Below, piece after piece: positions 1 to 64,000 of a DNA stretch of 64,000 bases. A model generated the notes under the pieces. It was not told the DNA's origin and did no database searches. It saw nothing but the letters and a program-made list of their open reading frames with translations. The position numbers and the translations under genes are program-made. How positions within the stretch are numbered: position 1 is the first letter of the stretch; each line of letters opens with the position of its first letter. This DNA comes from Pseudomonas sp. 21 (GTDB lineage: Bacteria > Pseudomonadota > Gammaproteobacteria > Pseudomonadales > Pseudomonadaceae), in NCBI RefSeq assembly GCF_000955805.1, contig NZ_JYOA01000010.1:221005-285004 (forward strand), written 5' to 3'.

Positions 1-74
1 TCGACGTGCAATCTCACCTGAAAGACCGGTTCGAGAGCATCGAAAGCGACTTGTGGGCGCTCGAGAAGAGCTGA
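1..74 (+). CDS. DUF2164 family protein, C-terminal fragment
   Basis: This is the 3' end of a gene that begins before the window. Frame 3 reads through an acidic, helical tail ([15 protein letters not shown], then LWALEKS) to a TGA at 72-74. A small DUF2164 protein commonly sits just upstream of hisA in Pseudomonas, and the tail fits that family. Its function is unknown. It lies 40 bp before hisA on the same strand, so it is probably co-transcribed with the his genes. Only about 23 codons are visible, so the family call rests on context and the look of the tail. Confidence 0.6.
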
Positions 75-114
75 CCCGCCCCCATTCATCTTTGGATTCG
101 AGCAGGTTCAACCC

Positions 115-852
115 ATGCTGATCATCCCCGCAATCGATCTGAAAGACGGCGCCTGCGTGCGCCTGCGCCAGGGCCTGATGGAAGACGCCACGGTCTTCTC
201 CGACGACCCGGTGTCCATGGCCGCCAAGTGGGTGGAGGGCGGTTGCCGCCGTCTGCACCTGGTGGACCTGAACGGCGCCTTCGAAGGCAAGCCGGTCAAC
301 GGTGAAGTGGTCACCGCCATCGCCAAGCGCTACCCGAACCTGCCGATCCAGATCGGCGGCGGCATCCGCTCGCTGGAAACCATCGAGCACTACGTCCGTG
401 CCGGCGTCAGCTACGTGATCATCGGCACCAAGGCGGTCAAGCAGCCGGAATTCGTCGCCGAAGCGTGCAAGGCATTCCCGGGCAAGGTCATCGTCGGCCT
501 GGACGCCAAAGACGGCTTCGTCGCCACCGACGGCTGGGCGGAAGTGAGCGAAGTGCAGGTGATCGACCTGGCCAAGCGCTTCGAAGCCGATGGCGTCTCG
601 GCGATCGTCTACACCGACATCGCGAAGGACGGCATGATGCAGGGTTGCAACGTCGAAGCCACCGCCGCGCTGGCCAACGCCACGCGCATCCCGGTGATCG
701 CTTCGGGCGGCATCCACAACCTGGGCGACATCCAGAAACTGCTGGACGCCCGCACGCCGGGCATCGTCGGCGCCATCACCGGCCGCGCGATCTACGAAGG
801 CACGCTGGACGTCGCCGAAGCCCAGGCACTGTGCGACGCCTTCAAGGGCTGA
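115..852 (+). CDS. hisA: HisA, ProFAR isomerase
   Basis: HisA is the cytoplasmic phosphoribosylformimino-5-aminoimidazole carboxamide ribotide isomerase, step four of histidine synthesis. The 245-residue protein is a typical full-length (beta/alpha)8 barrel. The N-terminal strand [12 protein letters not shown] carries the catalytic Asp near residue 8, and the second half has the matching acid in [11 protein letters not shown]. The phosphate-binding segments QIGGGIRS and IASGGIHN are both present. hisF follows after 23 bp. HisA passes its product PRFAR to the HisH-HisF synthase. hisH itself should lie upstream of the window. Start, length and family are all conventional. Confidence 0.98.
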
Positions 853-875
853 GCTGAACCACGGGAAGCACTGAC

Positions 876-1646
876 ATGACCCTGGCTAAACGCATCATTC
901 CCTGCCTCGACGTGGACAACGGCCGCGTGGTGAAGGGCGTCAAGTTCGAGAACATCCGCGACGCCGGCGACCCGGTGGAAATCGCCCGTCGCTACGACGA
1001 GCAGGGTGCGGACGAGATCACCTTCCTCGACATCACCGCCAGCGTCGATGGCCGCGACACCACCCTGCATACCGTCGAGCGCATGGCCAGCCAGGTGTTC
1101 ATCCCGCTGACCGTGGGCGGCGGCGTCAGGACGGTGCAGGACATCCGCAACCTGCTCAATGCCGGTGCGGACAAGGTCTCGATCAACACCGCCGCGGTGT
1201 TCACTCCCGAGTTCGTCGGCGAGGCCGCCGCGCGCTTCGGCTCGCAGTGCATCGTGGTCGCCATCGACGCCAAGAAAGTGTCGGGCCCCGGCGAAGCGCC
1301 GCGCTGGGAAATCTTCACCCACGGCGGCCGCAAGCCCACCGGGCTGGATGCAGTGGAGTGGGCGAAGAAGATGGAAGGCCTGGGCGCCGGTGAAATCCTC
1401 CTGACCAGCATGGACCAGGACGGCGTGAAGAGCGGCTACGACCTGGGCGTGACCCGCGCTATCAGTGAGGCCGTGGGCGTTCCGGTGATCGCTTCCGGCG
1501 GCGTCGGCAACCTGGAACACCTGGCCGCCGGCATCATCGAAGGCAAGGCCGACGCGGTGCTCGCGGCGAGCATCTTCCACTTCGGCGAGTACAGCGTGCC
1601 GGAGGCCAAGGCCTACCTGGCCAGCCGCGGCATCGTCGTGCGCTGA
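876..1646 (+). CDS. hisF: HisF, imidazole glycerol phosphate synthase cyclase subunit
   Basis: HisF takes ammonia from the glutaminase HisH and converts PRFAR to imidazole glycerol phosphate and AICAR. The 256-residue barrel has the expected [21 protein letters not shown] start, with the first catalytic Asp in LDVDNG. The second catalytic Asp is in [11 protein letters not shown] near residue 130 of the barrel's second half. Phosphate-gripping loops ([16 protein letters not shown]) are intact. It is 23 bp downstream of hisA and is the last his gene here, followed by a GC-rich hairpin at 1654-1676. It is a normal-length, unremarkable ortholog. Confidence 0.98.
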
Positions 1647-1653
1647 ACCCTTC

Positions 1654-1676
1654 CGGGCCGGGGTTCTCCCGGCCCG
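1654..1676 (+). terminator. Hairpin after hisF
   Basis: A perfect 9-bp inverted repeat (1654-1662 with 1668-1676, CGGGCCGGG/CCCGGCCCG, loop GTTCT) starts 7 bp after the hisF stop. No clear T-tract follows, so it may act as a weak terminator or as a 3'-end stabilising hairpin. Confidence 0.5.
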
Positions 1677-1874
1677 ATGGCTCTATCGCGAGCCTTTCTC
1701 TCCTGCGTCCGGTGGCCGCATCCCCTTCCTGCGCACGAAGCTTGCTAGCTGAAGGCTTTGGTCAAGGTACTGGCGGTTTCATGTCCCATTGCCACATTCA
1801 TAGGGTTTATTGGCGTCAATTCTCCGAGTAAGCTCTGCGCCTTCTCAGAAATGTCATACGCAGGAAATATCTCG

Positions 1875-2633
1875 ATGCTGAAGCGCATTCTGCTCGCATG
1901 GCTAGGCTGCGGCCTGCTTCTGGCCGGCGCGGCAAGGGCTGAAACGGATTCTTCGGACTACAGCGTGGTGCTGCTCACCGAGAACTTCCCCCCTTACAAC
2001 ATGGCCATCAACGGCAAGAACTTCGCCCAGGAAGACAGCATCGACGGCATCGCCGTGGATATCGTCAAGGAGATGTTCAAGCGCGCCGGCGTGCAGTACA
2101 GCCTGACCCTGCGCTTCCCCTGGGACCGCATCTACAAGCTGGCGCTGGAGAAGCCCGGCTACGGCGTGTTCGTCACCGCCCGCCTGCCCGAGCGCGAAAG
2201 CCAGTTCAAGTGGGTCGGTCCGATCGGCCCGGACGACTGGGTGCTGCTGGCCAAGGCCGACAGCCCGATCAGCCTGAACAATCTGGACGAAGCGAAGAAA
2301 TACCGCGTCGGCGCCTACAAGGGCGACGCCATGGCCCAGTACCTGAGCGAGCACGGCTTCGAGCCGGTGCTGGCGCTGCGTGACCAGGAGAACGCCGCCA
2401 AGCTGCGCGACGGCCAGATCGACCTGTGGGCCAGTGGCGACCCGGCGGGCCGCTACCTGGCCAAGCAGGTGGGCGTCACCGGCCTGAAGACCGTGCTGCG
2501 CTTCAACAGCGACCAACTGTTCCTTGCGCTGAACCGCGAGACTCCGGACGCCGTGGTGCAGAAGCTGCAGGCGGCGCTGGACAAGATGCGCGCCGAAGGT
2601 TTCGTCGACGACGTGCTCAACAGTTACCTGTAA
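1875..2633 (+). CDS. Periplasmic substrate-binding protein (SBP_bac_3 type), copy 1
   Basis: This is a 252-residue transporter-type solute-binding protein. I start it at ATG 1875, because AGGAAA lies just upstream and the product then opens with a standard signal peptide (MLKRILLAWLGCG, cleavage near AARA-ET). An in-frame reading from 1758 would add a non-signal extension and is unlikely. The mature part begins with the family-3 motif VVLLTENFPPYNM and ends in a helical tail (QKLQAALDKMRAEGF). It closely resembles the next gene, so a tandem duplication is likely. No permease or ATPase gene is adjacent, so the ligand and partner are unknown; it may serve a remote transporter or a sensor. Confidence 0.85.
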   Translation: MLKRILLAWLGCGLLLAGAARAETDSSDYSVVLLTENFPPYNMAINGKNFAQEDSIDGIAVDIVKEMFKRAGVQYSLTLRFPWDRIYKLALEKPGYGVFVTARLPERESQFKWVGPIGPDDWVLLAKADSPISLNNLDEAKKYRVGAYKGDAMAQYLSEHGFEPVLALRDQENAAKLRDGQIDLWASGDPAGRYLAKQVGVTGLKTVLRFNSDQLFLALNRETPDAVVQKLQAALDKMRAEGFVDDVLNSYL

Positions 2634-2637
2634 CACC

Positions 2638-2664
2638 CGAAGGCCGGCCACTCGCCGGCCTTCG
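2638..2664 (+). terminator. Terminator between the two binding-protein paralogs
   Basis: A perfect 11-bp stem (2638-2648 with 2654-2664, CGAAGGCCGGC/GCCGGCCTTCG, loop CACTC) begins 5 bp after the stop and is followed by TGTTT. It suggests that the two paralogs are separately expressed or differentially attenuated. Confidence 0.8.
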
Positions 2665-2779
2665 TGTTTGGCGCCGACATCCCTCGGCGCCGGTTTTGCC
2701 ACGGAAGGCAGACGAGCGAAGTATTCCGTCCCCTCTGCAGGGATGCCGCAAGCCCAATAACGATAACCAAGCGAGCGGT

Positions 2780-3541
2780 ATGACCATGCTGAAAGTCCTG
2801 ATCAAGACCCTGACCCTGGGTCTGTTGCTGGGGGCCGCCACGGCCCGCGCCGAGTTGCCCGCCGATTACAAGATGGTGCTGCTCACCGAGAACTTCCCGC
2901 CCTTCAACATGGCGGTGGACGACAAGAACTTCGCCCGTGATGACGGTATCGACGGCATCAGCGCCGACATCGTCCGCGAGATGTTCAAGCGCGCTGGCAT
3001 CCAGTACAGCCTGAGCCTGCGTTTCCCCTGGGATCGCCTGTACAAGCTGGCCCTCGACAAGCCCGACTACGGGCTGTTCTCCACCACCTACACGCCCGAG
3101 CGCGTGCCGCTGTTCAAGTGGGTCGGGCCGATCGCCAAGACCCACTGGGTGCTGCTGGCGCCGCCGGGCAGTTCGATCAAGGTGAAGGACCTCAAGGACG
3201 CCGCCAAGTACAAGCTCGGCGCCTACAAGAACGACGCCGTCAGCCAGAACCTGGAAAGCCAGGGCATCCCGGTGCTCAACGCGCTGCGCGATCAGGAAAA
3301 CGTGAAGAAGCTGACCACCGGCGAAATCGACCTCTGGGCCACCACCGACCCGGTGGGCCGCTATCTGGCCAAGCAGGAGGGCGTGTCCGGCCTGCAGACC
3401 GTGCTGCGTTTCAATGAGGCGCAGTTGTACCTGGCGATCAACAAGGACACGCCGGACGAGGTGGTGACCAAGTTGCAGAAGGCGCTGGACGAGATGCGCG
3501 CCGATGGCTTCATCGAGCAGGCGACCAATAACTACCTGTAA
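2780..3541 (+). CDS. Periplasmic substrate-binding protein (SBP_bac_3 type), copy 2
   Basis: The protein is 253 residues, or 251 if ATG 2786 is used; the two starts are two codons apart and the ribosome site is weak for both. The signal peptide (MLKVLIKTLTLGLLLG, cleavage near ATARA-EL) is clear. The mature sequence parallels copy 1 almost throughout: VLLTENFPPFNM, FKRAGIQYSLSLRFPWDR, GRYLAKQEGVSGLQTVLRFN. Differences cluster in the central lobe (TTYTPERVPLFKWVGPIAKTH), so the ligands may differ. The role is presumably capture of a small polar solute such as an amino acid, but no transporter genes are adjacent. A REP pair follows. Confidence 0.85.
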   Translation: MTMLKVLIKTLTLGLLLGAATARAELPADYKMVLLTENFPPFNMAVDDKNFARDDGIDGISADIVREMFKRAGIQYSLSLRFPWDRLYKLALDKPDYGLFSTTYTPERVPLFKWVGPIAKTHWVLLAPPGSSIKVKDLKDAAKYKLGAYKNDAVSQNLESQGIPVLNALRDQENVKKLTTGEIDLWATTDPVGRYLAKQEGVSGLQTVLRFNEAQLYLAINKDTPDEVVTKLQKALDEMRADGFIEQATNNYL

Positions 3542-3555
3542 GGTCGGCTTATCGT

Positions 3556-3636
3556 TGTAGGAGCGAGCTTGCTCGCGAACCCAGCTTCCGCGGATTTCGG
3601 TGCCGGGCGCTGTTCGCGAGCAAGCTCGCTCCTACA
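3556..3636. repeat. REP-like inverted pair (GTAGGAGCGAGCTTGCTCGCG family)
   Basis: Two copies of a roughly 25-bp element (TGTAGGAGCGAGCTTGCTCG plus CGAAC and its reverse complement) face each other across about 30 bp, in the gap between two convergent genes. Each copy contains its own small palindrome (CGAGCTTGCTCG). The same family recurs at 10268, 18461, 23907, 34080, 40105 and 49377. Confidence 0.9.
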
Positions 3637-3657
3637 GAAAGCTGATCCTGGCTACCT

Positions 3658-4440
3658 CTATCGGTAAATCCCATCCCGCCCATGCCCCGCCATGGCGCGG
3701 TTGCCGCGCTCGGCGATCATCAGCGGTGGCTTCACCAGCTCGAAGCCCTGGGCTTTCAGGGTCGGCAAAACACGCTTGAGCACCGCCAGGGTCGCCGGTT
3801 TCGGGTGGCCGATCATCACCACCGTGCCCTGCTTGCGCGCCAGTGCCAGGCCGCGCTGCATCTGCTCCATCACCGCGGCTTCGCTCGGGTCGTCATCGAG
3901 GAACACGTCCCGCGACAGGCTGGCGAGGCCGATCTTCTGCGCCTCGGCGGCGGCTACCGTGGCGGCGCTGGTACGGCTGTCGAGCAGGAACAGGTGGCGG
4001 CGCTGCAGCTCCGCCGCGAGCCAGGCCATGGCCGGGCGGTCGGCAGTCATGCGGCTGCCTTCGTGGTTGTTCAGGCCTTGCACGTAGGGCACCTTCGCCA
4101 GCGCGGCGTCGAGGCGACGCGCACGTTCTTCCTGGGTCAGCTCCGGCCGCCAGGCGTAGTCGCCGCCGGCGGGGTCCATCGGCATGTGCAGCATGATGGT
4201 GCGCCCGCGCCGATGCGCCTCGCGCGCCAGTTCGGCGGCGTGGGGCGTGTCCGGGATGATCGCCAGGGCGATGGCGGGGGAGATGTCGAGCACCTGGCGG
4301 TCGCGCGCCAGGTTCTGCCCGAGGTCGTCGATGACGATGCTGACCAGCGGCTTGCTGCCGTCCGGCCGGGGCGCGGCGGCCACCGGCAGGCACAGCAGCG
4401 CGCCCAGGCACAGGCCGAACAGCAGCCGGGCCGGGCGCAT
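3658..4440 (-). CDS. Divergent polysaccharide deacetylase family protein (YibQ-like)
   Basis: This is a 260-residue exported protein of the YibQ group. The signal peptide (MRPARLLFGLCLGALLCLPVAAA) is followed by the family's diagnostic LVSIVIDDLGQNLARDR segment. Further conserved pieces are ALAIIPDTPHA, IMLHMPMDP, GLNNHEGSRMT and FLLDSRTSA, which resemble the folded core and metal-site loops of NodB-type deacetylases. No activity is established for this group to my knowledge. Its constant neighbours, here ctpA (3 bp upstream) and the EnvC-like gene, point to cell-envelope or peptidoglycan work. It is the last gene of a minus-strand cluster. Confidence 0.88.
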   Translation of the reverse strand: MRPARLLFGLCLGALLCLPVAAAPRPDGSKPLVSIVIDDLGQNLARDRQVLDISPAIALAIIPDTPHAAELAREAHRRGRTIMLHMPMDPAGGDYAWRPELTQEERARRLDAALAKVPYVQGLNNHEGSRMTADRPAMAWLAAELQRRHLFLLDSRTSAATVAAAEAQKIGLASLSRDVFLDDDPSEAAVMEQMQRGLALARKQGTVVMIGHPKPATLAVLKRVLPTLKAQGFELVKPPLMIAERGNRAMAGHGRDGIYR

Positions 4441-4443
4441 CGC

Positions 4444-5754
4444 TTAGTTGTTGCCGCGGCTGACGCTGAGTCCTTTCAGCAGGCTGAGGGCTTGGCTGAG
4501 CTGGTAGTCGCCATCCTGCGGGCGATCCACCGGCGGCTTGCCGGAAGCGGTCGGGCGATCCTGGCCGCCATTGCCGTTGGCCAGGTGGCCCTGCAGGTCG
4601 GCTTCCTTGAAGCCGTCGAACTCGCTCTTCTCGCGGGTTACCTTGGCGCGTTCCACCTCGATGTCCGGGGTGATGCCCTGGGCCTGGATCGAGCGGCCAT
4701 TGGGGGTGTAGTACAGCGCAGTGGTGAGCTTCAGGGCGCGGTCGTTGTTCAGCGGCAGCACGGTCTGCACCGAGCCCTTGCCGAAGCTGTCGGTGCCCAT
4801 GAGGATGCCGCGCTTCTGGTCCTGCAGGGCACCGGCGACGATTTCCGCCGCCGAGGCGCTGCCGCCGTTGATCAATACCACCAGCGGCACGCCGTCGCTC
4901 GGGTCGGCCGGATCGGCGGAGAAGCGCAGCTCGGAGTTGGGGATGCGGCCCTTGGTGTAGACGATCAGCCCCTTGGTGAGGAAGGCGTCGGCCACTTCCA
5001 CCGCCGACTGCAGCACGCCGCCGGGGTTGTTGCGCAGGTCCAGGATCACGCCCTTGAGCTTGCCCTTGTTGTCGTTGCGCAGCTTGGACAGCGCCTTGAC
5101 GGTCTCCTCGCCGGTGTTGACCTGGAACTGGGTGATGCGCAGGTAGCCATAGCCCGGTTCGAGCATCTGGCTCTTCACGCTCTTCACCTTGATGATGGCG
5201 CGCTTGAGGGTGACGTCGAACGGCTTGCCGCCACCGCGCACGATGGTCAGGGTGATGGGCGAGCCGGCCTTGCCGCGCATGCTGTCCACCGCCTCGTTCA
5301 TCGACTGGCCCTTGGTCGGCTTGCCGTCGATCTTGACGATCAGGTCGCCCGGCTGGATGCCGGCGTTGGCGGCGGGGGTGTCGTCGATCGGCGAGATCAC
5401 CTTGACGAAGCCATCCTCGCTGCCGACCTCGATGCCCAGGCCGCCGAATTCGCCGCTGGTGCTTTCCTGCAGCTCGGCGAACTCTTCCGGGCCGAGGTAC
5501 GCCGAGTGCGGGTCGAGGTTGCTGAGCATGCCCTTGATGGCATTCTCCAGCAGCGTCTTGTCGTCCACCGGTTCCACGTAGGCCGCCTTCACCCGGTCCA
5601 GGACCTCGGCAAAGGTGCGCAGCTCATCGAGCGGCAGCGGAGCCTCCTTGCCGTTGGCCGCAGCAGATGCGGCCGGCGCGTCGGCGGCCTGGACCGCACC
5701 GACGCCGAGCAGCAAGGCCAGGGCCAGGGTAGTGAGACGGAAAGCATGCGACAT
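4444..5754 (-). CDS. ctpA: CtpA, carboxy-terminal processing protease (S41)
   Basis: CtpA is a 436-residue periplasmic serine protease. It has a signal peptide (MSHAFRLTTLALALLLGVGAV), then a PDZ domain around residues 90-170 (SGEFGGLGIEV to VKIDGKPTKGQS). The S41 catalytic domain carries the nucleophile Ser in GGSASAAEIVAG and the general-base Lys in GTDSFGKGSVQ. The length equals that of P. aeruginosa CtpA (PA5134) as I recall it; that enzyme works with the lipoprotein LbcA to degrade peptidoglycan cross-link hydrolases. The Gln/Asp/Gly-rich C-terminus (LANGNGGQDRPTASG) is probably disordered. It sits between the EnvC-like gene (27 bp) and the YibQ-like gene (3 bp), consistent with an envelope-remodelling operon. 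Confidence 0.95.
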   Translation of the reverse strand: MSHAFRLTTLALALLLGVGAVQAADAPAASAAANGKEAPLPLDELRTFAEVLDRVKAAYVEPVDDKTLLENAIKGMLSNLDPHSAYLGPEEFAELQESTSGEFGGLGIEVGSEDGFVKVISPIDDTPAANAGIQPGDLIVKIDGKPTKGQSMNEAVDSMRGKAGSPITLTIVRGGGKPFDVTLKRAIIKVKSVKSQMLEPGYGYLRITQFQVNTGEETVKALSKLRNDNKGKLKGVILDLRNNPGGVLQSAVEVADAFLTKGLIVYTKGRIPNSELRFSADPADPSDGVPLVVLINGGSASAAEIVAGALQDQKRGILMGTDSFGKGSVQTVLPLNNDRALKLTTALYYTPNGRSIQAQGITPDIEVERAKVTREKSEFDGFKEADLQGHLANGNGGQDRPTASGKPPVDRPQDGDYQLSQALSLLKGLSVSRGNN

Positions 5755-5781
5755 GTTTGGCTCCTAATGCGTGATCGCCGC

Positions 5782-7071
5782 CTATCCCTGCGTGCGACAC
5801 CAGGTCGAAGGGTCCGCCGGGCGGCCCTGATGGCGAATGGCAAAATACACCGCCGGGGTACTCTGACCCCCGCTGGCTCCCACGGTTGCAATGGGATCGC
5901 CCGCTTTGACGGTATCGCCGGCGTCCTTCAGAAGACTTTGATTATGCCCATAAAGGCTGAGGTAGCCACCACCGTGGTCGAGAATGACCAGCAGGCCTGA
6001 GCCGCGCAGCCAGTCGGCGAACACCACGCGGCCGCCATGCACGGCCCGCACGGTACTGCCGGCGTTGGCGCCGATCAGCACGCCATCCCAGGTGGCGCGG
6101 GGGTCGTCGCCGCGCGGGCTGCCGTAGCGCGCCAGGACGCGGCCATCCACCGGCCAGGGCAGCTTGCCCTTGGTGGCAGCGAAGGCGCCGCCGAAGCCTG
6201 TGCCGCTGGAAACCAGCGGGCCGCTGTAGTCGGGCCGCTTGGAGGGCGTTTCGGCTTTCTCGCCGCGGGCGGCCAGCTCCTGCTCGCGCTTGACCCGCTC
6301 GCGCTCGGCGGCCAGGGCGCGCTGGCGCGCCTCCTCGGCTTCGCGGGCCTGGCGGGCGAGGGTTTCCTCGATGGTCTTGAGGACCTTGTTGAGGTCGTCC
6401 TGGCTCTGCTCGCGGTCCTTGAGCTTGCTGCTGCCGTCCTTCAGATCGCTGTTGAGCTTGGCCAGGGTCTCCTGGCGCGCCTTGCGGGCGTCGGCCAGTT
6501 CCTGGCGCCGGGCCTCCAGGGCCGACTGCTGGGCGACCTGCTCGTCCTTCTGCGAGGTGATTTCCTGCTCGACGTTGCTCAGCTGGCGCAGGGTCTCGTT
6601 GAACGCCGAGAGCTGTTCCAGGCGCGCCTTGTTGATGTAGTCGTAGTAGGTGAGGGTGCGGCTGAACTTCTCGGGGTGTTCCTGGTTCAGCAGCAGCTTG
6701 AGGTATTCCTGGCGGCCGCTCTGGTAGGCGGCGCGGGCCTGGATGGCGATCAGGCGTTGCTGCTCAAGGCGTGCGCCCTGGAGTTTTTTTTTCTCTGAAT
6801 CGAGGCGCTGCAGCTCTTCCTCGTTCTTCTTCATCTCGTCCTGGATCTGCTTGATCTGCTTTTCCAGGTCACCCATCTGGGTTTCGGTGGACTTGAGCTG
6901 TTTCTGTACCCCGGACTTCTCGTCCTGGATGTTCTTCAGGTTCTTCTTCAGCTCGTTGATGTCTTTCTGCGTCTGCTCCAGCTGACGTTGGGCGTCGGCG
7001 CGTTCGTCGGCAACGACCGCGAGCGGGCTCAGGAGGCAGATCAGCAGCAGCGGGAGGAGGGCGCGAGGCAT
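5782..7071 (-). CDS. EnvC-like murein hydrolase activator (degenerate LytM)
   Basis: This 429-residue exported protein has a signal peptide (MPRALLPLLLICLLSPLAVVA) and a long coiled coil over about residues 25-270, rich in Q, E, K and R (QRQLEQTQKDINELKKNL and similar). The C-terminal part is an M23/LytM-like domain. The metal-binding HxxxD of active LytM peptidases is replaced (RATWDGVLIGA), and the C-terminal HxH strand reads VYFAIRH. It should therefore be an activator rather than an enzyme, as EnvC is for AmiA/AmiB during septal splitting. The gpmI-envC-yibQ order is the same as in enterobacteria. Confidence 0.92.
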   Translation of the reverse strand: MPRALLPLLLICLLSPLAVVADERADAQRQLEQTQKDINELKKNLKNIQDEKSGVQKQLKSTETQMGDLEKQIKQIQDEMKKNEEELQRLDSEKKKLQGARLEQQRLIAIQARAAYQSGRQEYLKLLLNQEHPEKFSRTLTYYDYINKARLEQLSAFNETLRQLSNVEQEITSQKDEQVAQQSALEARRQELADARKARQETLAKLNSDLKDGSSKLKDREQSQDDLNKVLKTIEETLARQAREAEEARQRALAAERERVKREQELAARGEKAETPSKRPDYSGPLVSSGTGFGGAFAATKGKLPWPVDGRVLARYGSPRGDDPRATWDGVLIGANAGSTVRAVHGGRVVFADWLRGSGLLVILDHGGGYLSLYGHNQSLLKDAGDTVKAGDPIATVGASGGQSTPAVYFAIRHQGRPADPSTWCRTQG

Positions 7072-7123
7072 TGGGCGGCGGGGACCTGAAGTCTGGACGG
7101 CCTAGTATGCCCGTGGCGGGCAT

Positions 7124-7161
7124 TAAAAAAAACGCCCCAGGCCGCATGGCGTGGGGCGTTT
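7124..7161 (-). terminator. Terminator of gpmI (minus strand)
   Basis: Read on the minus strand, a 10-bp stem (AAACGCCCCA, loop of 12, TGGGGCGTTT) is followed by a run of seven T. It lies about 50 bp past the gpmI stop and ahead of the EnvC-like gene, so the downstream genes probably have their own promoter or rely on read-through. Confidence 0.88.
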
Positions 7162-7209
7162 GCTCTGACCGACGGGAAACGGCTCACGTTCCCGTCAAAT
7201 CGATACCCA

Positions 7210-8745
7210 TTACAGCAGGGTGACGATCGATTTCCCGGTCATCTCTTCGGGCTGCTCCAGACCCATCAGGTTCAGCAGGGTCGGGGCCACGTCGGCGAGT
7301 ACGCCGCCCTCGCGGATGCTCAGCTTGCGCTTGCCGACATAGACGAAGGGCACCGGCTCGCAGGTGTGCGCGGTGTGCGCCTGGCCGGTCATGGCGTCTT
7401 CCATCTGCTCGACATTGCCGTGGTCGGCGGTGATCAGGGCTTCGCCGTCGACCTTGTCCAGCGCCTCGACAATCCGACCGACGCAGGTATCCAGGCACTC
7501 GACGGCTTTCACCGCAGCTTCGAACACGCCGGTGTGGCCGACCATGTCGCCGTTGGCGTAGTTGACGATGATCACGTCGAAACGCTGGTTCTCGATGGCG
7601 TCGACGATCCTGTCGGTGACTTCCGGTGCGCTCATTTCCGGCTGCAGGTCATAGGTGGCGACCTTGGGCGAAGGAATGAGGATACGTTCTTCGCCTTCGA
7701 ACGGCTCTTCGCGGCCGCCGGAGAAGAAGAAGGTCACGTGGGCGTATTTCTCGGTCTCGGCAATGCGCAGCTGGGTCTTGCCGTTCTTGGCCAGGTACTC
7801 GCCCAGGACGTTGTCCAGGGATTCGGGCTTGAACGCGCTGGGCGCCGGGATGCTCGCCGCGTACTGGGTCAGCATCACGTACTCGGCCAGGTGCAGTTCG
7901 CGCTGGCGCGGGAACTCCTTGAAGCCCGGCTCGACGAAGGCGCGCGACAGCTCGCGGGCACGGTCGGCGCGGAAGTTCATGAAGACCACGGCGTCGCCAT
8001 CTTCCACGCGCACTTGTGCGCCGATGCGGGTGGCCTTGACGAATTCGTCGCTCTCGCCGCGCTCGTAGGCGGCGTCCAGCGCGCCCACGGCGGTCTCGGC
8101 GGTGAATTCGGCGGTGCCGTCGGTGATCAGGTTGTAGGCGGCTTCGACGCGGTCCCAGCGATTGTCGCGGTCCATGGCGAAGTAGCGGCCGATGATGCTG
8201 GCGGTGCGGCCCTTGCCGATGCGGGCGAAGGCGTCGTCGAGCAGCTTCAGCGAGGGCTCGGCGCTCTTGGGCGGCGTATCGCGACCGTCGAGGAAGGCGT
8301 GCAGGTAGATGTTCTCGGCGCCACGCTGGGCGGCCAGTTCGGCCATGGCGATCAGGTGGTCCTGGTGGCTGTGCACGCCGCCATCGGAGAGCAGGCCGAG
8401 GATGTGCACGGCCTTGCCGGCATTCGCTGCCTTGTCCACGGCGCCGGTCAGTACGGGGTTCTGGAAGAACTCGCCGTCGCGGATCGCCTTGGTGACGCGG
8501 GTGAAGTCCTGGTAGACGACACGGCCTGCGCCTAGGTTCATGTGGCCGACCTCGGAGTTGCCCATCTGGCCGTCGGGCAGGCCGACGTCCATGCCCGAGC
8601 CCGAGATCAGGCCGTTGGGCTGGCTGGCCAGCAGGCGGTCCCAGTTGGGCTTCTTCGCGGCATAGATGGCGTTGTATTCGGGGCTCTCGCTATGGCCGAA
8701 GCCGTCCAGAATGATCAGGACCAGCGGTTTGGGCGTTGCAGTCAT
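7210..8745 (-). CDS. gpmI: GpmI, cofactor-independent phosphoglycerate mutase
   Basis: GpmI interconverts 3- and 2-phosphoglycerate in glycolysis and gluconeogenesis using two Mn ions. The 511-residue protein belongs to the alkaline-phosphatase superfamily. The first metal site is [12 protein letters not shown], the phosphoserine nucleophile lies in [17 protein letters not shown] near residue 62, and the C-terminal metal ligands fall in [12 protein letters not shown] and [11 protein letters not shown]. Length is normal for the family. It is transcribed divergently from the rhodanese gene at 8891 and ends in a strong terminator. Confidence 0.98.
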
Positions 8746-8890
8746 AGTTACGGCTCTTTCCGAGAATAGGGGTCAGAAAAGGACACACATTTTACCTTTT
8801 GGTGCCGACAGACGCCATGATCCCTAGGGTTCAGCCGCCAGATACGCGCGTGTATACTGGCCGGCATTTTTACGTCTGGATGTCCTGCGC

Positions 8891-9313
8891 ATGTCTTCGT
8901 TTCTTCCTCGTCTGATCGAATTCGCCACCCACCACTACCTGCTGGTCGGTGCCCTGGTCATCCTGCTGGTACTGCTGGCCCTGCACGAAATGCGCAAGGG
9001 CGGCCGCGCGCTGTCCACCCGCGAGCTGACTGCCATGGTCAACGCCGAGCAGGCCGTGGTGCTGGATATCCGCCCGACCAAGGAGTTCGCCACCGGCCAC
9101 ATCGTTGGCGCGCTGAACATCCCGGCGGACAAGCTGAACGCCCGCCTGAGCGAGCTGGACAAGCACAAGGCCAAGACCATCATCGTGGTCGATGGCATGG
9201 GCCAGCACTCGGGCACCTGGTGCAGCGTGCTGCAGAAGGCCGGCTACACCGCCGCCAAGCTTTCCGGCGGCATCGGCAGCTGGCGTGGCGACAACCTGCC
9301 CCTGGTGAAGTGA
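8891..9313 (+). CDS. Rhodanese-like membrane-anchored protein (YibN-like)
   Basis: This 140-residue protein has an N-terminal membrane anchor (about residues 15-33, YLLVGALVILLVLLALHEM) followed by one rhodanese domain (LDIRPTKEFATGHIVGALN and a C-terminal GGIGSWRGDNLPLVK). At the usual active-site loop the text is VVDGMGQHSG, with Asp where a sulfurtransferase has Cys; the nearest Cys is a few residues on (TWCSV). Sulfur transfer by the usual mechanism is therefore doubtful. It ends 1 bp before grxC, with secB next, which repeats the yibN-grxC-secB order known from enterobacteria. Confidence 0.9.
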   Translation: MSSFLPRLIEFATHHYLLVGALVILLVLLALHEMRKGGRALSTRELTAMVNAEQAVVLDIRPTKEFATGHIVGALNIPADKLNARLSELDKHKAKTIIVVDGMGQHSGTWCSVLQKAGYTAAKLSGGIGSWRGDNLPLVK

Positions 9314-9314
9314 G

Positions 9315-9569
9315 ATGTCGTCGACCTTGATCTACACCAGTGCGTGGTGCCCTTATTGCATCCGCGCCAAGGCCCTGCTGGACAAGAAGGGTGTCGCCTA
9401 CGAGGAAATCTCCGTGGACGGCAAGCCTGGCGTGCGCGCCGAGATGGCCAGCAAGGCGGGTCGGACTTCTGTGCCGCAGATCTGGATCGACGGAACCCAC
9501 ATCGGCGGCTGCGACGATCTTTACGCGCTGGAACGCGCGGGCAAGCTGGATACGCTGCTCTCGGCGTAA
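9315..9569 (+). CDS. grxC: GrxC, glutaredoxin 3
   Basis: This is an 84-residue cytoplasmic dithiol glutaredoxin that reduces protein disulfides and mixed disulfides with glutathione. The active site CPYC is at residues 12-15 (SAWCPYCIRAKALL). The glutathione-binding TSVPQIWIDGTHIGGCDD follows in its normal place. It begins 1 bp after the rhodanese stop and 37 bp before secB. The three genes are probably one transcript ending at the terminator at 10106-10136. Confidence 0.97.
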   Translation: MSSTLIYTSAWCPYCIRAKALLDKKGVAYEEISVDGKPGVRAEMASKAGRTSVPQIWIDGTHIGGCDDLYALERAGKLDTLLSA

Positions 9570-9606
9570 TTCCTCATTCTGAAACGATGCACAAGAAGGT
9601 CCCGAA

Positions 9607-10092
9607 ATGACTGAACAAGCCAGCAACGGCGCAGCCGAACAAGACAACAACCCGCAGTTCTCGCTGCAGCGCATCTACGTGCGCGACCTCTCCTTCGAGG
9701 CCCCCAAGGCTCCGGAAATCTTCCGTCAGGAGTGGCAGCCGAGCATTGCCATGGACCTCAACACCCGTCAGAAGCAGCTGGACGGCGACTTCTACGAAGT
9801 GGTCCTGACCGTTTCGGTGACCGTGAAGAACAACGAGGAAACCGCTTTCATCGTTGAAGTGCAGCAGGCTGGCATCTTCCTGATCAAGGGTCTGGACGCG
9901 TCCAGCATGAGCCACACCCTGGGCGCCTTCTGCCCGAACATCCTCTTCCCGTATGCCCGCGAAACCCTGGACAGCCTGGTTGTCCGTGGTTCGTTCCCGG
10001 CGCTGATGCTGTCCCCGGTGAACTTCGATGCGCTGTACGCGCAGGAAATCGCCCGTATGCAGGCTTCCGGCGAGATCCCGTCGGTTCAGTGA
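9607..10092 (+). CDS. secB: SecB, protein-export chaperone
   Basis: SecB is a cytoplasmic tetrameric chaperone that holds preproteins unfolded and delivers them to SecA. The 161-residue protein has the expected core ([37 protein letters not shown]) and a conserved tail ([17 protein letters not shown]). Residues 1-17 are polar and probably flexible. An AAGAAGGT-like ribosome site lies before the ATG. A strong terminator follows 14 bp after the stop. Confidence 0.98.
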
Positions 10093-10105
10093 TCGCAGCG
10101 GTTGG

Positions 10106-10136
10106 AAAAAAGGCGCCTTCGGGCGCCTTTTTCTTT
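10106..10136 (+). terminator. Rho-independent terminator of the secB operon
   Basis: A GGCGCC/GGCGCC hairpin with a TTCG tetraloop is preceded by AAAAAA and followed by TTTTTCTTT. The flanking A and T runs make it potentially bidirectional. Confidence 0.93.
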
Positions 10137-10206
10137 GCCTGGGATTTTGTTTGTACGAAATTTGAACAGCCATGCGAAGGCCATGCACAGCCTGCCGTTG
10201 AGCTGT

Positions 10207-10252
10207 TTATCCACAGACTGTTCCAGCAATTGCTCAAGTTTGTTGTGGGTAA
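10207..10252. other. Pair of DnaA-box-like sites
   Basis: A perfect TTATCCACA lies at 10207-10215. An inverted near match, TGTGGGTAA (complement TTACCCACA, one mismatch), lies at 10244-10252. Two more perfect boxes occur at 11869 and 11984. No function can be assigned from sequence alone. Confidence 0.4.
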
Positions 10253-10267
10253 ATGTGCGGGCTCTTT

Positions 10268-10348
10268 TGTAGGAGCGAGCTTGCTCGCGAAGCGCTTTTG
10301 CCGGTGGCGCTGGTGCCACGGTTGTTCGCGAGCAAGCTCGCTCCTACA
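10268..10348. repeat. REP-like inverted pair
   Basis: Two facing copies of the TGTAGGAGCGAGCTTGCTCG element are separated by about 30 bp (GCGCTTTTGCCGGTGGCGC and following). It lies between the secB terminator and the candidate nrsZ promoter region. Confidence 0.9.
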
Positions 10349-10365
10349 GGGAATTGCTGCGCAGT

Positions 10366-10407
10366 GCGTTCAAGTTTGGTGCAGGCGCACTAGCAGGGCG
10401 CAGGTGC
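10366..10407 (+). promoter_or_regulatory. Possible NtrC enhancer cluster upstream of nrsZ
   Basis: The NtrC consensus is TGCACC-N5-GGTGCA. Here 10386-10402 reads CGCACT-AGCAG-GGCGCA, and GGTGC half-sites occur at 10378-10382 and 10403-10407. The cluster is centred about 190 bp upstream of the predicted nrsZ start, a plausible enhancer distance. The matches are imperfect. Confidence 0.45.
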
Positions 10408-10559
10408 GGCGGCATTCGACCCGCCGGGAAATGCCAGGGGAGCGCCGCTGCCAGCGTATTTCAGGTATCGGGTTAAAAACGCTGCAAGCCGCATGCAGCA
10501 AGGCCTTTAGAGCTTTTTCGTGTCGCGCCTCAGCTCGTCGGCAAAGCCCTGAGCCGGTT

Positions 10560-10576
10560 TTGGCACGCCCTCTGCA
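10560..10576 (+). promoter_or_regulatory. Sigma-54 promoter of the candidate nrsZ RNA
   Basis: TTGGCACG-CCCT-CTGCA fits the RpoN consensus (TTGGCACG-N4-TTGCW) at all but one position, with the GG (-24) and GC (-12) doublets exactly 12 bp apart. The predicted start is near 10587, fourteen bases before the first repeat module. Confidence 0.8.
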
Positions 10577-10586
10577 ATACCCCTGA

Positions 10587-10887
10587 CAACAGCGATTTCA
10601 GGGGCCTCGGTACAGGCAGGCTGGGGAACCCCTCTTTTACATCTTGCGAGCGTGCCGCCCGAAGCGGTGGCCGTCGCAGCCGGTTCGGGGGTCCTGGTAC
10701 AGGCAGGCCGGGAAAGCCCCCTTTTTATGCCCGCAGGCGCGCCATGGCGAGCCTCGCACCCGTTAGGGGTCCTGGTACAGGCAGGCCGGGTAAACCCCTC
10801 TTTTATGCCCGCGATCCTCCCGGCGGAGGTTTCGCTTCCCGCTTCGGGGCCCCGGACCAGGCAGGCCGGGAACACCCCGCTTTTATT
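10587..10887 (+). ncRNA. nrsZ: Candidate NrsZ nitrogen-regulated small RNA, four modules
   Basis: Four imperfect repeats begin at 10601, 10688, 10766 and 10846, spaced 78-87 bp. Each shares the core GGTACAGGCAGGCCGGG (copy 4 has GGACCAGG) and is bracketed by a G-run and a C-run, followed by a T-rich stretch (CCCCTCTTTTA type). The pairing is supported by covariation: copy 2 has five G and five C where the others have four. Each unit therefore looks like a stem-loop with a processing or termination site. A sigma-54 promoter precedes the array and ntrBC is about 2 kb away. P. aeruginosa NrsZ, as I recall it, is an NtrC/RpoN-driven RNA processed into three similar modules that affects rhamnolipid synthesis through rhlA. 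Identity is inferred from architecture and location, not from an alignment. The last module overlaps the stop codon of the opposing gene. Confidence 0.72.
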
Positions 10888-11281
10888 CGGGCCGCGCGCT
10901 GATGGTCAGGCGCCAGCGCCCCCCGGCCTCGGCGCTGTCCCAGGTCCCTTGCAGGCGCCGGGTCGACAGCAGCGTCAGCAGAACCCCTTTCCCTTGCGGC
11001 TCCAGCTTCCAGCGCACCGGCGCATCGCCGATCCGCAGTTGCCCCTGCTGCGCCGTGGCAACGGCTTCGATCTGCAGCGCCAGTGCGCCCTCCAGATGAC
11101 CGGCGCGAACGGCAGGCTGCTCGTCCAGGGTCAGTACCAGTCCATTCGCCGAAGGCTCTACGGCAAGGATCTGTGTCGGTCCCTCGTGCGGCGGATTCAC
11201 CAGGCGGCCGAGCATCAGACCCAGCAGCAGGCCCAGCACACACAGCGAAACCAGCACCTTCAGCCATGGCCTGGGCCGCAT
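10883..11281 (-). CDS. Small membrane-anchored hypothetical protein
   Basis: I do not recognise a named family. The 132-residue product starts at 11281, where AAGGAG stands just upstream; a longer reading from 11335 would overlap the trmL start and lacks support. Residues 1-30 form a signal-anchor (MRPRPWLKVLVSLCVLGLLLGLMLG). The rest is a soluble, probably periplasmic beta-rich domain (VEPSANGLVLTLDEQPAVR, WRLTISARPE). It lies between nrsZ and trmL and is divergent from trmL with 52 bp between starts. Its position matches a conserved hypothetical next to trmL in P. aeruginosa (PA5126, from memory). Confidence 0.72.
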   Translation of the reverse strand: MRPRPWLKVLVSLCVLGLLLGLMLGRLVNPPHEGPTQILAVEPSANGLVLTLDEQPAVRAGHLEGALALQIEAVATAQQGQLRIGDAPVRWKLEPQGKGVLLTLLSTRRLQGTWDSAEAGGRWRLTISARPE

Positions 11282-11333
11282 TTGCTCCTTGGCGGGGGTA
11301 GAATGCCCGCCGTTCTCAGGCTCGGAGCGCTGC

Positions 11334-11795
11334 ATGTTCCACGTAATCCTTTTTCAACCGGAAATCCCCCCCAACACCGGCAACATTATCAGGCTGTGCG
11401 CCAACGCGGGCGCAAGCCTGCACCTGATCGAGCCGCTGGGCTTCGAGCTGGACGACAAGCGCCTGCGCCGCGCCGGGCTGGATTACCACGAGTACGCCAG
11501 CGTGCGTCGTTACGCGAGCCTGGAAGAGTGCCTGGAGCAACTTGGCCAGCCGCGCCTGTTCGCCTTCACCACCAAGGGCTCGCAGCCATTCCATGAAGTG
11601 GCTTACGAACGTGGCGACGCCTTCCTGTTCGGCCCGGAAAGTCGTGGCCTGCCGGAAGAGGTGCGTGACGCGCTGCCGCCGGAGCAGCGTGTACGCTTGC
11701 CGATGCGTCCTGGCTGCCGCAGCCTGAACCTGTCCAACACCGTGGCTGTGACCGTCTATGAAGCCTGGCGTCAGCACGGCTTCGCCATGGACTGA
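11334..11795 (+). CDS. trmL: TrmL, tRNA wobble 2'-O-methyltransferase
   Basis: TrmL methylates the 2'-OH of wobble nucleotide 34 in tRNA-Leu isoacceptors, using S-adenosylmethionine. I use ATG 11334, giving 153 residues that begin MFHVILFQPEIPPNTGNIIRL, the invariant N-terminus of the family; an ATG at 11289 would add an unlikely 15-residue leader. SPOUT knot motifs are present: LFGPESRGLPEEV, RLPMRPGCRSLNLSNTVAV. It is divergent from the small membrane protein and is followed by a 400-bp non-coding stretch. Confidence 0.96.
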   Translation: MFHVILFQPEIPPNTGNIIRLCANAGASLHLIEPLGFELDDKRLRRAGLDYHEYASVRRYASLEECLEQLGQPRLFAFTTKGSQPFHEVAYERGDAFLFGPESRGLPEEVRDALPPEQRVRLPMRPGCRSLNLSNTVAVTVYEAWRQHGFAMD

Positions 11796-11868
11796 GCGTT
11801 TTTTGTACGGCCCGCGCAAACCCGCGTGGGCCGTGAAGCGCAGCGGCTTGCCCCAAGCTTATCCACAG

Positions 11869-11992
11869 GCAGGCGCACAGCCGATGTGGGCAACCCGCAA
11901 ATTCCTGCACAGAAACCGAGCAAACCCCTAGACCGCGCATGCTCTGGGCTGTAGCACGTTCCTTCCCCGTTCCGTGCACAGTGTTATCCACA
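11869..11992 (+). other. Two perfect DnaA-box-like sites
   Basis: TTATCCACA occurs at 11869-11877 and 11984-11992, both followed by GG. Together with 10207 this makes three perfect boxes in under 2 kb of a GC-rich chromosome. There is no AT-rich unwinding element or dnaA gene nearby, so this is not a replication origin. A titration or regulatory role is possible but unproven. Confidence 0.4.
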
Positions 11993-12161
11993 GGTTCTGG
12001 GGGTAAATGCTACCGGGATGTGACCCGGTTTACTGGGTGTTGATGGCGGCCATGGCCCGCACCTGCAGCCGATGACACGCTCGCCAACTGCGTAGGAGCG
12101 GACTCCGTCCGTGATCGGTCAGCCCGGCACCGCGCCATGGGGCTTGGCACCGCAGCGCAAG

Positions 12162-12186
12162 AAAAAGGGGCCTTCTGGCCCCTTTG
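12162..12186 (-). terminator. Terminator of ntrBC (minus strand)
   Basis: On the minus strand a 9-bp stem AAAGGGGCC/GGCCCCTTT (loop AGAA) ends in TTTTTC. It begins 14 bp past the ntrC stop. Confidence 0.9.
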
Positions 12187-12199
12187 TCATGAAAGGATT

Positions 12200-13630
12200 T
12201 CAGTCTTCGCCGTCGTCGTCCGGGCCATCGATCTTCATGCCCAGTTCCTTGATCTTGCGGGTCAGGGTATTGCGGCCCCAACCCAGCAGCACGGCGGCAT
12301 CGCGGCGGCGGCCGGCAGTGTGCTTGAGCGCGGTCTCGATCATGATCCGCTCGAATGCCGGCACGGCGGTGTCCAGCAGGTTCGACTGTCCGCGTCCCAG
12401 CGCCTGGTCGGCCCAATGGCGCAGCGCCTGCTCCCAGTTGGCGGCCGGCACGCTGTCCTGCGGCTGGGTCATCAGCTCCGGCGGCAGGTCGTCGATGTGC
12501 ACCTCGCGGCCGGAAGCCATGACGGTGATCCAGCGGCAGGTGTTCTCCAGCTGGCGCACGTTGCCTGGCCAGCCAAGGTTCTTCAGGTATTCCTCGGTTT
12601 CCGGCTTGAGCAGCTTGGGCTCGACTGCCAGTTCCTGCGCCGCGCGGGAAAGGAAGTGCCGGGCCAGTGCCGGGATGTCCTCGCGGCGGTCGGCCAGGCG
12701 CGGGATGTGTACGCGGATGACGTTCAGGCGGTGGAACAGGTCTTCGCGGAACTTGCCCTCGCGCACCAGGTTTTCCAGGTTCTGGTGAGTGGCGGCGATG
12801 ATCCGCACGTCCACTTTCACCGGGGTGTGGCCACCCACCCGGTAGAACTCGCCGTCAGCCAGCACGCGCAGCAGGCGGGTCTGGGTGTCGGCCGGCATGT
12901 CGCCGATCTCGTCGAGGAACAGCGAACCGCCGTCGGCCTGTTCGAAGCGCCCGCGGCGCTGGTTGGCCGCACCGGTGAAGGCGCCTTTCTCATGGCCGAA
13001 CAGCTCGGACTCCATCAGGTCTTTCGGGATCGCCGCCATGTTCAGCGCGATGAACGGCGAGGCCGCGCGGGGGCTGTGGCGGTGCAAGGCGTGGGCAACC
13101 AGTTCCTTGCCGGTGCCGGACTCGCCGTTGATCAGCACGGTGATGTTGGAGTGCGAGAGGCGGCCGATGGCGCGGAACACCTCCTGCATCGCCGGCGCCT
13201 CGCCGATGATCTCCGGGGTGCGCGTCTGGTTGGCTGGCGCTTCCAGGCCCTGCTGCTCCTGGGCGTGCTGGTTGGCGCGCTTGACCAGGGAGACGGCCTC
13301 GTCCACGTCGAAGGGCTTGGGCAGGTATTCGAAGGCGCCGCCCTGATAGGAGGCCACGGCGCTGTCCAGGTCCGAGTGCGCGGTCATGATGATCACCGGC
13401 AGGCGCGGGTGCACCTCACGGATCTGCGCCAGCAGGTCCAGTCCGCTGGAGCCGGGCATGCGGATGTCGGAGATGATCACGTCCGGCTGCTGCCGGCCCA
13501 GGCGGCTCATCACGCTGTCGGCGCTGTCGAAGCTGACGGTGGTCATGCCTTCCTGCTGCAGGGCTTTTTCCAGTACCCAGCGGATGGAGCGGTCGTCGTC
13601 GACGATCCAGACAGTCTCTGATCGGCTCAT
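12200..13630 (-). CDS. ntrC: NtrC, nitrogen response regulator (sigma-54 activator)
   Basis: This is a 476-residue enhancer-binding protein starting at ATG 13630 (MSRSETVWIVDDDRSIRWV). The receiver domain (about 1-120) has the acidic pair DDD and the phospho-acceptor Asp in DVIISDIRMPG. The AAA+ domain (about 140-370) has Walker A GESGTGKE, the sigma-54 contact loop GAFTGA, and the DEIGDMPADTQTRLLRVL segment. The C-terminal Fis-type helix-turn-helix (ALKHTAGRRRDAAVLLGWGRNTLTRKI, split) binds enhancers. It lies 2 bp after ntrB and should drive the sigma-54 promoters of glnA and the nrsZ candidate in this window. Confidence 0.98.
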   Translation of the reverse strand: MSRSETVWIVDDDRSIRWVLEKALQQEGMTTVSFDSADSVMSRLGRQQPDVIISDIRMPGSSGLDLLAQIREVHPRLPVIIMTAHSDLDSAVASYQGGAFEYLPKPFDVDEAVSLVKRANQHAQEQQGLEAPANQTRTPEIIGEAPAMQEVFRAIGRLSHSNITVLINGESGTGKELVAHALHRHSPRAASPFIALNMAAIPKDLMESELFGHEKGAFTGAANQRRGRFEQADGGSLFLDEIGDMPADTQTRLLRVLADGEFYRVGGHTPVKVDVRIIAATHQNLENLVREGKFREDLFHRLNVIRVHIPRLADRREDIPALARHFLSRAAQELAVEPKLLKPETEEYLKNLGWPGNVRQLENTCRWITVMASGREVHIDDLPPELMTQPQDSVPAANWEQALRHWADQALGRGQSNLLDTAVPAFERIMIETALKHTAGRRRDAAVLLGWGRNTLTRKIKELGMKIDGPDDDGED

Positions 13631-13632
13631 GG

Positions 13633-14709
13633 TCAATGCACTCCTTGTTCCAGGGGCAGGAACAGACTGAATACGGTGTGGCCAGGATGGCTCTCGCATT
13701 CGATCAAGCCCTGGTGCTGGCTGATGATGTTCTGGGTGATGGCGAGGCCCAGGCCGGTGCCGTCGGCACGGCCGCTGACCATGGGATAGAAGATGGTGTC
13801 CTGCAGTTCGGTCGGGATGCCCGGGCCGTTGTCGATGATCTCCACCTTGCATACCAGGCGATGGCGCGTGTGGCCGATGGTGAACTGGCGCAGGGTGCGG
13901 GTGCGCAGGGTGATGCGCCCCAGCTTGAGTTCGTTCTGCGCAGCGATCGCCTGCATGGCGTTGCGCACGATGTTGAGCACGGCCTGGATCATCTGCTCAC
14001 GGTCGATCAGCAGGTCCGGGATACTCGGGTCGTAGTCGCGCACCAGCGGGATGGTGCCCTGGGTCTCGGCCTCCACCAGGCTGCAGACGCGTTCCAGCAC
14101 TTCGTGGACGTTGGTCACCGAGAGCTGCGGGAGCTTGTTGGAGCCGAGCATGCGGTCCACCAGGTTCCGCAGGCGGTCGGCTTCTTCGATGATGACGTTG
14201 GTGTAGTCCTTGAGCGATTCCTCTGGCAGCTCGCGGGAAAGCAACTGTGCCGCGCCGCGAATACCGCCCAGCGGGTTCTTGATTTCGTGGGCCAGGCCGC
14301 GCACCAGCAACTTGGTGGTTTCCTGCTTGGACAGCTGCGCCTCTTCCTTGGTGATCCGCAGCAGCCGGTCGCGCGGGTGGACTTCCAGCAGCAACAGGGT
14401 GTCGCGGCGGTCGAGGATCGGCGTCACCGCGTAGTCCACGGTGATGGTCTGGCCGGTCAGCGAGGTCAGGCTGGCCTCGCGCTTGGTGAAGGGGTGCGCC
14501 TCTTCCACCGCCTGGCGCAGCGACTGCAGCGCCTCGGGCGACTCGGTGAACAGCTCGCTGATGAACTGCCCGTGGCTGCGCTGTCCACTGACCGCCAGTA
14601 GCATTTCCGCCGCCGGGTTCATGTACTCCAGGCGCAGCTCGGCATTGAGCAGGATCACCGCCGTGGTGAGGTTGTCGAGCAACAGGCGGAGCTGGGTTTC
14701 TGTAGGCAT
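13633..14709 (-). CDS. ntrB: NtrB, nitrogen-sensing histidine kinase/phosphatase
   Basis: NtrB phosphorylates NtrC under nitrogen limitation and dephosphorylates it when bound to PII. The 358-residue soluble kinase is taken from ATG 14709 (MPTETQLRLLLDNLTTAV). A PAS domain occupies about residues 10-120, the H-box is GLAHEIKNPLGGIRGA, and the ATP-binding domain shows N-box NIVRNAMQAI, G1 DNGPGIP and G2 GRADGTGLGLAIT. A reading extended to 14880 would add low-complexity sequence with no family match. The stop lies 2 bp before ntrC. Confidence 0.97.
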   Translation of the reverse strand: MPTETQLRLLLDNLTTAVILLNAELRLEYMNPAAEMLLAVSGQRSHGQFISELFTESPEALQSLRQAVEEAHPFTKREASLTSLTGQTITVDYAVTPILDRRDTLLLLEVHPRDRLLRITKEEAQLSKQETTKLLVRGLAHEIKNPLGGIRGAAQLLSRELPEESLKDYTNVIIEEADRLRNLVDRMLGSNKLPQLSVTNVHEVLERVCSLVEAETQGTIPLVRDYDPSIPDLLIDREQMIQAVLNIVRNAMQAIAAQNELKLGRITLRTRTLRQFTIGHTRHRLVCKVEIIDNGPGIPTELQDTIFYPMVSGRADGTGLGLAITQNIISQHQGLIECESHPGHTVFSLFLPLEQGVH

Positions 14710-14915
14710 GGCGTAAGAGATGTCCCAAGACTGTGCGGGAAAATGCAAAAAGCAAACCAGGCCCTGAAAAGACGCGTATTTCGCGGCATCGCGCTGATTT
14801 GCGGTGCGCAGGCGACCGAACCGGTCAGCGGAAGTGACCCGAAATGGGGAGAGTATAGAAAGTGGTGCAGGCACATGCACCGATATGGTGCGTTTGTGTC
14901 TGCCCGCACGCCGCG

Positions 14916-15494
14916 TCAGCGGTCGGTGGCGGCGAGCGGGTGGGAAGTGTCCAGATCGGCCGATTCGGCCACGGAAACGCGGAACATGTGGAAGGGCTGG
15001 CTGGGCGTCTGCTCGATGGTGCGGCCGAGGGTGTCGATGATCTCCACGGACAGCTGGTGGGTGCCCCGGTCGATGTTGTTCAGCGGGAACACCGGGCTGC
15101 GGCCGGGCTCGCCCACGGGCTTGCCGTCCAGCAGCAGGCGGTAGAGATGACCGGGCAGCAGGGCCGGGTCGCTGGTGGCGGAGACGATCAGCGCGCCGTC
15201 ATTGGCTCGCACGGTGGCGTCGGGCTCCGGCACGATGATGCGTAGCAACTGGTAGGCCGGCGGGCCGGGCGGCAGCTCGGGTGTGGCCGGCGCGTACAGC
15301 GGCGGCGGCATGCGCACGCCGTTGGGCGAGGCTGGCTGGGAATTGATCGGCGCCAGTTGCAGCTTCTGCGCGTTGCCGCGCGGCGGCTGATCGGTGAAGA
15401 CGCGATTACCTTCCTTGTCGATGTAGGTGTAGACCTCGGCGCTGGCCGACAGGCAGAACAGCGCCGACAACAGGAGCATCACCAGGTAGCGCAT
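14916..15494 (-). CDS. DUF4124 domain-containing exported protein
   Basis: The 192-residue product has a signal peptide (MRYLVMLLLSALFCLSASA) followed at once by the DUF4124 signature (VYTYIDKEGNRVFTDQPPRG). The rest is proline-rich, then a beta-rich domain ending in RVSVAESADLDTSHPLAATDR. Function is unknown. The neighbour upstream (2 bp away) is a paralog of the same design, so a duplicated pair is likely. Both sit just upstream of ntrB on the same strand, 206 bp from it. Confidence 0.88.
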   Translation of the reverse strand: MRYLVMLLLSALFCLSASAEVYTYIDKEGNRVFTDQPPRGNAQKLQLAPINSQPASPNGVRMPPPLYAPATPELPPGPPAYQLLRIIVPEPDATVRANDGALIVSATSDPALLPGHLYRLLLDGKPVGEPGRSPVFPLNNIDRGTHQLSVEIIDTLGRTIEQTPSQPFHMFRVSVAESADLDTSHPLAATDR

Positions 15495-15496
15495 CG

Positions 15497-16045
15497 TCAG
15501 CCGCCCGTCCTGGGTTGGACCTTGGGCCGTTGCGGGCTGTTGGTGCTGATGCGTTGCAGGGTGAAACTCACCGGCGAGCTGGCCTGGATCACCCGGCTGC
15601 CCTGCAGCACCTGGACTGCCAGGGTGTGGTCGCCGCGGTCAAGTTCCTGCAGGCCGATGCTGGTGCTGCTGGTCGGGGCGCCGTAGGGCTGGCCGTCGAG
15701 CACCAGTTGCAGCAGATGGCCGCCCGCCAGGGCGGGCTGCACCACGACATTGACGATGAAGGTGCCGTTGTTCTGCCGTAGCGACTCGTCGTCCGGCAGG
15801 TTGCTCAGCGCAAGAATGGCGTAGGGCGTGGCAGCCTGGCTCGCCGTGCCGCTGTCGGCGGGTGCCGCGACCGGGCCCTGCGGGCCGACGGTGTTGGTCG
15901 GCGGCAGCTCCACGGGCTTGGCGTCGACATCGGTCGGCGGCTGGTTGGTGAACACCGTCTTGCCGTTGGCGTCGGTGTATTTGTAGATCTGCGCACTGGC
16001 AGGCAATGCGGCGGCGAGCAGCAGGGCGGTGAGGATCAGGCGCAT
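15497..16045 (-). CDS. DUF4124 domain-containing exported protein, paralog
   Basis: The 182-residue protein starts at ATG 16045, giving the signal peptide MRLILTALLLAAALPASA; an 18-residue upstream extension would disrupt it. DUF4124 follows (QIYKYTDANGKTVFTNQPP). The C-terminal half contains LVLDGQPYGAPTSS and LDRGDHTLAVQVLQG, close in pattern to LLDGKPVGEPGRSP and IDRGTHQLSVEIIDT of the next gene. The role is unknown; a periplasmic structural or binding function is a guess. It is the first gene of the minus-strand pair. Confidence 0.87.
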   Translation of the reverse strand: MRLILTALLLAAALPASAQIYKYTDANGKTVFTNQPPTDVDAKPVELPPTNTVGPQGPVAAPADSGTASQAATPYAILALSNLPDDESLRQNNGTFIVNVVVQPALAGGHLLQLVLDGQPYGAPTSSTSIGLQELDRGDHTLAVQVLQGSRVIQASSPVSFTLQRISTNSPQRPKVQPRTGG

Positions 16046-16239
16046 GAAGAATCTCCGGATGGTCTTGCCAAGCCTTGCACTGCCGACGGCAGCTGGCAAG
16101 TTGCCTATTGTCTTTCAGCGGGGCGCCGCGCGTTGTGCGCTGCTGCTCGTCGAAGGACCTTTCCTGCGCGGGACGGGTCCGAGCCTGGCGCCGGCGTCTG
16201 TATGATGCGGGCAAGCGTGATTTTCCATGTTGGTGGGGT

Positions 16240-18447
16240 ATGCCTGTGAGTCCGATCCGTTACCTGCTTCGTCAGTGGCTGCTGTTGTGCTGCCTGGGCC
16301 TCGGCTTGTCCGTCGCCGGGCCTGCGCTGGCAGCGCTTCCCGGGCCGCTGGCCGGGGTGACGGGCGGTGGCGAGGCCAAGGTCAGCGACGCGCAGCTGGA
16401 GCAGTCGCTGAACCAGGTGATCAAGACCCTGGAGAACGACCAGCAGCGCGGCGACCTGCTGAAGAAGCTCAAGCAGCTGCGCGATGCGACGCAGAAGGGT
16501 GCGGAGGAGCAGGGCGGCGTGCTCGGCCTGATCGGCGATACCCTGGGCAGCCTGGAGAAGCAGTTCGAAGGCGCCAACAGCCCGATGGTGCGCTGGGCAG
16601 AACTATTCCAGGGCGCAGGCTATGAACTGGACACGCGCACCCCGTCGCTGGCGGAGTGGCCGGGGATGATCCTCGATTTCGCCCTGGTCATCCTCGTCTG
16701 GGCCTGCGTCGCCCTTGGCCTGCGCTGGGTTGCAGGGCGCATGCGCAAGCGCTTCGGTCTGGAAGGCGAGCTACCGCAGCACCCCAAGACCCGCGACTTG
16801 CTGCTGTTCGCCCTGCGCAAGCTCGGCCCCTGGCTGGTGGCCTTCCTGATCACGGTCTACCTGTCCGTGGTGCTGCCCAGCTCCCTGGGCAAGCTGGTGG
16901 CGATGGTGATCGCCTACACCCTGGTGTGCGGCACGCTGTTCTCCGCGCTCTGTGTGATCTCCCTGTCGCTGCTCAGCGGCCCGCACCGCATGCGTGCGCT
17001 GGATATCCTGCGCCGCCGCGCCTTCCGCCCGCTCTGGCTGATCGGCAGCCTCGCGGCGCTGGGCGAAGTGATGCACGACCCGCGCGTCATCGAGAGCCTG
17101 GGCATGAACATCTCGCTGTTCGTCGGTTCGGTGGCGAATATCTGCGCGGCGCTGCTCACCGCGCTGTTCGTCCTGCAGTTCCGCCGGCCCATCGCCCACC
17201 TGATCCGCAACCAGCCGCTGGAACGCCGGCTCAAGCGCCGGGGCCTGAGCGACCTGGTGGAGCTGGTCGGTTCGATCTGGTTCCTGCCGGTGCTGGTGCT
17301 GGTGGGCATCTCGCTGTTCGCCACCATCGTCACGGCCGGTGACAGCAGCTACGCCCTGCGCCGTGCGCTGGTCTGCGCCGTCGTGGCGGTGGTGGCGATG
17401 ACCATCAATGGCCTGATCCGTCGCGCCCACCAGCGCTCCGCCCGGCGCGGTGCGCGTCGCCATGCGCCCTACATCGAGCAATTGCAGAGCTTCGGCTACA
17501 CCCTGCTGCACATCGCCAGCCTGCTGTTCTTCCTGGAGATCGGCCTGCGCGTCTGGGGCATGTCGCTGATCCGCTTCGCCGAGGGCGACGGCTCGCAGAT
17601 CAGCCTCAAGCTGTTCAGCTTCGGCACCACGCTGCTGGTCGCCTGGCTGGTCTGGATCCTCACCGACACCGCCGTGCAGCACAGCCTCGGCCTGGGCGGC
17701 AAGAAGAGCGCCAACGCCCGTGCCCTGACCATGCTGCCGCTGATCCGCAACGTGCTGTTCGTAACCATTGCGGTGATCGCCCTGATCGTCGCCCTGGCGA
17801 ACATGGGCATGAACGTCACTCCGCTGCTCGCCGGTGCCGGTGTCATCGGCCTGGCCATCGGTTTCGGTGCGCAATCGCTGGTGGCGGACCTGATCACCGG
17901 CCTGTTCATCATCATCGAGGACTCGCTGTCCATCGACGACTACGTCGACGTCGGCGGCCACCTCGGCACGGTGGAAGGCCTGACCATCCGCACTGTGCGC
18001 CTGCGCGACCTGGACGGCGTGGTGCACACCATCCCGTTCAGCGAGATCAAGAGCATCAAGAACTACTCGCGGCAGTTCGGCTACGCTATGTTCCGCTGGC
18101 CAGTGCCGGCCAGCATGCCGATCGACGACGCGCTGGCGCTGGTCAAGGAAGTCTCCGGCGAGCTGCGCACCGACCGCACGATCAACCGCGCGATCTGGTC
18201 GCCGCTGGAAATCCAGGGCATCGAGAGCTTCGACGCTGGCCAGGCGATCCTGCGTTTCCGTTTCAAGACGGCGCCGATCCGCCAGTGGGAAGTACAGCGG
18301 GCGTTCAACCTGCGCCTGCGGCAGAAACTCGACAAGGCCGGGTTGGAGCTCTCCATGCCACGCCTGAACGTGCAGCTCTCGCGCATGCGCAAGTCGCGCC
18401 GCGAGGACGACGAGGAGCAGGGCGCGCCGGCGGACGGCGGGATCTGA
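16240..18447 (+). CDS. MscS-family mechanosensitive ion channel
   Basis: This is a 735-residue inner-membrane protein. From ATG 16240 it has a signal-like segment (YLLRQWLLLCCLGLGLSVAG), a short periplasmic helical region (QLEQSLNQVIKTLENDQQRG) and about ten membrane helices. The C-terminal MscS core includes the pore helix MGMNVTPLLAGAGVIGLAIG with FGAQSLVADLI, and the beta domain (DDYVDVGGHLGTVEGLTIR, VVHTIPFSEIKSIKNYSR). It is longer than E. coli MscS (286 residues) and resembles multi-helix members such as YbdG/YjeP. The tail after residue about 710 is acidic and disordered. It protects against hypo-osmotic shock by family analogy. Confidence 0.93.
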   Translation: MPVSPIRYLLRQWLLLCCLGLGLSVAGPALAALPGPLAGVTGGGEAKVSDAQLEQSLNQVIKTLENDQQRGDLLKKLKQLRDATQKGAEEQGGVLGLIGDTLGSLEKQFEGANSPMVRWAELFQGAGYELDTRTPSLAEWPGMILDFALVILVWACVALGLRWVAGRMRKRFGLEGELPQHPKTRDLLLFALRKLGPWLVAFLITVYLSVVLPSSLGKLVAMVIAYTLVCGTLFSALCVISLSLLSGPHRMRALDILRRRAFRPLWLIGSLAALGEVMHDPRVIESLGMNISLFVGSVANICAALLTALFVLQFRRPIAHLIRNQPLERRLKRRGLSDLVELVGSIWFLPVLVLVGISLFATIVTAGDSSYALRRALVCAVVAVVAMTINGLIRRAHQRSARRGARRHAPYIEQLQSFGYTLLHIASLLFFLEIGLRVWGMSLIRFAEGDGSQISLKLFSFGTTLLVAWLVWILTDTAVQHSLGLGGKKSANARALTMLPLIRNVLFVTIAVIALIVALANMGMNVTPLLAGAGVIGLAIGFGAQSLVADLITGLFIIIEDSLSIDDYVDVGGHLGTVEGLTIRTVRLRDLDGVVHTIPFSEIKSIKNYSRQFGYAMFRWPVPASMPIDDALALVKEVSGELRTDRTINRAIWSPLEIQGIESFDAGQAILRFRFKTAPIRQWEVQRAFNLRLRQKLDKAGLELSMPRLNVQLSRMRKSRREDDEEQGAPADGGI

Positions 18448-18460
18448 AACCGGCCTTTCG

Positions 18461-18540
18461 TTGCAGGGGCGAGCTTGCTCGCGAACGAGTTATCCGCTGA
18501 CTCCGGTGCTGTGCGATTCGCGAGCAAGCTCGCTCCTACA
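18461..18540. repeat. REP-like inverted pair
   Basis: Two facing copies, the left one degenerate (TTGCAGGGGCGAGCTTGCTC), fill the gap between the convergent MscS gene and glnA. A hexamer run (AGGCGC four times, about 18540-18563) follows directly. Confidence 0.87.
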
Positions 18541-18582
18541 GGCGCAGGCGCAGGCGCAGGCGCCAGCGGATTCTCCGGCCCA

Positions 18583-18609
18583 TAAAAAAGGCCTCCCGAA
18601 GGAGGCCTT
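18583..18609 (-). terminator. Terminator of glnA (minus strand)
   Basis: On the minus strand a 9-bp stem AAGGCCTCC/GGAGGCCTT with a TTCG loop is followed by TTTT. It lies about 30 bp past the glnA stop. Confidence 0.92.
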
Positions 18610-18640
18610 AATGCTGTCGCTATTTATAGGTATTCGTGGA

Positions 18641-20050
18641 TCAGACGCTGTAGTACAGGTCGTATTCCAGCGGGTGCACGAAGGTGCGCACCTTGATTTC
18701 TTCTTCCGACTTCAGCTCGATGTAGGCATCGATGAACTCGTCGGTGAACACGCCGCCCTTGGTCAGGAACGCACGGCCCTTGTCGAGTTCTTCCAGCGCC
18801 TCTTTCAGGCTGCCGCAAACCTGCGGGATTTCCTTCGCCTCTTCCGGCGGCAGGTCGTACAGGTTCTTGTCGGCGGCATCGCCGGGGTGAATCTTGTTCT
18901 GGATGCCGTCCAGGCCGGCCATCAGCAGAGCGGCGAAGCACAGGTAGGGGTTGGCAGCCGGGTCCGGGAAGCGCGCTTCGATACGGCGGGCTTTCGGGCT
19001 GGAAACGTACGGGATACGGATCGAGGCGGAACGGTTGCGGGCCGAGTAGGCCAGCATGACCGGGGCTTCGAAGCCCGGAACCAGGCGCTTGTAGGAGTTG
19101 GTGGCCGGGTTGGTGAAGCCGTTCAGGGCCTTGCCGTGCTTGATGATGCCGCCGATGAAGTACAGGGCGGTATCGGACAGGCCGGCATAGCCTTCGCCTG
19201 CGAAGGTGTTCTTGCCATCCTTGGAGATGGACATGTGAACGTGCATGCCCGAGCCGTTGTCGCCGTACAGCGGCTTCGGCATGAAGGTCACGGTCTTGCC
19301 GTAGGCGTCGGCAACGTTGTGGATGCAGTACTTCAGGGTCTGAACTTCGTCAGCCTTGGCAACCAGGGTGTTGAACTTCACGCCGATTTCGTTCTGGCCG
19401 GCAGTCGCCACTTCGTGGTGGTGAACTTCGATGACCAGGCCCATCTCTTCCATGGCGTTGCACATGGCAGTACGGATTTCGTGGTCGTGGTCGACTGGCG
19501 GTACCGGGAAGTAGCCGCCCTTGACGCCCGGACGGTGACCTTTGTTGCCGGTCTCGATGTCAGCGTCGGTGTTCCAGGAAGCCTGCTCGGAGAAGATCTT
19601 GAACATCGAGCCGGAGATGTCGGACTTGAACTTCACTTCGTCGAAGATGAAGAACTCCGGCTCCGGGCCGACGAAGACGGTGTCGCCGATACCGGTGGAC
19701 TTCAGGTATTCCTCGGCGCGCTTGGCGATGTTGCGCGGGTCGCGCTCGTAGCCTTGCATGGTGCTCGGCTCGATGATGTCGCAAACGATGATCAGGGTCG
19801 GCTCTTCGGTGAACGGGTCGAGCACGGCGGTGCTGTCGTCCGGGAGCAGGATCATGTCGGAGGCTTCGATGCCTTTCCAGCCTTCGATGGAGGAGCCATC
19901 GAACATCTTGCCGGCTTCGAAGAACTCGTCGTCCAGCGCGTCGCGGGCGGGCATGGTGACGTGCTGCTGCTTGCCTTTGGTATCGGTGAAGCGCAGGTCA
20001 ACCCACTTCACGTCATGATCTTTGATCAGTTGTTGCGACTTGTACGACAT
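18641..20050 (-). CDS. glnA: GlnA, type I glutamine synthetase
   Basis: GlnA makes glutamine from glutamate, ammonia and ATP and is the main ammonia-assimilating enzyme under nitrogen limitation. The 469-residue protein is a GSI-beta enzyme: [19 protein letters not shown] start, metal-site segments [15 protein letters not shown] and GSGMHVHMS, and the substrate-loop region [11 protein letters not shown]. The adenylylation Tyr is in [11 protein letters not shown] near residue 398, so activity should be tuned by GlnE. Upstream lie a sigma-54 promoter (20151-20166) and an NtrC-type site (20226-20242). ntrBC is nearby but separated by the DUF4124 and MscS genes. Confidence 0.99.
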
Positions 20051-20150
20051 GCTGTCCTCCAGGAGGGATTAGAGCTGGGAGCTTTTTCGTGCCCCAGTAT
20101 CGGGTGATGCCGGCCGGAATACTCCGCCAGGGCAACCTGCCTCACAAGAG

Positions 20151-20166
20151 AGCAAGTTGCGTGCCA
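20151..20166 (-). promoter_or_regulatory. Sigma-54 promoter of glnA
   Basis: The minus strand reads TGGCAC-GCAAC-TTGCT, a full match to the RpoN consensus. The predicted start is near 20140, about 90 nt before the ATG. Confidence 0.92.
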
Positions 20167-20225
20167 GTGCCCATTATCGGGCAGGGCCCCTGATTTCCGG
20201 GGCTTTGGCGAGGGAATCAGGTAAA

Positions 20226-20242
20226 TGCACGATAATTGTGCA
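20226..20242 (-). promoter_or_regulatory. NtrC binding site of glnA
   Basis: TGCACG-ATAAT-TGTGCA is a 17-bp palindrome close to TGCACC-N5-GGTGCA, centred about 94 bp upstream of the predicted glnA start. Further GGTGC half-sites follow at about 20250-20284 (CGGTGC, TGGTGC, TGGTGC). The divergent thiI gene has a possible -10 box TATAAT at 20335-20340. Confidence 0.82.
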
Positions 20243-20382
20243 CTGTTTCGGTGCTTCATCATGGTGCGCGCGTCCATTTTGGTGCGCCAAAAAGAAAGTC
20301 TCCGATTTCTGCTCAAGTCTTGAGCAATTTCGGATATAATTCCGCCCCTTTTTTTCAGTCCCATGGCAATCGCCCGATCCGC

Positions 20383-21837
20383 ATGAAACTCATCGTCAAG
20401 GTCTTCCAGGAAATCACCATCAAGAGCCGGCCGGTGCGCAAGCGCTTCATCCGCCAGCTGGCGAAGAACATTCGCACGGTGCTCCGCGATCTCGACCCCG
20501 AGCTGCTGGTCGAGGGCGAGTGGGACAACCTCGAGGTCGAGACCCGGGTCACCGACCCCAAGGCCTTGCGCGAGATGATCGAGCGCCTGACCTGCACGCC
20601 GGGCATCGGCCACTTCCTGGAAGTGCACGAATACCCGCTGGGCGACTTCGACGACATCCTGGAGAAGTGCAAGGCCCACTTCGGCGACAAGCTGCCGGGC
20701 AAGGTCTTCTCCATGCGCTGCAAGCGCGCCGGCAAGCACCCCTTCACCTCCATCGATGTGGAGCGCTACGTCGGCGGTGGTCTGCGCCAGCATTGCGGTG
20801 CGGCGGGCGTCTCGCTGAAAAACCCGGAAGTGGAAGTGCGCGTGGAAATCCGTCACGACCGCCTCTACGTGATCCATGCCCAGCACGATGGCCTCGGCGG
20901 CTACCCGCTGGGCGCGCTGGAGCAGGTGCTGGTGTTGATGTCCGGTGGCTTCGACTCCACCGTGGCGGCCTACCAGATGATGCGCCGCGGCATGATCAGC
21001 CACTTCGTGTTCTTCAACCTCGGTGGCCGTGCCCACGAACTGGGCGTGATGGAAGTCGCGCACTACCTGTGGAAGAAGTACGGCAGTTCCCAGCGCGTGC
21101 TGTTCGTCAGCGTGCCCTTCGAGGAAGTGGTCGGCGAGATTCTCACCAAGGTCGACGACAGCTACATGGGCGTGACCTTGAAGCGCATGATGCTGCGCGC
21201 CGCCAGCCGAGTGGCCGAGCGCCTGGAGATCGACGCGCTGGTGACCGGCGAGGCGATTTCCCAGGTGTCCAGCCAGACCCTGCCGAACCTCTCGGTGATC
21301 GACCGGGTGACCGACACCCTGGTGCTGCGCCCGCTGATCGTCAGCCACAAGCAGGACATCATCGACACCGCGACGCAGATCGGCACCGCCGAGTTCGCCA
21401 AGCACATGCCCGAATACTGCGGCGTGATCTCGGTGAACCCGACCACCCAGGCCAAGCCGCACCGCGTCGACCACGAAGAAACCAAGTTCGACATGGCCGT
21501 GCTCGACCGCGCCCTGGAGCGCTCCACCCAGATGACCGTCGACCGCGTGATCGACGAACTGGGCAAGGACCTGGCGGTGGAAATGGTCGACGAAGTGCTG
21601 GCCGGCCAGATCGTGGTGGACATCCGCCACCCGGATGCCCAGGAAGATGAACCGCTGGCCATCGAGGGCATCGAAGTCCTGGCCATGCCGTTCTACGCGA
21701 TCAACAGCAAGTTCAAGGAACTGGACCCCAACCGCCAGTACCTCCTGTATTGCGACAAGGGCGTGATGAGTCGCCTGCACGCCCACCACCTGGTCAACGA
21801 AGGGCACACCAATGTGCGTGTTTACCGTCCGCAATAA
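20383..21837 (+). CDS. thiI: ThiI, tRNA 4-thiouridine synthase with rhodanese domain
   Basis: ThiI makes 4-thiouridine at tRNA position 8 and supplies sulfur for the thiazole of thiamine. The 484-residue protein starts at ATG 20383 ([20 protein letters not shown]). A THUMP domain spans about 60-165, and the PP-loop adenylation motif is [14 protein letters not shown]. The C-terminal rhodanese domain carries the persulfide Cys in [11 protein letters not shown]; its partner Cys is probably that in [10 protein letters not shown]. It is divergent from glnA, with the nitrogen-control sites in between, and upstream of typA (170 bp gap). Confidence 0.97.
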
Positions 21838-22007
21838 AGGCGCGGATCAACGCCGCCAGCCCGGACTGTTCGGCGGCAGTATCCGCCACCGACCTCCCGA
21901 CACATTGGGTGCGTAGGCTAACGCCCTGACCTTTTGCACCGCCGCGCCACGGCCCGGCCCCCGCTGCCGAAATCGGCAGCCGAAGATTCACTATCGAGAC
22001 TGACACT

Positions 22008-23828
22008 GTGATCGAAAAACTGCGCAACATCGCCATCATCGCCCACGTCGACCATGGCAAGACCACCCTCGTAGACAAGCTCCTGCGCCTGTCCGGCACC
22101 CTCGACCGCAAAGAAGCGGAAAACGAGCGCGTGATGGACTCCAACGACCAGGAAAAAGAGCGTGGCATTACCATTCTGGCGAAGAACACCGCGCTGAAAT
22201 GGAACGACTACAGCATCAACATCGTCGACACCCCCGGCCACGCCGACTTCGGTGGCGAGGTTGAGCGCGTGATGTCGATGGTCGACTCCGTACTGCTGGT
22301 GGTCGACGCCCAGGACGGCCCCATGCCGCAGACCCGCTTCGTGACCCAGAAGGCGTTCAAGGCCGGCCTGCGTCCGATCGTCGTGGTGAACAAGATCGAC
22401 CGTCCGGGCGCGCGTCCTGACTGGGTCATCGACCAGATCTTCGACCTGTTCGACAACCTCGGCGCCACCGACGAGCAGCTGGACTTCCCGATCGTCTACG
22501 CCAGTGCCCTGAACGGCATCGCCGGCATGGACCACGAGAAGATGGACGACAACATGGACGCGCTGTTCCAGGCGATCATCGACCACGTCCCGGCGCCGAA
22601 AGTCGACGTCGACGGCCCGTTCCAGATGCAGATCTCCCAGCTGGACTACAACAGCTTCCTCGGCGTGATCGGCATCGGCCGTATCGCCCGCGGCAAGGTC
22701 AAGACCAACACCCCGGTCGTGGCCATCAGCGACGACGGCACCAAGCGCAACGGCCGTATCCTGAAGATCATGGGTCACTCGGGCCTGCAGCGCATCGAAG
22801 TCGCTGAAGCCGAAGCCGGTGACATCGTCTGCGTCTCGGGCATGGACGAACTGTTCATCTCCGACACCCTGTGCGATCCGCAGAACGTCGAAGCGCGCCC
22901 GCCGCTGACCGTTGACCAGCCGACCGTGAGCATGACCTTCCAGGTCAACGACTCGCCGTTCGCCGGTAAAGAAGGCAAGTTCGTCACCAGCCGCAACATC
23001 AAGGACCGTCTGGACAAGGAACTGCTGCACAACGTGGCCCTGCGCGTCGAGCAAGGCGACTCCCCGGAGAAGTTCAAGGTCTCCGGCCGTGGCGAACTGC
23101 ACCTCTCGGTACTGATCGAAACCATGCGCCGTGAAGGCTTCGAGCTGGCCGTCGGCCGTCCGGAAGTGGTCATCATCGAGACCGCCGAAGGCGAGAAGCA
23201 GGAGCCTTACGAGAACGTCACCATCGACATCGAAGAGCAGCACCAGGGCTCGGTGATGGAGCAGATGGGCCTGCGCAAGGGCGATCTGACCAACATGATC
23301 CCCGACGGCAAGGGCCGCGTGCGCCTGGAATACACCATCCCGGCGCGTGGCCTGATCGGCTTCCGTAACAACTTCCTGACCCTGACCTCGGGCACCGGCA
23401 TCCTGACCTCGACCTTCAGCCACTACGGCCCGATCAAGGCCGGCGAAGTGACCAACCGTCAGAACGGCGTACTGGTCTCCATGGCCACCGGCACCGCGCT
23501 GACCTACTCGCTGGAAACCCTGCAGAGCCGCGGCAAGCTGTTCCTCGGCCCAGGCGACGAGATCTACGAAGGCCAGCTGGCCGGCATCAACAGCCGCGAC
23601 AACGACCTGGTGATCAACCCCACCAAAGGCAAGAAGCTCGACAACATGCGCGCTTCGGGCAAGGACGAAGTCATCGCCCTGGTTCCGCCGATCCGCTTCA
23701 CCCTGGAGCAGGCGCTGGAATTCATCGCCGATGACGAGCTGGTGGAAGTGACGCCGAAGTCGATCCGTCTGCGCAAGAAGATGCTGAACGAGAACGACCG
23801 CAAGCGCTACGAGCGCGCCAAGGTTTAA
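22008..23828 (+). CDS. typA: TypA/BipA, ribosome-associated GTPase
   Basis: This is a 606-residue translational GTPase of the EF-G family involved in ribosome assembly and stress adaptation. It starts at GTG 22008 ([20 protein letters not shown]). G motifs: G1 [10 protein letters not shown]2 ERGITI, G3 DTPGHADF, G4 [10 protein letters not shown]. Domains II and III, the EF-G-like V and the BipA C-terminal domain follow ([36 protein letters not shown]). The length is standard. A strong terminator lies 22 bp after the stop. Confidence 0.98.
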
Positions 23829-23843
23829 CTCGACCAGTCGCAC

Positions 23844-23876
23844 GAAAAAAGCCGGGCATCTGCCCGGCTTTTTTTT
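23844..23876 (+). terminator. Terminator of typA
   Basis: GCCGGGCA/TGCCCGGC hairpin preceded by AAAAAA and followed by eight T; a textbook intrinsic terminator, potentially bidirectional. Confidence 0.95.
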
Positions 23877-23906
23877 GGCCGTCTTCCGCGCTGGAGCGTT
23901 GTTCTT

Positions 23907-23985
23907 TGTAGGAGCGAGCTTGCTCGCGAACGAGTTACCCGGTGACGCCGAGGCTGGGCGGTTCGCGAGCAAGCTCGCTCCTACA
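23907..23985. repeat. REP-like inverted pair
   Basis: Two facing copies of the TGTAGGAGCGAGCTTGCTCG element lie between typA and the DUF2339 gene. The remaining 190 bp of this gap hold a possible -10 element (GATATACT near 24109) and nothing else I can identify. Confidence 0.9.
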
Positions 23986-24178
23986 GCTGAGTGTCACCCT
24001 TTAGGAAATTTCTGACTTTTTCACCGAGCGTGGCCGAATGACCACCTTCTGACGTCTGATCCTTCGAAGCTGTGAGATCGTGGACGCGGCCCAGGGAACC
24101 GGGCCGATATACTCAGCTCTCCGGGCGTACGCGTCCGGATCGGGATGGATTCGCACAGAACCTCAAGGATTCGAAAGC

Positions 24179-27100
24179 ATGCAATGGATTTTCATGCTGG
24201 TCGGCCTGGTCATCGGCGCCGCTGCGGGCGAGTCGATCACCGGGGCGGTATTGGGCGCGGTGATGGGCCTCGCGCTGGGGCAGGCCTTCGCGCTGCACAG
24301 CCTGCAGCGGGAGAACGCCAGCCTTCGTGGTGAGCTGAAGGCCTTTGGCGAGCGCTTCGACCAGGGCACCAAGGCCCTCTATGAGCGGCTGCTGCTGGTG
24401 GAGCGAGGCGCGGCCGGGCAGACGCCTCCGCCGGCCAGTGTCGAGTCCGTTGCGCCGGACCTGCCGGTTGTGCCGGTTGCGGCTGAGCCCGAGGTCGAAA
24501 CTCCCGCCAGCGAAACCGCTGCCTCCGATCTGGAGTGGAACATCGAGCTGCCCACCAACGAGCTGGCGTCGGCCCCGGCGGCCGCCGCGCAGGTGGAAGC
24601 GCCCGTCGAGTGGTCCGACCTGGTGCTCGAGCCGATGGAAAGGCCGGCTACCCAGGCCCGCGTCGAGGCGCCCGCGGTTCAGCCGCAGCCGGCTCCTGCC
24701 GCCCCGCCGGTGCCACCACAACCGCCCGTTCCTTCCCTGTTCGGCCGCGCCTTCGGTGCCGCCCGCGACTGGCTGCTGGGCGGCAACACCGTGCTGCGCG
24801 TCGGTGTGGTGCTGCTGTTCCTCGGCCTGGCCTTCCTGCTACGCTACGCCACCGAAGGCATGACCCTGCCGCCGCAGGGGCCGTACCTCGGCACCGCCGC
24901 TGCCGCGCTGGCGCTGCTTGGACTCGGCTGGTGGCTGCGTCACCGGCGTCCGGCCTATGCGCTGGTCCTCCAGGGCACCGGCGTCGCCGTGCTCTACCTG
25001 ACGGTATTCGCCAGCATCAAGCTGTACCCGGCGATGAACCATGGCGAAGTGCTGATCGACCCGCAGGCCGGGTTCGTGCTGCTGGTGGCGGTCACCCTGT
25101 TCTCGGCGATCCTGGCCATCCTCCAGGATGCGCTGGGGCTTGCCGCCGCTGCCGCACTGGGTGGTTTCGCCGCGCCGATCCTCGCTTCCACCGGAGGCGG
25201 CAGCCATGTCGCGCTGTTCAGCTACTTTGCCCTGCTCAACGCCGGCATCTTCGCCATTGCCTGGTTCAAGGCCTGGCGGATGCTCAACCTTATCGGCTTC
25301 TTCGGCACCTTCGGCATCGGCCTGGCCTGGGGGCTGCGGTCGTACAAGCCGGAGTTGTTCGGAACGACCGAACCGTTCCTGATCCTGTTCTTCCTCACCT
25401 ACGTCGCCATCGGCCTGCTGTTCGCCCGTCGCCGCCTGCGCGAGGCGGCTGGCGCGCCGGAGGATGACTCCCGCGAGGCGCTGCTGCGCTGGTCGGCGCG
25501 GCAGACCGACTACGTCGACGGCACTGTCCTGTTCGGCACGCCGCTGGTGGGCTTCGGCCTGCAGTACGGGATCATCCAGCACCTGGAATTCGGCGCGGCG
25601 TTCAGCGCGCTGGCGCTGGGTTTGTTCTACATGGTCCTCGCGCGCCTACTGGCCGGGCGCACCGCTGGCCGCGCGCTGTTGCTGGTGGAAACCTGCCTGG
25701 CGCTGGGCGTGGTGTTCGGCACCCTGGCGATCCCGCTGGGGCTGGACGCACGCTGGACCTCCGCCGCCTGGGCGGTAGAAGGCGCCGGCATCTTCTGGCT
25801 CGGCCTGCGCCAGCAGCGGCCGCTGGCGCGGATTTTCGCCTTGCTGCTGCAAGTGGGCGCGGCGCTGGCCTTCCTCGGCGAACTGCGCGCCGACCCGCAG
25901 TCGCTGACGCTGCTCGAAGGCGCACCATTGGGCGCGCTGATGCTCGGCGGAGCGCTGCTGTTCAGCTTCTGGAACCTGCGAAACGCCGATCCGCACCTCC
26001 TGCGCAGCTGGGAGCCGAGCGCTCGCCCGGTGCTGGCGGCCTTCGGCCTGGCGTTCCTATACCTGATCGCACCCCTGCTGCTGGGCGCGGACGGCACGGC
26101 CATGGCCTGGGCTGTCGCCGGGCTGGCGACCCTGTTCGCCGCGCTGCGCCTGCGTTCGCGTACCTTCCTGGCTTGCGCGTTTGCAGTGCAGTTGCTGGGC
26201 GGCGCGGTGTTCCTCCTGCATCTGCAGGGCGCGCAGGAGGGCAGTGGCGTGCTCGGTTCAGGCTGGCGCGGGCTGGTGACAGCCTCGCTGATCGGCCTGG
26301 CGCTGATCGCCGCCATGCTGATCGCCGCGCGCGATTCCCTGGTGCGTGACGACCGCCGACTGATGCTCGGCCTGAGTGTGGTCCTGCTGCTCGGGCTGGC
26401 CTTCATCAACCTCGCCGTACTCTTCGTGCTGCCGTGGCAAACGGCGGCGGCGGTGTGGGCGGGCAGCGGCCTGCTGATCCTCTGGCTGAGCCTGCAATTG
26501 CAGCAGCGCGCGGCCTTCGTCTTCGGCCTGGTGCTGCAGGTGATCGGCGCGGCTGCCTTCCTCTTCGGCGGCGCCGCGCTGTTCGGCGACCTGCCCAGCG
26601 AAGGCCTGAAGCCGTTGGCGCACATGGGCTTCTGGACCCCAGCGGTGCTGGCGATGGCCGCACTGGTCGGCGCCTGGCGCCTGCACCGGGCCAGCGAGCG
26701 CGAGCGTAACCTGGCGCTGGGCGGCCTTGGACTGGAGCAGCTTTCGCAGTTGCTGCTGGTCTGGGGCGCCGGCTGGTGGGCATTGACCGCGCTATGGGAG
26801 ATTGCCCGCTTCGTGCCTGGCGAGATGCGTGAGCACGTGGCGCTGCTGGTGGCGGCGATCAGCGTCGGCCTGTGGTCGCTGCTGGCGCGCCGCGAGCAGT
26901 GGCGCGCGCTGGCGCTGCTGTGCCTGGCGCTGGTGCCGGTGTCGCTGGTGGCGCTGGCCAGTGCCTGGAGCCTGCAATACCACCCGCTGGCCGAACTGGG
27001 CTGGCTCGGCTGGCTGGCGGTGTTCGCGGTGCACTTCTTCACCCTGCGCCGGCTCGCTGCCTTGCTGCCGCACCGTGCTGCACAGGCGGCCCATGTGCTG

Positions 27101-27895
27101 GGCTGCTGGCTGATCCTTGGCGTGCTGGCGCTGGAGCTGCGCTACCTGTTCTTCGCCCTGGCCGAGCATTACAACGCCTGGCGCTGGCTGGGCTGGGCAC
27201 TGGTGCCGAGCCTGTTCCTGATCCTCATGGGCGGGGCCGCGCGCTTGCCGTGGCCGGTGGCGGCCTTTGAACGCGAATACCGCGCCATCGCGGCCGCCCC
27301 GGTGGCCCTGGCGCTGCTGGGCTGGTTCTGGCTGGTCAACCTGTTCAGCAATGGCGCGGCCGACCCGCTGCCCTACCTGCCGCTGGTGAACCCGCTGGAA
27401 CTGGGCATGCTCATCGTGCTCGCGGCGATCTTCCAGTGGACGCGCCTGGGCCTGCCGCAACTGGGCGTGGCCGAATCCACCCTGCGCCTGCCGGTGCAGG
27501 CGGTGCTGGGCGCTTCGCTGTTCGCCCTGCTGACCATGGCCGTGTGCCGCACCGCGCACCACTGGGGCGGCGTGCCGTTCGAGTTCGACGCCCTGAGCCA
27601 GTCCATGCTGGTGCAGGCCGGGCTGTCCATCGTCTGGGCGCTGATCGCCCTGGGTCTGATGATCGCCGGGCACCTGCGCGGCCGCCGCGATTTCTGGCTG
27701 GTCGGCGCGGTGCTGCTGGTCGTGGTGGTGATCAAGCTGTTCCTCGTCGACCGCGCCAGCGGCGGCAGCCTGGAACGCATCATTTCCTTCATCGGCGTCG
27801 GCGTGCTGATGCTGATCGTCGGCTACTTCGCGCCGCTGCCGCCGCGCCGGCCGGTGCCCGAAGAGCAACCGCAACAGGAGCAACCCTCCGCATGA
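24179..27895 (+). CDS. DUF2339 polytopic membrane protein
   Basis: This is a very large (1238-residue) integral membrane protein of unknown function. From ATG 24179 it begins with a Gly/Ala-rich hairpin (MQWIFMLVGLVIGAAAGESI), then a short coiled segment and an acidic, proline-rich cytoplasmic linker (about 80-215). About 30 hydrophobic helices follow up to the end, with conserved-looking pieces such as GGNTVLRVGVVLLFLGLAFL and YATEG. The C-terminus (PEEQPQQEQPSA) is polar. The start codon of the DUF3999 gene overlaps its stop by 4 nt, so the two are translationally coupled and probably act together. The repetitive architecture suggests a transporter or envelope scaffold, but that is a guess. 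Confidence 0.9.
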   Translation: MQWIFMLVGLVIGAAAGESITGAVLGAVMGLALGQAFALHSLQRENASLRGELKAFGERFDQGTKALYERLLLVERGAAGQTPPPASVESVAPDLPVVPVAAEPEVETPASETAASDLEWNIELPTNELASAPAAAAQVEAPVEWSDLVLEPMERPATQARVEAPAVQPQPAPAAPPVPPQPPVPSLFGRAFGAARDWLLGGNTVLRVGVVLLFLGLAFLLRYATEGMTLPPQGPYLGTAAAALALLGLGWWLRHRRPAYALVLQGTGVAVLYLTVFASIKLYPAMNHGEVLIDPQAGFVLLVAVTLFSAILAILQDALGLAAAAALGGFAAPILASTGGGSHVALFSYFALLNAGIFAIAWFKAWRMLNLIGFFGTFGIGLAWGLRSYKPELFGTTEPFLILFFLTYVAIGLLFARRRLREAAGAPEDDSREALLRWSARQTDYVDGTVLFGTPLVGFGLQYGIIQHLEFGAAFSALALGLFYMVLARLLAGRTAGRALLLVETCLALGVVFGTLAIPLGLDARWTSAAWAVEGAGIFWLGLRQQRPLARIFALLLQVGAALAFLGELRADPQSLTLLEGAPLGALMLGGALLFSFWNLRNADPHLLRSWEPSARPVLAAFGLAFLYLIAPLLLGADGTAMAWAVAGLATLFAALRLRSRTFLACAFAVQLLGGAVFLLHLQGAQEGSGVLGSGWRGLVTASLIGLALIAAMLIAARDSLVRDDRRLMLGLSVVLLLGLAFINLAVLFVLPWQTAAAVWAGSGLLILWLSLQLQQRAAFVFGLVLQVIGAAAFLFGGAALFGDLPSEGLKPLAHMGFWTPAVLAMAALVGAWRLHRASERERNLALGGLGLEQLSQLLLVWGAGWWALTALWEIARFVPGEMREHVALLVAAISVGLWSLLARREQWRALALLCLALVPVSLVALASAWSLQYHPLAELGWLGWLAVFAVHFFTLRRLAALLPHRAAQAAHVLGCWLILGVLALELRYLFFALAEHYNAWRWLGWALVPSLFLILMGGAARLPWPVAAFEREYRAIAAAPVALALLGWFWLVNLFSNGAADPLPYLPLVNPLELGMLIVLAAIFQWTRLGLPQLGVAESTLRLPVQAVLGASLFALLTMAVCRTAHHWGGVPFEFDALSQSMLVQAGLSIVWALIALGLMIAGHLRGRRDFWLVGAVLLVVVVIKLFLVDRASGGSLERIISFIGVGVLMLIVGYFAPLPPRRPVPEEQPQQEQPSA

Positions 27896-29256
27896 AGCTC
27901 AATGCCCTCGTTCTGCTCGCAGGTGCATGCCTGCTGGGTAACCAGGCCAGTGCCGCGCCCACTCCGGCGGACTTCGCCAATCGCGTGCCGCTGGAGGTGT
28001 CCGGCAACGGCCCCTGGTACCGCGTGCAACTGCCCATCGAAGTGCTGTTCGCCGCCCGCCATGGCGACCTGCGCGACGTGCGCATCTTCAACGCCGAAGG
28101 CGAGGCACTGCCCTACAGCCTGCGCACCCGCTCAACTAGCGAAAAGGAGGTACGCAGCGAAGTGCAGGCGCGCATCTTCCCGCTGCGCGGTGCCTCCGGC
28201 AGCACCGCCGGCGACAACCTGAAGATCGTCCGCAGCACCACCGGCACCATCCTGGAAATCACCCCGAATGCGCCCGCGCAGGACAAGACCCAGGTACTGC
28301 GCGGCTGGCTGCTGGAAACCGGTTCCGGCGACCTGCCGCTGGACCGCCTGCAGCTGGACTGGACGGCCGACAGCGACGGCTTCCAGCGCCTGCGCATCGA
28401 GGCCAGCGACGACCTGGAGCACTGGCGTTCCCTGGGCGAAGGGCAACTGGCACGGCTGGACTTCAACGGCCAGCGCATCGAGCAGAACGACATCGCGCTG
28501 CCCGGCGAGACGGCACGCTACCTGCGCCTGTGGTGGGAGTCGCCGGAGCAGGCCGCGCAACTGGTCGGCGCCACGCTCAGTGGCAGCCGCAGCAGTAGCG
28601 GCCCGGTGCCGATGCTCTGGTCCGAGCCGCTGGAGGCCAAGGCTGACAGCAAGGGCGACTTCAGCTGGAGCCTGCCGCTGGCGCTGCCGGTGGAGCGCGT
28701 GCGGATTCCCCTGCAGCAGGACAACACCCTGGCGCCGGTGGTGATCTCCGGCCGCCATGACGGCAATGTGCAGTGGTCGCCGCTGGCGCGCGGCGTGCTG
28801 TATCGCCTGCCGGGGCAGGGCGGCGAAATCACCCAGGAAGAACTGGAACTGCCCGGCACCACCCTGGGCCAGCTGCGACTGCAGGTGGATTCGCGCGGCG
28901 GCGGTCTCGGCGGTTCGACGGCGCACTTGAGCGTGGGTGTTCGCGCCAGCGAACTGGTGTTCCTCGCCCGCGGCGGCGCGCCCTACGAACTGGCGGTGGG
29001 CAGTGGCACCATCAGCGATGGCAGCCTGCCGCTGACCACCCTGGTGCCCGGCTACGAGCCCAAGCGCCTGGCGAGCATGGGCGAGGCGCGTCTCAAGGGC
29101 ACTCTTCAGGCGCCGGCGACACAATTGCCCGCCGATGTCGCGAAAGCCGATACCTACTGGAAACGCTACGGCCTGTGGGCGTTGCTGCTGGCGGGCGTCG
29201 GCCTGCTCGCGCTGATGGCGCTGAGCCTGCTGCGGAGTAACCGCCAGGCGAGCTGA
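27892..29256 (+). CDS. DUF3999 family exported membrane-anchored protein
   Basis: The 454-residue protein has a signal peptide (MKLNALVLLAGACLLGNQASA), a large periplasmic beta-rich region (VPLEVSGNGPWYRVQLPIEV onward) and one C-terminal membrane helix (YGLWALLLAGVGLLALMALSLL) followed by a short basic tail. A central segment (HWRSLGEGQLARLDFNG, ARYLRLWWES) resembles a galactose-binding-like sandwich. Its start overlaps the DUF2339 stop (ATGA). Function is unknown; the constant pairing suggests it is the periplasmic partner of the DUF2339 protein. Confidence 0.88.
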   Translation: MKLNALVLLAGACLLGNQASAAPTPADFANRVPLEVSGNGPWYRVQLPIEVLFAARHGDLRDVRIFNAEGEALPYSLRTRSTSEKEVRSEVQARIFPLRGASGSTAGDNLKIVRSTTGTILEITPNAPAQDKTQVLRGWLLETGSGDLPLDRLQLDWTADSDGFQRLRIEASDDLEHWRSLGEGQLARLDFNGQRIEQNDIALPGETARYLRLWWESPEQAAQLVGATLSGSRSSSGPVPMLWSEPLEAKADSKGDFSWSLPLALPVERVRIPLQQDNTLAPVVISGRHDGNVQWSPLARGVLYRLPGQGGEITQEELELPGTTLGQLRLQVDSRGGGLGGSTAHLSVGVRASELVFLARGGAPYELAVGSGTISDGSLPLTTLVPGYEPKRLASMGEARLKGTLQAPATQLPADVAKADTYWKRYGLWALLLAGVGLLALMALSLLRSNRQAS

Positions 29257-29357
29257 TCGACGCGGATCGCCGCAAGATAGGGGTGTCGCCTGTAGAAATT
29301 CTGATACTGTCTTGGTTGTTCTGATTGCCAAATAACAACAAAGCATGGAGTAGCAGA

Positions 29358-31265
29358 ATGATCAGAAAGGCGCTCACCCCGCTGGCGGCTGCGTGCGCAT
29401 TGGCCATTGCCACGCAGGCCTCCGCAGCCCCTTCGCCGTATTCCACCATGGTCGTCTTCGGCGACAGCCTGAGCGATTCCGGACAGTTCGCTGATGCCGG
29501 CGGCCCCGCCGGCGCCAGCACCCGCTTCACCAACCGCGTCGGCCCGACCTACCTGGACGGCAGCGGCGAGATCTTCGGCCCCACCGCGCCGATGATCCTG
29601 GGCGGCAAGCTGGGTATCAGTGGCACCGACCTGAACCCCTCGACCTCGCTGGTCCCCGGCACCGTGGACGGCAACAACTGGGCAGTCGGCGGCTACCGCA
29701 CCGACCAGATCTACGATTCGATCACCGCTGCCGGTGGCTCGGTGGTCACCTCCGGCTCCACCAGCCGCACCCGCGACGGCTACCTGGTGAACAACCGCGC
29801 CGACCCGAACGCGCTCTACTACCTCACCGGCGGCGGCAACGACTTCCTCCAGCTGCGCATCACCAACGACCCGACGGCCCGTGCAGCGGCCGGCCGTCTG
29901 GTGGATAGCGTGGATGCGCTGCACAACGCCGGGGCGCGCTACATCATGGTCTGGCTGCTGCCGGACCTCGGCCAGACCCCTGCCACCAATGGCACCGCGC
30001 TGGAGTCCTTCGGCACCCAGCTGTCGGGCATCTTCAACGAGGAATTGGTCAGCCAGCTGGCTGCCTCCGACGCCAATGTCATCCCGCTGAATATCCCCGC
30101 GATGTTCAAGGAAGTGCTGGCCAACCCGGGCGCCTATGGCCTGGCCACCGACCAGAACCTCATCGGCACCTGCTTCAGCGGCAACAGCTGCCCCGAGAAC
30201 GCGGTGTATGGCCGACACGGCAGCAACCCCGATCCGACCAAGCTGATTTTCAACGACGGCGTGCACCCGACCATCGCCGGCCAGAGCCTGATCGCCGACT
30301 ATGCCTACTCGGTGCTCTCCGCCCCGTGGGAAGCGACCATGCTGCCGGAGATGGCCCTGGGCACGTACAACGCCTACCAGGACCAGTTGCGCAGCCAGTG
30401 GCTGGCGGACTGGGAAAACTGGCAGGGCGTGAACCAGTGGCGCGGTTTCGTCACTGGCGGAGCGCAGCACCTGGACTACGACGACCAGGACAGCGCGGCC
30501 GACGGCTCCGGCTACGGCGCCAACCTGACCCTGGGCACCAGCTACCGCCTCGATGACGCCTGGCGTGTCGGCGGCTCGCTGGGCTTCTACCGACAGAAGC
30601 TGGAGCTGGGCTCCGACGACTCCGACTACAAGCTCAACAGCTACCTGGGCAGCCTGTTCGTCCAGTTCCAGCAGAATCGCTGGTGGGCTGACGCCTCCGT
30701 GACCGGCGGCAAGCTCGACTTCGATGAGGCGAACCGCAAGTTCACCATCATCAACCACGAAGTGGAAGAAAAGGCCGATACCGACGGCAGCCTGCTGGCC
30801 TTCAGTGGTCGCCTGGGCTACGACATCGCCCAGGGCGGCGAGAACTGGCACCTGTCGCCCTTCGTCAGCGCCGACTGGGCGCGGGTGAAAGTGGACAGCT
30901 ACGAAGAGGACAGCGGCCGCTCCACCGCGCTGGCCTTCGACGAGCAGAACCGCTACTCCCGGCGCCTGGGCGTCGGTCTGCAGGGCAAGCTGGACCTGTC
31001 GCAGGACACCCAGCTGTTCGGCGAGGTCGCCGTGGAGCGCGAGTATGCCGACGACACCCAGGATGTCGGCATGAACTTCACCAGCCTGCCGGACATCGGC
31101 TTCAGCCTGCAGGGCTACACCCCGCAGAGCCACCTGCAGCGCGCCACCATCGGCTTCGCCCAGAAGCTGACCCCGGAGCTTTCGCTGCGCGGTGGCTACA
31201 GCGCGCACCGCAGCAGCGACGACCTGGCCCAGGGCGTGAACCTGGCGCTGAGCCTGGACTTCTGA
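29358..31265 (+). CDS. estA: EstA, GDSL autotransporter esterase
   Basis: This is a 635-residue outer-membrane esterase. ATG 29358 gives the signal peptide MIRKALTPLAAACALAIATQ. The passenger is an SGNH hydrolase with nucleophile Ser in VVFGDSLSDSG, GGGNDF for the block III Asn, and the Asp/His pair in DGVHPTIAGQ. The last 270 residues form an autotransporter barrel ending in LALSLDF with the expected terminal Phe. In P. aeruginosa, EstA (PA5112) is anchored on the cell surface and affects rhamnolipid production and motility. A strong hairpin terminator follows. The glyoxalase-type gene I recall between estA and fbp in PAO1 is not present. Confidence 0.96.
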   Translation: MIRKALTPLAAACALAIATQASAAPSPYSTMVVFGDSLSDSGQFADAGGPAGASTRFTNRVGPTYLDGSGEIFGPTAPMILGGKLGISGTDLNPSTSLVPGTVDGNNWAVGGYRTDQIYDSITAAGGSVVTSGSTSRTRDGYLVNNRADPNALYYLTGGGNDFLQLRITNDPTARAAAGRLVDSVDALHNAGARYIMVWLLPDLGQTPATNGTALESFGTQLSGIFNEELVSQLAASDANVIPLNIPAMFKEVLANPGAYGLATDQNLIGTCFSGNSCPENAVYGRHGSNPDPTKLIFNDGVHPTIAGQSLIADYAYSVLSAPWEATMLPEMALGTYNAYQDQLRSQWLADWENWQGVNQWRGFVTGGAQHLDYDDQDSAADGSGYGANLTLGTSYRLDDAWRVGGSLGFYRQKLELGSDDSDYKLNSYLGSLFVQFQQNRWWADASVTGGKLDFDEANRKFTIINHEVEEKADTDGSLLAFSGRLGYDIAQGGENWHLSPFVSADWARVKVDSYEEDSGRSTALAFDEQNRYSRRLGVGLQGKLDLSQDTQLFGEVAVEREYADDTQDVGMNFTSLPDIGFSLQGYTPQSHLQRATIGFAQKLTPELSLRGGYSAHRSSDDLAQGVNLALSLDF

Positions 31266-31283
31266 CCGCCTGAGGAGAGCGTT

Positions 31284-31323
31284 GCGGGGTGACGGGCGGT
31301 TGCGGCCGTCACCCCGCTTTCCT
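31284..31323 (+). terminator. Terminator of estA
   Basis: A perfect 12-bp stem (31284-31295 with 31306-31317, GCGGGGTGACGG/CCGTCACCCCGC, 10-nt loop) is followed by TTTCCTT. Confidence 0.88.
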
Positions 31324-31497
31324 TCCAGTGGACCGCTCGCCGCGCGGCCGAAGGTCGCGGGGCCGGTCGCCTTTGGGGAACTGCCCGTGCGCGGCGGGCT
31401 CCAAGCAGTCGGCGAGCCTCTGCGCAAGGAGGCATCGCGGTCGTTTCCACGCTAGAATGCGCCCTGATTTTTTCCATCTTCTCCCCTGGAGTCTTCC

Positions 31498-32511
31498 ATG
31501 TCCCGCGTTACCCTGAGCCGCTACCTGATCGAGCAGACCCGCAGTCACAACACCCCGGCCGACCTGCGTCACCTCGTGGAAGTGGTGGCCCGCGCGTGCA
31601 AGGAGATCAGCCACGCCGTTTCCAAGGGGGCGCTGGGTGGCGTGCTGGGCAGCATGGAGACCGAGAACGTGCAGGGCGAGGTGCAGAAGAAGCTCGACGT
31701 CCTCTCCAACGAAATCCTCCTGGAAGCCAACGAGTGGGCCGGCAACCTGGCCGGCATGGCCTCCGAGGAAATGGACCACCCCTACCAGATTCCGGGCAAG
31801 TACCCGAAGGGCGCCTACCTGCTGGTCTTCGACCCGCTGGACGGCTCCTCCAACATCGACGTCAACGTCTCGGTCGGCACCATCTTCTCCGTGCTGCGCT
31901 GCCCGCAGGAATACCTGAGCCAGAACGACAGCCTGCGTGAGGAAGCCTTCCTCCAGCCGGGCACTACCCAGGTCGCCGCCGGCTACGCCATCTATGGCCC
32001 GCAGACCATGCTGATCCTGACCCTGGGCAACGGCGTGAAAGGCTTCACCCTGGACCGCGAGCTGGGCAGCTTCGTGATGACCCACGACAACATCACCGTG
32101 CCGACCAGCACTGCCGAATTCGCCATCAACATGTCCAACCAGCGCCACTGGGAAGCCCCGGTGAAGCGCTACGTCGACGAGCTGCTGGCCGGCAAGGAAG
32201 GCCCGCTGGGCAAGAACTACAACATGCGCTGGATCGCCTCCATGGTGGCCGACGTACACCGCATCCTGACCCGCGGCGGCGTGTTCATGTACCCGCGTGA
32301 TTCCCGCGAGCCCGAGAAGCCCGGCAAGCTGCGCCTGATGTACGAAGCCAACCCGATGTCGTTCATCATCGAGCAGGCCGGCGGCGCCGCGACCAACGGC
32401 CGCCAGCGCATCCTCGACATCCAGCCCGACAGCCTGCACCAGCGTGTTGCGGTGTTCCTGGGCTCGAAGGAAGAAGTCGAGCGCGCCACCGCCTACCACC
32501 AGGAAGGCTGA
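31498..32511 (+). CDS. fbp: Fbp, class I fructose-1,6-bisphosphatase
   Basis: Fbp hydrolyses fructose-1,6-bisphosphate in gluconeogenesis, which is essential for pseudomonads growing on organic acids. The 337-residue cytoplasmic enzyme has the class I metal site [20 protein letters not shown] and the substrate-binding segments [15 protein letters not shown] and GGVFMYPRD. Length is typical. The stop overlaps the start of the DUF924 gene by one base (TGATG). Confidence 0.98.
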
Positions 32512-33116
32512 TGACCACCGCGCCCTGGCAGATCCTGCTCGACTGGTGGTTCGGCACTGCGCTGGATGCCAATGAAGTCGCCGCCCAGCGCAACGCGCTG
32601 TGGTTCGGCAAGAGTGGCTGCCAGGACGTGGACTCGGAAAACCGTTTCGGCGGCCTGGTGCGCCAGGCCCTGGACGGCGGTCTGCAGGAGTGGGAGCGCG
32701 AGCCGCAGAGCTGGCTGGCGCTGATCCTGCTGCTGGACCAGTTGCCGCGCATGGTCTTTCGCGATTCCCCGCGCGCCTACGCCGGCGACGCCCGCGCCCA
32801 GCAACTGGTGCGCCAGGGCCTGGAGGCCGGTTTCGACCGCCAGCTGCCGCGCATCGAGCGGGTGTTCGTCTACATCGTGCTGGAGCACGCCGAAGACCTG
32901 GCCAGCCAGGATGAGGCCGTGCGCCTGTACGAAGCGTTGCAGGCCGAATCCAGCGAGAGCGAGAAGGTGCTTTTCGCCGGTTACCTCGCCTACGCACGCA
33001 AGCACCAGGTGGTGATCGAGCGCTTCGGCCGCTTCCCGCACCGCAATGCCATCCTCGGCCGTGACTCCACGGCTGAAGAAGCGCAGTTCCTCACGGAACC
33101 TGGCTCACGTTTCTGA
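32511..33116 (+). CDS. DUF924 family protein
   Basis: A 201-residue cytoplasmic alpha-helical protein of the DUF924 (TPR-like fold) family, function unknown. Recognisable features are the N-terminal ILLDWWFGTALDANE with WFGKS nearby, LALILLLDQLPRMVFRDSPRAYAGD, and the C-terminal FGRFPHRNAILGR with TAEEAQFL. It shares one base with the fbp stop, so it is translationally coupled to fbp. In P. aeruginosa the same neighbour follows fbp. Confidence 0.93.
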   Translation: MTTAPWQILLDWWFGTALDANEVAAQRNALWFGKSGCQDVDSENRFGGLVRQALDGGLQEWEREPQSWLALILLLDQLPRMVFRDSPRAYAGDARAQQLVRQGLEAGFDRQLPRIERVFVYIVLEHAEDLASQDEAVRLYEALQAESSESEKVLFAGYLAYARKHQVVIERFGRFPHRNAILGRDSTAEEAQFLTEPGSRF

Positions 33117-33190
33117 CTCCAACCCGGCGGCCGAATCGGTCGCCCTGTGCCAAGCTTGTTGGCCTGCCCCCCAAAACAATGGAGTTGTCG

Positions 33191-33445
33191 ATGTCCTTCC
33201 GCCGCCTCGCGCTCGTCGCGTTCTGTGTCGTCCTGGCCGCTTGCAGCAAAGTGAACCAGGAGAACTATTCCAAGATCAAAACCGGCATGACCAAGGCCGA
33301 GGTGGAAAGCCTGCTCGGCAAGCCCACCGAATGCTCCGGTGCACTGGGCGTTTCCAGCTGCACGTGGGGCGATGACAAGGCCTTCATCAGCATCCAGTAC
33401 GCCGGTGACAAGGTGCTGCTGTTCTCCGCCCAGGGCCTGAAGTAA
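33191..33445 (+). CDS. Small BamE-like lipoprotein
   Basis: An 84-residue predicted lipoprotein from ATG 33191, with GGAG 6 bp upstream. The lipobox is VVLAAC, with Cys near residue 19. The mature part has the SmpA/OmlA-like pattern KIKTGMTKAEVESLLGKPTE found in BamE and related small proteins. Two further Cys residues (ECSGALGVSSCTWGD) could form a disulfide. Function is unknown. The lipocalin follows after 35 bp. Confidence 0.85.
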   Translation: MSFRRLALVAFCVVLAACSKVNQENYSKIKTGMTKAEVESLLGKPTECSGALGVSSCTWGDDKAFISIQYAGDKVLLFSAQGLK

Positions 33446-33480
33446 GCCCCCGGGCAGGGCAGGCGGCCAAGGAGGAGAGA

Positions 33481-34047
33481 ATGCGTCGATACACCCCTCG
33501 ATCCCTCACCTGGCTGGCCTGCCTCGCCGTTCTGAGTGGCTGCGCGGGCTCCGCCCAGCAGCTGCCACAGACCGTGCAGGTCGACCTCGAGCGCTACGTG
33601 GGCACCTGGTACGAGCTGGCGCGCAAGCCGATGTTCTTCCAGCGCCAGTGCACGCAATCCGAAGCGCATTACCAGTTGCAGCCCGACTCCAGCATCGCCG
33701 TCACCAACCGCTGCCTGACGAAGGATGGCGACTGGGACCAGGCCACCGGCCGCGCCGAGGCGCAGGTGCCGGGCCGCACCGACAAGCTCTGGGTACGATT
33801 CGACAACACCTTCTCGAAGATTTTCCCCGGTATCGCCAAGGGCGATTATTGGGTGCTCTACGTCGATGACGATTACCAGACTGCGCTGGTGGGCAACCCG
33901 AATCGCGAATACCTCTGGCTGCTGTCGCGCAAGCCGGTGGTGCCGGATGCGACGCGGGACAAGTTGCTGGAACTGGCCCACGCGCGGGGCTACCAGACGG
34001 ATGACCTGATCTGGCGGGCAGCCGATTCGAGTTCGGCGGCTCCATGA
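33481..34047 (+). CDS. blc: Outer-membrane lipoprotein lipocalin (Blc-like)
   Basis: A 188-residue bacterial lipocalin that probably binds fatty acids or lysophospholipids at the outer membrane. The lipobox is AVLSGC. Lipocalin motif 1 is YVGTWYELARKPMFFQ (GTWYE), followed by the family segments RAEAQVPG, LWVRFDNTFSK and DYWVLYVDDDYQTALVG, and the C-terminal YLWLLSRKP. A ribosome site AGGAGAG precedes the ATG. A short hairpin and a REP pair follow. Confidence 0.94.
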   Translation: MRRYTPRSLTWLACLAVLSGCAGSAQQLPQTVQVDLERYVGTWYELARKPMFFQRQCTQSEAHYQLQPDSSIAVTNRCLTKDGDWDQATGRAEAQVPGRTDKLWVRFDNTFSKIFPGIAKGDYWVLYVDDDYQTALVGNPNREYLWLLSRKPVVPDATRDKLLELAHARGYQTDDLIWRAADSSSAAP

Positions 34048-34051
34048 GAAT

Positions 34052-34075
34052 ACGCCCCTTGGGGGCGTTGTTGCT
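34052..34075 (+). terminator. Probable terminator of the blc cluster
   Basis: A 7-bp stem ACGCCCC/GGGGCGT (loop TTG) directly after the blc stop, followed by TGTTGCTCTT. Confidence 0.65.
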
Positions 34076-34079
34076 CTTC

Positions 34080-34146
34080 GTAGGAGCGAGCTTGCTCGCG
34101 AACCAACTTCGCAGCGGGGCTGTTCGCGAGCAAGCTCGCTCCTACA
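34080..34146. repeat. REP-like inverted pair
   Basis: Two facing copies of the GTAGGAGCGAGCTTGCTCGC element with a short spacer, between the convergent blc and hutF genes. Confidence 0.9.
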
Positions 34147-34173
34147 GATTTAGTCCCATCCAACAAGGACCTC

Positions 34174-35538
34174 TCAATCCAGGAGTTTGCGAAGCACATC
34201 GGCGAATTCGTGGGCGCTTTGCTCTTCAAGGGCGTGCCGGCCTTCGCGCACGCGCCATTGCCCGGCAACCATCACATCGCGCACCTGGCGATCGCCACCG
34301 GCGAACAGCCAGCGGTTGAGGATCGCGTCACCACGGGCGGTCTGCAGGTAAGGGTCGCCGCCGTCGAGCACCAGCAGGTCGGCGCGCTTGCCGACCGCCA
34401 GCTCACCGGTGGGCTGGCCGAGCGCCTGGGCGCCACCGCTGAGGGCGGCGTCGAACAGGGTGCGGCCGACCATGGGTTGATCTTGTCCGTACAGGCGGTT
34501 GCGACGCTGGTCGCGCAGGCGCTGGCCGTATTCCAGCCAGCGCAGTTCTTCCACCACGCTGAGCGACACGTGGCTGTCCGAGCCGATGCCGAAGCGGCCG
34601 TGCTGGGCCAGGTAATCCACGGCCGGGAAGATGCCGTCACCCAGGTTCGCCTCCGTGGTCAGGCACAGGCCAGCCACCGCGCCGCTGCGGGCCATGGCGG
34701 TGACTTCGTCGGCTTCGGCATGGGTGGCGTGGACCAGGCACCAGCGCTCGTCCACGGCGACGTTCTCGTACAGCCACTGCAGCGGACGCCGGCCACTCCA
34801 GGCCAGGCAGTCATCGACTTCCTTCTGCTGCTCGGCGATGTGGATGTGCACCGGGCAACCGCTGGAATCGGCGCCCAGCACCTCGGCGATCTGCTGCGGC
34901 GTCACCGCGCGCAGGGAGTGGAAGCACAGGCCGAGGCCCTGCTGCGGCTGGTCTGCCAGGTGTGTGCGCAGCCCGTCGATCAGCATCAGGTAGCTGTCTG
35001 TGCTGTTGATGAAGCGGCGCTGGCCGTCGCTCGGTGCCTGGCCGCCGAAGCCGGCGTGGGAGTAGAGCACCGGCAGCAGGGTCAGGCCGATGCCGGCATC
35101 CGCTGCCGCCTGGCTGACGCGCAGGGCCAGTTCCGCCGGGTTGGCGTAGGGCTGGCCGTCGACGTCGTGGTGCACGTAGTGGAATTCGGCGACGCCGGTG
35201 TAGCCGGCCTTGAGCATCTCGATGTACAGCTGGCGGGCGATGACGCCGACCTGCTCGGGCGACAGGCGGCCGACCAGGCGATACATCAGGTCGCGCCAGG
35301 TCCAGAAGCTGTCGTTGGGGTTGCCGGCGACTTCCGCCAGGCCCGCCATGGCGCGCTGGAAGGCGTGCGAATGCAGGTTCGGCATGCCCGCCAGCAGCGG
35401 CCCGGAAACCCGTTCGGCGCCTTCTGCGCTGGCGTCCGGGGTGATCGCGGTGAACAGGCCCGCGGCATCGATCTCGAAGCGGACGTTGCGCGCCCAGCCG
35501 GTGGGCAGCAGGGCGGTTTCGGCGAACAGAACGGACAT
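34174..35538 (-). CDS. hutF: HutF, formimidoylglutamate deiminase
   Basis: HutF converts N-formimino-L-glutamate to N-formyl-L-glutamate plus ammonia; HutG then releases formate. The 454-residue amidohydrolase starts at ATG 35538 (MSVLFAETALLPTGWA). The metal-binding HSHAFQRAMAG replaces the usual HxH in the expected place, with further ligands in HIAEQQKEV, LVHATHAEADE and GIGSDSHVSLS. A reading extended past 35538 has no family match. It is divergent from hutC, and a HutC-type operator (35568-35585) lies 30 bp upstream of its start. Confidence 0.96.
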   Translation of the reverse strand: MSVLFAETALLPTGWARNVRFEIDAAGLFTAITPDASAEGAERVSGPLLAGMPNLHSHAFQRAMAGLAEVAGNPNDSFWTWRDLMYRLVGRLSPEQVGVIARQLYIEMLKAGYTGVAEFHYVHHDVDGQPYANPAELALRVSQAAADAGIGLTLLPVLYSHAGFGGQAPSDGQRRFINSTDSYLMLIDGLRTHLADQPQQGLGLCFHSLRAVTPQQIAEVLGADSSGCPVHIHIAEQQKEVDDCLAWSGRRPLQWLYENVAVDERWCLVHATHAEADEVTAMARSGAVAGLCLTTEANLGDGIFPAVDYLAQHGRFGIGSDSHVSLSVVEELRWLEYGQRLRDQRRNRLYGQDQPMVGRTLFDAALSGGAQALGQPTGELAVGKRADLLVLDGGDPYLQTARGDAILNRWLFAGGDRQVRDVMVAGQWRVREGRHALEEQSAHEFADVLRKLLD

Positions 35539-35567
35539 GCGGGAGGTCCTCGCGGGTTTCTTGGAGT

Positions 35568-35585
35568 TTGTATATACATATACAG
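35568..35585. promoter_or_regulatory. HutC operator between hutF and hutC
   Basis: TTGTATATACATATACAG contains the palindrome TGTATATACA and an overlapping TATACA half-site. It matches the hut operator type (CTTGTATGTACAAG) also found at 38886 and 40443. A further half-site CTTGTATGCAC lies at 35636-35646. Confidence 0.82.
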
Positions 35586-35728
35586 ACGTTTGCCGGGACC
35601 GTAAACTGCAAGGCAACCCGGCGGTCGTCAGAGGACTTGTATGCACGGGTCGAATCCGGTACATGCCGGAGTCAGACCGCAGTCGCCCTCCAAAGAAAGA
35701 ACACCGTCGCCACGACAAGGAGTTTCCC

Positions 35729-36496
35729 GTGCCCGCATCGCCCACGCCTACCTCGCCCGCCGAGGGTTCGTCGCTCGCCGCGCAGATGGGGGAAATTCCC
35801 GCGCCGTTGTATGCCCGCGTCAAGCAACTGATCATCCAGCAGATCCAGTCCGGCACCTGGCCGCCGCACCACCGTGTGCCGTCCGAGGCGGAACTGGTTG
35901 ACGAGCTGGGCGTCAGCCGCATGACCATCAACCGTGCGCTGCGCGAGCTGACCGCCGACGGCCTGCTGGTGCGCATGCAGGGCGTAGGCACTTTCGTCGC
36001 CGAGCCCAAGGGCCAGTCCGCGCTGTTCCAGGTGCAGAACATCGCCGAGGAAATCACCGCTCGCGGGCACAAGCATCACCTGGTGGTGATCAGTCTCGTG
36101 GAAGAGCTGGCCAGCGCCGAGCGTGCGCTGGCGCTGGACGTGCGCGAGGGCCAGCGCATCTTCCACTCGGTGATCGTGCACTACGAGAACGATATCCCGG
36201 TGCAGATCGAGGACCGCTACGTCAACGCGGCCGTGGCGCCGGACTACCTGAAGCAGGATTTCACCGGGCAGACGCCGTTTGCCTACCTCACCCAGGTTGC
36301 GCCGCTGAGCGAGGGCGAGCATGTGGTCGAGGCAGTGTTGCCCAGCCCCGAGGAATGCAAGCTGCTGTCCGTCGACCGCCACGAGCCGTGCCTGCTGATC
36401 CGCCGGCGCACCTGGTCGGGACGCAATACCGTCACCAGCGCGCGCCTGCTCTATCCGGGTTCGCGCTACCGCCTGGAAGGACGATTCAGTTCATGA
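35729..36496 (+). CDS. hutC: HutC, GntR-family repressor of hut genes
   Basis: HutC represses the hut genes and is released by urocanate. The 255-residue protein is taken from GTG 35729, which has AAGGAG 8 bp upstream; the alternative ATG at MGEIPAPLYARVK would give a shorter product. The N-terminal winged helix (about 25-95) contains HRVPSEAELVDELGVSRMTINRALRELTADG in two pieces, and the C-terminal UTRA effector domain (about 105-250) contains RIFHSVIVHYENDIPVQIED. The stop overlaps the hutD start by 4 bp. An operator in the upstream region suggests autoregulation. Confidence 0.95.
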   Translation: MPASPTPTSPAEGSSLAAQMGEIPAPLYARVKQLIIQQIQSGTWPPHHRVPSEAELVDELGVSRMTINRALRELTADGLLVRMQGVGTFVAEPKGQSALFQVQNIAEEITARGHKHHLVVISLVEELASAERALALDVREGQRIFHSVIVHYENDIPVQIEDRYVNAAVAPDYLKQDFTGQTPFAYLTQVAPLSEGEHVVEAVLPSPEECKLLSVDRHEPCLLIRRRTWSGRNTVTSARLLYPGSRYRLEGRFSS

Positions 36497-37083
36497 GTGA
36501 AGTGCGAATTCTGCGCGCCGCCGATTACCCGGCGATGCCCTGGAAGAACGGCGCGGGCACCACCCGCGAGATCGTCCGCGATGCCGGCGACGGCCTGGAG
36601 GGTTTCGGTTGGCGCGTGTCCATCGCCGACGTCGGTGCGCCGGGGCCGTTCTCCGCCTTCAGCGGCTACCAGCGCGTCATCAGCGTGCTGGAAGGCGAGG
36701 GCATGCGGCTGAAGGTCGACGGTGTCGATTCCCGCGCTCTGAAAGCGCTCGACGCTTTCGCCTTCGATGGCGCCAGCGCGGTGGAATGCACGCTGCTCGG
36801 CGGCGCGATCCGCGATTTCAACCTGATCTATTCGCCCGCTCGCTACCGGGCGCGTTTGCAATGGCTGAAGGTGGACGGCGCGGCGCATTTCTTCAGCAGC
36901 GCTTCCACGGTGCTGTTGTTCAGTGTGGGCGAGGGGGTTCACGCCAGCCTGAACGGCGAGGCCGCCGGTCTGTTGGGCCTGCATGACACGCTGATTGCCG
37001 AGGGCGATGGTGCGCTGCGCGAGTGGCGGCTGAAGGTGGCGGGCAGTGCGGATATCTGCGTGATCGAACTCGAAGCACGCTGA
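36493..37083 (+). CDS. hutD: HutD family protein
   Basis: HutD is a small cupin-like protein encoded in most Pseudomonas hut loci; it is thought to act as a governor of hut expression, perhaps by binding an intermediate, rather than as an enzyme of the pathway. The 196-residue product from ATG 36493 has the family pattern YPAMPWKNGAGTTREIV, GFGWRVSIADV, FSGYQRVISVLEG and IRDFNLIYSPARY. It is translationally coupled to hutC (ATGA overlap) and ends before a strong terminator. Confidence 0.94.
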   Translation: MSEVRILRAADYPAMPWKNGAGTTREIVRDAGDGLEGFGWRVSIADVGAPGPFSAFSGYQRVISVLEGEGMRLKVDGVDSRALKALDAFAFDGASAVECTLLGGAIRDFNLIYSPARYRARLQWLKVDGAAHFFSSASTVLLFSVGEGVHASLNGEAAGLLGLHDTLIAEGDGALREWRLKVAGSADICVIELEAR

Positions 37084-37088
37084 ACAGA

Positions 37089-37118
37089 AAGGGCGCCTTC
37101 GGGGCGCCCTTGTCTTTT
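37089..37118 (+). terminator. Terminator of hutCD
   Basis: A 9-bp stem AAGGGCGCC/GGCGCCCTT (loop TTCGG) followed by GTCTTTT, 5 bp after the hutD stop. Confidence 0.9.
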
Positions 37119-37286
37119 GTAGGATGGCGTGGAGCGAAGCGATACCCATTAATCATTCCACGGCCCGGAAGAAGCGCCTTACAGGCGCTGTTCGCGGGCA
37201 TGGCCCGCTCCTACAGGTAGATGCGGGAGTGGCGCTTTTTCAGGGTGAATGGCACCGCTCCGTGTAGGAGCGGGCCATGCCCGCGA
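37118..37286. repeat. Cluster of REP-like elements
   Basis: 37118-37152 is a unit of a second type (TGTAGGATGGCGTGGAGCGA, then AGCGATACCCATTA). 37190-37215 and 37263-37286 are a pair of a third variant (TGTAGGAGCGGGCCATGCCC), oriented with the TGTAGGAG ends facing each other. All lie between convergent hutD and hutH. Confidence 0.82.
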
Positions 37287-37313
37287 TGGCGTAAAACGCC
37301 ATCGAACATCCGG

Positions 37314-38843
37314 TCAGACGTACAACCGCGCGTAACCGATCCAGCGGCTCATCACCCCATCCTCCACCCACGCCCGCGCCGCGGCGATGTCGGGGGCGAA
37401 GTAGCGATCCTGCTCGTAGTGCGGCACCTGGCTGCGGATCAGCGTGCGCACTTCCTGGAGTTGCGGCGAGCTTTGCAGCGGCGCGTGGAAGTCCACGCCC
37501 TGGGCGGCGGCGAGCAGTTCGATGGCGACCACACCGGCGCTGTTGGCGGCCATGTCCTGCAGGCGGCGGGCGGCAAAGGTGGCCATGGACACGTGGTCTT
37601 CCTGGTTCGCCGAGGTCGGCAGGCTGTCCACCGACGCCGGGTGCGCCCAGGTCTTGTTCTCCGAGGCCAGCGCCGCCGAGGTGACCTGGGCGATCATGAA
37701 GCCGGAGTTCAGCCCGCCTTCCTTGACCAGGAAGGCCGGCAGGCCGGACATCGCCGGGTCCACCAGCTGGGCGATGCGCCGCTCGGACAGCGCGCCGATC
37801 TCCGAGATCGCCAGCGCCAGCACGTCGGAGGCCATGGCCACCGGTTCGGCATGGAAGTTACCGCCTGACAGAACATCGCCGTCAGCGCTGAATACCAGTG
37901 GGTTGTCGGAAACCGCATTGGCCTCGCGCAGGAAAACGCCCGCGGCGAAGCGCAGGTGATCCAGGCAGGCGCCCATCACCTGCGGTTGGCAGCGCAGCGA
38001 GTACGGGTCCTGCACGCGCTTGCAGTCGATGTGCGAGTGGTTGATCGGGCTGTCATGCAACAACTCGCGGTACAGCGCAGCGACGGCGATCTGTCCCGGC
38101 TGGCCGCGCACTTCCTGGATGCGCGCATCGAAGGGCACGAACGAGCCCTTCAGCGCCTCCACCGTCAGGCTGCCGGCGACCACCGCCGAGATGAACAGTT
38201 TCTCCGCCGCGAACAGCCCGCGCAGGGCCAGCGCGGTGGACACCTGGGTGCCGTTGATCAGCGCCAGGCCTTCCTTGGGCCCCAGCACCAGCGGCTCGGC
38301 GCCGGCGATGGCGAGGCCCTCGGTGGCTTCGAGGATGCGCCCTTCATGGCGCACCTGGCCGACGCCCAGCAGGGTCGAAGACAGGTGCGCCAGCGGTGCC
38401 AGATCGCCGGAGGCGCCCACCGAACCCTGCGACGGGATGCACGGGTAGACCCGCGCCTTGTACAGCTTGAGCAGTGTCTCGATGACCGGCAGGCCGACGC
38501 CGGAGAAGCCGCGCGCCAGCGAGCCGATCTTCAACGCCAGGATCAGCGCCACGCTGGCGTCGTCCAGCAGGGGGCCGGTGCCGGTGCAGTGGGAGAGGAT
38601 CAGGTTGCGCTGCAGGGTGGCGAGCTGGTCCTCGGCGATGGAGGTGCGCGCCAGCAGACCGAAGCCGGTGTTGATGCCGTAGACGGTGCGCTGGTCGGCG
38701 ATGATCTGGCTGACTGTCTGCGCGCTGCGCAGGATGGCGTCGCGGCATTCGTCCGCGAGCTGCAGGTCGGGTTGGTGCTGGTAGATGGCGCGCAGCTGGT
38801 CGAGGTCGAACTGGCCGGGCGTCAGGAGCAGGGTTTCGGACAT
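37314..38843 (-). CDS. hutH: HutH, histidine ammonia-lyase
   Basis: HutH deaminates histidine to urocanate, the first hut step. The 509-residue enzyme has the MIO-forming triad Ala144-Ser145-Gly146 in [12 protein letters not shown], the catalytic Tyr55 in [10 protein letters not shown], and the conserved [26 protein letters not shown] and [10 protein letters not shown] segments. It stands alone on the minus strand behind its own sigma-54 promoter (38903-38918) and HutC operator (38886-38899). In PAO1, as I recall, hutH lies inside the main operon, so this is a local rearrangement. Confidence 0.98.
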
Positions 38844-38885
38844 GTCAGCATCCTGGGTTCGGTGAAAGTGTTACCGTGGATCGGT

Positions 38886-38899
38886 CCTGTATATACAGG
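38886..38899 (-). promoter_or_regulatory. HutC operator at the hutH start point
   Basis: CCTGTATATACAGG is a perfect 14-bp palindrome. It covers the start point predicted from the adjacent sigma-54 element (near 38892), so bound HutC should block initiation directly. Confidence 0.87.
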
Positions 38900-38902
38900 T
38901 AT

Positions 38903-38918
38903 AGCAATCGCTGTGCCA
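38903..38918 (-). promoter_or_regulatory. Sigma-54 promoter of hutH
   Basis: The minus strand reads TGGCAC-AGCGA-TTGCT, a full RpoN consensus match, about 50 bp upstream of the hutH ATG. CbrB or NtrC is the likely activator by analogy with other Pseudomonas hut promoters. Confidence 0.9.
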
Positions 38919-39077
38919 TGGCGCGCGGGTCGCGTGGTTAGGCATTTCACTGTGGCGTGCGGTGGTGCGTGAAGGGAGTGAATGTCACCGCCGGTGGCAT
39001 TTCCAGTCCGATGGTCGTGGGCAAATCCGGCATCGGCGGCTAAACCCTAAGGACATCGACGTGCCGGAGGCCGCCCA

Positions 39078-40091
39078 ATGTCCGCTCACCGCTACCTGAT
39101 CGCATTGCTGCTGGCCTTCGGGCTGTGCGCGCAGACCTTCGCCGCCTGCCCCTACCCGAAGCCCGTGGTGTTCGCCGGGCTGAACTGGGAAAGCGGGATG
39201 TTCACCACCGAGGTGCTGCGCTTCATCCTGGAGAAGGGCTACGGCTGTCAGACCGACGCCGTGCCGGGTAACACCGTGACCATGGAGAACGCGCTGAAGC
39301 AGAACGATATCCAGGTCACCGGCGAGCAATGGGCCGGGCGCAGCACCGTGTGGCAGCAGGCCGAACAGGCCGGCCAGGTCTTTTCAGTGGGCGAGACGGT
39401 GAAGGGCGCCAGCGAAGGCTGGTGGGTGCCCGATTACGTGGTGCACGGCGACGCCAAGCGAGGGATCAAGGCCTCCGCGCCTGACTTGAAGTCCGTGAGC
39501 GATCTGCCGAAGTACAAGGCGCTGTTCAAGGATGACGAGGAGCCGGCAAAGGGCCGCTTCTACAACTGCCCCACCGGCTGGACCTGCGAGATCGTCAACA
39601 CGCAGAAGCTCAAGGCCTACGGGCTGACGGACAGCTATGTGAACTTCCGCACCGGAGCCGGCCCCGCGCTGGATGCGGCGATCAGTTCGGCCATCGCCCA
39701 GGGCAGGCCGGTGCTCTTCTATTACTGGGCGCCGACGCCGCTGCTGGGGCGCTTCAAGCTGGTGCAGCTGGAGGAGCCGCCGTTCGACGAGGCGGCGTGG
39801 AAGACCCTGACCGATGCCAACGATCCCACCCCCAAGGGATCGCGCTCGCTGCCGGCGAAGATCAGCATCGGCGTGTCCCGCGACTTCCACGACAAGGCGC
39901 CGGAGCTGGTGCAGGTGTTCGAGAAGGTCGAGCTGCCGTTGCCACTGTTCAACGCGCTGCTGGCGGACATGGCCCAGCATCACCGGGACGTGGCGGACGT
40001 GCGGGCGAAGTTCCTCCGCGAGCACCGGGAGCTGTGGTCGAAGTGGGTGTCGGCGGAGGCGGCGGGAAGAATAGATGCGGCGTTGAAGTAA
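39078..40091 (+). CDS. Orphan ProX/OpuAC-type substrate-binding protein (HutX paralog)
   Basis: A 337-residue periplasmic binding protein with a signal peptide (MSAHRYLIALLLAFGLCAQTFA). It parallels HutX (43891) along its length: PVVFAGLNWESGMFTTEV, GRFYNCPTGWTCEI, GAGPALDAAI, LFYYWAPTPLLGRFKLVQLE. After that last segment it has about 18 extra residues (AAWKTLTDANDPTPKGS region) that HutX lacks. No permease or ATPase gene is adjacent, so it probably feeds the HutWV transporter with another ligand such as urocanate or a histidine relative. It lies between the divergent hutH promoter and hutU. Ligand is not determined. Confidence 0.88.
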   Translation: MSAHRYLIALLLAFGLCAQTFAACPYPKPVVFAGLNWESGMFTTEVLRFILEKGYGCQTDAVPGNTVTMENALKQNDIQVTGEQWAGRSTVWQQAEQAGQVFSVGETVKGASEGWWVPDYVVHGDAKRGIKASAPDLKSVSDLPKYKALFKDDEEPAKGRFYNCPTGWTCEIVNTQKLKAYGLTDSYVNFRTGAGPALDAAISSAIAQGRPVLFYYWAPTPLLGRFKLVQLEEPPFDEAAWKTLTDANDPTPKGSRSLPAKISIGVSRDFHDKAPELVQVFEKVELPLPLFNALLADMAQHHRDVADVRAKFLREHRELWSKWVSAEAAGRIDAALK

Positions 40092-40104
40092 GGGTGTGGC
40101 GTTG

Positions 40105-40176
40105 GTTCGCTAGCAAGCTCGCTCCTACAGGCCGGCCACCACCGCGCTCTTTGTAGGAGCGAGCTTGCTCGCGAAC
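40105..40176. repeat. REP-like pair, outward order
   Basis: Two copies of the TGTAGGAGCGAGCTTGCTCG element in the reverse arrangement to the other pairs (the TGTAGGAG ends face each other). The left copy has one change (TTCGCTAGCAAGC). Confidence 0.88.
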
Positions 40177-40422
40177 ATCGCCGTTGCGGACTGGCATTCC
40201 CCCGCTCGGAAAATGCTTGTCTATACAACCTGTGTCCCTTCGTAGCGAGCGGTGTTACCGAACGCAACGAAACGGTGCATGGAAGCCTTCTTCTGGTGCG
40301 ATTGTCTGTCAGACGGCCCTTTCCGTCATCCGCTTCCGACTGCCGTGGTTTCGCTTTTAATTCTTATAAATCAATATCTTGATATCAATTTCTGACGGCC
40401 GAGGTACGGCGTCAGCCAAGGT

Positions 40423-40438
40423 TGGCCTTTGCTTTGCT
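40423..40438 (+). promoter_or_regulatory. Sigma-54 promoter of the hutU operon
   Basis: TGGCCT-TTGCT-TTGCT matches the RpoN consensus at 8 of 10 key positions with correct GG/GC spacing. The predicted start is near 40449, about 100 nt before hutU. Confidence 0.78.
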
Positions 40439-40442
40439 TATA

Positions 40443-40456
40443 CTTGTACATACAAG
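40443..40456 (+). promoter_or_regulatory. HutC operator at the hutU start point
   Basis: CTTGTACATACAAG (arms CTTGTA/TACAAG) is the classical hut operator sequence read on the other strand. It spans the predicted start at 40449, the same geometry as at hutH. Confidence 0.9.
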
Positions 40457-40550
40457 CATAGACATGATGGTTTCGAGCTTCTCGGAACCGTCGAACGAAC
40501 CGCCAGAGCCCCCACCGGCTTAACGATCCGAGCAAGCGAAGGAGCCTTCC

Positions 40551-42218
<1,668 letters not shown>

Positions 42219-42231
42219 TCGGCTAGCCACG

Positions 42232-42269
42232 CGTAGGGCGAATAACGCTGGCGCGTTGTGCGCCCTACG
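42232..42269. repeat. REP-like hairpin (GTAGGGCG type)
   Basis: CGTAGGGCG/CGCCCTACG form 9-bp arms with an inner AACGC/GCGTT pairing. It belongs to a different intergenic hairpin family from the GTAGGAGCG elements. It lies between hutU and the permease gene and could stabilise or attenuate the transcript. Confidence 0.8.
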
Positions 42270-42398
42270 GCGGCCAGGCAGCCGTGAGTGATGCAACAAG
42301 GACCAGGGAGAGGGCCGTCGCACGGCGTGGTGCGGCGGCCCGGTCCGTGAAGCAGCAGTACATCGACAGACAAGAATCCCGTCGGGAGAACAATAACG

Positions 42399-43811
42399 AT
42401 GTCCCAGGCCAGTGATAGCTCCAAACCCCTGATCGAGGTGCGTTCGATCAACTACATCCCCGAGGCCGAGCGCCACGGCAAGCTCTACAGCCAGTTCACC
42501 CTGTGGCTGGGCGCCAACCTGCAGATCACCGCCATCGTCACCGGCGCCCTGGCCGTGGTGCTGGGCGGCGACGTGTTCTGGTCGCTGATCGGCCTGCTCA
42601 TCGGCCAGTTGCTGGGTGGCGGCGTAATGGCGCTGCACGCCGCCCAGGGACCCAAGCTCGGCCTGCCGCAGATGATTTCCAGCCGCGTGCAGTTCGGTGT
42701 CTACGGCGCGGCCATCCCGATCGTGCTGGTGTGCCTGATGTACCTGGGCTTCACCGCCACCGGCACGGTGCTTTCCGGCCAGGCGCTGGGCCAGCTGTTC
42801 GGCGTCAGCGACAGCGTCGGCATCCTGATGTTCGCCAGCGTCATCGTGCTGGTGACCGTGCTCGGCTACCGGGTGATCCATGTCATCGGTCGCATCGCCA
42901 GCGTCATCGGGGTGATCGCCTTCGTCTACCTGTTCAGCCGCCTGATGAGCCAGACCGACGTCGGCGCGCTGCTGCAGATTCGCCACTTCAGCTGGAGCAG
43001 CTTCCTGCTCGCGGTATCGCTCGCAGCGTCCTGGCAGATCGCCTTCGGGCCGTATGTCGCGGACTACTCGCGCTACCTGCCGAGCAGGACGTCGTCGGTA
43101 AAAACCTTCCTCGCCGTGGGCGCCGGTTCGGTGATTGGCGCGCAAGTGGCGATGATCTTCGGCGTGTTCGCCGCGGCCGGTGCCAACGGCCAGTTCGCCG
43201 GCCATGAAGTGGCCTACATCGTCGGCCTGAGCGGCAGTGGCGCCGTCGCCGCGCTGCTGTACTTCAGCATCGCCTTCGGCAAGATCACCATCTCGACGCT
43301 GAACTCCTACGGCAGCTTCATGTGCATCGCCACGGTGATCAGCGGCTTCCGCGGCCACCTGGAGGTGAGCCGCGTGCAGCGCCTGGTGTTCGTCCTGCTG
43401 ATCGTCGGCGCCGCGACCCTGATCGCGCTGCTGGGCCAGCATTCGTTCCTCGGCGCGTTCAAGTCCTTCATCCTCTTCCTGCTGGCCTTCTTCACCCCGT
43501 GGAGCGCGGTCAACCTGGTGGATTACTACTGTGTCACCCGCGAGCACTACGACGTGCCGGCGCTGGCCGACCCCGATGGTCGCTACGGCCGCTGGAACAT
43601 CCCCGGCATCAGCGTCTACGTGATCGGCGTGCTGGTGCAGCTGCCCTTCATCTCCACCAAGTTCTACACCGGCCCGCTGGTGGATGCCCTGGGTGGCGTG
43701 GATATCTCCTGGATCATCGGCCTCGTGGTTCCGGCCGTTCTCTATTACCTGGTCGCCCGGCGCGTCACGCGGGCAGTACCGGACCGGCTGATCCTGCCGG
43801 CCCGCACCTGA
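42399..43811 (+). CDS. NCS1-family permease, probable urocanate transporter
   Basis: A 470-residue inner-membrane transporter with about 12 helices, of the cytosine/purine permease (NCS1) family. Recognisable parts are HGKLYSQFTLWLGANLQIT, the helix-1/3 region GPKLGLPQMISSRVQFGVYG, SWQIAFGPYVADYSRYLP and FLLAFFTPWSAVNLVDYYCV. Between hutU and hutX it is most likely the hut-linked transporter known as HutTu in P. fluorescens, which takes up urocanate; that assignment comes from context. A ribosome site GGGAGAA precedes the ATG. Confidence 0.88.
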   Translation: MSQASDSSKPLIEVRSINYIPEAERHGKLYSQFTLWLGANLQITAIVTGALAVVLGGDVFWSLIGLLIGQLLGGGVMALHAAQGPKLGLPQMISSRVQFGVYGAAIPIVLVCLMYLGFTATGTVLSGQALGQLFGVSDSVGILMFASVIVLVTVLGYRVIHVIGRIASVIGVIAFVYLFSRLMSQTDVGALLQIRHFSWSSFLLAVSLAASWQIAFGPYVADYSRYLPSRTSSVKTFLAVGAGSVIGAQVAMIFGVFAAAGANGQFAGHEVAYIVGLSGSGAVAALLYFSIAFGKITISTLNSYGSFMCIATVISGFRGHLEVSRVQRLVFVLLIVGAATLIALLGQHSFLGAFKSFILFLLAFFTPWSAVNLVDYYCVTREHYDVPALADPDGRYGRWNIPGISVYVIGVLVQLPFISTKFYTGPLVDALGGVDISWIIGLVVPAVLYYLVARRVTRAVPDRLILPART

Positions 43812-43890
43812 ACAGACCGGCCCGGCCGCGCGGCCACAGGCATGCGCGGCCCTTGCACTGCCCAACCTCATTCACGTTTAGGAGCATCAG

Positions 43891-44862
43891 ATGAACAACA
43901 CCAAGAAGACGCTGCTGGGCCTGTTCCTGTCCGCCGGTCTGCTGGGCGGCACCCTGGCATCGGCGCAGGCCGCCGGCTGGTGCGAGAGTGGCAAGCCGGT
44001 GAAGTTCGCCGGTCTGAACTGGGAGAGCGGCATGCTGCTCACCGACCTCATGCAGATCATCCTGAAGAATGGCTACGGCTGCGAAACCGACAGCCTGCCG
44101 GGCAACTCCATCACCATGGAGCAGGCGCTGGCGAACAACGACATCCAGATCTTCAGTGAGGAATGGATCGGCCGCAGTGATGCCTGGAACAAGGCCGCCG
44201 CCGCCAACAAGGTGGTCGGCGTGGGCGCGCCCATCGTCGGCGCCACCGAAGGCTGGTACGTGCCGCGCTTCGTGATCGAGGGCGACAAGGCGCGCAACAT
44301 CGAAGCCAAGGCACCGAACCTGAAGGCCGTGACCGATCTCGCGCAGTACTCCGAAGTCTTCCGCGATCCGGAAGAGCCGGGCAAGGGCCGCTTCTACAAC
44401 TGCCCGGCCGGCTGGACCTGCGAGCTGGAAAACTCCGAGATGCTGAAGAAGTACGGTCTCGAGGACAAGTACACCAACTTCCGCCCCGGCACCGGCCCGG
44501 CCCTGGATGCCGCCGTGCTGTCGAGCTACAAGCGCAAGGAGCCTATTCTCTTCTACTACTGGTCGCCGACGCCGCTGATGGGCCAGGCCGACCTGGTGAA
44601 GCTGGAGGAGCCGGGTGTTAACAAGGACGTGAAGATCCAGGTCGGCCTGTCGAAGGCCTTCCACGATCAGGCCCCGGAACTGGTGGCCGTGCTGGAGAAG
44701 GTCAACCTGCCCATCGACCTGTTGAACCAGAACCTGGCGAAGATGGCCAAGGAGAAACTGACCTCCGAGCAACTGGCCAAGGCCTTCCTCAAGGAGCACC
44801 CGGAAGTGTGGACCACCTGGGTCAGCGAGGACGCTGCGAAGAAGGTCCAGGCTGCGCTCTGA
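43891..44862 (+). CDS. hutX: HutX, periplasmic binding protein of the hut ABC transporter
   Basis: A 323-residue ProX/OpuAC-type binding protein, probably for histidine. Signal peptide MNNTKKTLLGLFLSAGLLGG with cleavage near AQAA; mature part has VKFAGLNWESGMLLTDLM, GRFYNCPAGWTCELEN, GTGPALDAAVLSSYKRKEP and ILFYYWSPTPLMGQADLV. AGGAG stands 8 bp before the ATG. hutW and hutV follow, completing a quaternary-amine-type importer, a family that also includes histidine transporters. A paralog without transporter genes lies at 39078. Confidence 0.93.
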   Translation: MNNTKKTLLGLFLSAGLLGGTLASAQAAGWCESGKPVKFAGLNWESGMLLTDLMQIILKNGYGCETDSLPGNSITMEQALANNDIQIFSEEWIGRSDAWNKAAAANKVVGVGAPIVGATEGWYVPRFVIEGDKARNIEAKAPNLKAVTDLAQYSEVFRDPEEPGKGRFYNCPAGWTCELENSEMLKKYGLEDKYTNFRPGTGPALDAAVLSSYKRKEPILFYYWSPTPLMGQADLVKLEEPGVNKDVKIQVGLSKAFHDQAPELVAVLEKVNLPIDLLNQNLAKMAKEKLTSEQLAKAFLKEHPEVWTTWVSEDAAKKVQAAL

Positions 44863-44924
44863 CGCCGCCGAATCCGGGGAGGCGCTGCTTCCCCGGTGAT
44901 GCCCACTCCTGACGAGTACGTGCC

Positions 44925-45779
44925 ATGTTTCCCGAACGCTTCACCTTCTCCATCGCCGACTGGGTCAACGGTTGGGTCGATGCCCTGGTCACCAACTACG
45001 GCGACGTGTTCCGCCACATCTCCGACACCCTGCTGTGGGCCATCGTCAACCTGGAGAGCGTGCTGCGCGCGACGCCCTGGTGGCTGATGCTGGCCATCGT
45101 CGCCGGCATCGCCTGGCACGCCACGCGGCGCATCCTGCCCACCGTGGTGATCGTCGGGCTGCTGTTCCTGGTGGGCGCTGTGGGCCTGTGGGACAAGCTG
45201 ATGCAGACCCTCGCGCTGATGATGGTCGCGACCATCATCTCGGTGCTGATCGGCATTCCGCTGGGCATCGTCGCCGCACGCAGCGATCGCTTCCGCGCCG
45301 TGCTGCTGCCCATGCTGGACATCATGCAGACCATGCCCAGCTTCGTGTACCTGATCCCGGTGCTGATGCTGTTCGGCCTGGGCAAGGTGCCGGCGATCTT
45401 CGCCACGGTGATCTACGCCGCGCCGCCGCTGATCCGACTCACCGACCTGGGCATTCGCCAGGTCGACCGCGAGGTGATGGAAGCCATCACCGCCTTCGGC
45501 GCCAACCGCCGCCAGCAACTGTTCGGCGTGCAGCTGCCGCTGGCGCTGCCGAGCATCATGGCCGGCATCAACCAGACCACCATGATGGCCCTGTCGATGG
45601 TGGTCATCGCCTCGATGATCGGCGCCCGTGGCCTGGGCGAGGACGTGCTGGTCGGCATCCAGACGCTCAACGTCGGCAAGGGGCTGGAGGCGGGTCTCGC
45701 CATCGTCATCCTCGCCGTGGTCATCGACCGCATCACCCAGGCTTACGGCCGCTCGCGCCACCATGAGGCCAGCAAATGA
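44925..45779 (+). CDS. hutW: HutW, permease of the hut ABC transporter
   Basis: A 284-residue inner-membrane permease of the ProW/OpuAB type. An N-terminal amphipathic stretch (ADWVNGWVDALVTNYGDVF) is followed by about six helices. The EAA loop that docks the ATPase is DREVMEAITAFGANRRQQLF with the downstream LPLALPSIMAGINQTTMMAL. Its last four bases overlap hutV (ATGA), and it is 62 bp after hutX. Confidence 0.96.
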   Translation: MFPERFTFSIADWVNGWVDALVTNYGDVFRHISDTLLWAIVNLESVLRATPWWLMLAIVAGIAWHATRRILPTVVIVGLLFLVGAVGLWDKLMQTLALMMVATIISVLIGIPLGIVAARSDRFRAVLLPMLDIMQTMPSFVYLIPVLMLFGLGKVPAIFATVIYAAPPLIRLTDLGIRQVDREVMEAITAFGANRRQQLFGVQLPLALPSIMAGINQTTMMALSMVVIASMIGARGLGEDVLVGIQTLNVGKGLEAGLAIVILAVVIDRITQAYGRSRHHEASK

Positions 45780-46591
45780 GCAAGATCCAGGTCAAGAACG
45801 TCTACAAGATCTTCGGCGCCAAGGCCGATGCGGCCCTGGCCATGATCCGCCAGGGCAAGAGCAAGGCCGAGGTGCTGGCCGCCACCGACTGCGTGGTCGG
45901 CGTCAACGACCTATCGCTGTCCATCGAGGCCGGGGAAATCTTCGTCATCATGGGCCTCTCCGGTTCCGGCAAGTCGACCCTGGTGCGCCACTTCAACCGC
46001 CTGATCGACCCCACCAGCGGGCAGATCCTGGTGGACGGCGAGGACGTCCTCGCCTACGACGCCGCGGCGCTGGAAAACTTCCGCCGGCGCAAGATCAGCA
46101 TGGTGTTCCAGAGCTTCGGCCTGCTGCCGCACAAGAGCGTGCTGGACAACGTCGCCTACGGCCTGAAGATCCGCGGCGAGAGCAAGGCGCTGTGCCAGGA
46201 GCGCGCGCTGCACTGGATCAACACCGTGGGCCTGAAGGGCTACGAGAAGTCCTACCCGCACCAGCTTTCCGGCGGCATGCGCCAGCGCGTCGGCCTGGCC
46301 CGCGCCCTGGCGGCGGACACCGACATCATCCTCATGGACGAAGCCTTCAGTGCCCTCGACCCGCTGATCCGCGCGGACATGCAGGACCAGTTGCTGGAGC
46401 TGCAGAAGACCCTGCACAAGACCATCGTCTTCATCACCCACGACCTCGATGAAGCCGTGCGTATCGGCAACCGCATCGCCATCCTCAAGGACGGCCAGCT
46501 GATCCAGGTCGGTGCGCCCACCGACATCCTGCACAAGCCCGCCGACGAGTACGTCGACCGCTTCGTCCAGCGCCGCGTCGCTGCGATCTAA
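45776..46591 (+). CDS. hutV: HutV, ATPase of the hut ABC transporter
   Basis: A 271-residue ATP-binding subunit. Walker A is MGLSGSGKSTLVRHF, the Q-loop is MVFQSFGLLPH, the signature is LSGGMRQRVGLARAL, Walker B is DIILMDEAFSALDP and the H-loop is FITHDLDEA. It lacks the C-terminal CBS domains of ProV/OpuA, so osmotic gating of that kind is absent, as expected for an amino-acid importer. Translation is coupled to hutW. Confidence 0.97.
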   Translation: MSKIQVKNVYKIFGAKADAALAMIRQGKSKAEVLAATDCVVGVNDLSLSIEAGEIFVIMGLSGSGKSTLVRHFNRLIDPTSGQILVDGEDVLAYDAAALENFRRRKISMVFQSFGLLPHKSVLDNVAYGLKIRGESKALCQERALHWINTVGLKGYEKSYPHQLSGGMRQRVGLARALAADTDIILMDEAFSALDPLIRADMQDQLLELQKTLHKTIVFITHDLDEAVRIGNRIAILKDGQLIQVGAPTDILHKPADEYVDRFVQRRVAAI

Positions 46592-46640
46592 CGCCATTCA
46601 CCGGCGGGGAAGGGGGCTTTCCCGCCTACAGGAGCTCCGC

Positions 46641-48173
46641 ATGTCGTCCTCTTCCACCATCACCCTCGGCAACGGCCCGCTGCGCTGGCAGGACCTGGTC
46701 GCGGTGGCGCGCCACGGCGCGCGCCTGCAACTGTCGGCCGCCGCCTGGGCGCGCATCGACAACGCCCGTGGCATCGTCGAACGCATCGTCAGCCGGGGAG
46801 AGCGCGCCTATGGCATCAGCACCGGCCTGGGTGCGCTGTGCAACGTGGTGCTGCAGGGCGAGCAACTGGCGCAGCTGTCGCGCAACACCCTGCTCAGCCA
46901 TGCCTGCGGCGTCGGCGAGCCGCTGAAGGACGAGCAGACCCGCGCAATCATCTGCGCGGCCATCACCAACTACAGCCACGGCAAGTCCGGACTGCACCGC
47001 CGCGTCGTGGAAGCGCTGGTCGCGCTGCTCAACCATGGCATCACCCCGCGCGTGCCGTCGCAGGGTTCGGTCGGTTACCTGACCCACATGGCCCACGTCG
47101 GCGTGGCGCTGCTGGGCATCGGCGAAGTGAGCTACCGCGGCGAGGTCGTTCCGGCCTTCCAGGCGCTGGCCGCCGAAGGCCTGGAGCCGGTGCAGCTGGG
47201 CGCCAAGGATGGGCTCTGCCTGGTCAACGGCACGCCGTGCATGACCGGCCTGAGCTGCCTTGCCCTCGACGACGCAACGCGGCTCGCACAGTGGGCCGAC
47301 GTCATCGGCGCCATGAGCTTCGAAGCCCTGCGCGGGCAGATCGACGCCTTCGACGCCGAGATCATCGCGCTCAAGCCGCACCCGGGCATGCAGAAGGTCG
47401 GCGCCAACCTGCGCGCGCTGCTCGAAGGCAGTGAAGTGATTGCCGCCAGCAAGGGTATCCGTACCCAGGACGCGCTGAGCATCCGCTCCATGCCGCAGAT
47501 CCACGGCGCCTGCCGTGATCAGCTGGAGCACGCGGCGAAGCAGATCGAGACCGAACTGAATTCCGCCACCGACAACCCGCTGGTGCTGGGTACGCCGGAC
47601 GACTACCGCGTGGTGTCCCAGGCCAACCCCCACGGCGAATCCGTGGCCATGGCGGCCGACCTGCTGGCGATCGCCGTGGCCGAGCTGGGGGGCGTGGCCG
47701 AGCGCCGCCTGGACCGCCTGATCAATCCGCTGGTCAGTGGCCTGCCGGCCTTCCTGGTCAGCCAGCCGGGCGTCAACTCGGGGATGATGATCGTGCAGTA
47801 CGTCGCCGCCTCCCTGGCCGGCGAGAACCGCCAGCTGGCGCAGCCGGCGGTGGTGGACAACTTCGTCACTTCGGGTCTTCAGGAGGATCACCTGAGCCTG
47901 GGCACCAGCGCCGCGCTGAAGCTGGGCAAGGTGGTCGGCAATGTCACGCAGATCCTCGCCATCGAATACCTGCTGGCCGCCCAGGCCTTCGAATTCCTCA
48001 AGCCGCAGCGCTTCGGTGCCGGCACCGACTGTGCCTGGAGCCTGTTGCGCGAGCGTGTGCCGGCTTACGACAGCGACCGCTGGCTGGCGCCGGACATCGC
48101 CCGCGCCGCCGCACTGCTGGGTGAGCCCGCCGCGCTGCAAAGCATCGGCGCGAGTATCGGGAGATTGCAATGA
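46641..48173 (+). CDS. HutH2, HAL/PAL-family protein lacking the MIO triad
   Basis: A 510-residue aromatic amino acid lyase homolog from ATG 46641 (AGGAG 8 bp upstream). Much of the lyase scaffold is kept: Tyr57 in [37 protein letters not shown], and [11 protein letters not shown]. The loop that should form the MIO electrophile reads [12 protein letters not shown], so Ala-Ser-Gly is replaced by Tyr146-Leu147-Thr148. It probably cannot perform normal histidine elimination. It may bind histidine or a relative, act as a partner of HutH, or catalyse something else. It overlaps hutI by 4 bp, so it is expressed with the pathway. Confidence 0.9.
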
Positions 48174-49366
48174 AACACCTCTGGCAGCACTGCCATGCGG
48201 CCACGATGAAGAGCGGGCGCTACTCGATCATCGAGGACGCCGCGATCATCACCGAGGGCGAGCGCATCGCCTGGATCGGCCCGCGCGCCGAATTGCCCGA
48301 GCACCCGCTGCAGAGCACGGACCTGGGCGGTGCCTGGGTCACGCCCGGCTTCATCGACTGCCATACCCACCTGGTGTTCGGCGGTGACCGCAGCGGCGAG
48401 TTCGAGCAGCGCCTGAACGGCGTCAGCTACGCCGAGATCGCGGCGGCTGGCGGCGGCATCGCCAGCACCGTGCGCGCCACCCGTGAGGCCAGCGAGGAAG
48501 AACTGCTGGCCAGCGCCATCAAGCGTGCCCGCCCGCTGCTGGCCGACGGCGTGACCGTGCTGGAAGTGAAGTCCGGCTACGGCCTGGACCTGGACAGCGA
48601 ACGCCGCATGCTGCGCGTGGCCCGCCGACTGGAGCAGGAGCTGCCGGTGACGGTACGCACCACTTGCCTGTCCGCCCACGCGCTGCCGCCGGAATATGCC
48701 GGGCGCGCCGACGAGTACATCGATCAGGTCTGCACCCGCATTCTTCCGGCGCTGGCCGAGGAAGGGCTGGTGGACGCGGTGGACGCTTTCTGCGAACACC
48801 TGGCGTTCTCCCCGGAGCAGGTCGAGCGGGTGTTCCAGGCTGCAAAGCGCCTGGGGTTGCCGGTGAAGCTGCACGCCGAGCAACTGTCCTCCCTGCATGG
48901 TTCCAGTCTTGCGGCGCGTTACGGCGCGCTGTCCGCCGACCATCTCGAATTCATGGACGAGAGCGACGCCATCGCCATGGCTGAGGCCGGCACCGTGGCC
49001 GTGCTGCTGCCGGGTGCCTTCTTCGTCCTGCGCGAAACCCAGCTGCCGCCGATGGATGCCCTGCGCAAGCACGGCGTGAGCATCGCCATCGCCAGCGACC
49101 TCAACCCCGGCACCTCGCCGGCGCTGTCGCTGCGCCTGATGCTCAACATGGCCTGCACCGCCTTCCGCCTGACCCCGGAAGAAGCGCTGGCCGGCGTCAC
49201 CCTCAATGCCGCGAAGGCGCTGGGCATGGCCGACAGCCACGGCAGCCTGGAAGCGGGCAAGGTCGCCGACTTCATCGCCTGGGACATCCAGCGCCCCGCC
49301 GAACTGGCCTACTGGCTCGGCGGCGACCTGCCCAAGCGCGTCATTCGTCACGGCGAAGAATTGTGA
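48170..49366 (+). CDS. hutI: HutI, imidazolonepropionase
   Basis: HutI opens the ring of imidazolone-5-propionate to give formiminoglutamate. The 398-residue amidohydrolase has the metal-binding [14 protein letters not shown], further ligands in [14 protein letters not shown] and [10 protein letters not shown], and the metal Asp in [11 protein letters not shown]. The N-terminus ([13 protein letters not shown]) overlaps the HutH2 stop (ATGA). A REP pair separates it from hutG. Confidence 0.97.
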
Positions 49367-49376
49367 GTCTGGGCTT

Positions 49377-49445
49377 TGTAGGAGCGAGCTTGCTCTCGAA
49401 CAGCCCCGCTGCGGAGCCCGGTTCGCGAGCAAGCTCGCTCCTACA
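49377..49445. repeat. REP-like inverted pair inside the hut operon
   Basis: Two facing copies of TGTAGGAGCGAGCTTGCTCG type (left copy ends CTCTCGAAC) lie between hutI and hutG, which are otherwise co-directional. The hairpin may adjust relative expression. Confidence 0.9.
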
Positions 49446-49479
49446 GGCTCGTCTTCGCCCGTCTTGGAGATAGCTACCC

Positions 49480-50283
49480 ATGGATAACGTTCTCGAATTC
49501 AAACGCGGCCGTGTGCCGCTGCTGATCAGCATGCCGCACCCTGGTATCCGCCTGACGCCGGCCGTGGAAGCCGGCCTGGTGGACGAGGCCCGCGAGCTGG
49601 CCGACACCGACTGGCACATCCCCCGGCTCTACGCCTTTGCCGAAGAACTGGGCGCCAGCACGCTGGCCGCCGGCTACTCGCGCTACGTCATCGACCTCAA
49701 CCGCCCGGCCGACGACAAGCCGCTGTACAGCACCGCCACCACCGGCCTCTACCCGGACACCCTGTTCGATGGCCGCCCGCTGTTCAAGGAAGGGCAGGCG
49801 CCTTCCACGCAAGAGCGTGCGCGTTACCTCAAGGAAGTCTGGACGCCGTACCACCAGACCCTGGCCGACGAGCTCGCACGCCTGAAGGCCGAGTTCGGCT
49901 ACGCCTTGCTGTGGGATGCCCACTCGATCGCCTCGGTGATCCCGCACCTGTTCGACGGCAAGCTGCCCGACTTCAATATCGGCACCAACAGCGGCGCGAG
50001 CTGTGACTCGCAGCTGGCCGAGCGGCTGGTCGCGGTATGTGCCGAGGCTCCGGCTTACCGGCACATCCTCAACGGCCGCTTCAAGGGCGGGCACATCACC
50101 CGCCACTACGGCCAGCCGCTGGACAACGTGCACGCAGTGCAACTGGAACTCGCGCAGTGCAACTACATGGATGAGCACGCGCCCTTCGCCTACCGCGAAG
50201 ACCTCGCCGCACCGACCGCCCAGGTGCTCCGGCGCATGCTGGAAACCTTCATCGCCTGGGGCCGCGAGCGCTACGGCCGCTGA
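49480..50283 (+). CDS. hutG: HutG, N-formylglutamate deformylase
   Basis: HutG hydrolyses N-formylglutamate to glutamate and formate, ending the five-step hut route. The 267-residue protein belongs to the N-formylglutamate amidohydrolase family, with LISMPHPGIRLTP, DTDWHIPRLY, YSRYVIDLNRP, LWDAHSIASVIP, FKGGHITRHYGQP and QLELAQCNYMDE supplying the zinc and substrate residues. A GGAGAT ribosome site precedes the ATG. It is the last gene of the operon, followed by strong GC hairpins. Confidence 0.96.
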   Translation: MDNVLEFKRGRVPLLISMPHPGIRLTPAVEAGLVDEARELADTDWHIPRLYAFAEELGASTLAAGYSRYVIDLNRPADDKPLYSTATTGLYPDTLFDGRPLFKEGQAPSTQERARYLKEVWTPYHQTLADELARLKAEFGYALLWDAHSIASVIPHLFDGKLPDFNIGTNSGASCDSQLAERLVAVCAEAPAYRHILNGRFKGGHITRHYGQPLDNVHAVQLELAQCNYMDEHAPFAYREDLAAPTAQVLRRMLETFIAWGRERYGR

Positions 50284-50300
50284 GTTTTACACAGCCTCCT

Positions 50301-50383
50301 GCCGCGCCGGGGCTTGTCGGCGCGGCGCCGCCGGACCACGCATCCCGGCGGCGCTGCCCCGCTGTGGCAGGGGCTGTTTTTTC
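50301..50383 (+). terminator. Compound terminator of the hut operon
   Basis: Successive hairpins follow hutG: GCCGCGCCG/CGGCGCGGC (50301-50326), a perfect 10-bp GCGCCGCCGG/CCGGCGGCGC (50325-50354), then GCCCC/GGGGC followed by TGTTTTTTC (50356-50383). The first two are partly exclusive. Confidence 0.85.
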
Positions 50384-50398
50384 ATCCGAGGTGGCGCT

Positions 50399-51283
50399 TC
50401 ACGGCTGCACACCTTCCAGCGTGCATTCGATGTGCTCGACGCCTCGCTGGTCGTTCGCCCATTCGACCAGCACTGCCCGCAGTTCGGCTTCGTCGGCGGT
50501 CGCGACGGCGAGCAGCTGCTCCTGCTGCCAGCTTTCCTCTTCCTCCAGTTCGTGATCGTGGTGCTCGTGCGGATGGCCTTCCGAACACTGGCGGCAGAGC
50601 ACGCGCACGTTCTTCGACCAGGACTCGTTGGCAATGTCCAGCTCATCCAGGCGTTGCTGCAGGTCGTCGAGGTCCTCCGGGCAACTGAGCCGGAGGTCGA
50701 TTTCATAGGTGCTGTGCGGGGACGCAGTGAACAGCTCCAGCACATTGAACACGGGATATTCACGGCCCTGGTTCTCGCGGTAGCCGACCGCGGCGCCGTC
50801 ATGCAGGACGATGTCGCCATGGCGGAACCCCGAATCAGGGTAGGGGATGTTCAGCAGGCTGGCGCGTACCGGGTCGATACGCTGCGCCCATACGACTTCG
50901 GCGCTCTCGTCGGCATTCAGGCGTACCGGGGTCATGCCGAAATCGGCCTCGATCGGCTGGTCGCCCAGCTCGATGGCGATCCCGCGGCGGTTCCACACGG
51001 CCCGTGCGCAGCCCCAGTCCCGCAGCGCGGTGGCGGCGATGGCGAGGTTCCAGTTGGCCGCTTCATCGTCCGGCGCCAGGTCGACGGCTTGCTGGTTGTA
51101 GCGCTGCGAGGCGGGCCAGTCACCGCGGTATTTGTAGATCAGGCCGATGTTGTAATGGGTTTCCGATTTCTCCGGCGCGAGCTCGATGACCTGGAGATAC
51201 AGCGCCAGGGCCGCCTCGGTATCGCCCTGGTCGTCCAGGGTCATGGCTTGTTCGTGCAGTGTGTCGGCTTTCTCGCGAGACAT
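50399..51283 (-). CDS. TPR protein with His/Glu-rich segment, unknown function
   Basis: A 294-residue protein from ATG 51283 with no signal peptide. Residues 1-110 contain two or three tetratricopeptide repeats (TEAALALYLQVIELAPEKSE, THYNIGLIYKYRGDWPASQR, DDEAANWNLAIAATALRDW). The rest is an uncharacterised domain with RYNQ-like and RIDPVRASLLNIPYPDSG motifs. Near residue 240 there is CRQCSEGHPHEHHDHELEEEE, a Cys/His/acid cluster that could bind metal. It lies alone between the hut terminator and dguR. As I remember PAO1, this position is occupied by a type VI secretion lipase island, so the locus is variable. Confidence 0.8.
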   Translation of the reverse strand: MSREKADTLHEQAMTLDDQGDTEAALALYLQVIELAPEKSETHYNIGLIYKYRGDWPASQRYNQQAVDLAPDDEAANWNLAIAATALRDWGCARAVWNRRGIAIELGDQPIEADFGMTPVRLNADESAEVVWAQRIDPVRASLLNIPYPDSGFRHGDIVLHDGAAVGYRENQGREYPVFNVLELFTASPHSTYEIDLRLSCPEDLDDLQQRLDELDIANESWSKNVRVLCRQCSEGHPHEHHDHELEEEESWQQEQLLAVATADEAELRAVLVEWANDQRGVEHIECTLEGVQP

Positions 51284-51414
51284 GGCTTTCCTTGTCGATT
51301 CTTGTCCAACGGTGTCCTGGGGCGCCCCAAGGGCGGAGAGGGGCGCAGATCGGTTGCTACTGTAAACGAAGGATGCCGCCTCGCCCGGTCTGCTCGCTCG
51401 CGCCACTCAGGAAA

Positions 51415-52326
51415 CTACTCGAAGCGATGCTGCGCCAGTTGCCCTTCGGCATGCCGCACCAGCATTTCCAGCAACAATGCCTGGGTGTGCGGCGGCGTCT
51501 CATCGGCTCGGGTCAGGGCGTAGAGCGTGACCTTCACCGGAGGCGACAGCGGGCGCAGTGCGGTGAGTTGCTTGACCGCGCCCAGTGCCGTGAAGGGGTC
51601 GACCAGCGCCAATCCCGTGCCGGCTTCCACCAGCGTGCGCGCCAGTGCGTAGGTCTGTACCGCGATGCGCACGCGCGGTGGCGGTTCGACGTTGGCCAGG
51701 TGACTTTCCAGACGTGCTGAGAGCGGGTCGGAGGTGGACAGGCCGATCATCGGCTCGCCGGCCAGTTCGCCCAGCGTCAGCGCCTTGCCCAGTCGATCCT
51801 CCGGCCAATGCCCGCGTGGCGCCAGGGCCACCAGCGGGCCGCTGGCGATGGGCTGCGAGCGCAGGCCGGGGTGGTCGGTCTGCTGCAGGGTCAGGGCGAG
51901 GTCGAGCTCGCGCATCAGCAGGTTCTGGATCAACTCGCGGGAATGCTGGGTTGCCAGTTCGCAGCTGCTCTGCGGATAGCGGTCGGTCCATTCGCGGATC
52001 ACCGGCGGTAGCAGCGACAGGGCCAGCGCCGGCGTGGCACCCACGCGCAGGCGGTTCTCCGGCTGGCCGCGCAGGCTCTGTGCCAGGCGGCGCACGCCCT
52101 GCAGGCTTTCCGTGACCTTGGCGACTTCGCGCTCCAGCTCCAGCGCCTCGGGGGTCGCCTGCAGTTTGCCGCGTACGCGCAGGAACAGCGGGAAGCCCAG
52201 CTGCTGCTCGGCGTGCTGCAGCACCTTGGTCACCGCTGGCTGGGAAACATGCAGCAATTGCGCGGCGCCGCTGACCGAGCCGGTCTCGCGGATGGCCTGG
52301 AACACTTCGATATGGCGCAGGCGCAT
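51415..52326 (-). CDS. dguR: DguR, LysR-type regulator of D-glutamate use
   Basis: A 303-residue LysR-type regulator. The N-terminal winged helix (about 1-60: MRLRHIEVFQAIRETGSVSG, AAQLLHVSQPAVTKVLQHAE) is followed by a periplasmic-binding-like effector domain (about 90-295). It is divergent from dguA, with a 17-bp palindrome (52351-52367) in between. In P. aeruginosa the ortholog (PA5085, from memory) activates dguABC in response to D-glutamate. Orthology is inferred from the conserved neighbourhood. Confidence 0.9.
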   Translation of the reverse strand: MRLRHIEVFQAIRETGSVSGAAQLLHVSQPAVTKVLQHAEQQLGFPLFLRVRGKLQATPEALELEREVAKVTESLQGVRRLAQSLRGQPENRLRVGATPALALSLLPPVIREWTDRYPQSSCELATQHSRELIQNLLMRELDLALTLQQTDHPGLRSQPIASGPLVALAPRGHWPEDRLGKALTLGELAGEPMIGLSTSDPLSARLESHLANVEPPPRVRIAVQTYALARTLVEAGTGLALVDPFTALGAVKQLTALRPLSPPVKVTLYALTRADETPPHTQALLLEMLVRHAEGQLAQHRFE

Positions 52327-52350
52327 GGCTTGCCTCCGTCAGCGGATTCG

Positions 52351-52367
52351 CCAAGGTATAACCTTGG
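52351..52367. promoter_or_regulatory. Probable DguR operator
   Basis: CCAAGGT-ATA-ACCTTGG is a perfect palindrome with 7-bp arms, 25 bp before dguR and 90 bp before dguA. Its position suits a LysR-type recognition site that also gives autoregulation. Confidence 0.7.
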
Positions 52368-52456
52368 TTTATGGGGTGCCCATGTTTATTCATTGTTCGC
52401 CGCCTGTCACCCCGCCCTAAGGTCGAGGGCTGGAATCGGTTGGCAGTGAGACGGCA

Positions 52457-53701
52457 ATGGCACAGCGGGTTTGCATCATCGGCGCGGGCGTGGTCGGACT
52501 GGCCACGGCCCATGCGCTGGTCCAGGAAGGATTCGACGTCAGCGTGCTGGAGGCGCGGGATGCGGCCGGGCTGGAAACCAGCTTCGCCAACGGCGGCCAG
52601 CTCTCCTACCGCTACGTGGCACCGCTGGCGGATGCCGGCGTGCCGCAGCAGGCACTGGGCTGGCTGCTGCGCGGCGACTCGCCGCTGCGCCTGCGCCCGC
52701 GCCTGGATCCGGCGCAGTGGCGCTGGCTGCTGGAATTTACCGCGGCCTGCCGGCGCTCGGTGAACCAGGCCAATGCCAGGCATTTGCTGCGCCTTGCGCT
52801 GTTCAGCCAGAGCACGCTGGCGCAGTGGCGCGAAGACGGGTTGGATGGCTTCGACTGGCGGCGCAACGGCAAGCTGGTGGCCTTCCGCGATGAAGGCAGC
52901 TTCCGCAGTGCGCGGCAGAACCTGTCCGATCCTTCCGCGCAATTCGTGCTCTCGGCACAGCAGTGCCGCGAGCTGGACCCGGCGCTGGCGCGTGCGCCCT
53001 TCGTCGGTGGCATCCATACGCCGGACGAGGAGGTCGCCGACAGCTTCCTGTTCTGCCAGCGACTGGCCGAGCAGCTCCAGGCGTCCGGCCGTTGCCGCCT
53101 CATCTACGGGCATCCGGCGTCGAAGCTGATTCTGCGCAACGGCGCCGTGGCCGGAGTAGAGGCGGGCAGTCAGAGCTTCGAGGCCGATCACGTGGTCCTC
53201 GCCGCCGGCTACCGCAGCGCCGCGCTGCTGCCGGGCGGCCCGCGCCTGCCGCTCTATCCGCTGAAGGGCTACAGCCTGACCGCGCCGATCCGCGCCGAGG
53301 ACCGCGCGCTGGAAGTAAGCCTCACCGACTACGACCGCAAGGTGGTCTATGCGCGCATCGGCGAGCGTCTGCGCATCGCTGCCATGGTCGACATCGTCGG
53401 CTTCGACCCGCGCCTGGAGCCCAAGCGGCTGGCGCTGATCCGGCAGCAGGCGGCGGATACGCTGCCGGACGCCTGCGACTACGGCGCCGCCATCGAATGG
53501 GCCGGCATGCGCCCGGCCACGCCCACCGGCGTGCCGCTGGTGGGGGCCTGCGGGCCGCGTGGCCTCTGGCTGAATCTCGGCCACGGCGCGCTGGGCTTCA
53601 CCCTCGCCTGTGGCAGTGCGCAACTGATTGCCGCACAGATCGCCGGGCGTCAGCCGGATATCGACACGACCGGCCTGACGCCCGCGCGACTGGCCGGCTG
53701 A
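52457..53701 (+). CDS. dguA: DguA, FAD-dependent D-amino acid dehydrogenase
   Basis: A 414-residue DadA-type flavoprotein that should oxidise D-glutamate (and D-glutamine after deamidation) to the imino acid, passing electrons to the respiratory chain. The FAD-binding motif is CIIGAGVVGLATAHALVQEG, followed by GLETSFANGGQLSYRYVAPL near residue 50, and the C-terminal flavin contact GLWLNLGHGALGFTLACGS. RidA and a binding protein follow in the same direction. The substrate comes from the P. aeruginosa dgu locus, not from the sequence alone. Confidence 0.9.
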   Translation: MAQRVCIIGAGVVGLATAHALVQEGFDVSVLEARDAAGLETSFANGGQLSYRYVAPLADAGVPQQALGWLLRGDSPLRLRPRLDPAQWRWLLEFTAACRRSVNQANARHLLRLALFSQSTLAQWREDGLDGFDWRRNGKLVAFRDEGSFRSARQNLSDPSAQFVLSAQQCRELDPALARAPFVGGIHTPDEEVADSFLFCQRLAEQLQASGRCRLIYGHPASKLILRNGAVAGVEAGSQSFEADHVVLAAGYRSAALLPGGPRLPLYPLKGYSLTAPIRAEDRALEVSLTDYDRKVVYARIGERLRIAAMVDIVGFDPRLEPKRLALIRQQAADTLPDACDYGAAIEWAGMRPATPTGVPLVGACGPRGLWLNLGHGALGFTLACGSAQLIAAQIAGRQPDIDTTGLTPARLAG

Positions 53702-53725
53702 TTCAATCGGATTTGGAGACTCACC

Positions 53726-54076
53726 ATGCAACTCACACGCATCGCCACCAATGACCGCCTTTCCGGCGCTATGGTCTTCGGCTCGCTGGTGTTCCTCTCC
53801 GGGCAGGTGCCCGGGCAGGCCGCCGACATCCAGGGCCAGACCCGCGAAGTGCTGGCGAAGATCGACGCGCTGCTGGCCGAAGCCGGCACCGGGAAGGCGA
53901 ACATCCTTAGCGCGACCATTTACCTCAAGGACATCGCGGCCGACTTCGAGGCCATGAATGGCGTCTGGTCCGCCTGGCTGCCGGAAGGCTGCGCACCGAC
54001 GCGCACCACGGTGCAGGCGCTGCTGGCGCGCCCGCAGGTGCTGGTGGAAATCACGGTGATTGCCGCGCGGCCCTGA
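53726..54076 (+). CDS. dguB: DguB, RidA-family imine deaminase
   Basis: A 116-residue YjgF/YER057c/UK114-family protein that hydrolyses reactive imino acids to keto acids and ammonia, a natural partner for the oxidase upstream (24 bp away). Family segments are RLSGAMVFGSLVFLSGQVPGQ, ILSATIYLKDIAADFEAMN and the trimer-interface APTRTTVQALLARPQVLVEI; the Arg in APTRTT is the conserved carboxylate-binding residue. Confidence 0.92.
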   Translation: MQLTRIATNDRLSGAMVFGSLVFLSGQVPGQAADIQGQTREVLAKIDALLAEAGTGKANILSATIYLKDIAADFEAMNGVWSAWLPEGCAPTRTTVQALLARPQVLVEITVIAARP

Positions 54077-54115
54077 ACCTCAACCCGACTCACAACAACA
54101 AGAAGGATCGCACCC

Positions 54116-55015
54116 ATGAAACGACTTGCACTGGGAATGCTGGCGGCGTCCAGCCTGGTCTGCGCGCTGGCGCAGGCCGACGAGGCTCTGGACGGCACGC
54201 TGAAGAAAGTCGCCGAGCGCGGCACGATAACCCTGGGTTATCGCGACGCCTCGGTGCCGTTCTCCTACCTGGGCGACAACAGCGGGCAGCCCATGGGCTA
54301 CTCGGTGGACCTGGCCGGCAAGGTGGTCGAGCGCATCCGGCAGAAGCTCGCCAAGCCTGACCTGGCGGTGAAGTACAACCTGGTGACCTCGCAGACGCGC
54401 ATTCCGCTGGTGCAGAACGGCACGGTCGACCTGGAGTGCGGCTCCACCGGCGTCACCGCCGAGCGCCTGAAGCAGGTCGCCTTCTCCTACGGCTTCATCT
54501 ACGTGAAGGGGCAACTGCTGACCGCCAAGGACAGCGGCATCCAGGGTTTCGACGACCTCAAGGGCAAGAACGTGGTGACCACTGCCGGCACCACCAACGA
54601 GCGCTACCTGAAGGCCTACAACGCCGAGCACAAGCTGGGCATGAACGTGGTCAGCGCCAAGGACCACGGCGAGGCCTTCCTCATGCTGCAGTCCGGCCGC
54701 GCGGTGGCCTTCTACATGGATGACGCGCTGCTTTACGGCGAGAAAGCCAAGGCCCGCGATCCGCACCAGTGGGTGGTGGTTGGGGAGCCGCAGTCGCGGG
54801 AGATCTATGCCTGCATGGTGCGCCGCGACGATCCGCAGTTCCTCGCGCTGGTCAACCAGACCCTGGCCGATCTCTACGCCTCGGGCGAAATCAAGGGCAT
54901 CTACCAGCGCTGGTTCGAGCAGCCGATCCCGCCGAAGAACCTCAACCTGGAATTCCCCATGACCGCCGAGCTGCAGGCGATCATCGCCAAGCCCACCAGC
55001 GAACCGGTGCAGTAA
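54116..55015 (+). CDS. dguC: DguC, periplasmic amino-acid-binding protein
   Basis: A 299-residue family-3 binding protein with signal peptide MKRLALGMLAASSLVCALAQA. The mature N-terminus shows the family pattern VAERGTITLGYRDASVPFSY, and later ECGSTGVTAERLKQVAFSYG, then NVVTTAGTTNERYLKAYN; the fold is that of glutamate/aspartate-binding GltI. No permease gene is attached, so it should work with a transporter elsewhere. In P. aeruginosa the ortholog belongs to the dgu operon. Confidence 0.9.
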   Translation: MKRLALGMLAASSLVCALAQADEALDGTLKKVAERGTITLGYRDASVPFSYLGDNSGQPMGYSVDLAGKVVERIRQKLAKPDLAVKYNLVTSQTRIPLVQNGTVDLECGSTGVTAERLKQVAFSYGFIYVKGQLLTAKDSGIQGFDDLKGKNVVTTAGTTNERYLKAYNAEHKLGMNVVSAKDHGEAFLMLQSGRAVAFYMDDALLYGEKAKARDPHQWVVVGEPQSREIYACMVRRDDPQFLALVNQTLADLYASGEIKGIYQRWFEQPIPPKNLNLEFPMTAELQAIIAKPTSEPVQ

Positions 55016-55020
55016 CGCCG

Positions 55021-55497
55021 CTAGCGTTGCAGGCCGAGGTGGCGGATCAGTGGCTGCGCCTCGGCCAGGCGCTCCCAGACATCGTCGAGCAATTCGGCGG
55101 GGTAGTAGGAGGGCAGGTGCGGCAGCTCCTGGCGCGGCACCCAGGCGACTTCGCGGATATCGAACTCGTCGCCACCCAGGCCGCGCAGGTTATCCAGGCT
55201 GACCTGGCCATCCCAGGCGTCGACGCGATAGAACAGCTCCATGTGGAAGCGCCCGGCCAGCGGCTCGGCGAACTCGCGTACGTAGACCAGCGGGCCGACT
55301 TCCACGGCCAGCCCGGTTTCCTCCCGGCATTCGCGGCGCACGGTGTCGCGGGTGGACTCGTCCTTGTCCGACTCGAAGCCGCCGCCCGGCGGGATCCAGT
55401 ACTCGTCGCCGGCGACTGCATGGCGCACCAGCAGGATTTCGTCGTTGCGCAGCAGCAGGCCGGCGGCGCGGATGCGGTGTTGCAGGGGGGAAGTCAT
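55021..55497 (-). CDS. NUDIX hydrolase
   Basis: A 158-residue NUDIX protein from ATG 55497 (MTSPLQHRIRAAGLLLRN). The Nudix box is GGGFESDKDESTRDTVRREC followed by REETGL; it keeps the E-x7-REUxEExGU core but has six rather than five residues before the first Glu, counting from the nearest Gly. The nucleotide substrate cannot be read from sequence. Its start overlaps the stop of the upstream lipoprotein gene by 4 bp (ATGA), and it ends 5 bp from the converging dguC. Confidence 0.9.
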   Translation of the reverse strand: MTSPLQHRIRAAGLLLRNDEILLVRHAVAGDEYWIPPGGGFESDKDESTRDTVRRECREETGLAVEVGPLVYVREFAEPLAGRFHMELFYRVDAWDGQVSLDNLRGLGGDEFDIREVAWVPRQELPHLPSYYPAELLDDVWERLAEAQPLIRHLGLQR

Positions 55498-55922
55498 TGC
55501 CAGTCGAGCCTCGCCAGTTTCCATTCCGCGCCGTCGCGCCACCATTCCAGCTTCACGGAATAATGCCCGGCGCTGTCGGGGATGAGGTTCTCGGCGCCGG
55601 TGAGCGCTACCTGGGCGTCGGTATGGCCACGGTTGGCGTGGGTCGGGTCGATCCGGCTCTCGCTGCTGAGCAGGATCACCTTGACCTGCTGGTGGCGCAG
55701 GAACATCAGCGTCATGGTGCGCCTGGCCCACTCGCGGTCGAACTCGCCGTTGGCGCGGAAATCGCCGGCCAGCTGTTCGAGCACGGCCCCGCTATTCTTG
55801 GCTTCGAGGTTGTCCTGCAATTGCTTGACGGCGGCGTCCAGTTGCGCGCGCGGGTCGTCCCGGCCGCAGCCGCTCAGAGCGAACAGCAGCAGGAATAGAG
55901 AAAGAAACAACTTCCGTGGCAT
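55494..55922 (-). CDS. Small lipoprotein, unknown function
   Basis: A 142-residue predicted lipoprotein with signal and lipobox LLFALSGCGRD. The mature part begins with a helix (AQLDAAVKQLQDNLEAKNSG), then RANGEFDREWARRTMTLMFL and a beta-rich end (AGHYSVKLEWWRDGAEWKLARLDW), the layout of an NTF2-like fold. No known activity. Translationally coupled to the NUDIX gene; divergent from pip with 178 bp between. Confidence 0.83.
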   Translation of the reverse strand: MPRKLFLSLFLLLFALSGCGRDDPRAQLDAAVKQLQDNLEAKNSGAVLEQLAGDFRANGEFDREWARRTMTLMFLRHQQVKVILLSSESRIDPTHANRGHTDAQVALTGAENLIPDSAGHYSVKLEWWRDGAEWKLARLDWQ

Positions 55923-56100
55923 GGCTCACTAACTCCCTTATGGGTTTTTCGCTGGCCCGAGTATCATGCCCGACACCGTGGGGGCCGAAGACTTTCGATG
56001 GAAGTCGCGCCGCGGCAACGCGACTTTCTATTAGGTGGCGACAGGCCCTAGGATGGTTACTGGTCCGGAGCGACCGTACGCACTGATCCAGGAGCGAGCC

Positions 56101-57072
56101 ATGCAAACTTTGTATCCGGAAATCAAGCCTTACGCGCGCCATGAACTGGCCGTCGAAGCGCCGCACGTCCTCTATGTGGACGAGAGCGGCACGCCCGACG
56201 GACTGCCGGTTCTGTTCATCCATGGCGGCCCGGGCTCCGGTTGCGATGCCATGTCGCGGCGCTTCTTCGATCCCAACATCTACCGCATCGTCACCTTCGA
56301 CCAGCGCGGCTGTGGCCGCTCCACGCCCTACGCGAGCCTGGAGAACAACACCACCTGGCACCTGGTGGAGGATATCGAGCGCATCCGCGAGCACCTGGGC
56401 ATCGACAAGTGGGTGCTGTTCGGCGGCTCCTGGGGCTCGACCCTGTCGCTGGCCTACGCCCAGACCCATCCCGAGCGCGTGCTGGCGCTGATCGTGCGCG
56501 GCATCTTCCTCTGTCGCCCGCAGGAAATCCGCTGGTTCTACCAGGAAGGCGCGAGCCGCCTGTTCCCCGATTACTGGGAAGACTACCTGGCGCCGATTCC
56601 CGCCGACGAGCACGACGACCTTCTGCATGCTTTCCACCGCCGCCTGACCGGCCCGGACCAGATCGCCCAGATGCATGCCGCCCGCGCCTGGTCCACCTGG
56701 GAAGGGCGTACCGCCACGCTGCGGCCGAACCCGGCAGTGGTCGAGCGCTTCGCCGACCCGCACCGCTCGCTGTCCATCGCGCGCATCGAGAACCACTACT
56801 TCGTCAACAACGGCTTCCTCGAGCCCGACCAGCTGCTGCGCGACATGCACAAGATTGCCCACCTGCCGGGAGTGATCGTCCACGGCCGCTATGACGTGGT
56901 CTGCCCGCTCGACAACGCCTGGGCGCTGCACAAGGCCTGGCCCAACAGCGAGCTGCAGATCGTCCGCGACGCCGGCCACGTGGCCGGTGAGCCGGGTATC
57001 ACCGATGCGCTGGTGCGCGCCACCAACGAGATCGGCCGCCGCCTGCTGAACCTGCCGCCGGAGGCTGAATGA
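56101..57072 (+). CDS. pip: Proline iminopeptidase
   Basis: A 323-residue cytoplasmic alpha/beta hydrolase (peptidase family S33) that removes N-terminal proline. ATG 56101 has AGGAGCGAG upstream. The oxyanion-hole loop is [11 protein letters not shown], then [13 protein letters not shown], the nucleophile elbow [14 protein letters not shown], and the acid/His pair in [15 protein letters not shown] and [11 protein letters not shown]. Its last four bases overlap the dtd start. Confidence 0.95.
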
Positions 57073-57506
57073 AGGGTTTGATCCAGCGGGTGCGAGGCGC
57101 CCGCGTCGAGGTCGACGGCGAAATCGTCGGTGCTATCGACCATGGGCTGCTGGCCCTGGTGGGGGTGGAGCCCCAGGACGACGAAGACTCGGTCAACCGT
57201 TTGTTGCACAAGCTGCTTAACTATCGAGTGTTTGGCGACGATGAAGGTAAAATGAACCTTTCATTGAGCGATGTCGGTGGCGGCCTGCTGCTGGTTTCGC
57301 AGTTCACCCTGGCCGCAGACACCCGCAAGGGCCTGCGACCGAGCTTTTCCAGCGCGGCGCCTCCTGCAAGGGGCGCCGCGTTGTTCGATCTACTCGTGGA
57401 ACAGGCGCGAGAGCGTCATCCGCTGGTCGCCACTGGCCGTTTTGGCGCCAACATGCAGGTCCACCTGGTCAATGACGGTCCGGTGACCTTTCTACTGGAG
57501 GCTTGA
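57069..57506 (+). CDS. dtd: Dtd, D-aminoacyl-tRNA deacylase
   Basis: A 145-residue homodimeric enzyme that removes D-amino acids (and glycine) from mischarged tRNA. Active-site motifs are [20 protein letters not shown] (SQFTL) and [13 protein letters not shown] near the C-terminus, which carries the chirality-selecting Gly-Pro. Start [17 protein letters not shown] is typical. Coupled to pip by an ATGA overlap. The D-amino-acid theme matches the nearby dgu genes, though the pairing is common and may be coincidence. Confidence 0.97.
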
Positions 57507-57707
57507 ACGCGCGGCAGCTTGTCATATCGCCGTGGGATGATGGTTAGGGCTTATGCACTTAGAACAATGCGCCTCCGGGAGCCCGAAGTACCCGTGGAAA
57601 GAATCGGGGAATCATTCAGGCTCACTGGGGTCGGAATTCAATCGCCAGCAGATTGGCATCGCCTTTGCTGGCTTTAATCGTTTTGTGTTCACGGACGAGG
57701 GGGACTC

Positions 57708-59276
57708 GTGATTTTCCGTTCCGTTCAACAACCGCTTTCGCGCCAAATCCTTCGCGGACTGGTCGGCTCCGCCCTGTTGGCGTTGAGCGCTACCCATGCC
57801 TGGGCCTTCAATCTCGACGACGTTGGCGAAAAGGCCAAGGCGCTGGCTGCAGAGAAGTACAGCGCACCGACGAGCAACCTGCCATCGGAATTCAGCGAAA
57901 TGAAGTTCGCCGATTACCAGCAGATTCGCTTCCGTAACGAGAAGGCCTACTGGGCCGACGAGAAGACCCCCTTCAAGATCAGCTTCTATCACCAGGGCAT
58001 GCACTTCGACACCCCGGTGAAGATCAACGAAGTCACGGCAACCGACGTCAAGGAGATCAAGTACGATCCCTCCCGTTTCGATTTCGGTTCGCTGAAATTC
58101 GACGCCAATGCCACCAAGGATCTGGGCTACGCCGGCTTCCGCCTGCTGTACCCGATCAACTCGCCGGACAAGCAGGACGAGATCGCCACCTTCCTGGGGG
58201 CGAGCTACTTCCGCATCATCGGCAAGGACCAGTGGTGGGGCCTCTCCGCCCGTGGCCTGGCGCTGGATACCGCGCTGCCGTCGGGTGAAGAGTTCCCGCG
58301 CTTCCGCGAGTTCTGGATCGAGAAGCCCAAGCCCAAGGACAAGCACCTGGTGATCTTCGCGCTGCTGGACTCGCCCCGCGCGACCGGTGCGTACCGCTTC
58401 ACCATCCGTCCGGGCAACGACACCGTGGTCGACGTGAAGGCACGCGTGTTCCTGCGCGACAAGGTGAGCAAGCTGGGCCTGGCGCCGCTGACCAGCATGT
58501 TCCTGTTCGGCTCCAACCAGCCGTCGGAAGAGCACAACTTCCGTCCGGAGCTGCATGACTCCACCGGCCTGCAGATCCATGCCGGCAACGACGAGTGGAT
58601 CTGGCGCCCGCTGAACAACCCGAAACACCTGTCCGTCAGCGCCTACAGCGTCGAGAACCCGAAAGGCTTCGGCCTGCTGCAGCGTGGCCGCGAGTTCTCC
58701 CGCTACGAGGACCTGGACGACCGCTACGACCTGCGTCCGTCCGCCTGGATCGAGCCGCAGGGCGACTGGGGCAAGGGTACCGTCGAGCTGGTGGAAATCC
58801 CGACCCCGGATGAGACCAACGACAATATCGTCGCCTTCTGGAACCCCGAGAAGCGCCCGGAAGCCGGCGAGCCGCTGGACTTCGCCTACCGCATGCGCTG
58901 GACCAAGGACGAGGAAGCCCTGCACGACGCGAAGAACGCCTGGGTCATGCAGACCCTGCGCTCGGTCGGCGACGTGAAGCAGAAGAACCTGATCCGTCAG
59001 CCTGATGGCAGCGTCGCGCTGGTCGTCGATTTCGTCGGCCCGACCCTGAAGGCGCTGGCCGGTGATGCCCCGGTTAGCACCCAGGTGAGCACCGACGACA
59101 ATGCCGAGGTGAAGGAAAACGCACTGCGCTACAACGCAGTGACCAAGGGCTGGCGTCTGACCCTGCGGATCAAGGTCAAGGATCCGAAGAAGCCGACGGA
59201 AATGCGTGCTGCGCTGGTAAACGGCGGCCAGACCATTTCCGAAACCTGGAGCTACCAGCTGCCTGCCGATGAATAA
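57708..59276 (+). CDS. opgG: OpgG, periplasmic glucan biosynthesis protein
   Basis: A 522-residue periplasmic protein needed for osmoregulated periplasmic glucan branching or release. It starts at GTG 57708 behind GAGGGGGAC; signal peptide [20 protein letters not shown] through ATHAWA, mature [18 protein letters not shown]. Family segments are [49 protein letters not shown] and [19 protein letters not shown]. The upstream 200 bp holds no gene. opgH overlaps its end by 8 bp. Confidence 0.97.
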
Positions 59277-61842
59277 TTCCACCGCTACCACCGCGCCGGT
59301 GGCCGACTACCTCGCGCACCTGCCCCTTTCGGCGCAGGAGCGTGAGCGGCTGGCCAGGGCCGGTTCCTTCAGCGAGCTGCACGAGCAGCTCGCTGGCGAT
59401 GTCGAGGGTGAGGATGCTGCGCTGGCTTCGGTCGGTGCGCGTCTGCGCCACGGCTACGGCCAGGACCTCGACGATGCGCAGATGCTGGGCATGGACGACA
59501 ACGGCCGCACCTACCTCAAGGCCGCGCCGCCGATCCAGCGCACCAAGGTGATTCCCGAACCCTGGCGCACCAACCCGATCATGCGCGGCTGGCGCCGCCT
59601 GACCGGACGCAGCAACCCCTCCAAGCCCTCCCGCGACCTGCCCAAGGCGCGCTGGCAGCGGGTCGGCTCGCTGCGCCGGTTCATCCTGGTCCTGCTCATG
59701 CTCGGCCAGACCAGCGTCGCCACCTACTACATGAAAGGCATCCTGCCCTATCAGGGCTGGGCCTTCGTCGACCTCGAAGAGATCAACCGCCAGACCTTCC
59801 TGCAGACCCTGGAGCAGGTGCTGCCGTATGTCATCCAGTTCGGCGTGCTGGCGCTCTTCGCCATCCTCTTCTGCTGGGTGTCGGCGGGATTCTGGACGGC
59901 CCTGATGGGCTTCTGGGAGCTGCTCACCGGCCGCGACCGCTACCGCATCTCCGGCAGTAGCGCGGGCAGCGAGCCGATCGCCGCCGATGCGCGCACCGCC
60001 ATCGTCATGCCGATCTGCAACGAGGACGTGCCGCGTGTCTTCGCCGGCCTGCGGGCGACCTACGAATCGGTGGCGGCCAGTGGCGAACTGGATCGCTTCG
60101 ACTTCTTCGTACTCAGCGACACCAACCAGCCCGATATCGCCATGGCCGAAGAAAAGGCCTGGATCGAGCTGTGCAAGGAAGCCCTGGGCTTCGGTCGCAT
60201 CTTCTACCGTCGCCGCCGGCGCCGGGTGAAGCGCAAGAGCGGCAACATCGACGACTTCTGCCGTCGCTGGGGCGGCCAGTACAAGTACATGGTCGTCATG
60301 GACGCCGACAGCGTGATGAGCGGCGACTGCCTGACCAAGCTGGTGCGCCTGATGGAGGCCAACCCGGAGGCTGGCATCATCCAGACCGCGCCCAAGGCGT
60401 CGGGCATGGATACCCTCTATGCGCGCATGCAGCAGTTCGCCACCCGCGTCTACGGCCCGCTGTTCACCGCCGGCCTGCACTTCTGGCAGCTGGGCGAATC
60501 CCACTACTGGGGCCACAACGCGATCATCCGGGTGAAACCCTTCATCGAGCACTGCGCCCTGGCGCCGCTGCCGGGCAAGGGTTCCTTCGCCGGTGCGATC
60601 CTCTCCCACGACTTCGTCGAAGCCGCGCTGATGCGCCGCGCCGGCTGGGGCGTGTGGATCGCCTACGACCTGGAAGGCAGCTACGAGGAATTGCCGCCCA
60701 ACCTGCTGGACGAGCTCAAGCGCGACCGCCGCTGGTGCCACGGCAACCTGATGAACTTCCGGCTGTTCCTGGTCAAGGGCATGCACCCGGTGCACCGCGC
60801 GGTGTTCCTCACCGGCGTGATGTCCTACCTGTCGGCGCCGCTGTGGTTCTTCTTCCTGGTGCTGTCCACCGCGTTGCTGGCGGTGCACCAGCTGATGGAG
60901 CCGCAGTACTTCCTCGAGCCGCGCCAGCTGTTCCCGATCTGGCCGCAGTGGCACCCGGAAAAGGCCATCGCCCTGTTCTCCACCACCCTGACCCTGCTGT
61001 TCCTGCCCAAGCTGCTCAGCGTCATGCTGATCTGGGCCAAGGGCGCCAGGGGCTACGGCGGCGTGATCAAGGTGACCCTGAGCATGCTGCTGGAGATGTT
61101 CTTCTCCGTGCTGCTCGCGCCGGTGCGCATGCTCTTCCACACCCGCTTCGTGCTGGCTGCGTTCCTCGGCTGGGAAGCCCAGTGGAAGTCGCCGCAGCGT
61201 GACGACGACGACACCCCGTGGAGCGAGGCGATTCGTCGCCATGGCCTGCAGACCCTGCTGGGCCTGTGCTGGGCGTTGCTGGTGGCGTGGCTGAACCCGC
61301 GTTTCCTGTGGTGGCTGTCGCCCATCGTCGGCGCGCTGATGCTGTCGATCCCGGTCTCGGTGATCAGCAGCCGGGTCAAGCTGGGCCTGGCCTCGCGCGA
61401 CGAGAAGCTGTTCCTCATTCCCGAGGAATACGACACCCCGCGCGAATTGCGTGCCACCGACGAGTACACCTACCAGAACCGCTGGCAGGCGCTGAAGGAC
61501 GGCTTCGTCCGTTCCGCCGTCGACCCGGTACTGAACGCCCTGGCCTGCGCCATGGGTACCGCCCGCCACGGCCAGTCCGCCGCCATCGAAGCGACCCGCA
61601 CCGCGCTGGTCGAGAAGGCGCTGGAAGCCGGCCCCGAGCAGCTCGACGGCAACCGCCGCCTGGCGCTGCTGAGCGACCCGGTGGCGCTGTCGCGCCTGCA
61701 CCTGGCGCTCTGGCAGGGCGACAAGGAACAGTGGATCGGTCCCTGGCGGCAATCGCTGCAGGCCGATGCCCATGCCCCGGCGGTGCCCCTGGCGCCGGTC
61801 GCGGAGCAGGGCGCCATGGCGCTGCCCGCCGCGCAATCCTGA
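59269..61842 (+). CDS. opgH: OpgH, glucan glucosyltransferase
   Basis: An 857-residue inner-membrane GT2 enzyme that polymerises the beta-1,2-glucan backbone from UDP-glucose. A cytoplasmic N-terminus (about 1-135) precedes membrane helices ([20 protein letters not shown] and beyond). The catalytic domain has [29 protein letters not shown] (DxD), [15 protein letters not shown] and the [10 protein letters not shown] (QxxRW-type) motif. C-terminal helices and a cytoplasmic tail follow. In enterobacteria OpgH also couples UDP-glucose level to cell size through FtsZ; that is not testable here. Confidence 0.98.
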
Positions 61843-61848
61843 GCCTGC

Positions 61849-61880
61849 GTCTCCCCCATCCCGCCCGGGATGGGGGAGAC
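61849..61880 (+). terminator. Terminator of opgGH
   Basis: A perfect 14-bp stem (61849-61862 with 61867-61880, GTCTCCCCCATCCC/GGGATGGGGGAGAC, loop GCCC) starts 6 bp after the opgH stop. The following T-tract is poor (GTGGCGGTTT). Confidence 0.82.
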
Positions 61881-62066
61881 GTGGCGGTTTAGCCTGTTTT
61901 CCCCGCGCACCGCTGCTGGTACCCTGCGCCAGCTATCCAGAAAAGATTGAGATATCCGCCGCATGGGGTACGCTTCGCACCTTTTGCGCGCACGGCATGC
62001 CTTGGCGCGCCTGGCTCGATCGCTGGAAAAAACAACAAGTTCTTTCACTTGCTTGGGAGTATGGGG

Positions 62067-62864
62067 ATGAAAAAGTACCTGGCATCGCTGGTGATGGGCG
62101 TTTGCGCCCTGGTCAGCGTGGGCGCGGCTCAGGCCGGCGCCATCGATGAAGCGGCCAAGCGCGGCACCCTGCGCGTGGGCATGGACCCGACCTACATGCC
62201 GTTCGAGATGACCAACAAGCGTGGCCAGATCGTCGGTTTCGAAGTGGACCTGCTCAAGGCCATGGCCAAAGCCATGAACGTCAAGCTGGAGCTGGTCTCC
62301 ACCGCCTATGACGGCATCATCCCGGCCCTGCTCACCGACAAGTTCGACATGATCGGCTCGGGCATGACCCTGACCCAGGAACGCAACCTGCGCCTGAACT
62401 TCTCCGATCCCTTCATCGTGGTCGGCCAGACCCTGCTGATCCGCAAGGAACTGCAAGGCGAGATCAAGTCCTACAAGGACCTGAACGACGCGAAATACCG
62501 CATCACCTCCAAGATCGGTACCACCGGCGAATTCGTCGCCAAGAAGCAGCTGTCCAAGGCCCAGTACCATGGCTTCGACAACGAGCCCGAAGCGGTCATG
62601 GACGTGGTCAACGGCAAGGCCGACGCCTTCATCTACGACTCGCCCTACAACGTCGTCGGCGTGAGCAAGTTCGGCGCGGGCAAGCTGGTGCACCTGGACC
62701 AGCCGTTCACCTACGAGCCGCTGGCCTTCGGCCTGAAGAAGGGCGACTACGACTCGATCAACTTCATCAACAACTTCCTCAAGCAGATTCGTGAAGACGG
62801 CACCTACGATCGCCTGCACGACAAGTGGTTCAAGAGCACCGACTGGCTCAAGGACATGGAATAA
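62067..62864 (+). CDS. Polar amino-acid ABC transporter, binding protein
   Basis: A 265-residue periplasmic family-3 binding protein. I use ATG 62067 (MKKYLASLVMGVCALVSVGA); ATG 62061 is two codons upstream and gives the same signal peptide, cleaved near AAQA. The mature part has KRGTLRVGMDPTYMPFEMTN, GIIPALLTDKFDMIGSGMTL, SKIGTTGEFVAKKQLSKA and KADAFIYDSPYNVV. A permease and an ATPase follow, so this is a complete importer for a polar amino acid whose identity cannot be read from sequence. Confidence 0.93.
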   Translation: MKKYLASLVMGVCALVSVGAAQAGAIDEAAKRGTLRVGMDPTYMPFEMTNKRGQIVGFEVDLLKAMAKAMNVKLELVSTAYDGIIPALLTDKFDMIGSGMTLTQERNLRLNFSDPFIVVGQTLLIRKELQGEIKSYKDLNDAKYRITSKIGTTGEFVAKKQLSKAQYHGFDNEPEAVMDVVNGKADAFIYDSPYNVVGVSKFGAGKLVHLDQPFTYEPLAFGLKKGDYDSINFINNFLKQIREDGTYDRLHDKWFKSTDWLKDME

Positions 62865-62889
62865 TCCACGTCTGACGCTGGTTGACCCG

Positions 62890-62920
62890 ACGCGCAGGCC
62901 CTGGGCCTGCGCGTTCGCAT
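62890..62920 (+). terminator. Hairpin between binding-protein and permease genes
   Basis: A perfect 11-bp stem ACGCGCAGGCC/GGCCTGCGCGT (loop CTG) followed by TCGCATTTT. As in many such operons, it probably lets the binding protein be made in excess over the membrane subunits. Confidence 0.82.
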
Positions 62921-62937
62921 TTTCACGGTAGAGATTC

Positions 62938-63900
62938 GTGACTAGAACGAAACGCGCAACCTGGCCCTGGCACGGGCTGACCGGACTGATCCTGCTGTTG
63001 ATCGGCCTGGCCCTCTGGTACTCCACTTCGCTGATTTCCTACGAGTGGCGCTGGAACCGCGTCCCGCAGTACTTCGCCTACCAGGCCGAAGAACCCCTGC
63101 GTGCGGACAGCGTCTCGCGGGTAGAGAAGATCGAGGATCAGGGCGGTAACGCCCGCGTCACCCTGGTGGACGAGGACGGCAAGCAGCAGGTGCTGACCGT
63201 GGCTGCCGACAGCCTGCAGTTCTCCGAGAACGACGATGTCGCCGAGGGTGATGTCGTCGGCGCGACCCGCCACTGGGCTGCCGGCCCGCTGGCCTGGGGC
63301 CTGTGGACCACGGTGTGGATCTCCTTCGTTTCCGGCGCACTGGGCCTGTTCATCGGCCTGTTCACCGGTCTCTGCCGCCTGTCGAAGAACCCGACCCTGC
63401 ACGACCTCTCGACGCTCTACGTCGAGCTGGTGCGCGGTACGCCGCTGCTGGTGCAGATCTTCATCTTCTACTTCTTCATCGGCACCGTGCTGAACCTCTC
63501 CCGCGAGTTCGCCGGTGTGGCGGCGCTGGCGCTGTTCACCGGTGCCTATGTGGCCGAGATCGTCCGTGCCGGCGTGCAGTCCATCGCCCGTGGCCAGGAT
63601 GAAGCCGCGCGCTCCCTGGGCCTGAACGCCGCGCAGTCGATGCGCCACGTGATCCTGCCGCAGGCCTTCAAGCGCGTGCTGCCGCCGCTGGCCGGGCAGT
63701 TCATCAGCCTGGTCAAGGACACTTCCCTGGTCTCGGTGATCGCCATCACCGAACTGACCAAGAGCGGCCGCGAGGCGATCACCACCTCGTTCTCCACCTT
63801 CGAGATCTGGTTCTGCGTCGCCGCGCTCTATCTCGTGATCAACCTGCCGCTGTCGCATCTGGCGGGGCGCCTGGAGCGGAGGCTCGGCCAAAGTGATTGA
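62938..63900 (+). CDS. Polar amino-acid ABC transporter, permease
   Basis: A 320-residue inner-membrane permease from GTG 62938. The first helix (LTGLILLLIGLALWYS) is followed by an unusually long periplasmic segment of about 85 residues (RADSVSRVEKIEDQGGN region) before the HisM/GlnP-type core. The core shows VELVRGTPLLVQIFIFYFF and the EAA loop DEAARSLGLNAAQSMRHVIL with PQAFKRVLPPLAGQFISLVK. It overlaps the ATPase gene start by 8 bp. Confidence 0.95.
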   Translation: MTRTKRATWPWHGLTGLILLLIGLALWYSTSLISYEWRWNRVPQYFAYQAEEPLRADSVSRVEKIEDQGGNARVTLVDEDGKQQVLTVAADSLQFSENDDVAEGDVVGATRHWAAGPLAWGLWTTVWISFVSGALGLFIGLFTGLCRLSKNPTLHDLSTLYVELVRGTPLLVQIFIFYFFIGTVLNLSREFAGVAALALFTGAYVAEIVRAGVQSIARGQDEAARSLGLNAAQSMRHVILPQAFKRVLPPLAGQFISLVKDTSLVSVIAITELTKSGREAITTSFSTFEIWFCVAALYLVINLPLSHLAGRLERRLGQSD

Positions 63901-64000
63901 AGTCCGTAACCTGACCAAGGTCTTCGATACCCGCGGGCAGGTCGTGCGCGCGGTGGATGACGTCACCACCGGCGTGGCCAAGGGCGAGGTCGTGGTGGTG
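63893..64000 (+). CDS. Polar amino-acid ABC transporter, ATPase (5' fragment)
   Basis: The first 36 codons of the ATP-binding subunit, from GTG 63893 to the window end: MIEVRNLTKVFDTRGQ, then VRAVDDVTTGVAKGEVVVV. This is the standard N-terminal strand pattern of an ABC ATPase just before Walker A, which lies outside the window. The overlap with the permease gene and the context support the call. Confidence 0.9.
   Translation, partial: MIEVRNLTKVFDTRGQVVRAVDDVTTGVAKGEVVVV

Follow-up and report, generated by a model that had tools for sequence, protein, structure and literature searches.

The locus downstream of secB in Pseudomonas sp. 21 is, by homology, an ortholog of the small RNA gene nrsZ, with four modules behind a conserved -24/-12 promoter. 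It was found in a stretch of 64,000 nucleotides, the whole of which is referred to as the window. We consider it fairly probable that the locus encodes an NrsZ RNA under NtrC and sigma-54 control, that modules 1-3 carry pairing loops, that module 4 serves as the terminator, and that the array descends from a one-hairpin ancestor. The Rfam covariance model (RF02695) matches positions 10588-10815 with 132.3 bits (cut-off 76.9), both in a narrow scan and in the genome search. In the whole-window Rfam scan, the match covers 10588-10737 (86.5 bits). Module 4 is a separate weak RF02695 match in the narrow scan (23.1 bits). NrsZ is the sole family reported for the window at curated cut-offs.

A single-module covariance model (R1) was built from 37 modules. 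Because these include the window's own modules, another model (R2) was built without genus members, from 15 modules of other genera only. In the whole genome, only the four copies in the window are significant with R1 (E 1e-22 to 9e-17; next best 0.066). R2 recovers exactly these four copies (E 2e-17, 2e-14, 1.5e-12 and 3e-8; next match E 0.62). A first-pass annotation had proposed NrsZ from the letters of the window, had suggested a search with the family model, and had raised the possibility that NrsZ lies elsewhere in the genome. The proposal holds: the score exceeds the curated cut-off, R2 finds four modules, and genome-wide searches with RF02695 and R1 give one locus.

The sigma-54 promoter (TTGGCACGCCCTCTGCA, composed of TTGGCACG-CCCT-CTGCA) is located at 10560-10576 on the forward strand. 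TGGCAC and CTGCA stand just before module 1 in 25 of 25 genus loci; the survey script was anchored on this motif, and there was no genus locus without it. The bare pattern TGGCACN6TGC is not rare (four in the window, 1.57 expected). Two forward-strand sites farther upstream were scored against the NtrC consensus. Site A (CGTTCAAGTTTGGTGCA, 10367-10383) agrees at 10 of 14 positions and site B (CGCACTAGCAGGGCGCA, 10386-10402), about 19 bp from site A, at 11 of 14. Counted from the predicted start, they are about 185-220 bp upstream; counted from the promoter, about 160-195 bp. Both belong to a block, conserved in the 23 genus loci with the gene order of the window, in which the half-sites TGGTGC and GCACT make up what look like two adjoining NtrC-like sites. 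A best score of at least 11/14 was obtained for 67 of 133 upstream regions (many of them from close relatives) versus 2.3% of shuffles. The RpoN promoter and the distant NtrC-like half-sites (about 10367-10402), both predicted in the first-pass annotation, are thus retained in relatives as sequence motifs. A REP-like perfect 24-nt inverted repeat (10268-10348) is found just upstream of the NtrC-like sites. In a probable P. aeruginosa genome, Rfam family P33 (158 bits) maps between ntrC and nrsZ (L276:5605-5748), close to the expected position of the NrsZ enhancer; P33 was not reported in the scan of the window.

The predicted transcript of about 300 nt spans 10588-10887 (forward strand), with its start deduced from where the promoter and the first position of the model lie, and its end from the last T-run. 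It contains a 47-nt core in four copies, which start at 10601, 10688, 10766 and 10846. These positions had been given before, and R2 confirms the count. The repeated unit is real, but it is not uniformly about 80 bp long as had been assumed: the spacing is 87, 78 and 80. GTACAGGCAGGC is exact in copies 1-3 and is replaced by GACCAGGCAGGC in copy 4, so that the claim of one core type in every copy is correct for the first three copies, while the loop of the fourth is of another type. Allowing up to two mismatches, the window holds 19 occurrences of the core versus 7.3 expected; 19 was reached in 0 of 100 shuffles.

According to the models and the predicted fold, module 1 covers 10596-10650, module 2 covers 10683-10737 and module 3 covers 10761-10815, all on the forward strand, with the loop ACAGGCAG at 10612-10619, 10699-10706 and 10777-10784, respectively. 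Each consists of an outer G/C stem, a small bulge, an inner stem, the loop region UACAGGCAGG and a T-run. Module 4, the terminal one (10841-10895, forward strand), has ACC for the UAC of the loop. Its loop is predicted to shrink from eight to five bases (AGGCA, 10859-10863) and to be partly closed. Its T-run (TTTTATT, 10881-10887) includes, on the opposite strand, the codon at which the convergent small gene stops. Last modules of the ACC type number 13 among 74 counted, and all come from loci of the window's genus. Because the loop of module 4 is changed and predicted to be partly closed, the array is probably made up of three loop-bearing modules and a terminator. The suggestion that each module might be a separate regulator is therefore doubtful for module 4.

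The stems are supported by covariation. When 37 modules are aligned by sequence alone, both sides change in 5 of the 11 pairs (15 cells versus 5.0 in shuffles). When divergent members are included in an alignment fitted to the structure, 9 of the 11 pairs covary (29 cells versus 8.4). The G/C runs are as described in the first-pass annotation (GGGGG/CCCCC in copy 2), and the stem covariation is seen between modules from different genomes. The whole RNA folds no better than its shuffles do (z 0.65), single window modules have unremarkable fold energies (z -1.3 to -1.6), and a simple terminator scan called none of the modules. The array might be considered a repeat that has no function or a DNA element that is not transcribed, as repeats do occur in this spacer (the REP-like one mentioned above). 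We regard this as extremely improbable in view of the compensatory stem changes, the near-invariant loop, the conserved promoter and enhancer block and the presence of nrsZ in most sampled Pseudomonadaceae genomes.

The upstream neighbor in the window is secB (9607-10092, forward, Pfam SecB). The convergent small gene (10883-11335, reverse), which codes for 150 aa and, by eye, for a membrane protein (no Pfam hit), overlaps the last nrsZ module tail to tail. It is followed by a trmL-like SpoU methylase gene (11334-11795, forward, Pfam SpoU_methylase) and by ntrC (12200-13621, reverse; Pfam response regulator, sigma-54 activator and HTH_8), which is the neighbor of nrsZ in most other placed loci. 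The order secB (+), nrsZ (+), small gene (-), trmL (+) and then, where the stretch reaches, ntrC (-) is found in 23 of 25 genus loci. The other two (L010 and L033) have ntrC (+), nrsZ (+), small gene (-), trmL (+) and secB (-). L010 is probably P. aeruginosa, judging from its 259 bits, its three modules and its location between ntrC and PA5126, the position that a review gives for nrsZ of that species. Among 173 loci, secB comes first in 28 and ntrC in 67; none of the queried genes lies upstream in 48, and the gap limit used was too short to place the other 30. All of the 28 secB-first loci are genus genomes or, judging from contigs of equal length, repeats of them. Judged by gene order, the block of nrsZ, small gene and trmL (about 10136-12158), with the promoter and the NtrC-like sites inside it, is inverted between ntrC and secB in the window's clade. 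It is flanked by 27-nt inverted arms (10109-10135 and 12159-12185, 78% complementary). The arms resemble the terminators of secB and ntrC, which is a plausible route of inversion.

Some neighborhoods deserve a remark. L033/L157 (Pseudomonas sp. BGr12) is coded as belonging to the window's genus, yet falls on the P. putida side by trmL, gene order and its single module; this may reflect misplacement, transfer or contamination. In L202 and L281 (Stutzerimonas and a relative), a one-module nrsZ is adjacent, by eye, to a gene for a large exported protein, and queries with ntrC, trmL and the small gene gave no matches in this neighborhood. The window also has an EstA-like ORF (29325-31265, 646 aa), with a GDSL esterase and an autotransporter part recognized by eye. 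Such a gene had been noted as being near nrsZ; it exists, but because it is about 18 kb away, it provides no functional link.

RF02695 matches in 25 of 25 genus genomes, with 24 above the cut-off. Four modules were counted in 13 of these genomes and three in 9, while five, two and one were each found once. The count of four, to be checked by comparison across Pseudomonas according to the first-pass annotation, is thus that of 13 of the 25 genomes. Compared with P. aeruginosa, which has three modules, the array is expanded, as had been supposed, but it is ordinary for the genus. At the family level, RF02695 is above the cut-off in 108 of 298 genomes and reaches E<=0.001 in 219, while R1 matches in 266 of 298 genomes and in 16 of 19 genera. 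R1 finds one match per genome in 146 of the 266, two in 33, three in 43, four in 36 and five in 8. Twelve weak or middling places from 11 genomes of the family were inspected, and nine look genuine (L314-L322; L315 is without a clear promoter, and that of L322 is loose, by eye). The remaining three (L323, L324 and L325) do not look like genuine nrsZ; because of these, the total of 266 and some of the per-genome counts must include chance hits. One-module forms are common among the relatives, are found with the promoter, and mostly score below the Rfam cut-off. Since the three-module RF02695 passes its cut-off in 108 of the 298 genomes versus 266 for the single-module R1, one-module NrsZ is likely under-annotated.

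A search of named genomes for the promoter and the first loop gave at least 119 stretches, 80 of which were retrieved. All are labelled Pseudomonas, Stutzerimonas or "Pseudomonadaceae bacterium", except for a record labelled Paucimonas, which clusters with a P. putida strain in a trmL tree. The largest array seen has seven modules (L206, Pseudomonas sp. PH1b). As module number varies from one to seven in the family, it was not treated as defining NrsZ. The trmL tree (117 rows) requires at least 29 changes of module count, at least eight of them between one and several; it is a quick tree with many open forks, in which gain and loss are not distinguishable. In the order as a whole, 42 of 390 genomes match. 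The 24 that are outside the Pseudomonadaceae are all weak (E 2e-5 to 0.01). Eleven of these 24 places were inspected: the -24/-12 promoter (up to two mismatches) is absent from the 90 bases before each, and all are in open frames of at least 100 codons, which are common in such DNA. We thus see no credible member outside the family.

The one-module loci bear on the origin of the arrays. L316-L321, which are weak-scoring and adjacent to ntrC and trmL, have a single module followed by six to eight T's, with AGGCAGG kept. L316 and L319 differ in their stem sequences, and each is predicted to fold into one unbroken hairpin (z -3.2 and -3.7). By sequence, a strong intrinsic terminator with AGGCAGG as loop core is predicted for the single module of several divergent relatives. 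For a wider comparison, six possibly incomplete loci were dropped and identical arrays were counted once, so that 146 loci gave 113 distinct arrays. AGGCAGG is kept in 288 of their 290 modules (the finder allows one mismatch there). A T-run of at least four is found in 39 of 39 single modules, 61 of 74 last, 34 of 74 first and 41 of 103 middle modules. When pooled, this gives 100 of 113 for single and last modules versus 75 of 177 for internal ones. Because the pattern by which L127-L206 were fetched demands the exact loop in module 1, counts were repeated without them. Under a slightly different T-run rule, the numbers are then 14/14 (single), 41/49 (last), 22/49 (first) and 34/67 (middle), or 55/63 for single and last versus 56/116 for internal modules. 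In this reduced set, the loop GTACAGGCAGG is found in 14/14 single, 48/49 first, 60/67 middle and 29/49 last modules. The better preservation of the first loop compared to the last is in line with reports of the first 60 nt being a functional unit in P. aeruginosa.

These counts are to be read with some care. The loci are related by descent, so that Fisher values on tail and loop counts are descriptive only. The regex module counter differed from the covariance model for 3 of 57 loci (L013, L142 and L181), which were corrected in the trmL tree and left as they were in the T-run, tail and loop counts. The 13 of 74 last modules with fewer than four T's count against a terminator role. The commonest terminal tail, TTTTATT, is weak as evidence for a terminator because the convergent gene has its stop codon there; it is found in 22 of 22 singles that have this gene versus 4 of 17 that lack it. 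Within the seven-module array, any two of units 2-6 agree at 73-79 of 80 positions, while the end units agree with the rest at only 45-55. As the internal units are near-identical and the end units divergent, this array grew internally. Based on the spread of the one-module form, the ancestor was probably a single hairpin that was loop and terminator in one.

How the RNA would act can be outlined as follows. Under nitrogen limitation, phosphorylated NtrC would drive sigma-54 RNA polymerase from about position 10588, giving a transcript of about 300 nt that stops at the module 4 T-run. The loop ACAGGCAG exposed in modules 1-3 would pair with messenger RNAs once the RNA has been cut, or terminated, between modules. 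Module 4, with its fully exposed loop presumably lost in the clade, would probably be mainly a terminator and a 3' cap. Arrays would have arisen via duplication of internal units, mainly providing more loops per transcript. In two reviews (PMC8395346, PMC9308961), rhlA is named as a target of P. aeruginosa NrsZ and is activated post-transcriptionally, the first 60 nt are functional, ACAGGCAG is the conserved motif, and forms of about 40 and 140 nt are reported. No perfect 10-nt complement of the loop within 30 nt of an ATG is common to the 25 genus genomes, and pairing to a conserved target is therefore unsupported here. In the window's own genome, the 10-nt complement near an ATG matches only the reverse strand of nrsZ. 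Some 10-nt complement strings recur in several genus genomes and are, by eye, coding. An 8-nt complement, searched in four genomes, has at least 45 matches in the own genome, with no common leader, by eye, among the matches listed.

The short forms might result from leaky termination rather than from cutting. The modules would then be weak intrinsic terminators that yield nested 5' transcripts, and copy number would set the mix of lengths. Each window module is indeed a GC hairpin followed by a T-run, and the only hairpin of the one-module relatives is presumably their terminator, of classic form in the divergent ones. By our own estimate, the 40- and 140-nt forms and the functional 60 nt, as given in the reviews, lie close to where transcripts would end after modules 1 and 2. 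However, internal modules more often have shorter T-runs, which might reflect selection for read-through, no module is called in the terminator scan, and "processing" is the word used in the title of the cited paper and in one review. We hold this account to be unlikely. The array might instead be a protein sponge, with repeated loops that titrate an RNA-binding protein and a copy number that sets the capacity. Identical loops in varying number (one to seven), the AGGCAGG count given above, the lack of a common perfect messenger target in our search, and the appearance of NrsZ in a P. aeruginosa Hfq cross-linking study (PMC6890931) would fit. Yet many species have a single copy, and the post-transcriptional activation of rhlA, the functional first 60 nt and the conserved ACAGGCAG reported in the reviews speak against it. 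The loop also lacks the GGA of the RsmA type, and NrsZ as an RsmA decoy was set aside for this reason. We judge a sponge to be improbable.

Thus, loops that would pair with messengers, followed by a terminator, remain our preferred reading of the locus. We extend it to the family only tentatively, as possible rather than probable. The root would be a loop/terminator hairpin of 50-60 nt, found in most of the Pseudomonadaceae. In several lineages, arrays of 2-7 would have grown by internal duplication with weakened terminators, the last module retaining its terminator role and perhaps losing its loop. Module number would act, under nitrogen limitation, as an evolving dial for dose or for the spectrum of RNA lengths, and the ancestral target would not be rhlA. 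The wide spread of the loop may point to a target older than this rhamnolipid gene. Compared with the three-module Rfam model, the NrsZ family has a broader range and a simpler basal form. The natural arrays, which range from one to seven modules, offer a direct test of whether copy number determines how strong the control under nitrogen limitation is, and of whether internal modules are sites of cutting or of termination. No account of module numbers in other species was found in the literature searched; the original paper on NrsZ of P. aeruginosa PAO1 (Wenner et al. 2014) was outside that search. It is thus uncertain if the family-level reading (a hairpin that is loop and terminator, with internal growth) is novel, but it is more interesting than the four-module ortholog itself.

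NrsZ of P. aeruginosa PAO1 shares with the window locus an RF02695 match above the cut-off, tandem ACAGGCAG hairpins and a -24/-12 promoter; nrsZ of the probable P. aeruginosa genome also adjoins the same convergent small gene and trmL. It differs in having three modules rather than four, while the window has an altered loop in its terminal module and an inverted block, with secB instead of ntrC upstream. CrcZ, CrcY and CrcX as well as RsmY and RsmZ are also regulated Pseudomonas small RNAs with repeated short motifs. CrcZ is sigma-54 dependent. CrcZ titrates Hfq, and RsmZ titrates RsmA. This protein titration distinguishes them from NrsZ, which has a loop that is not their motif and for which the first 60 nt are reported, in the sources cited above, to be a functional unit. 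Another comparable RNA is NfiR of Pseudomonas (Stutzerimonas) stutzeri A1501, described (PMC6606865) as a 54-nt, NtrC-dependent single stem-loop RNA that has a predicted sigma-54 site and its pairing region in the stem-loop. The two are alike in size, in the single stem-loop and in NtrC/sigma-54 control. According to the same paper, NfiR is a homolog of P. aeruginosa P11 and adjoins nasA, whereas the one-module Stutzerimonas nrsZ loci inspected adjoin other genes, by eye. On these reported neighbors, and compared by description rather than by sequence, NfiR was set aside as the NrsZ of Stutzerimonas. It is likely another family of the same design.
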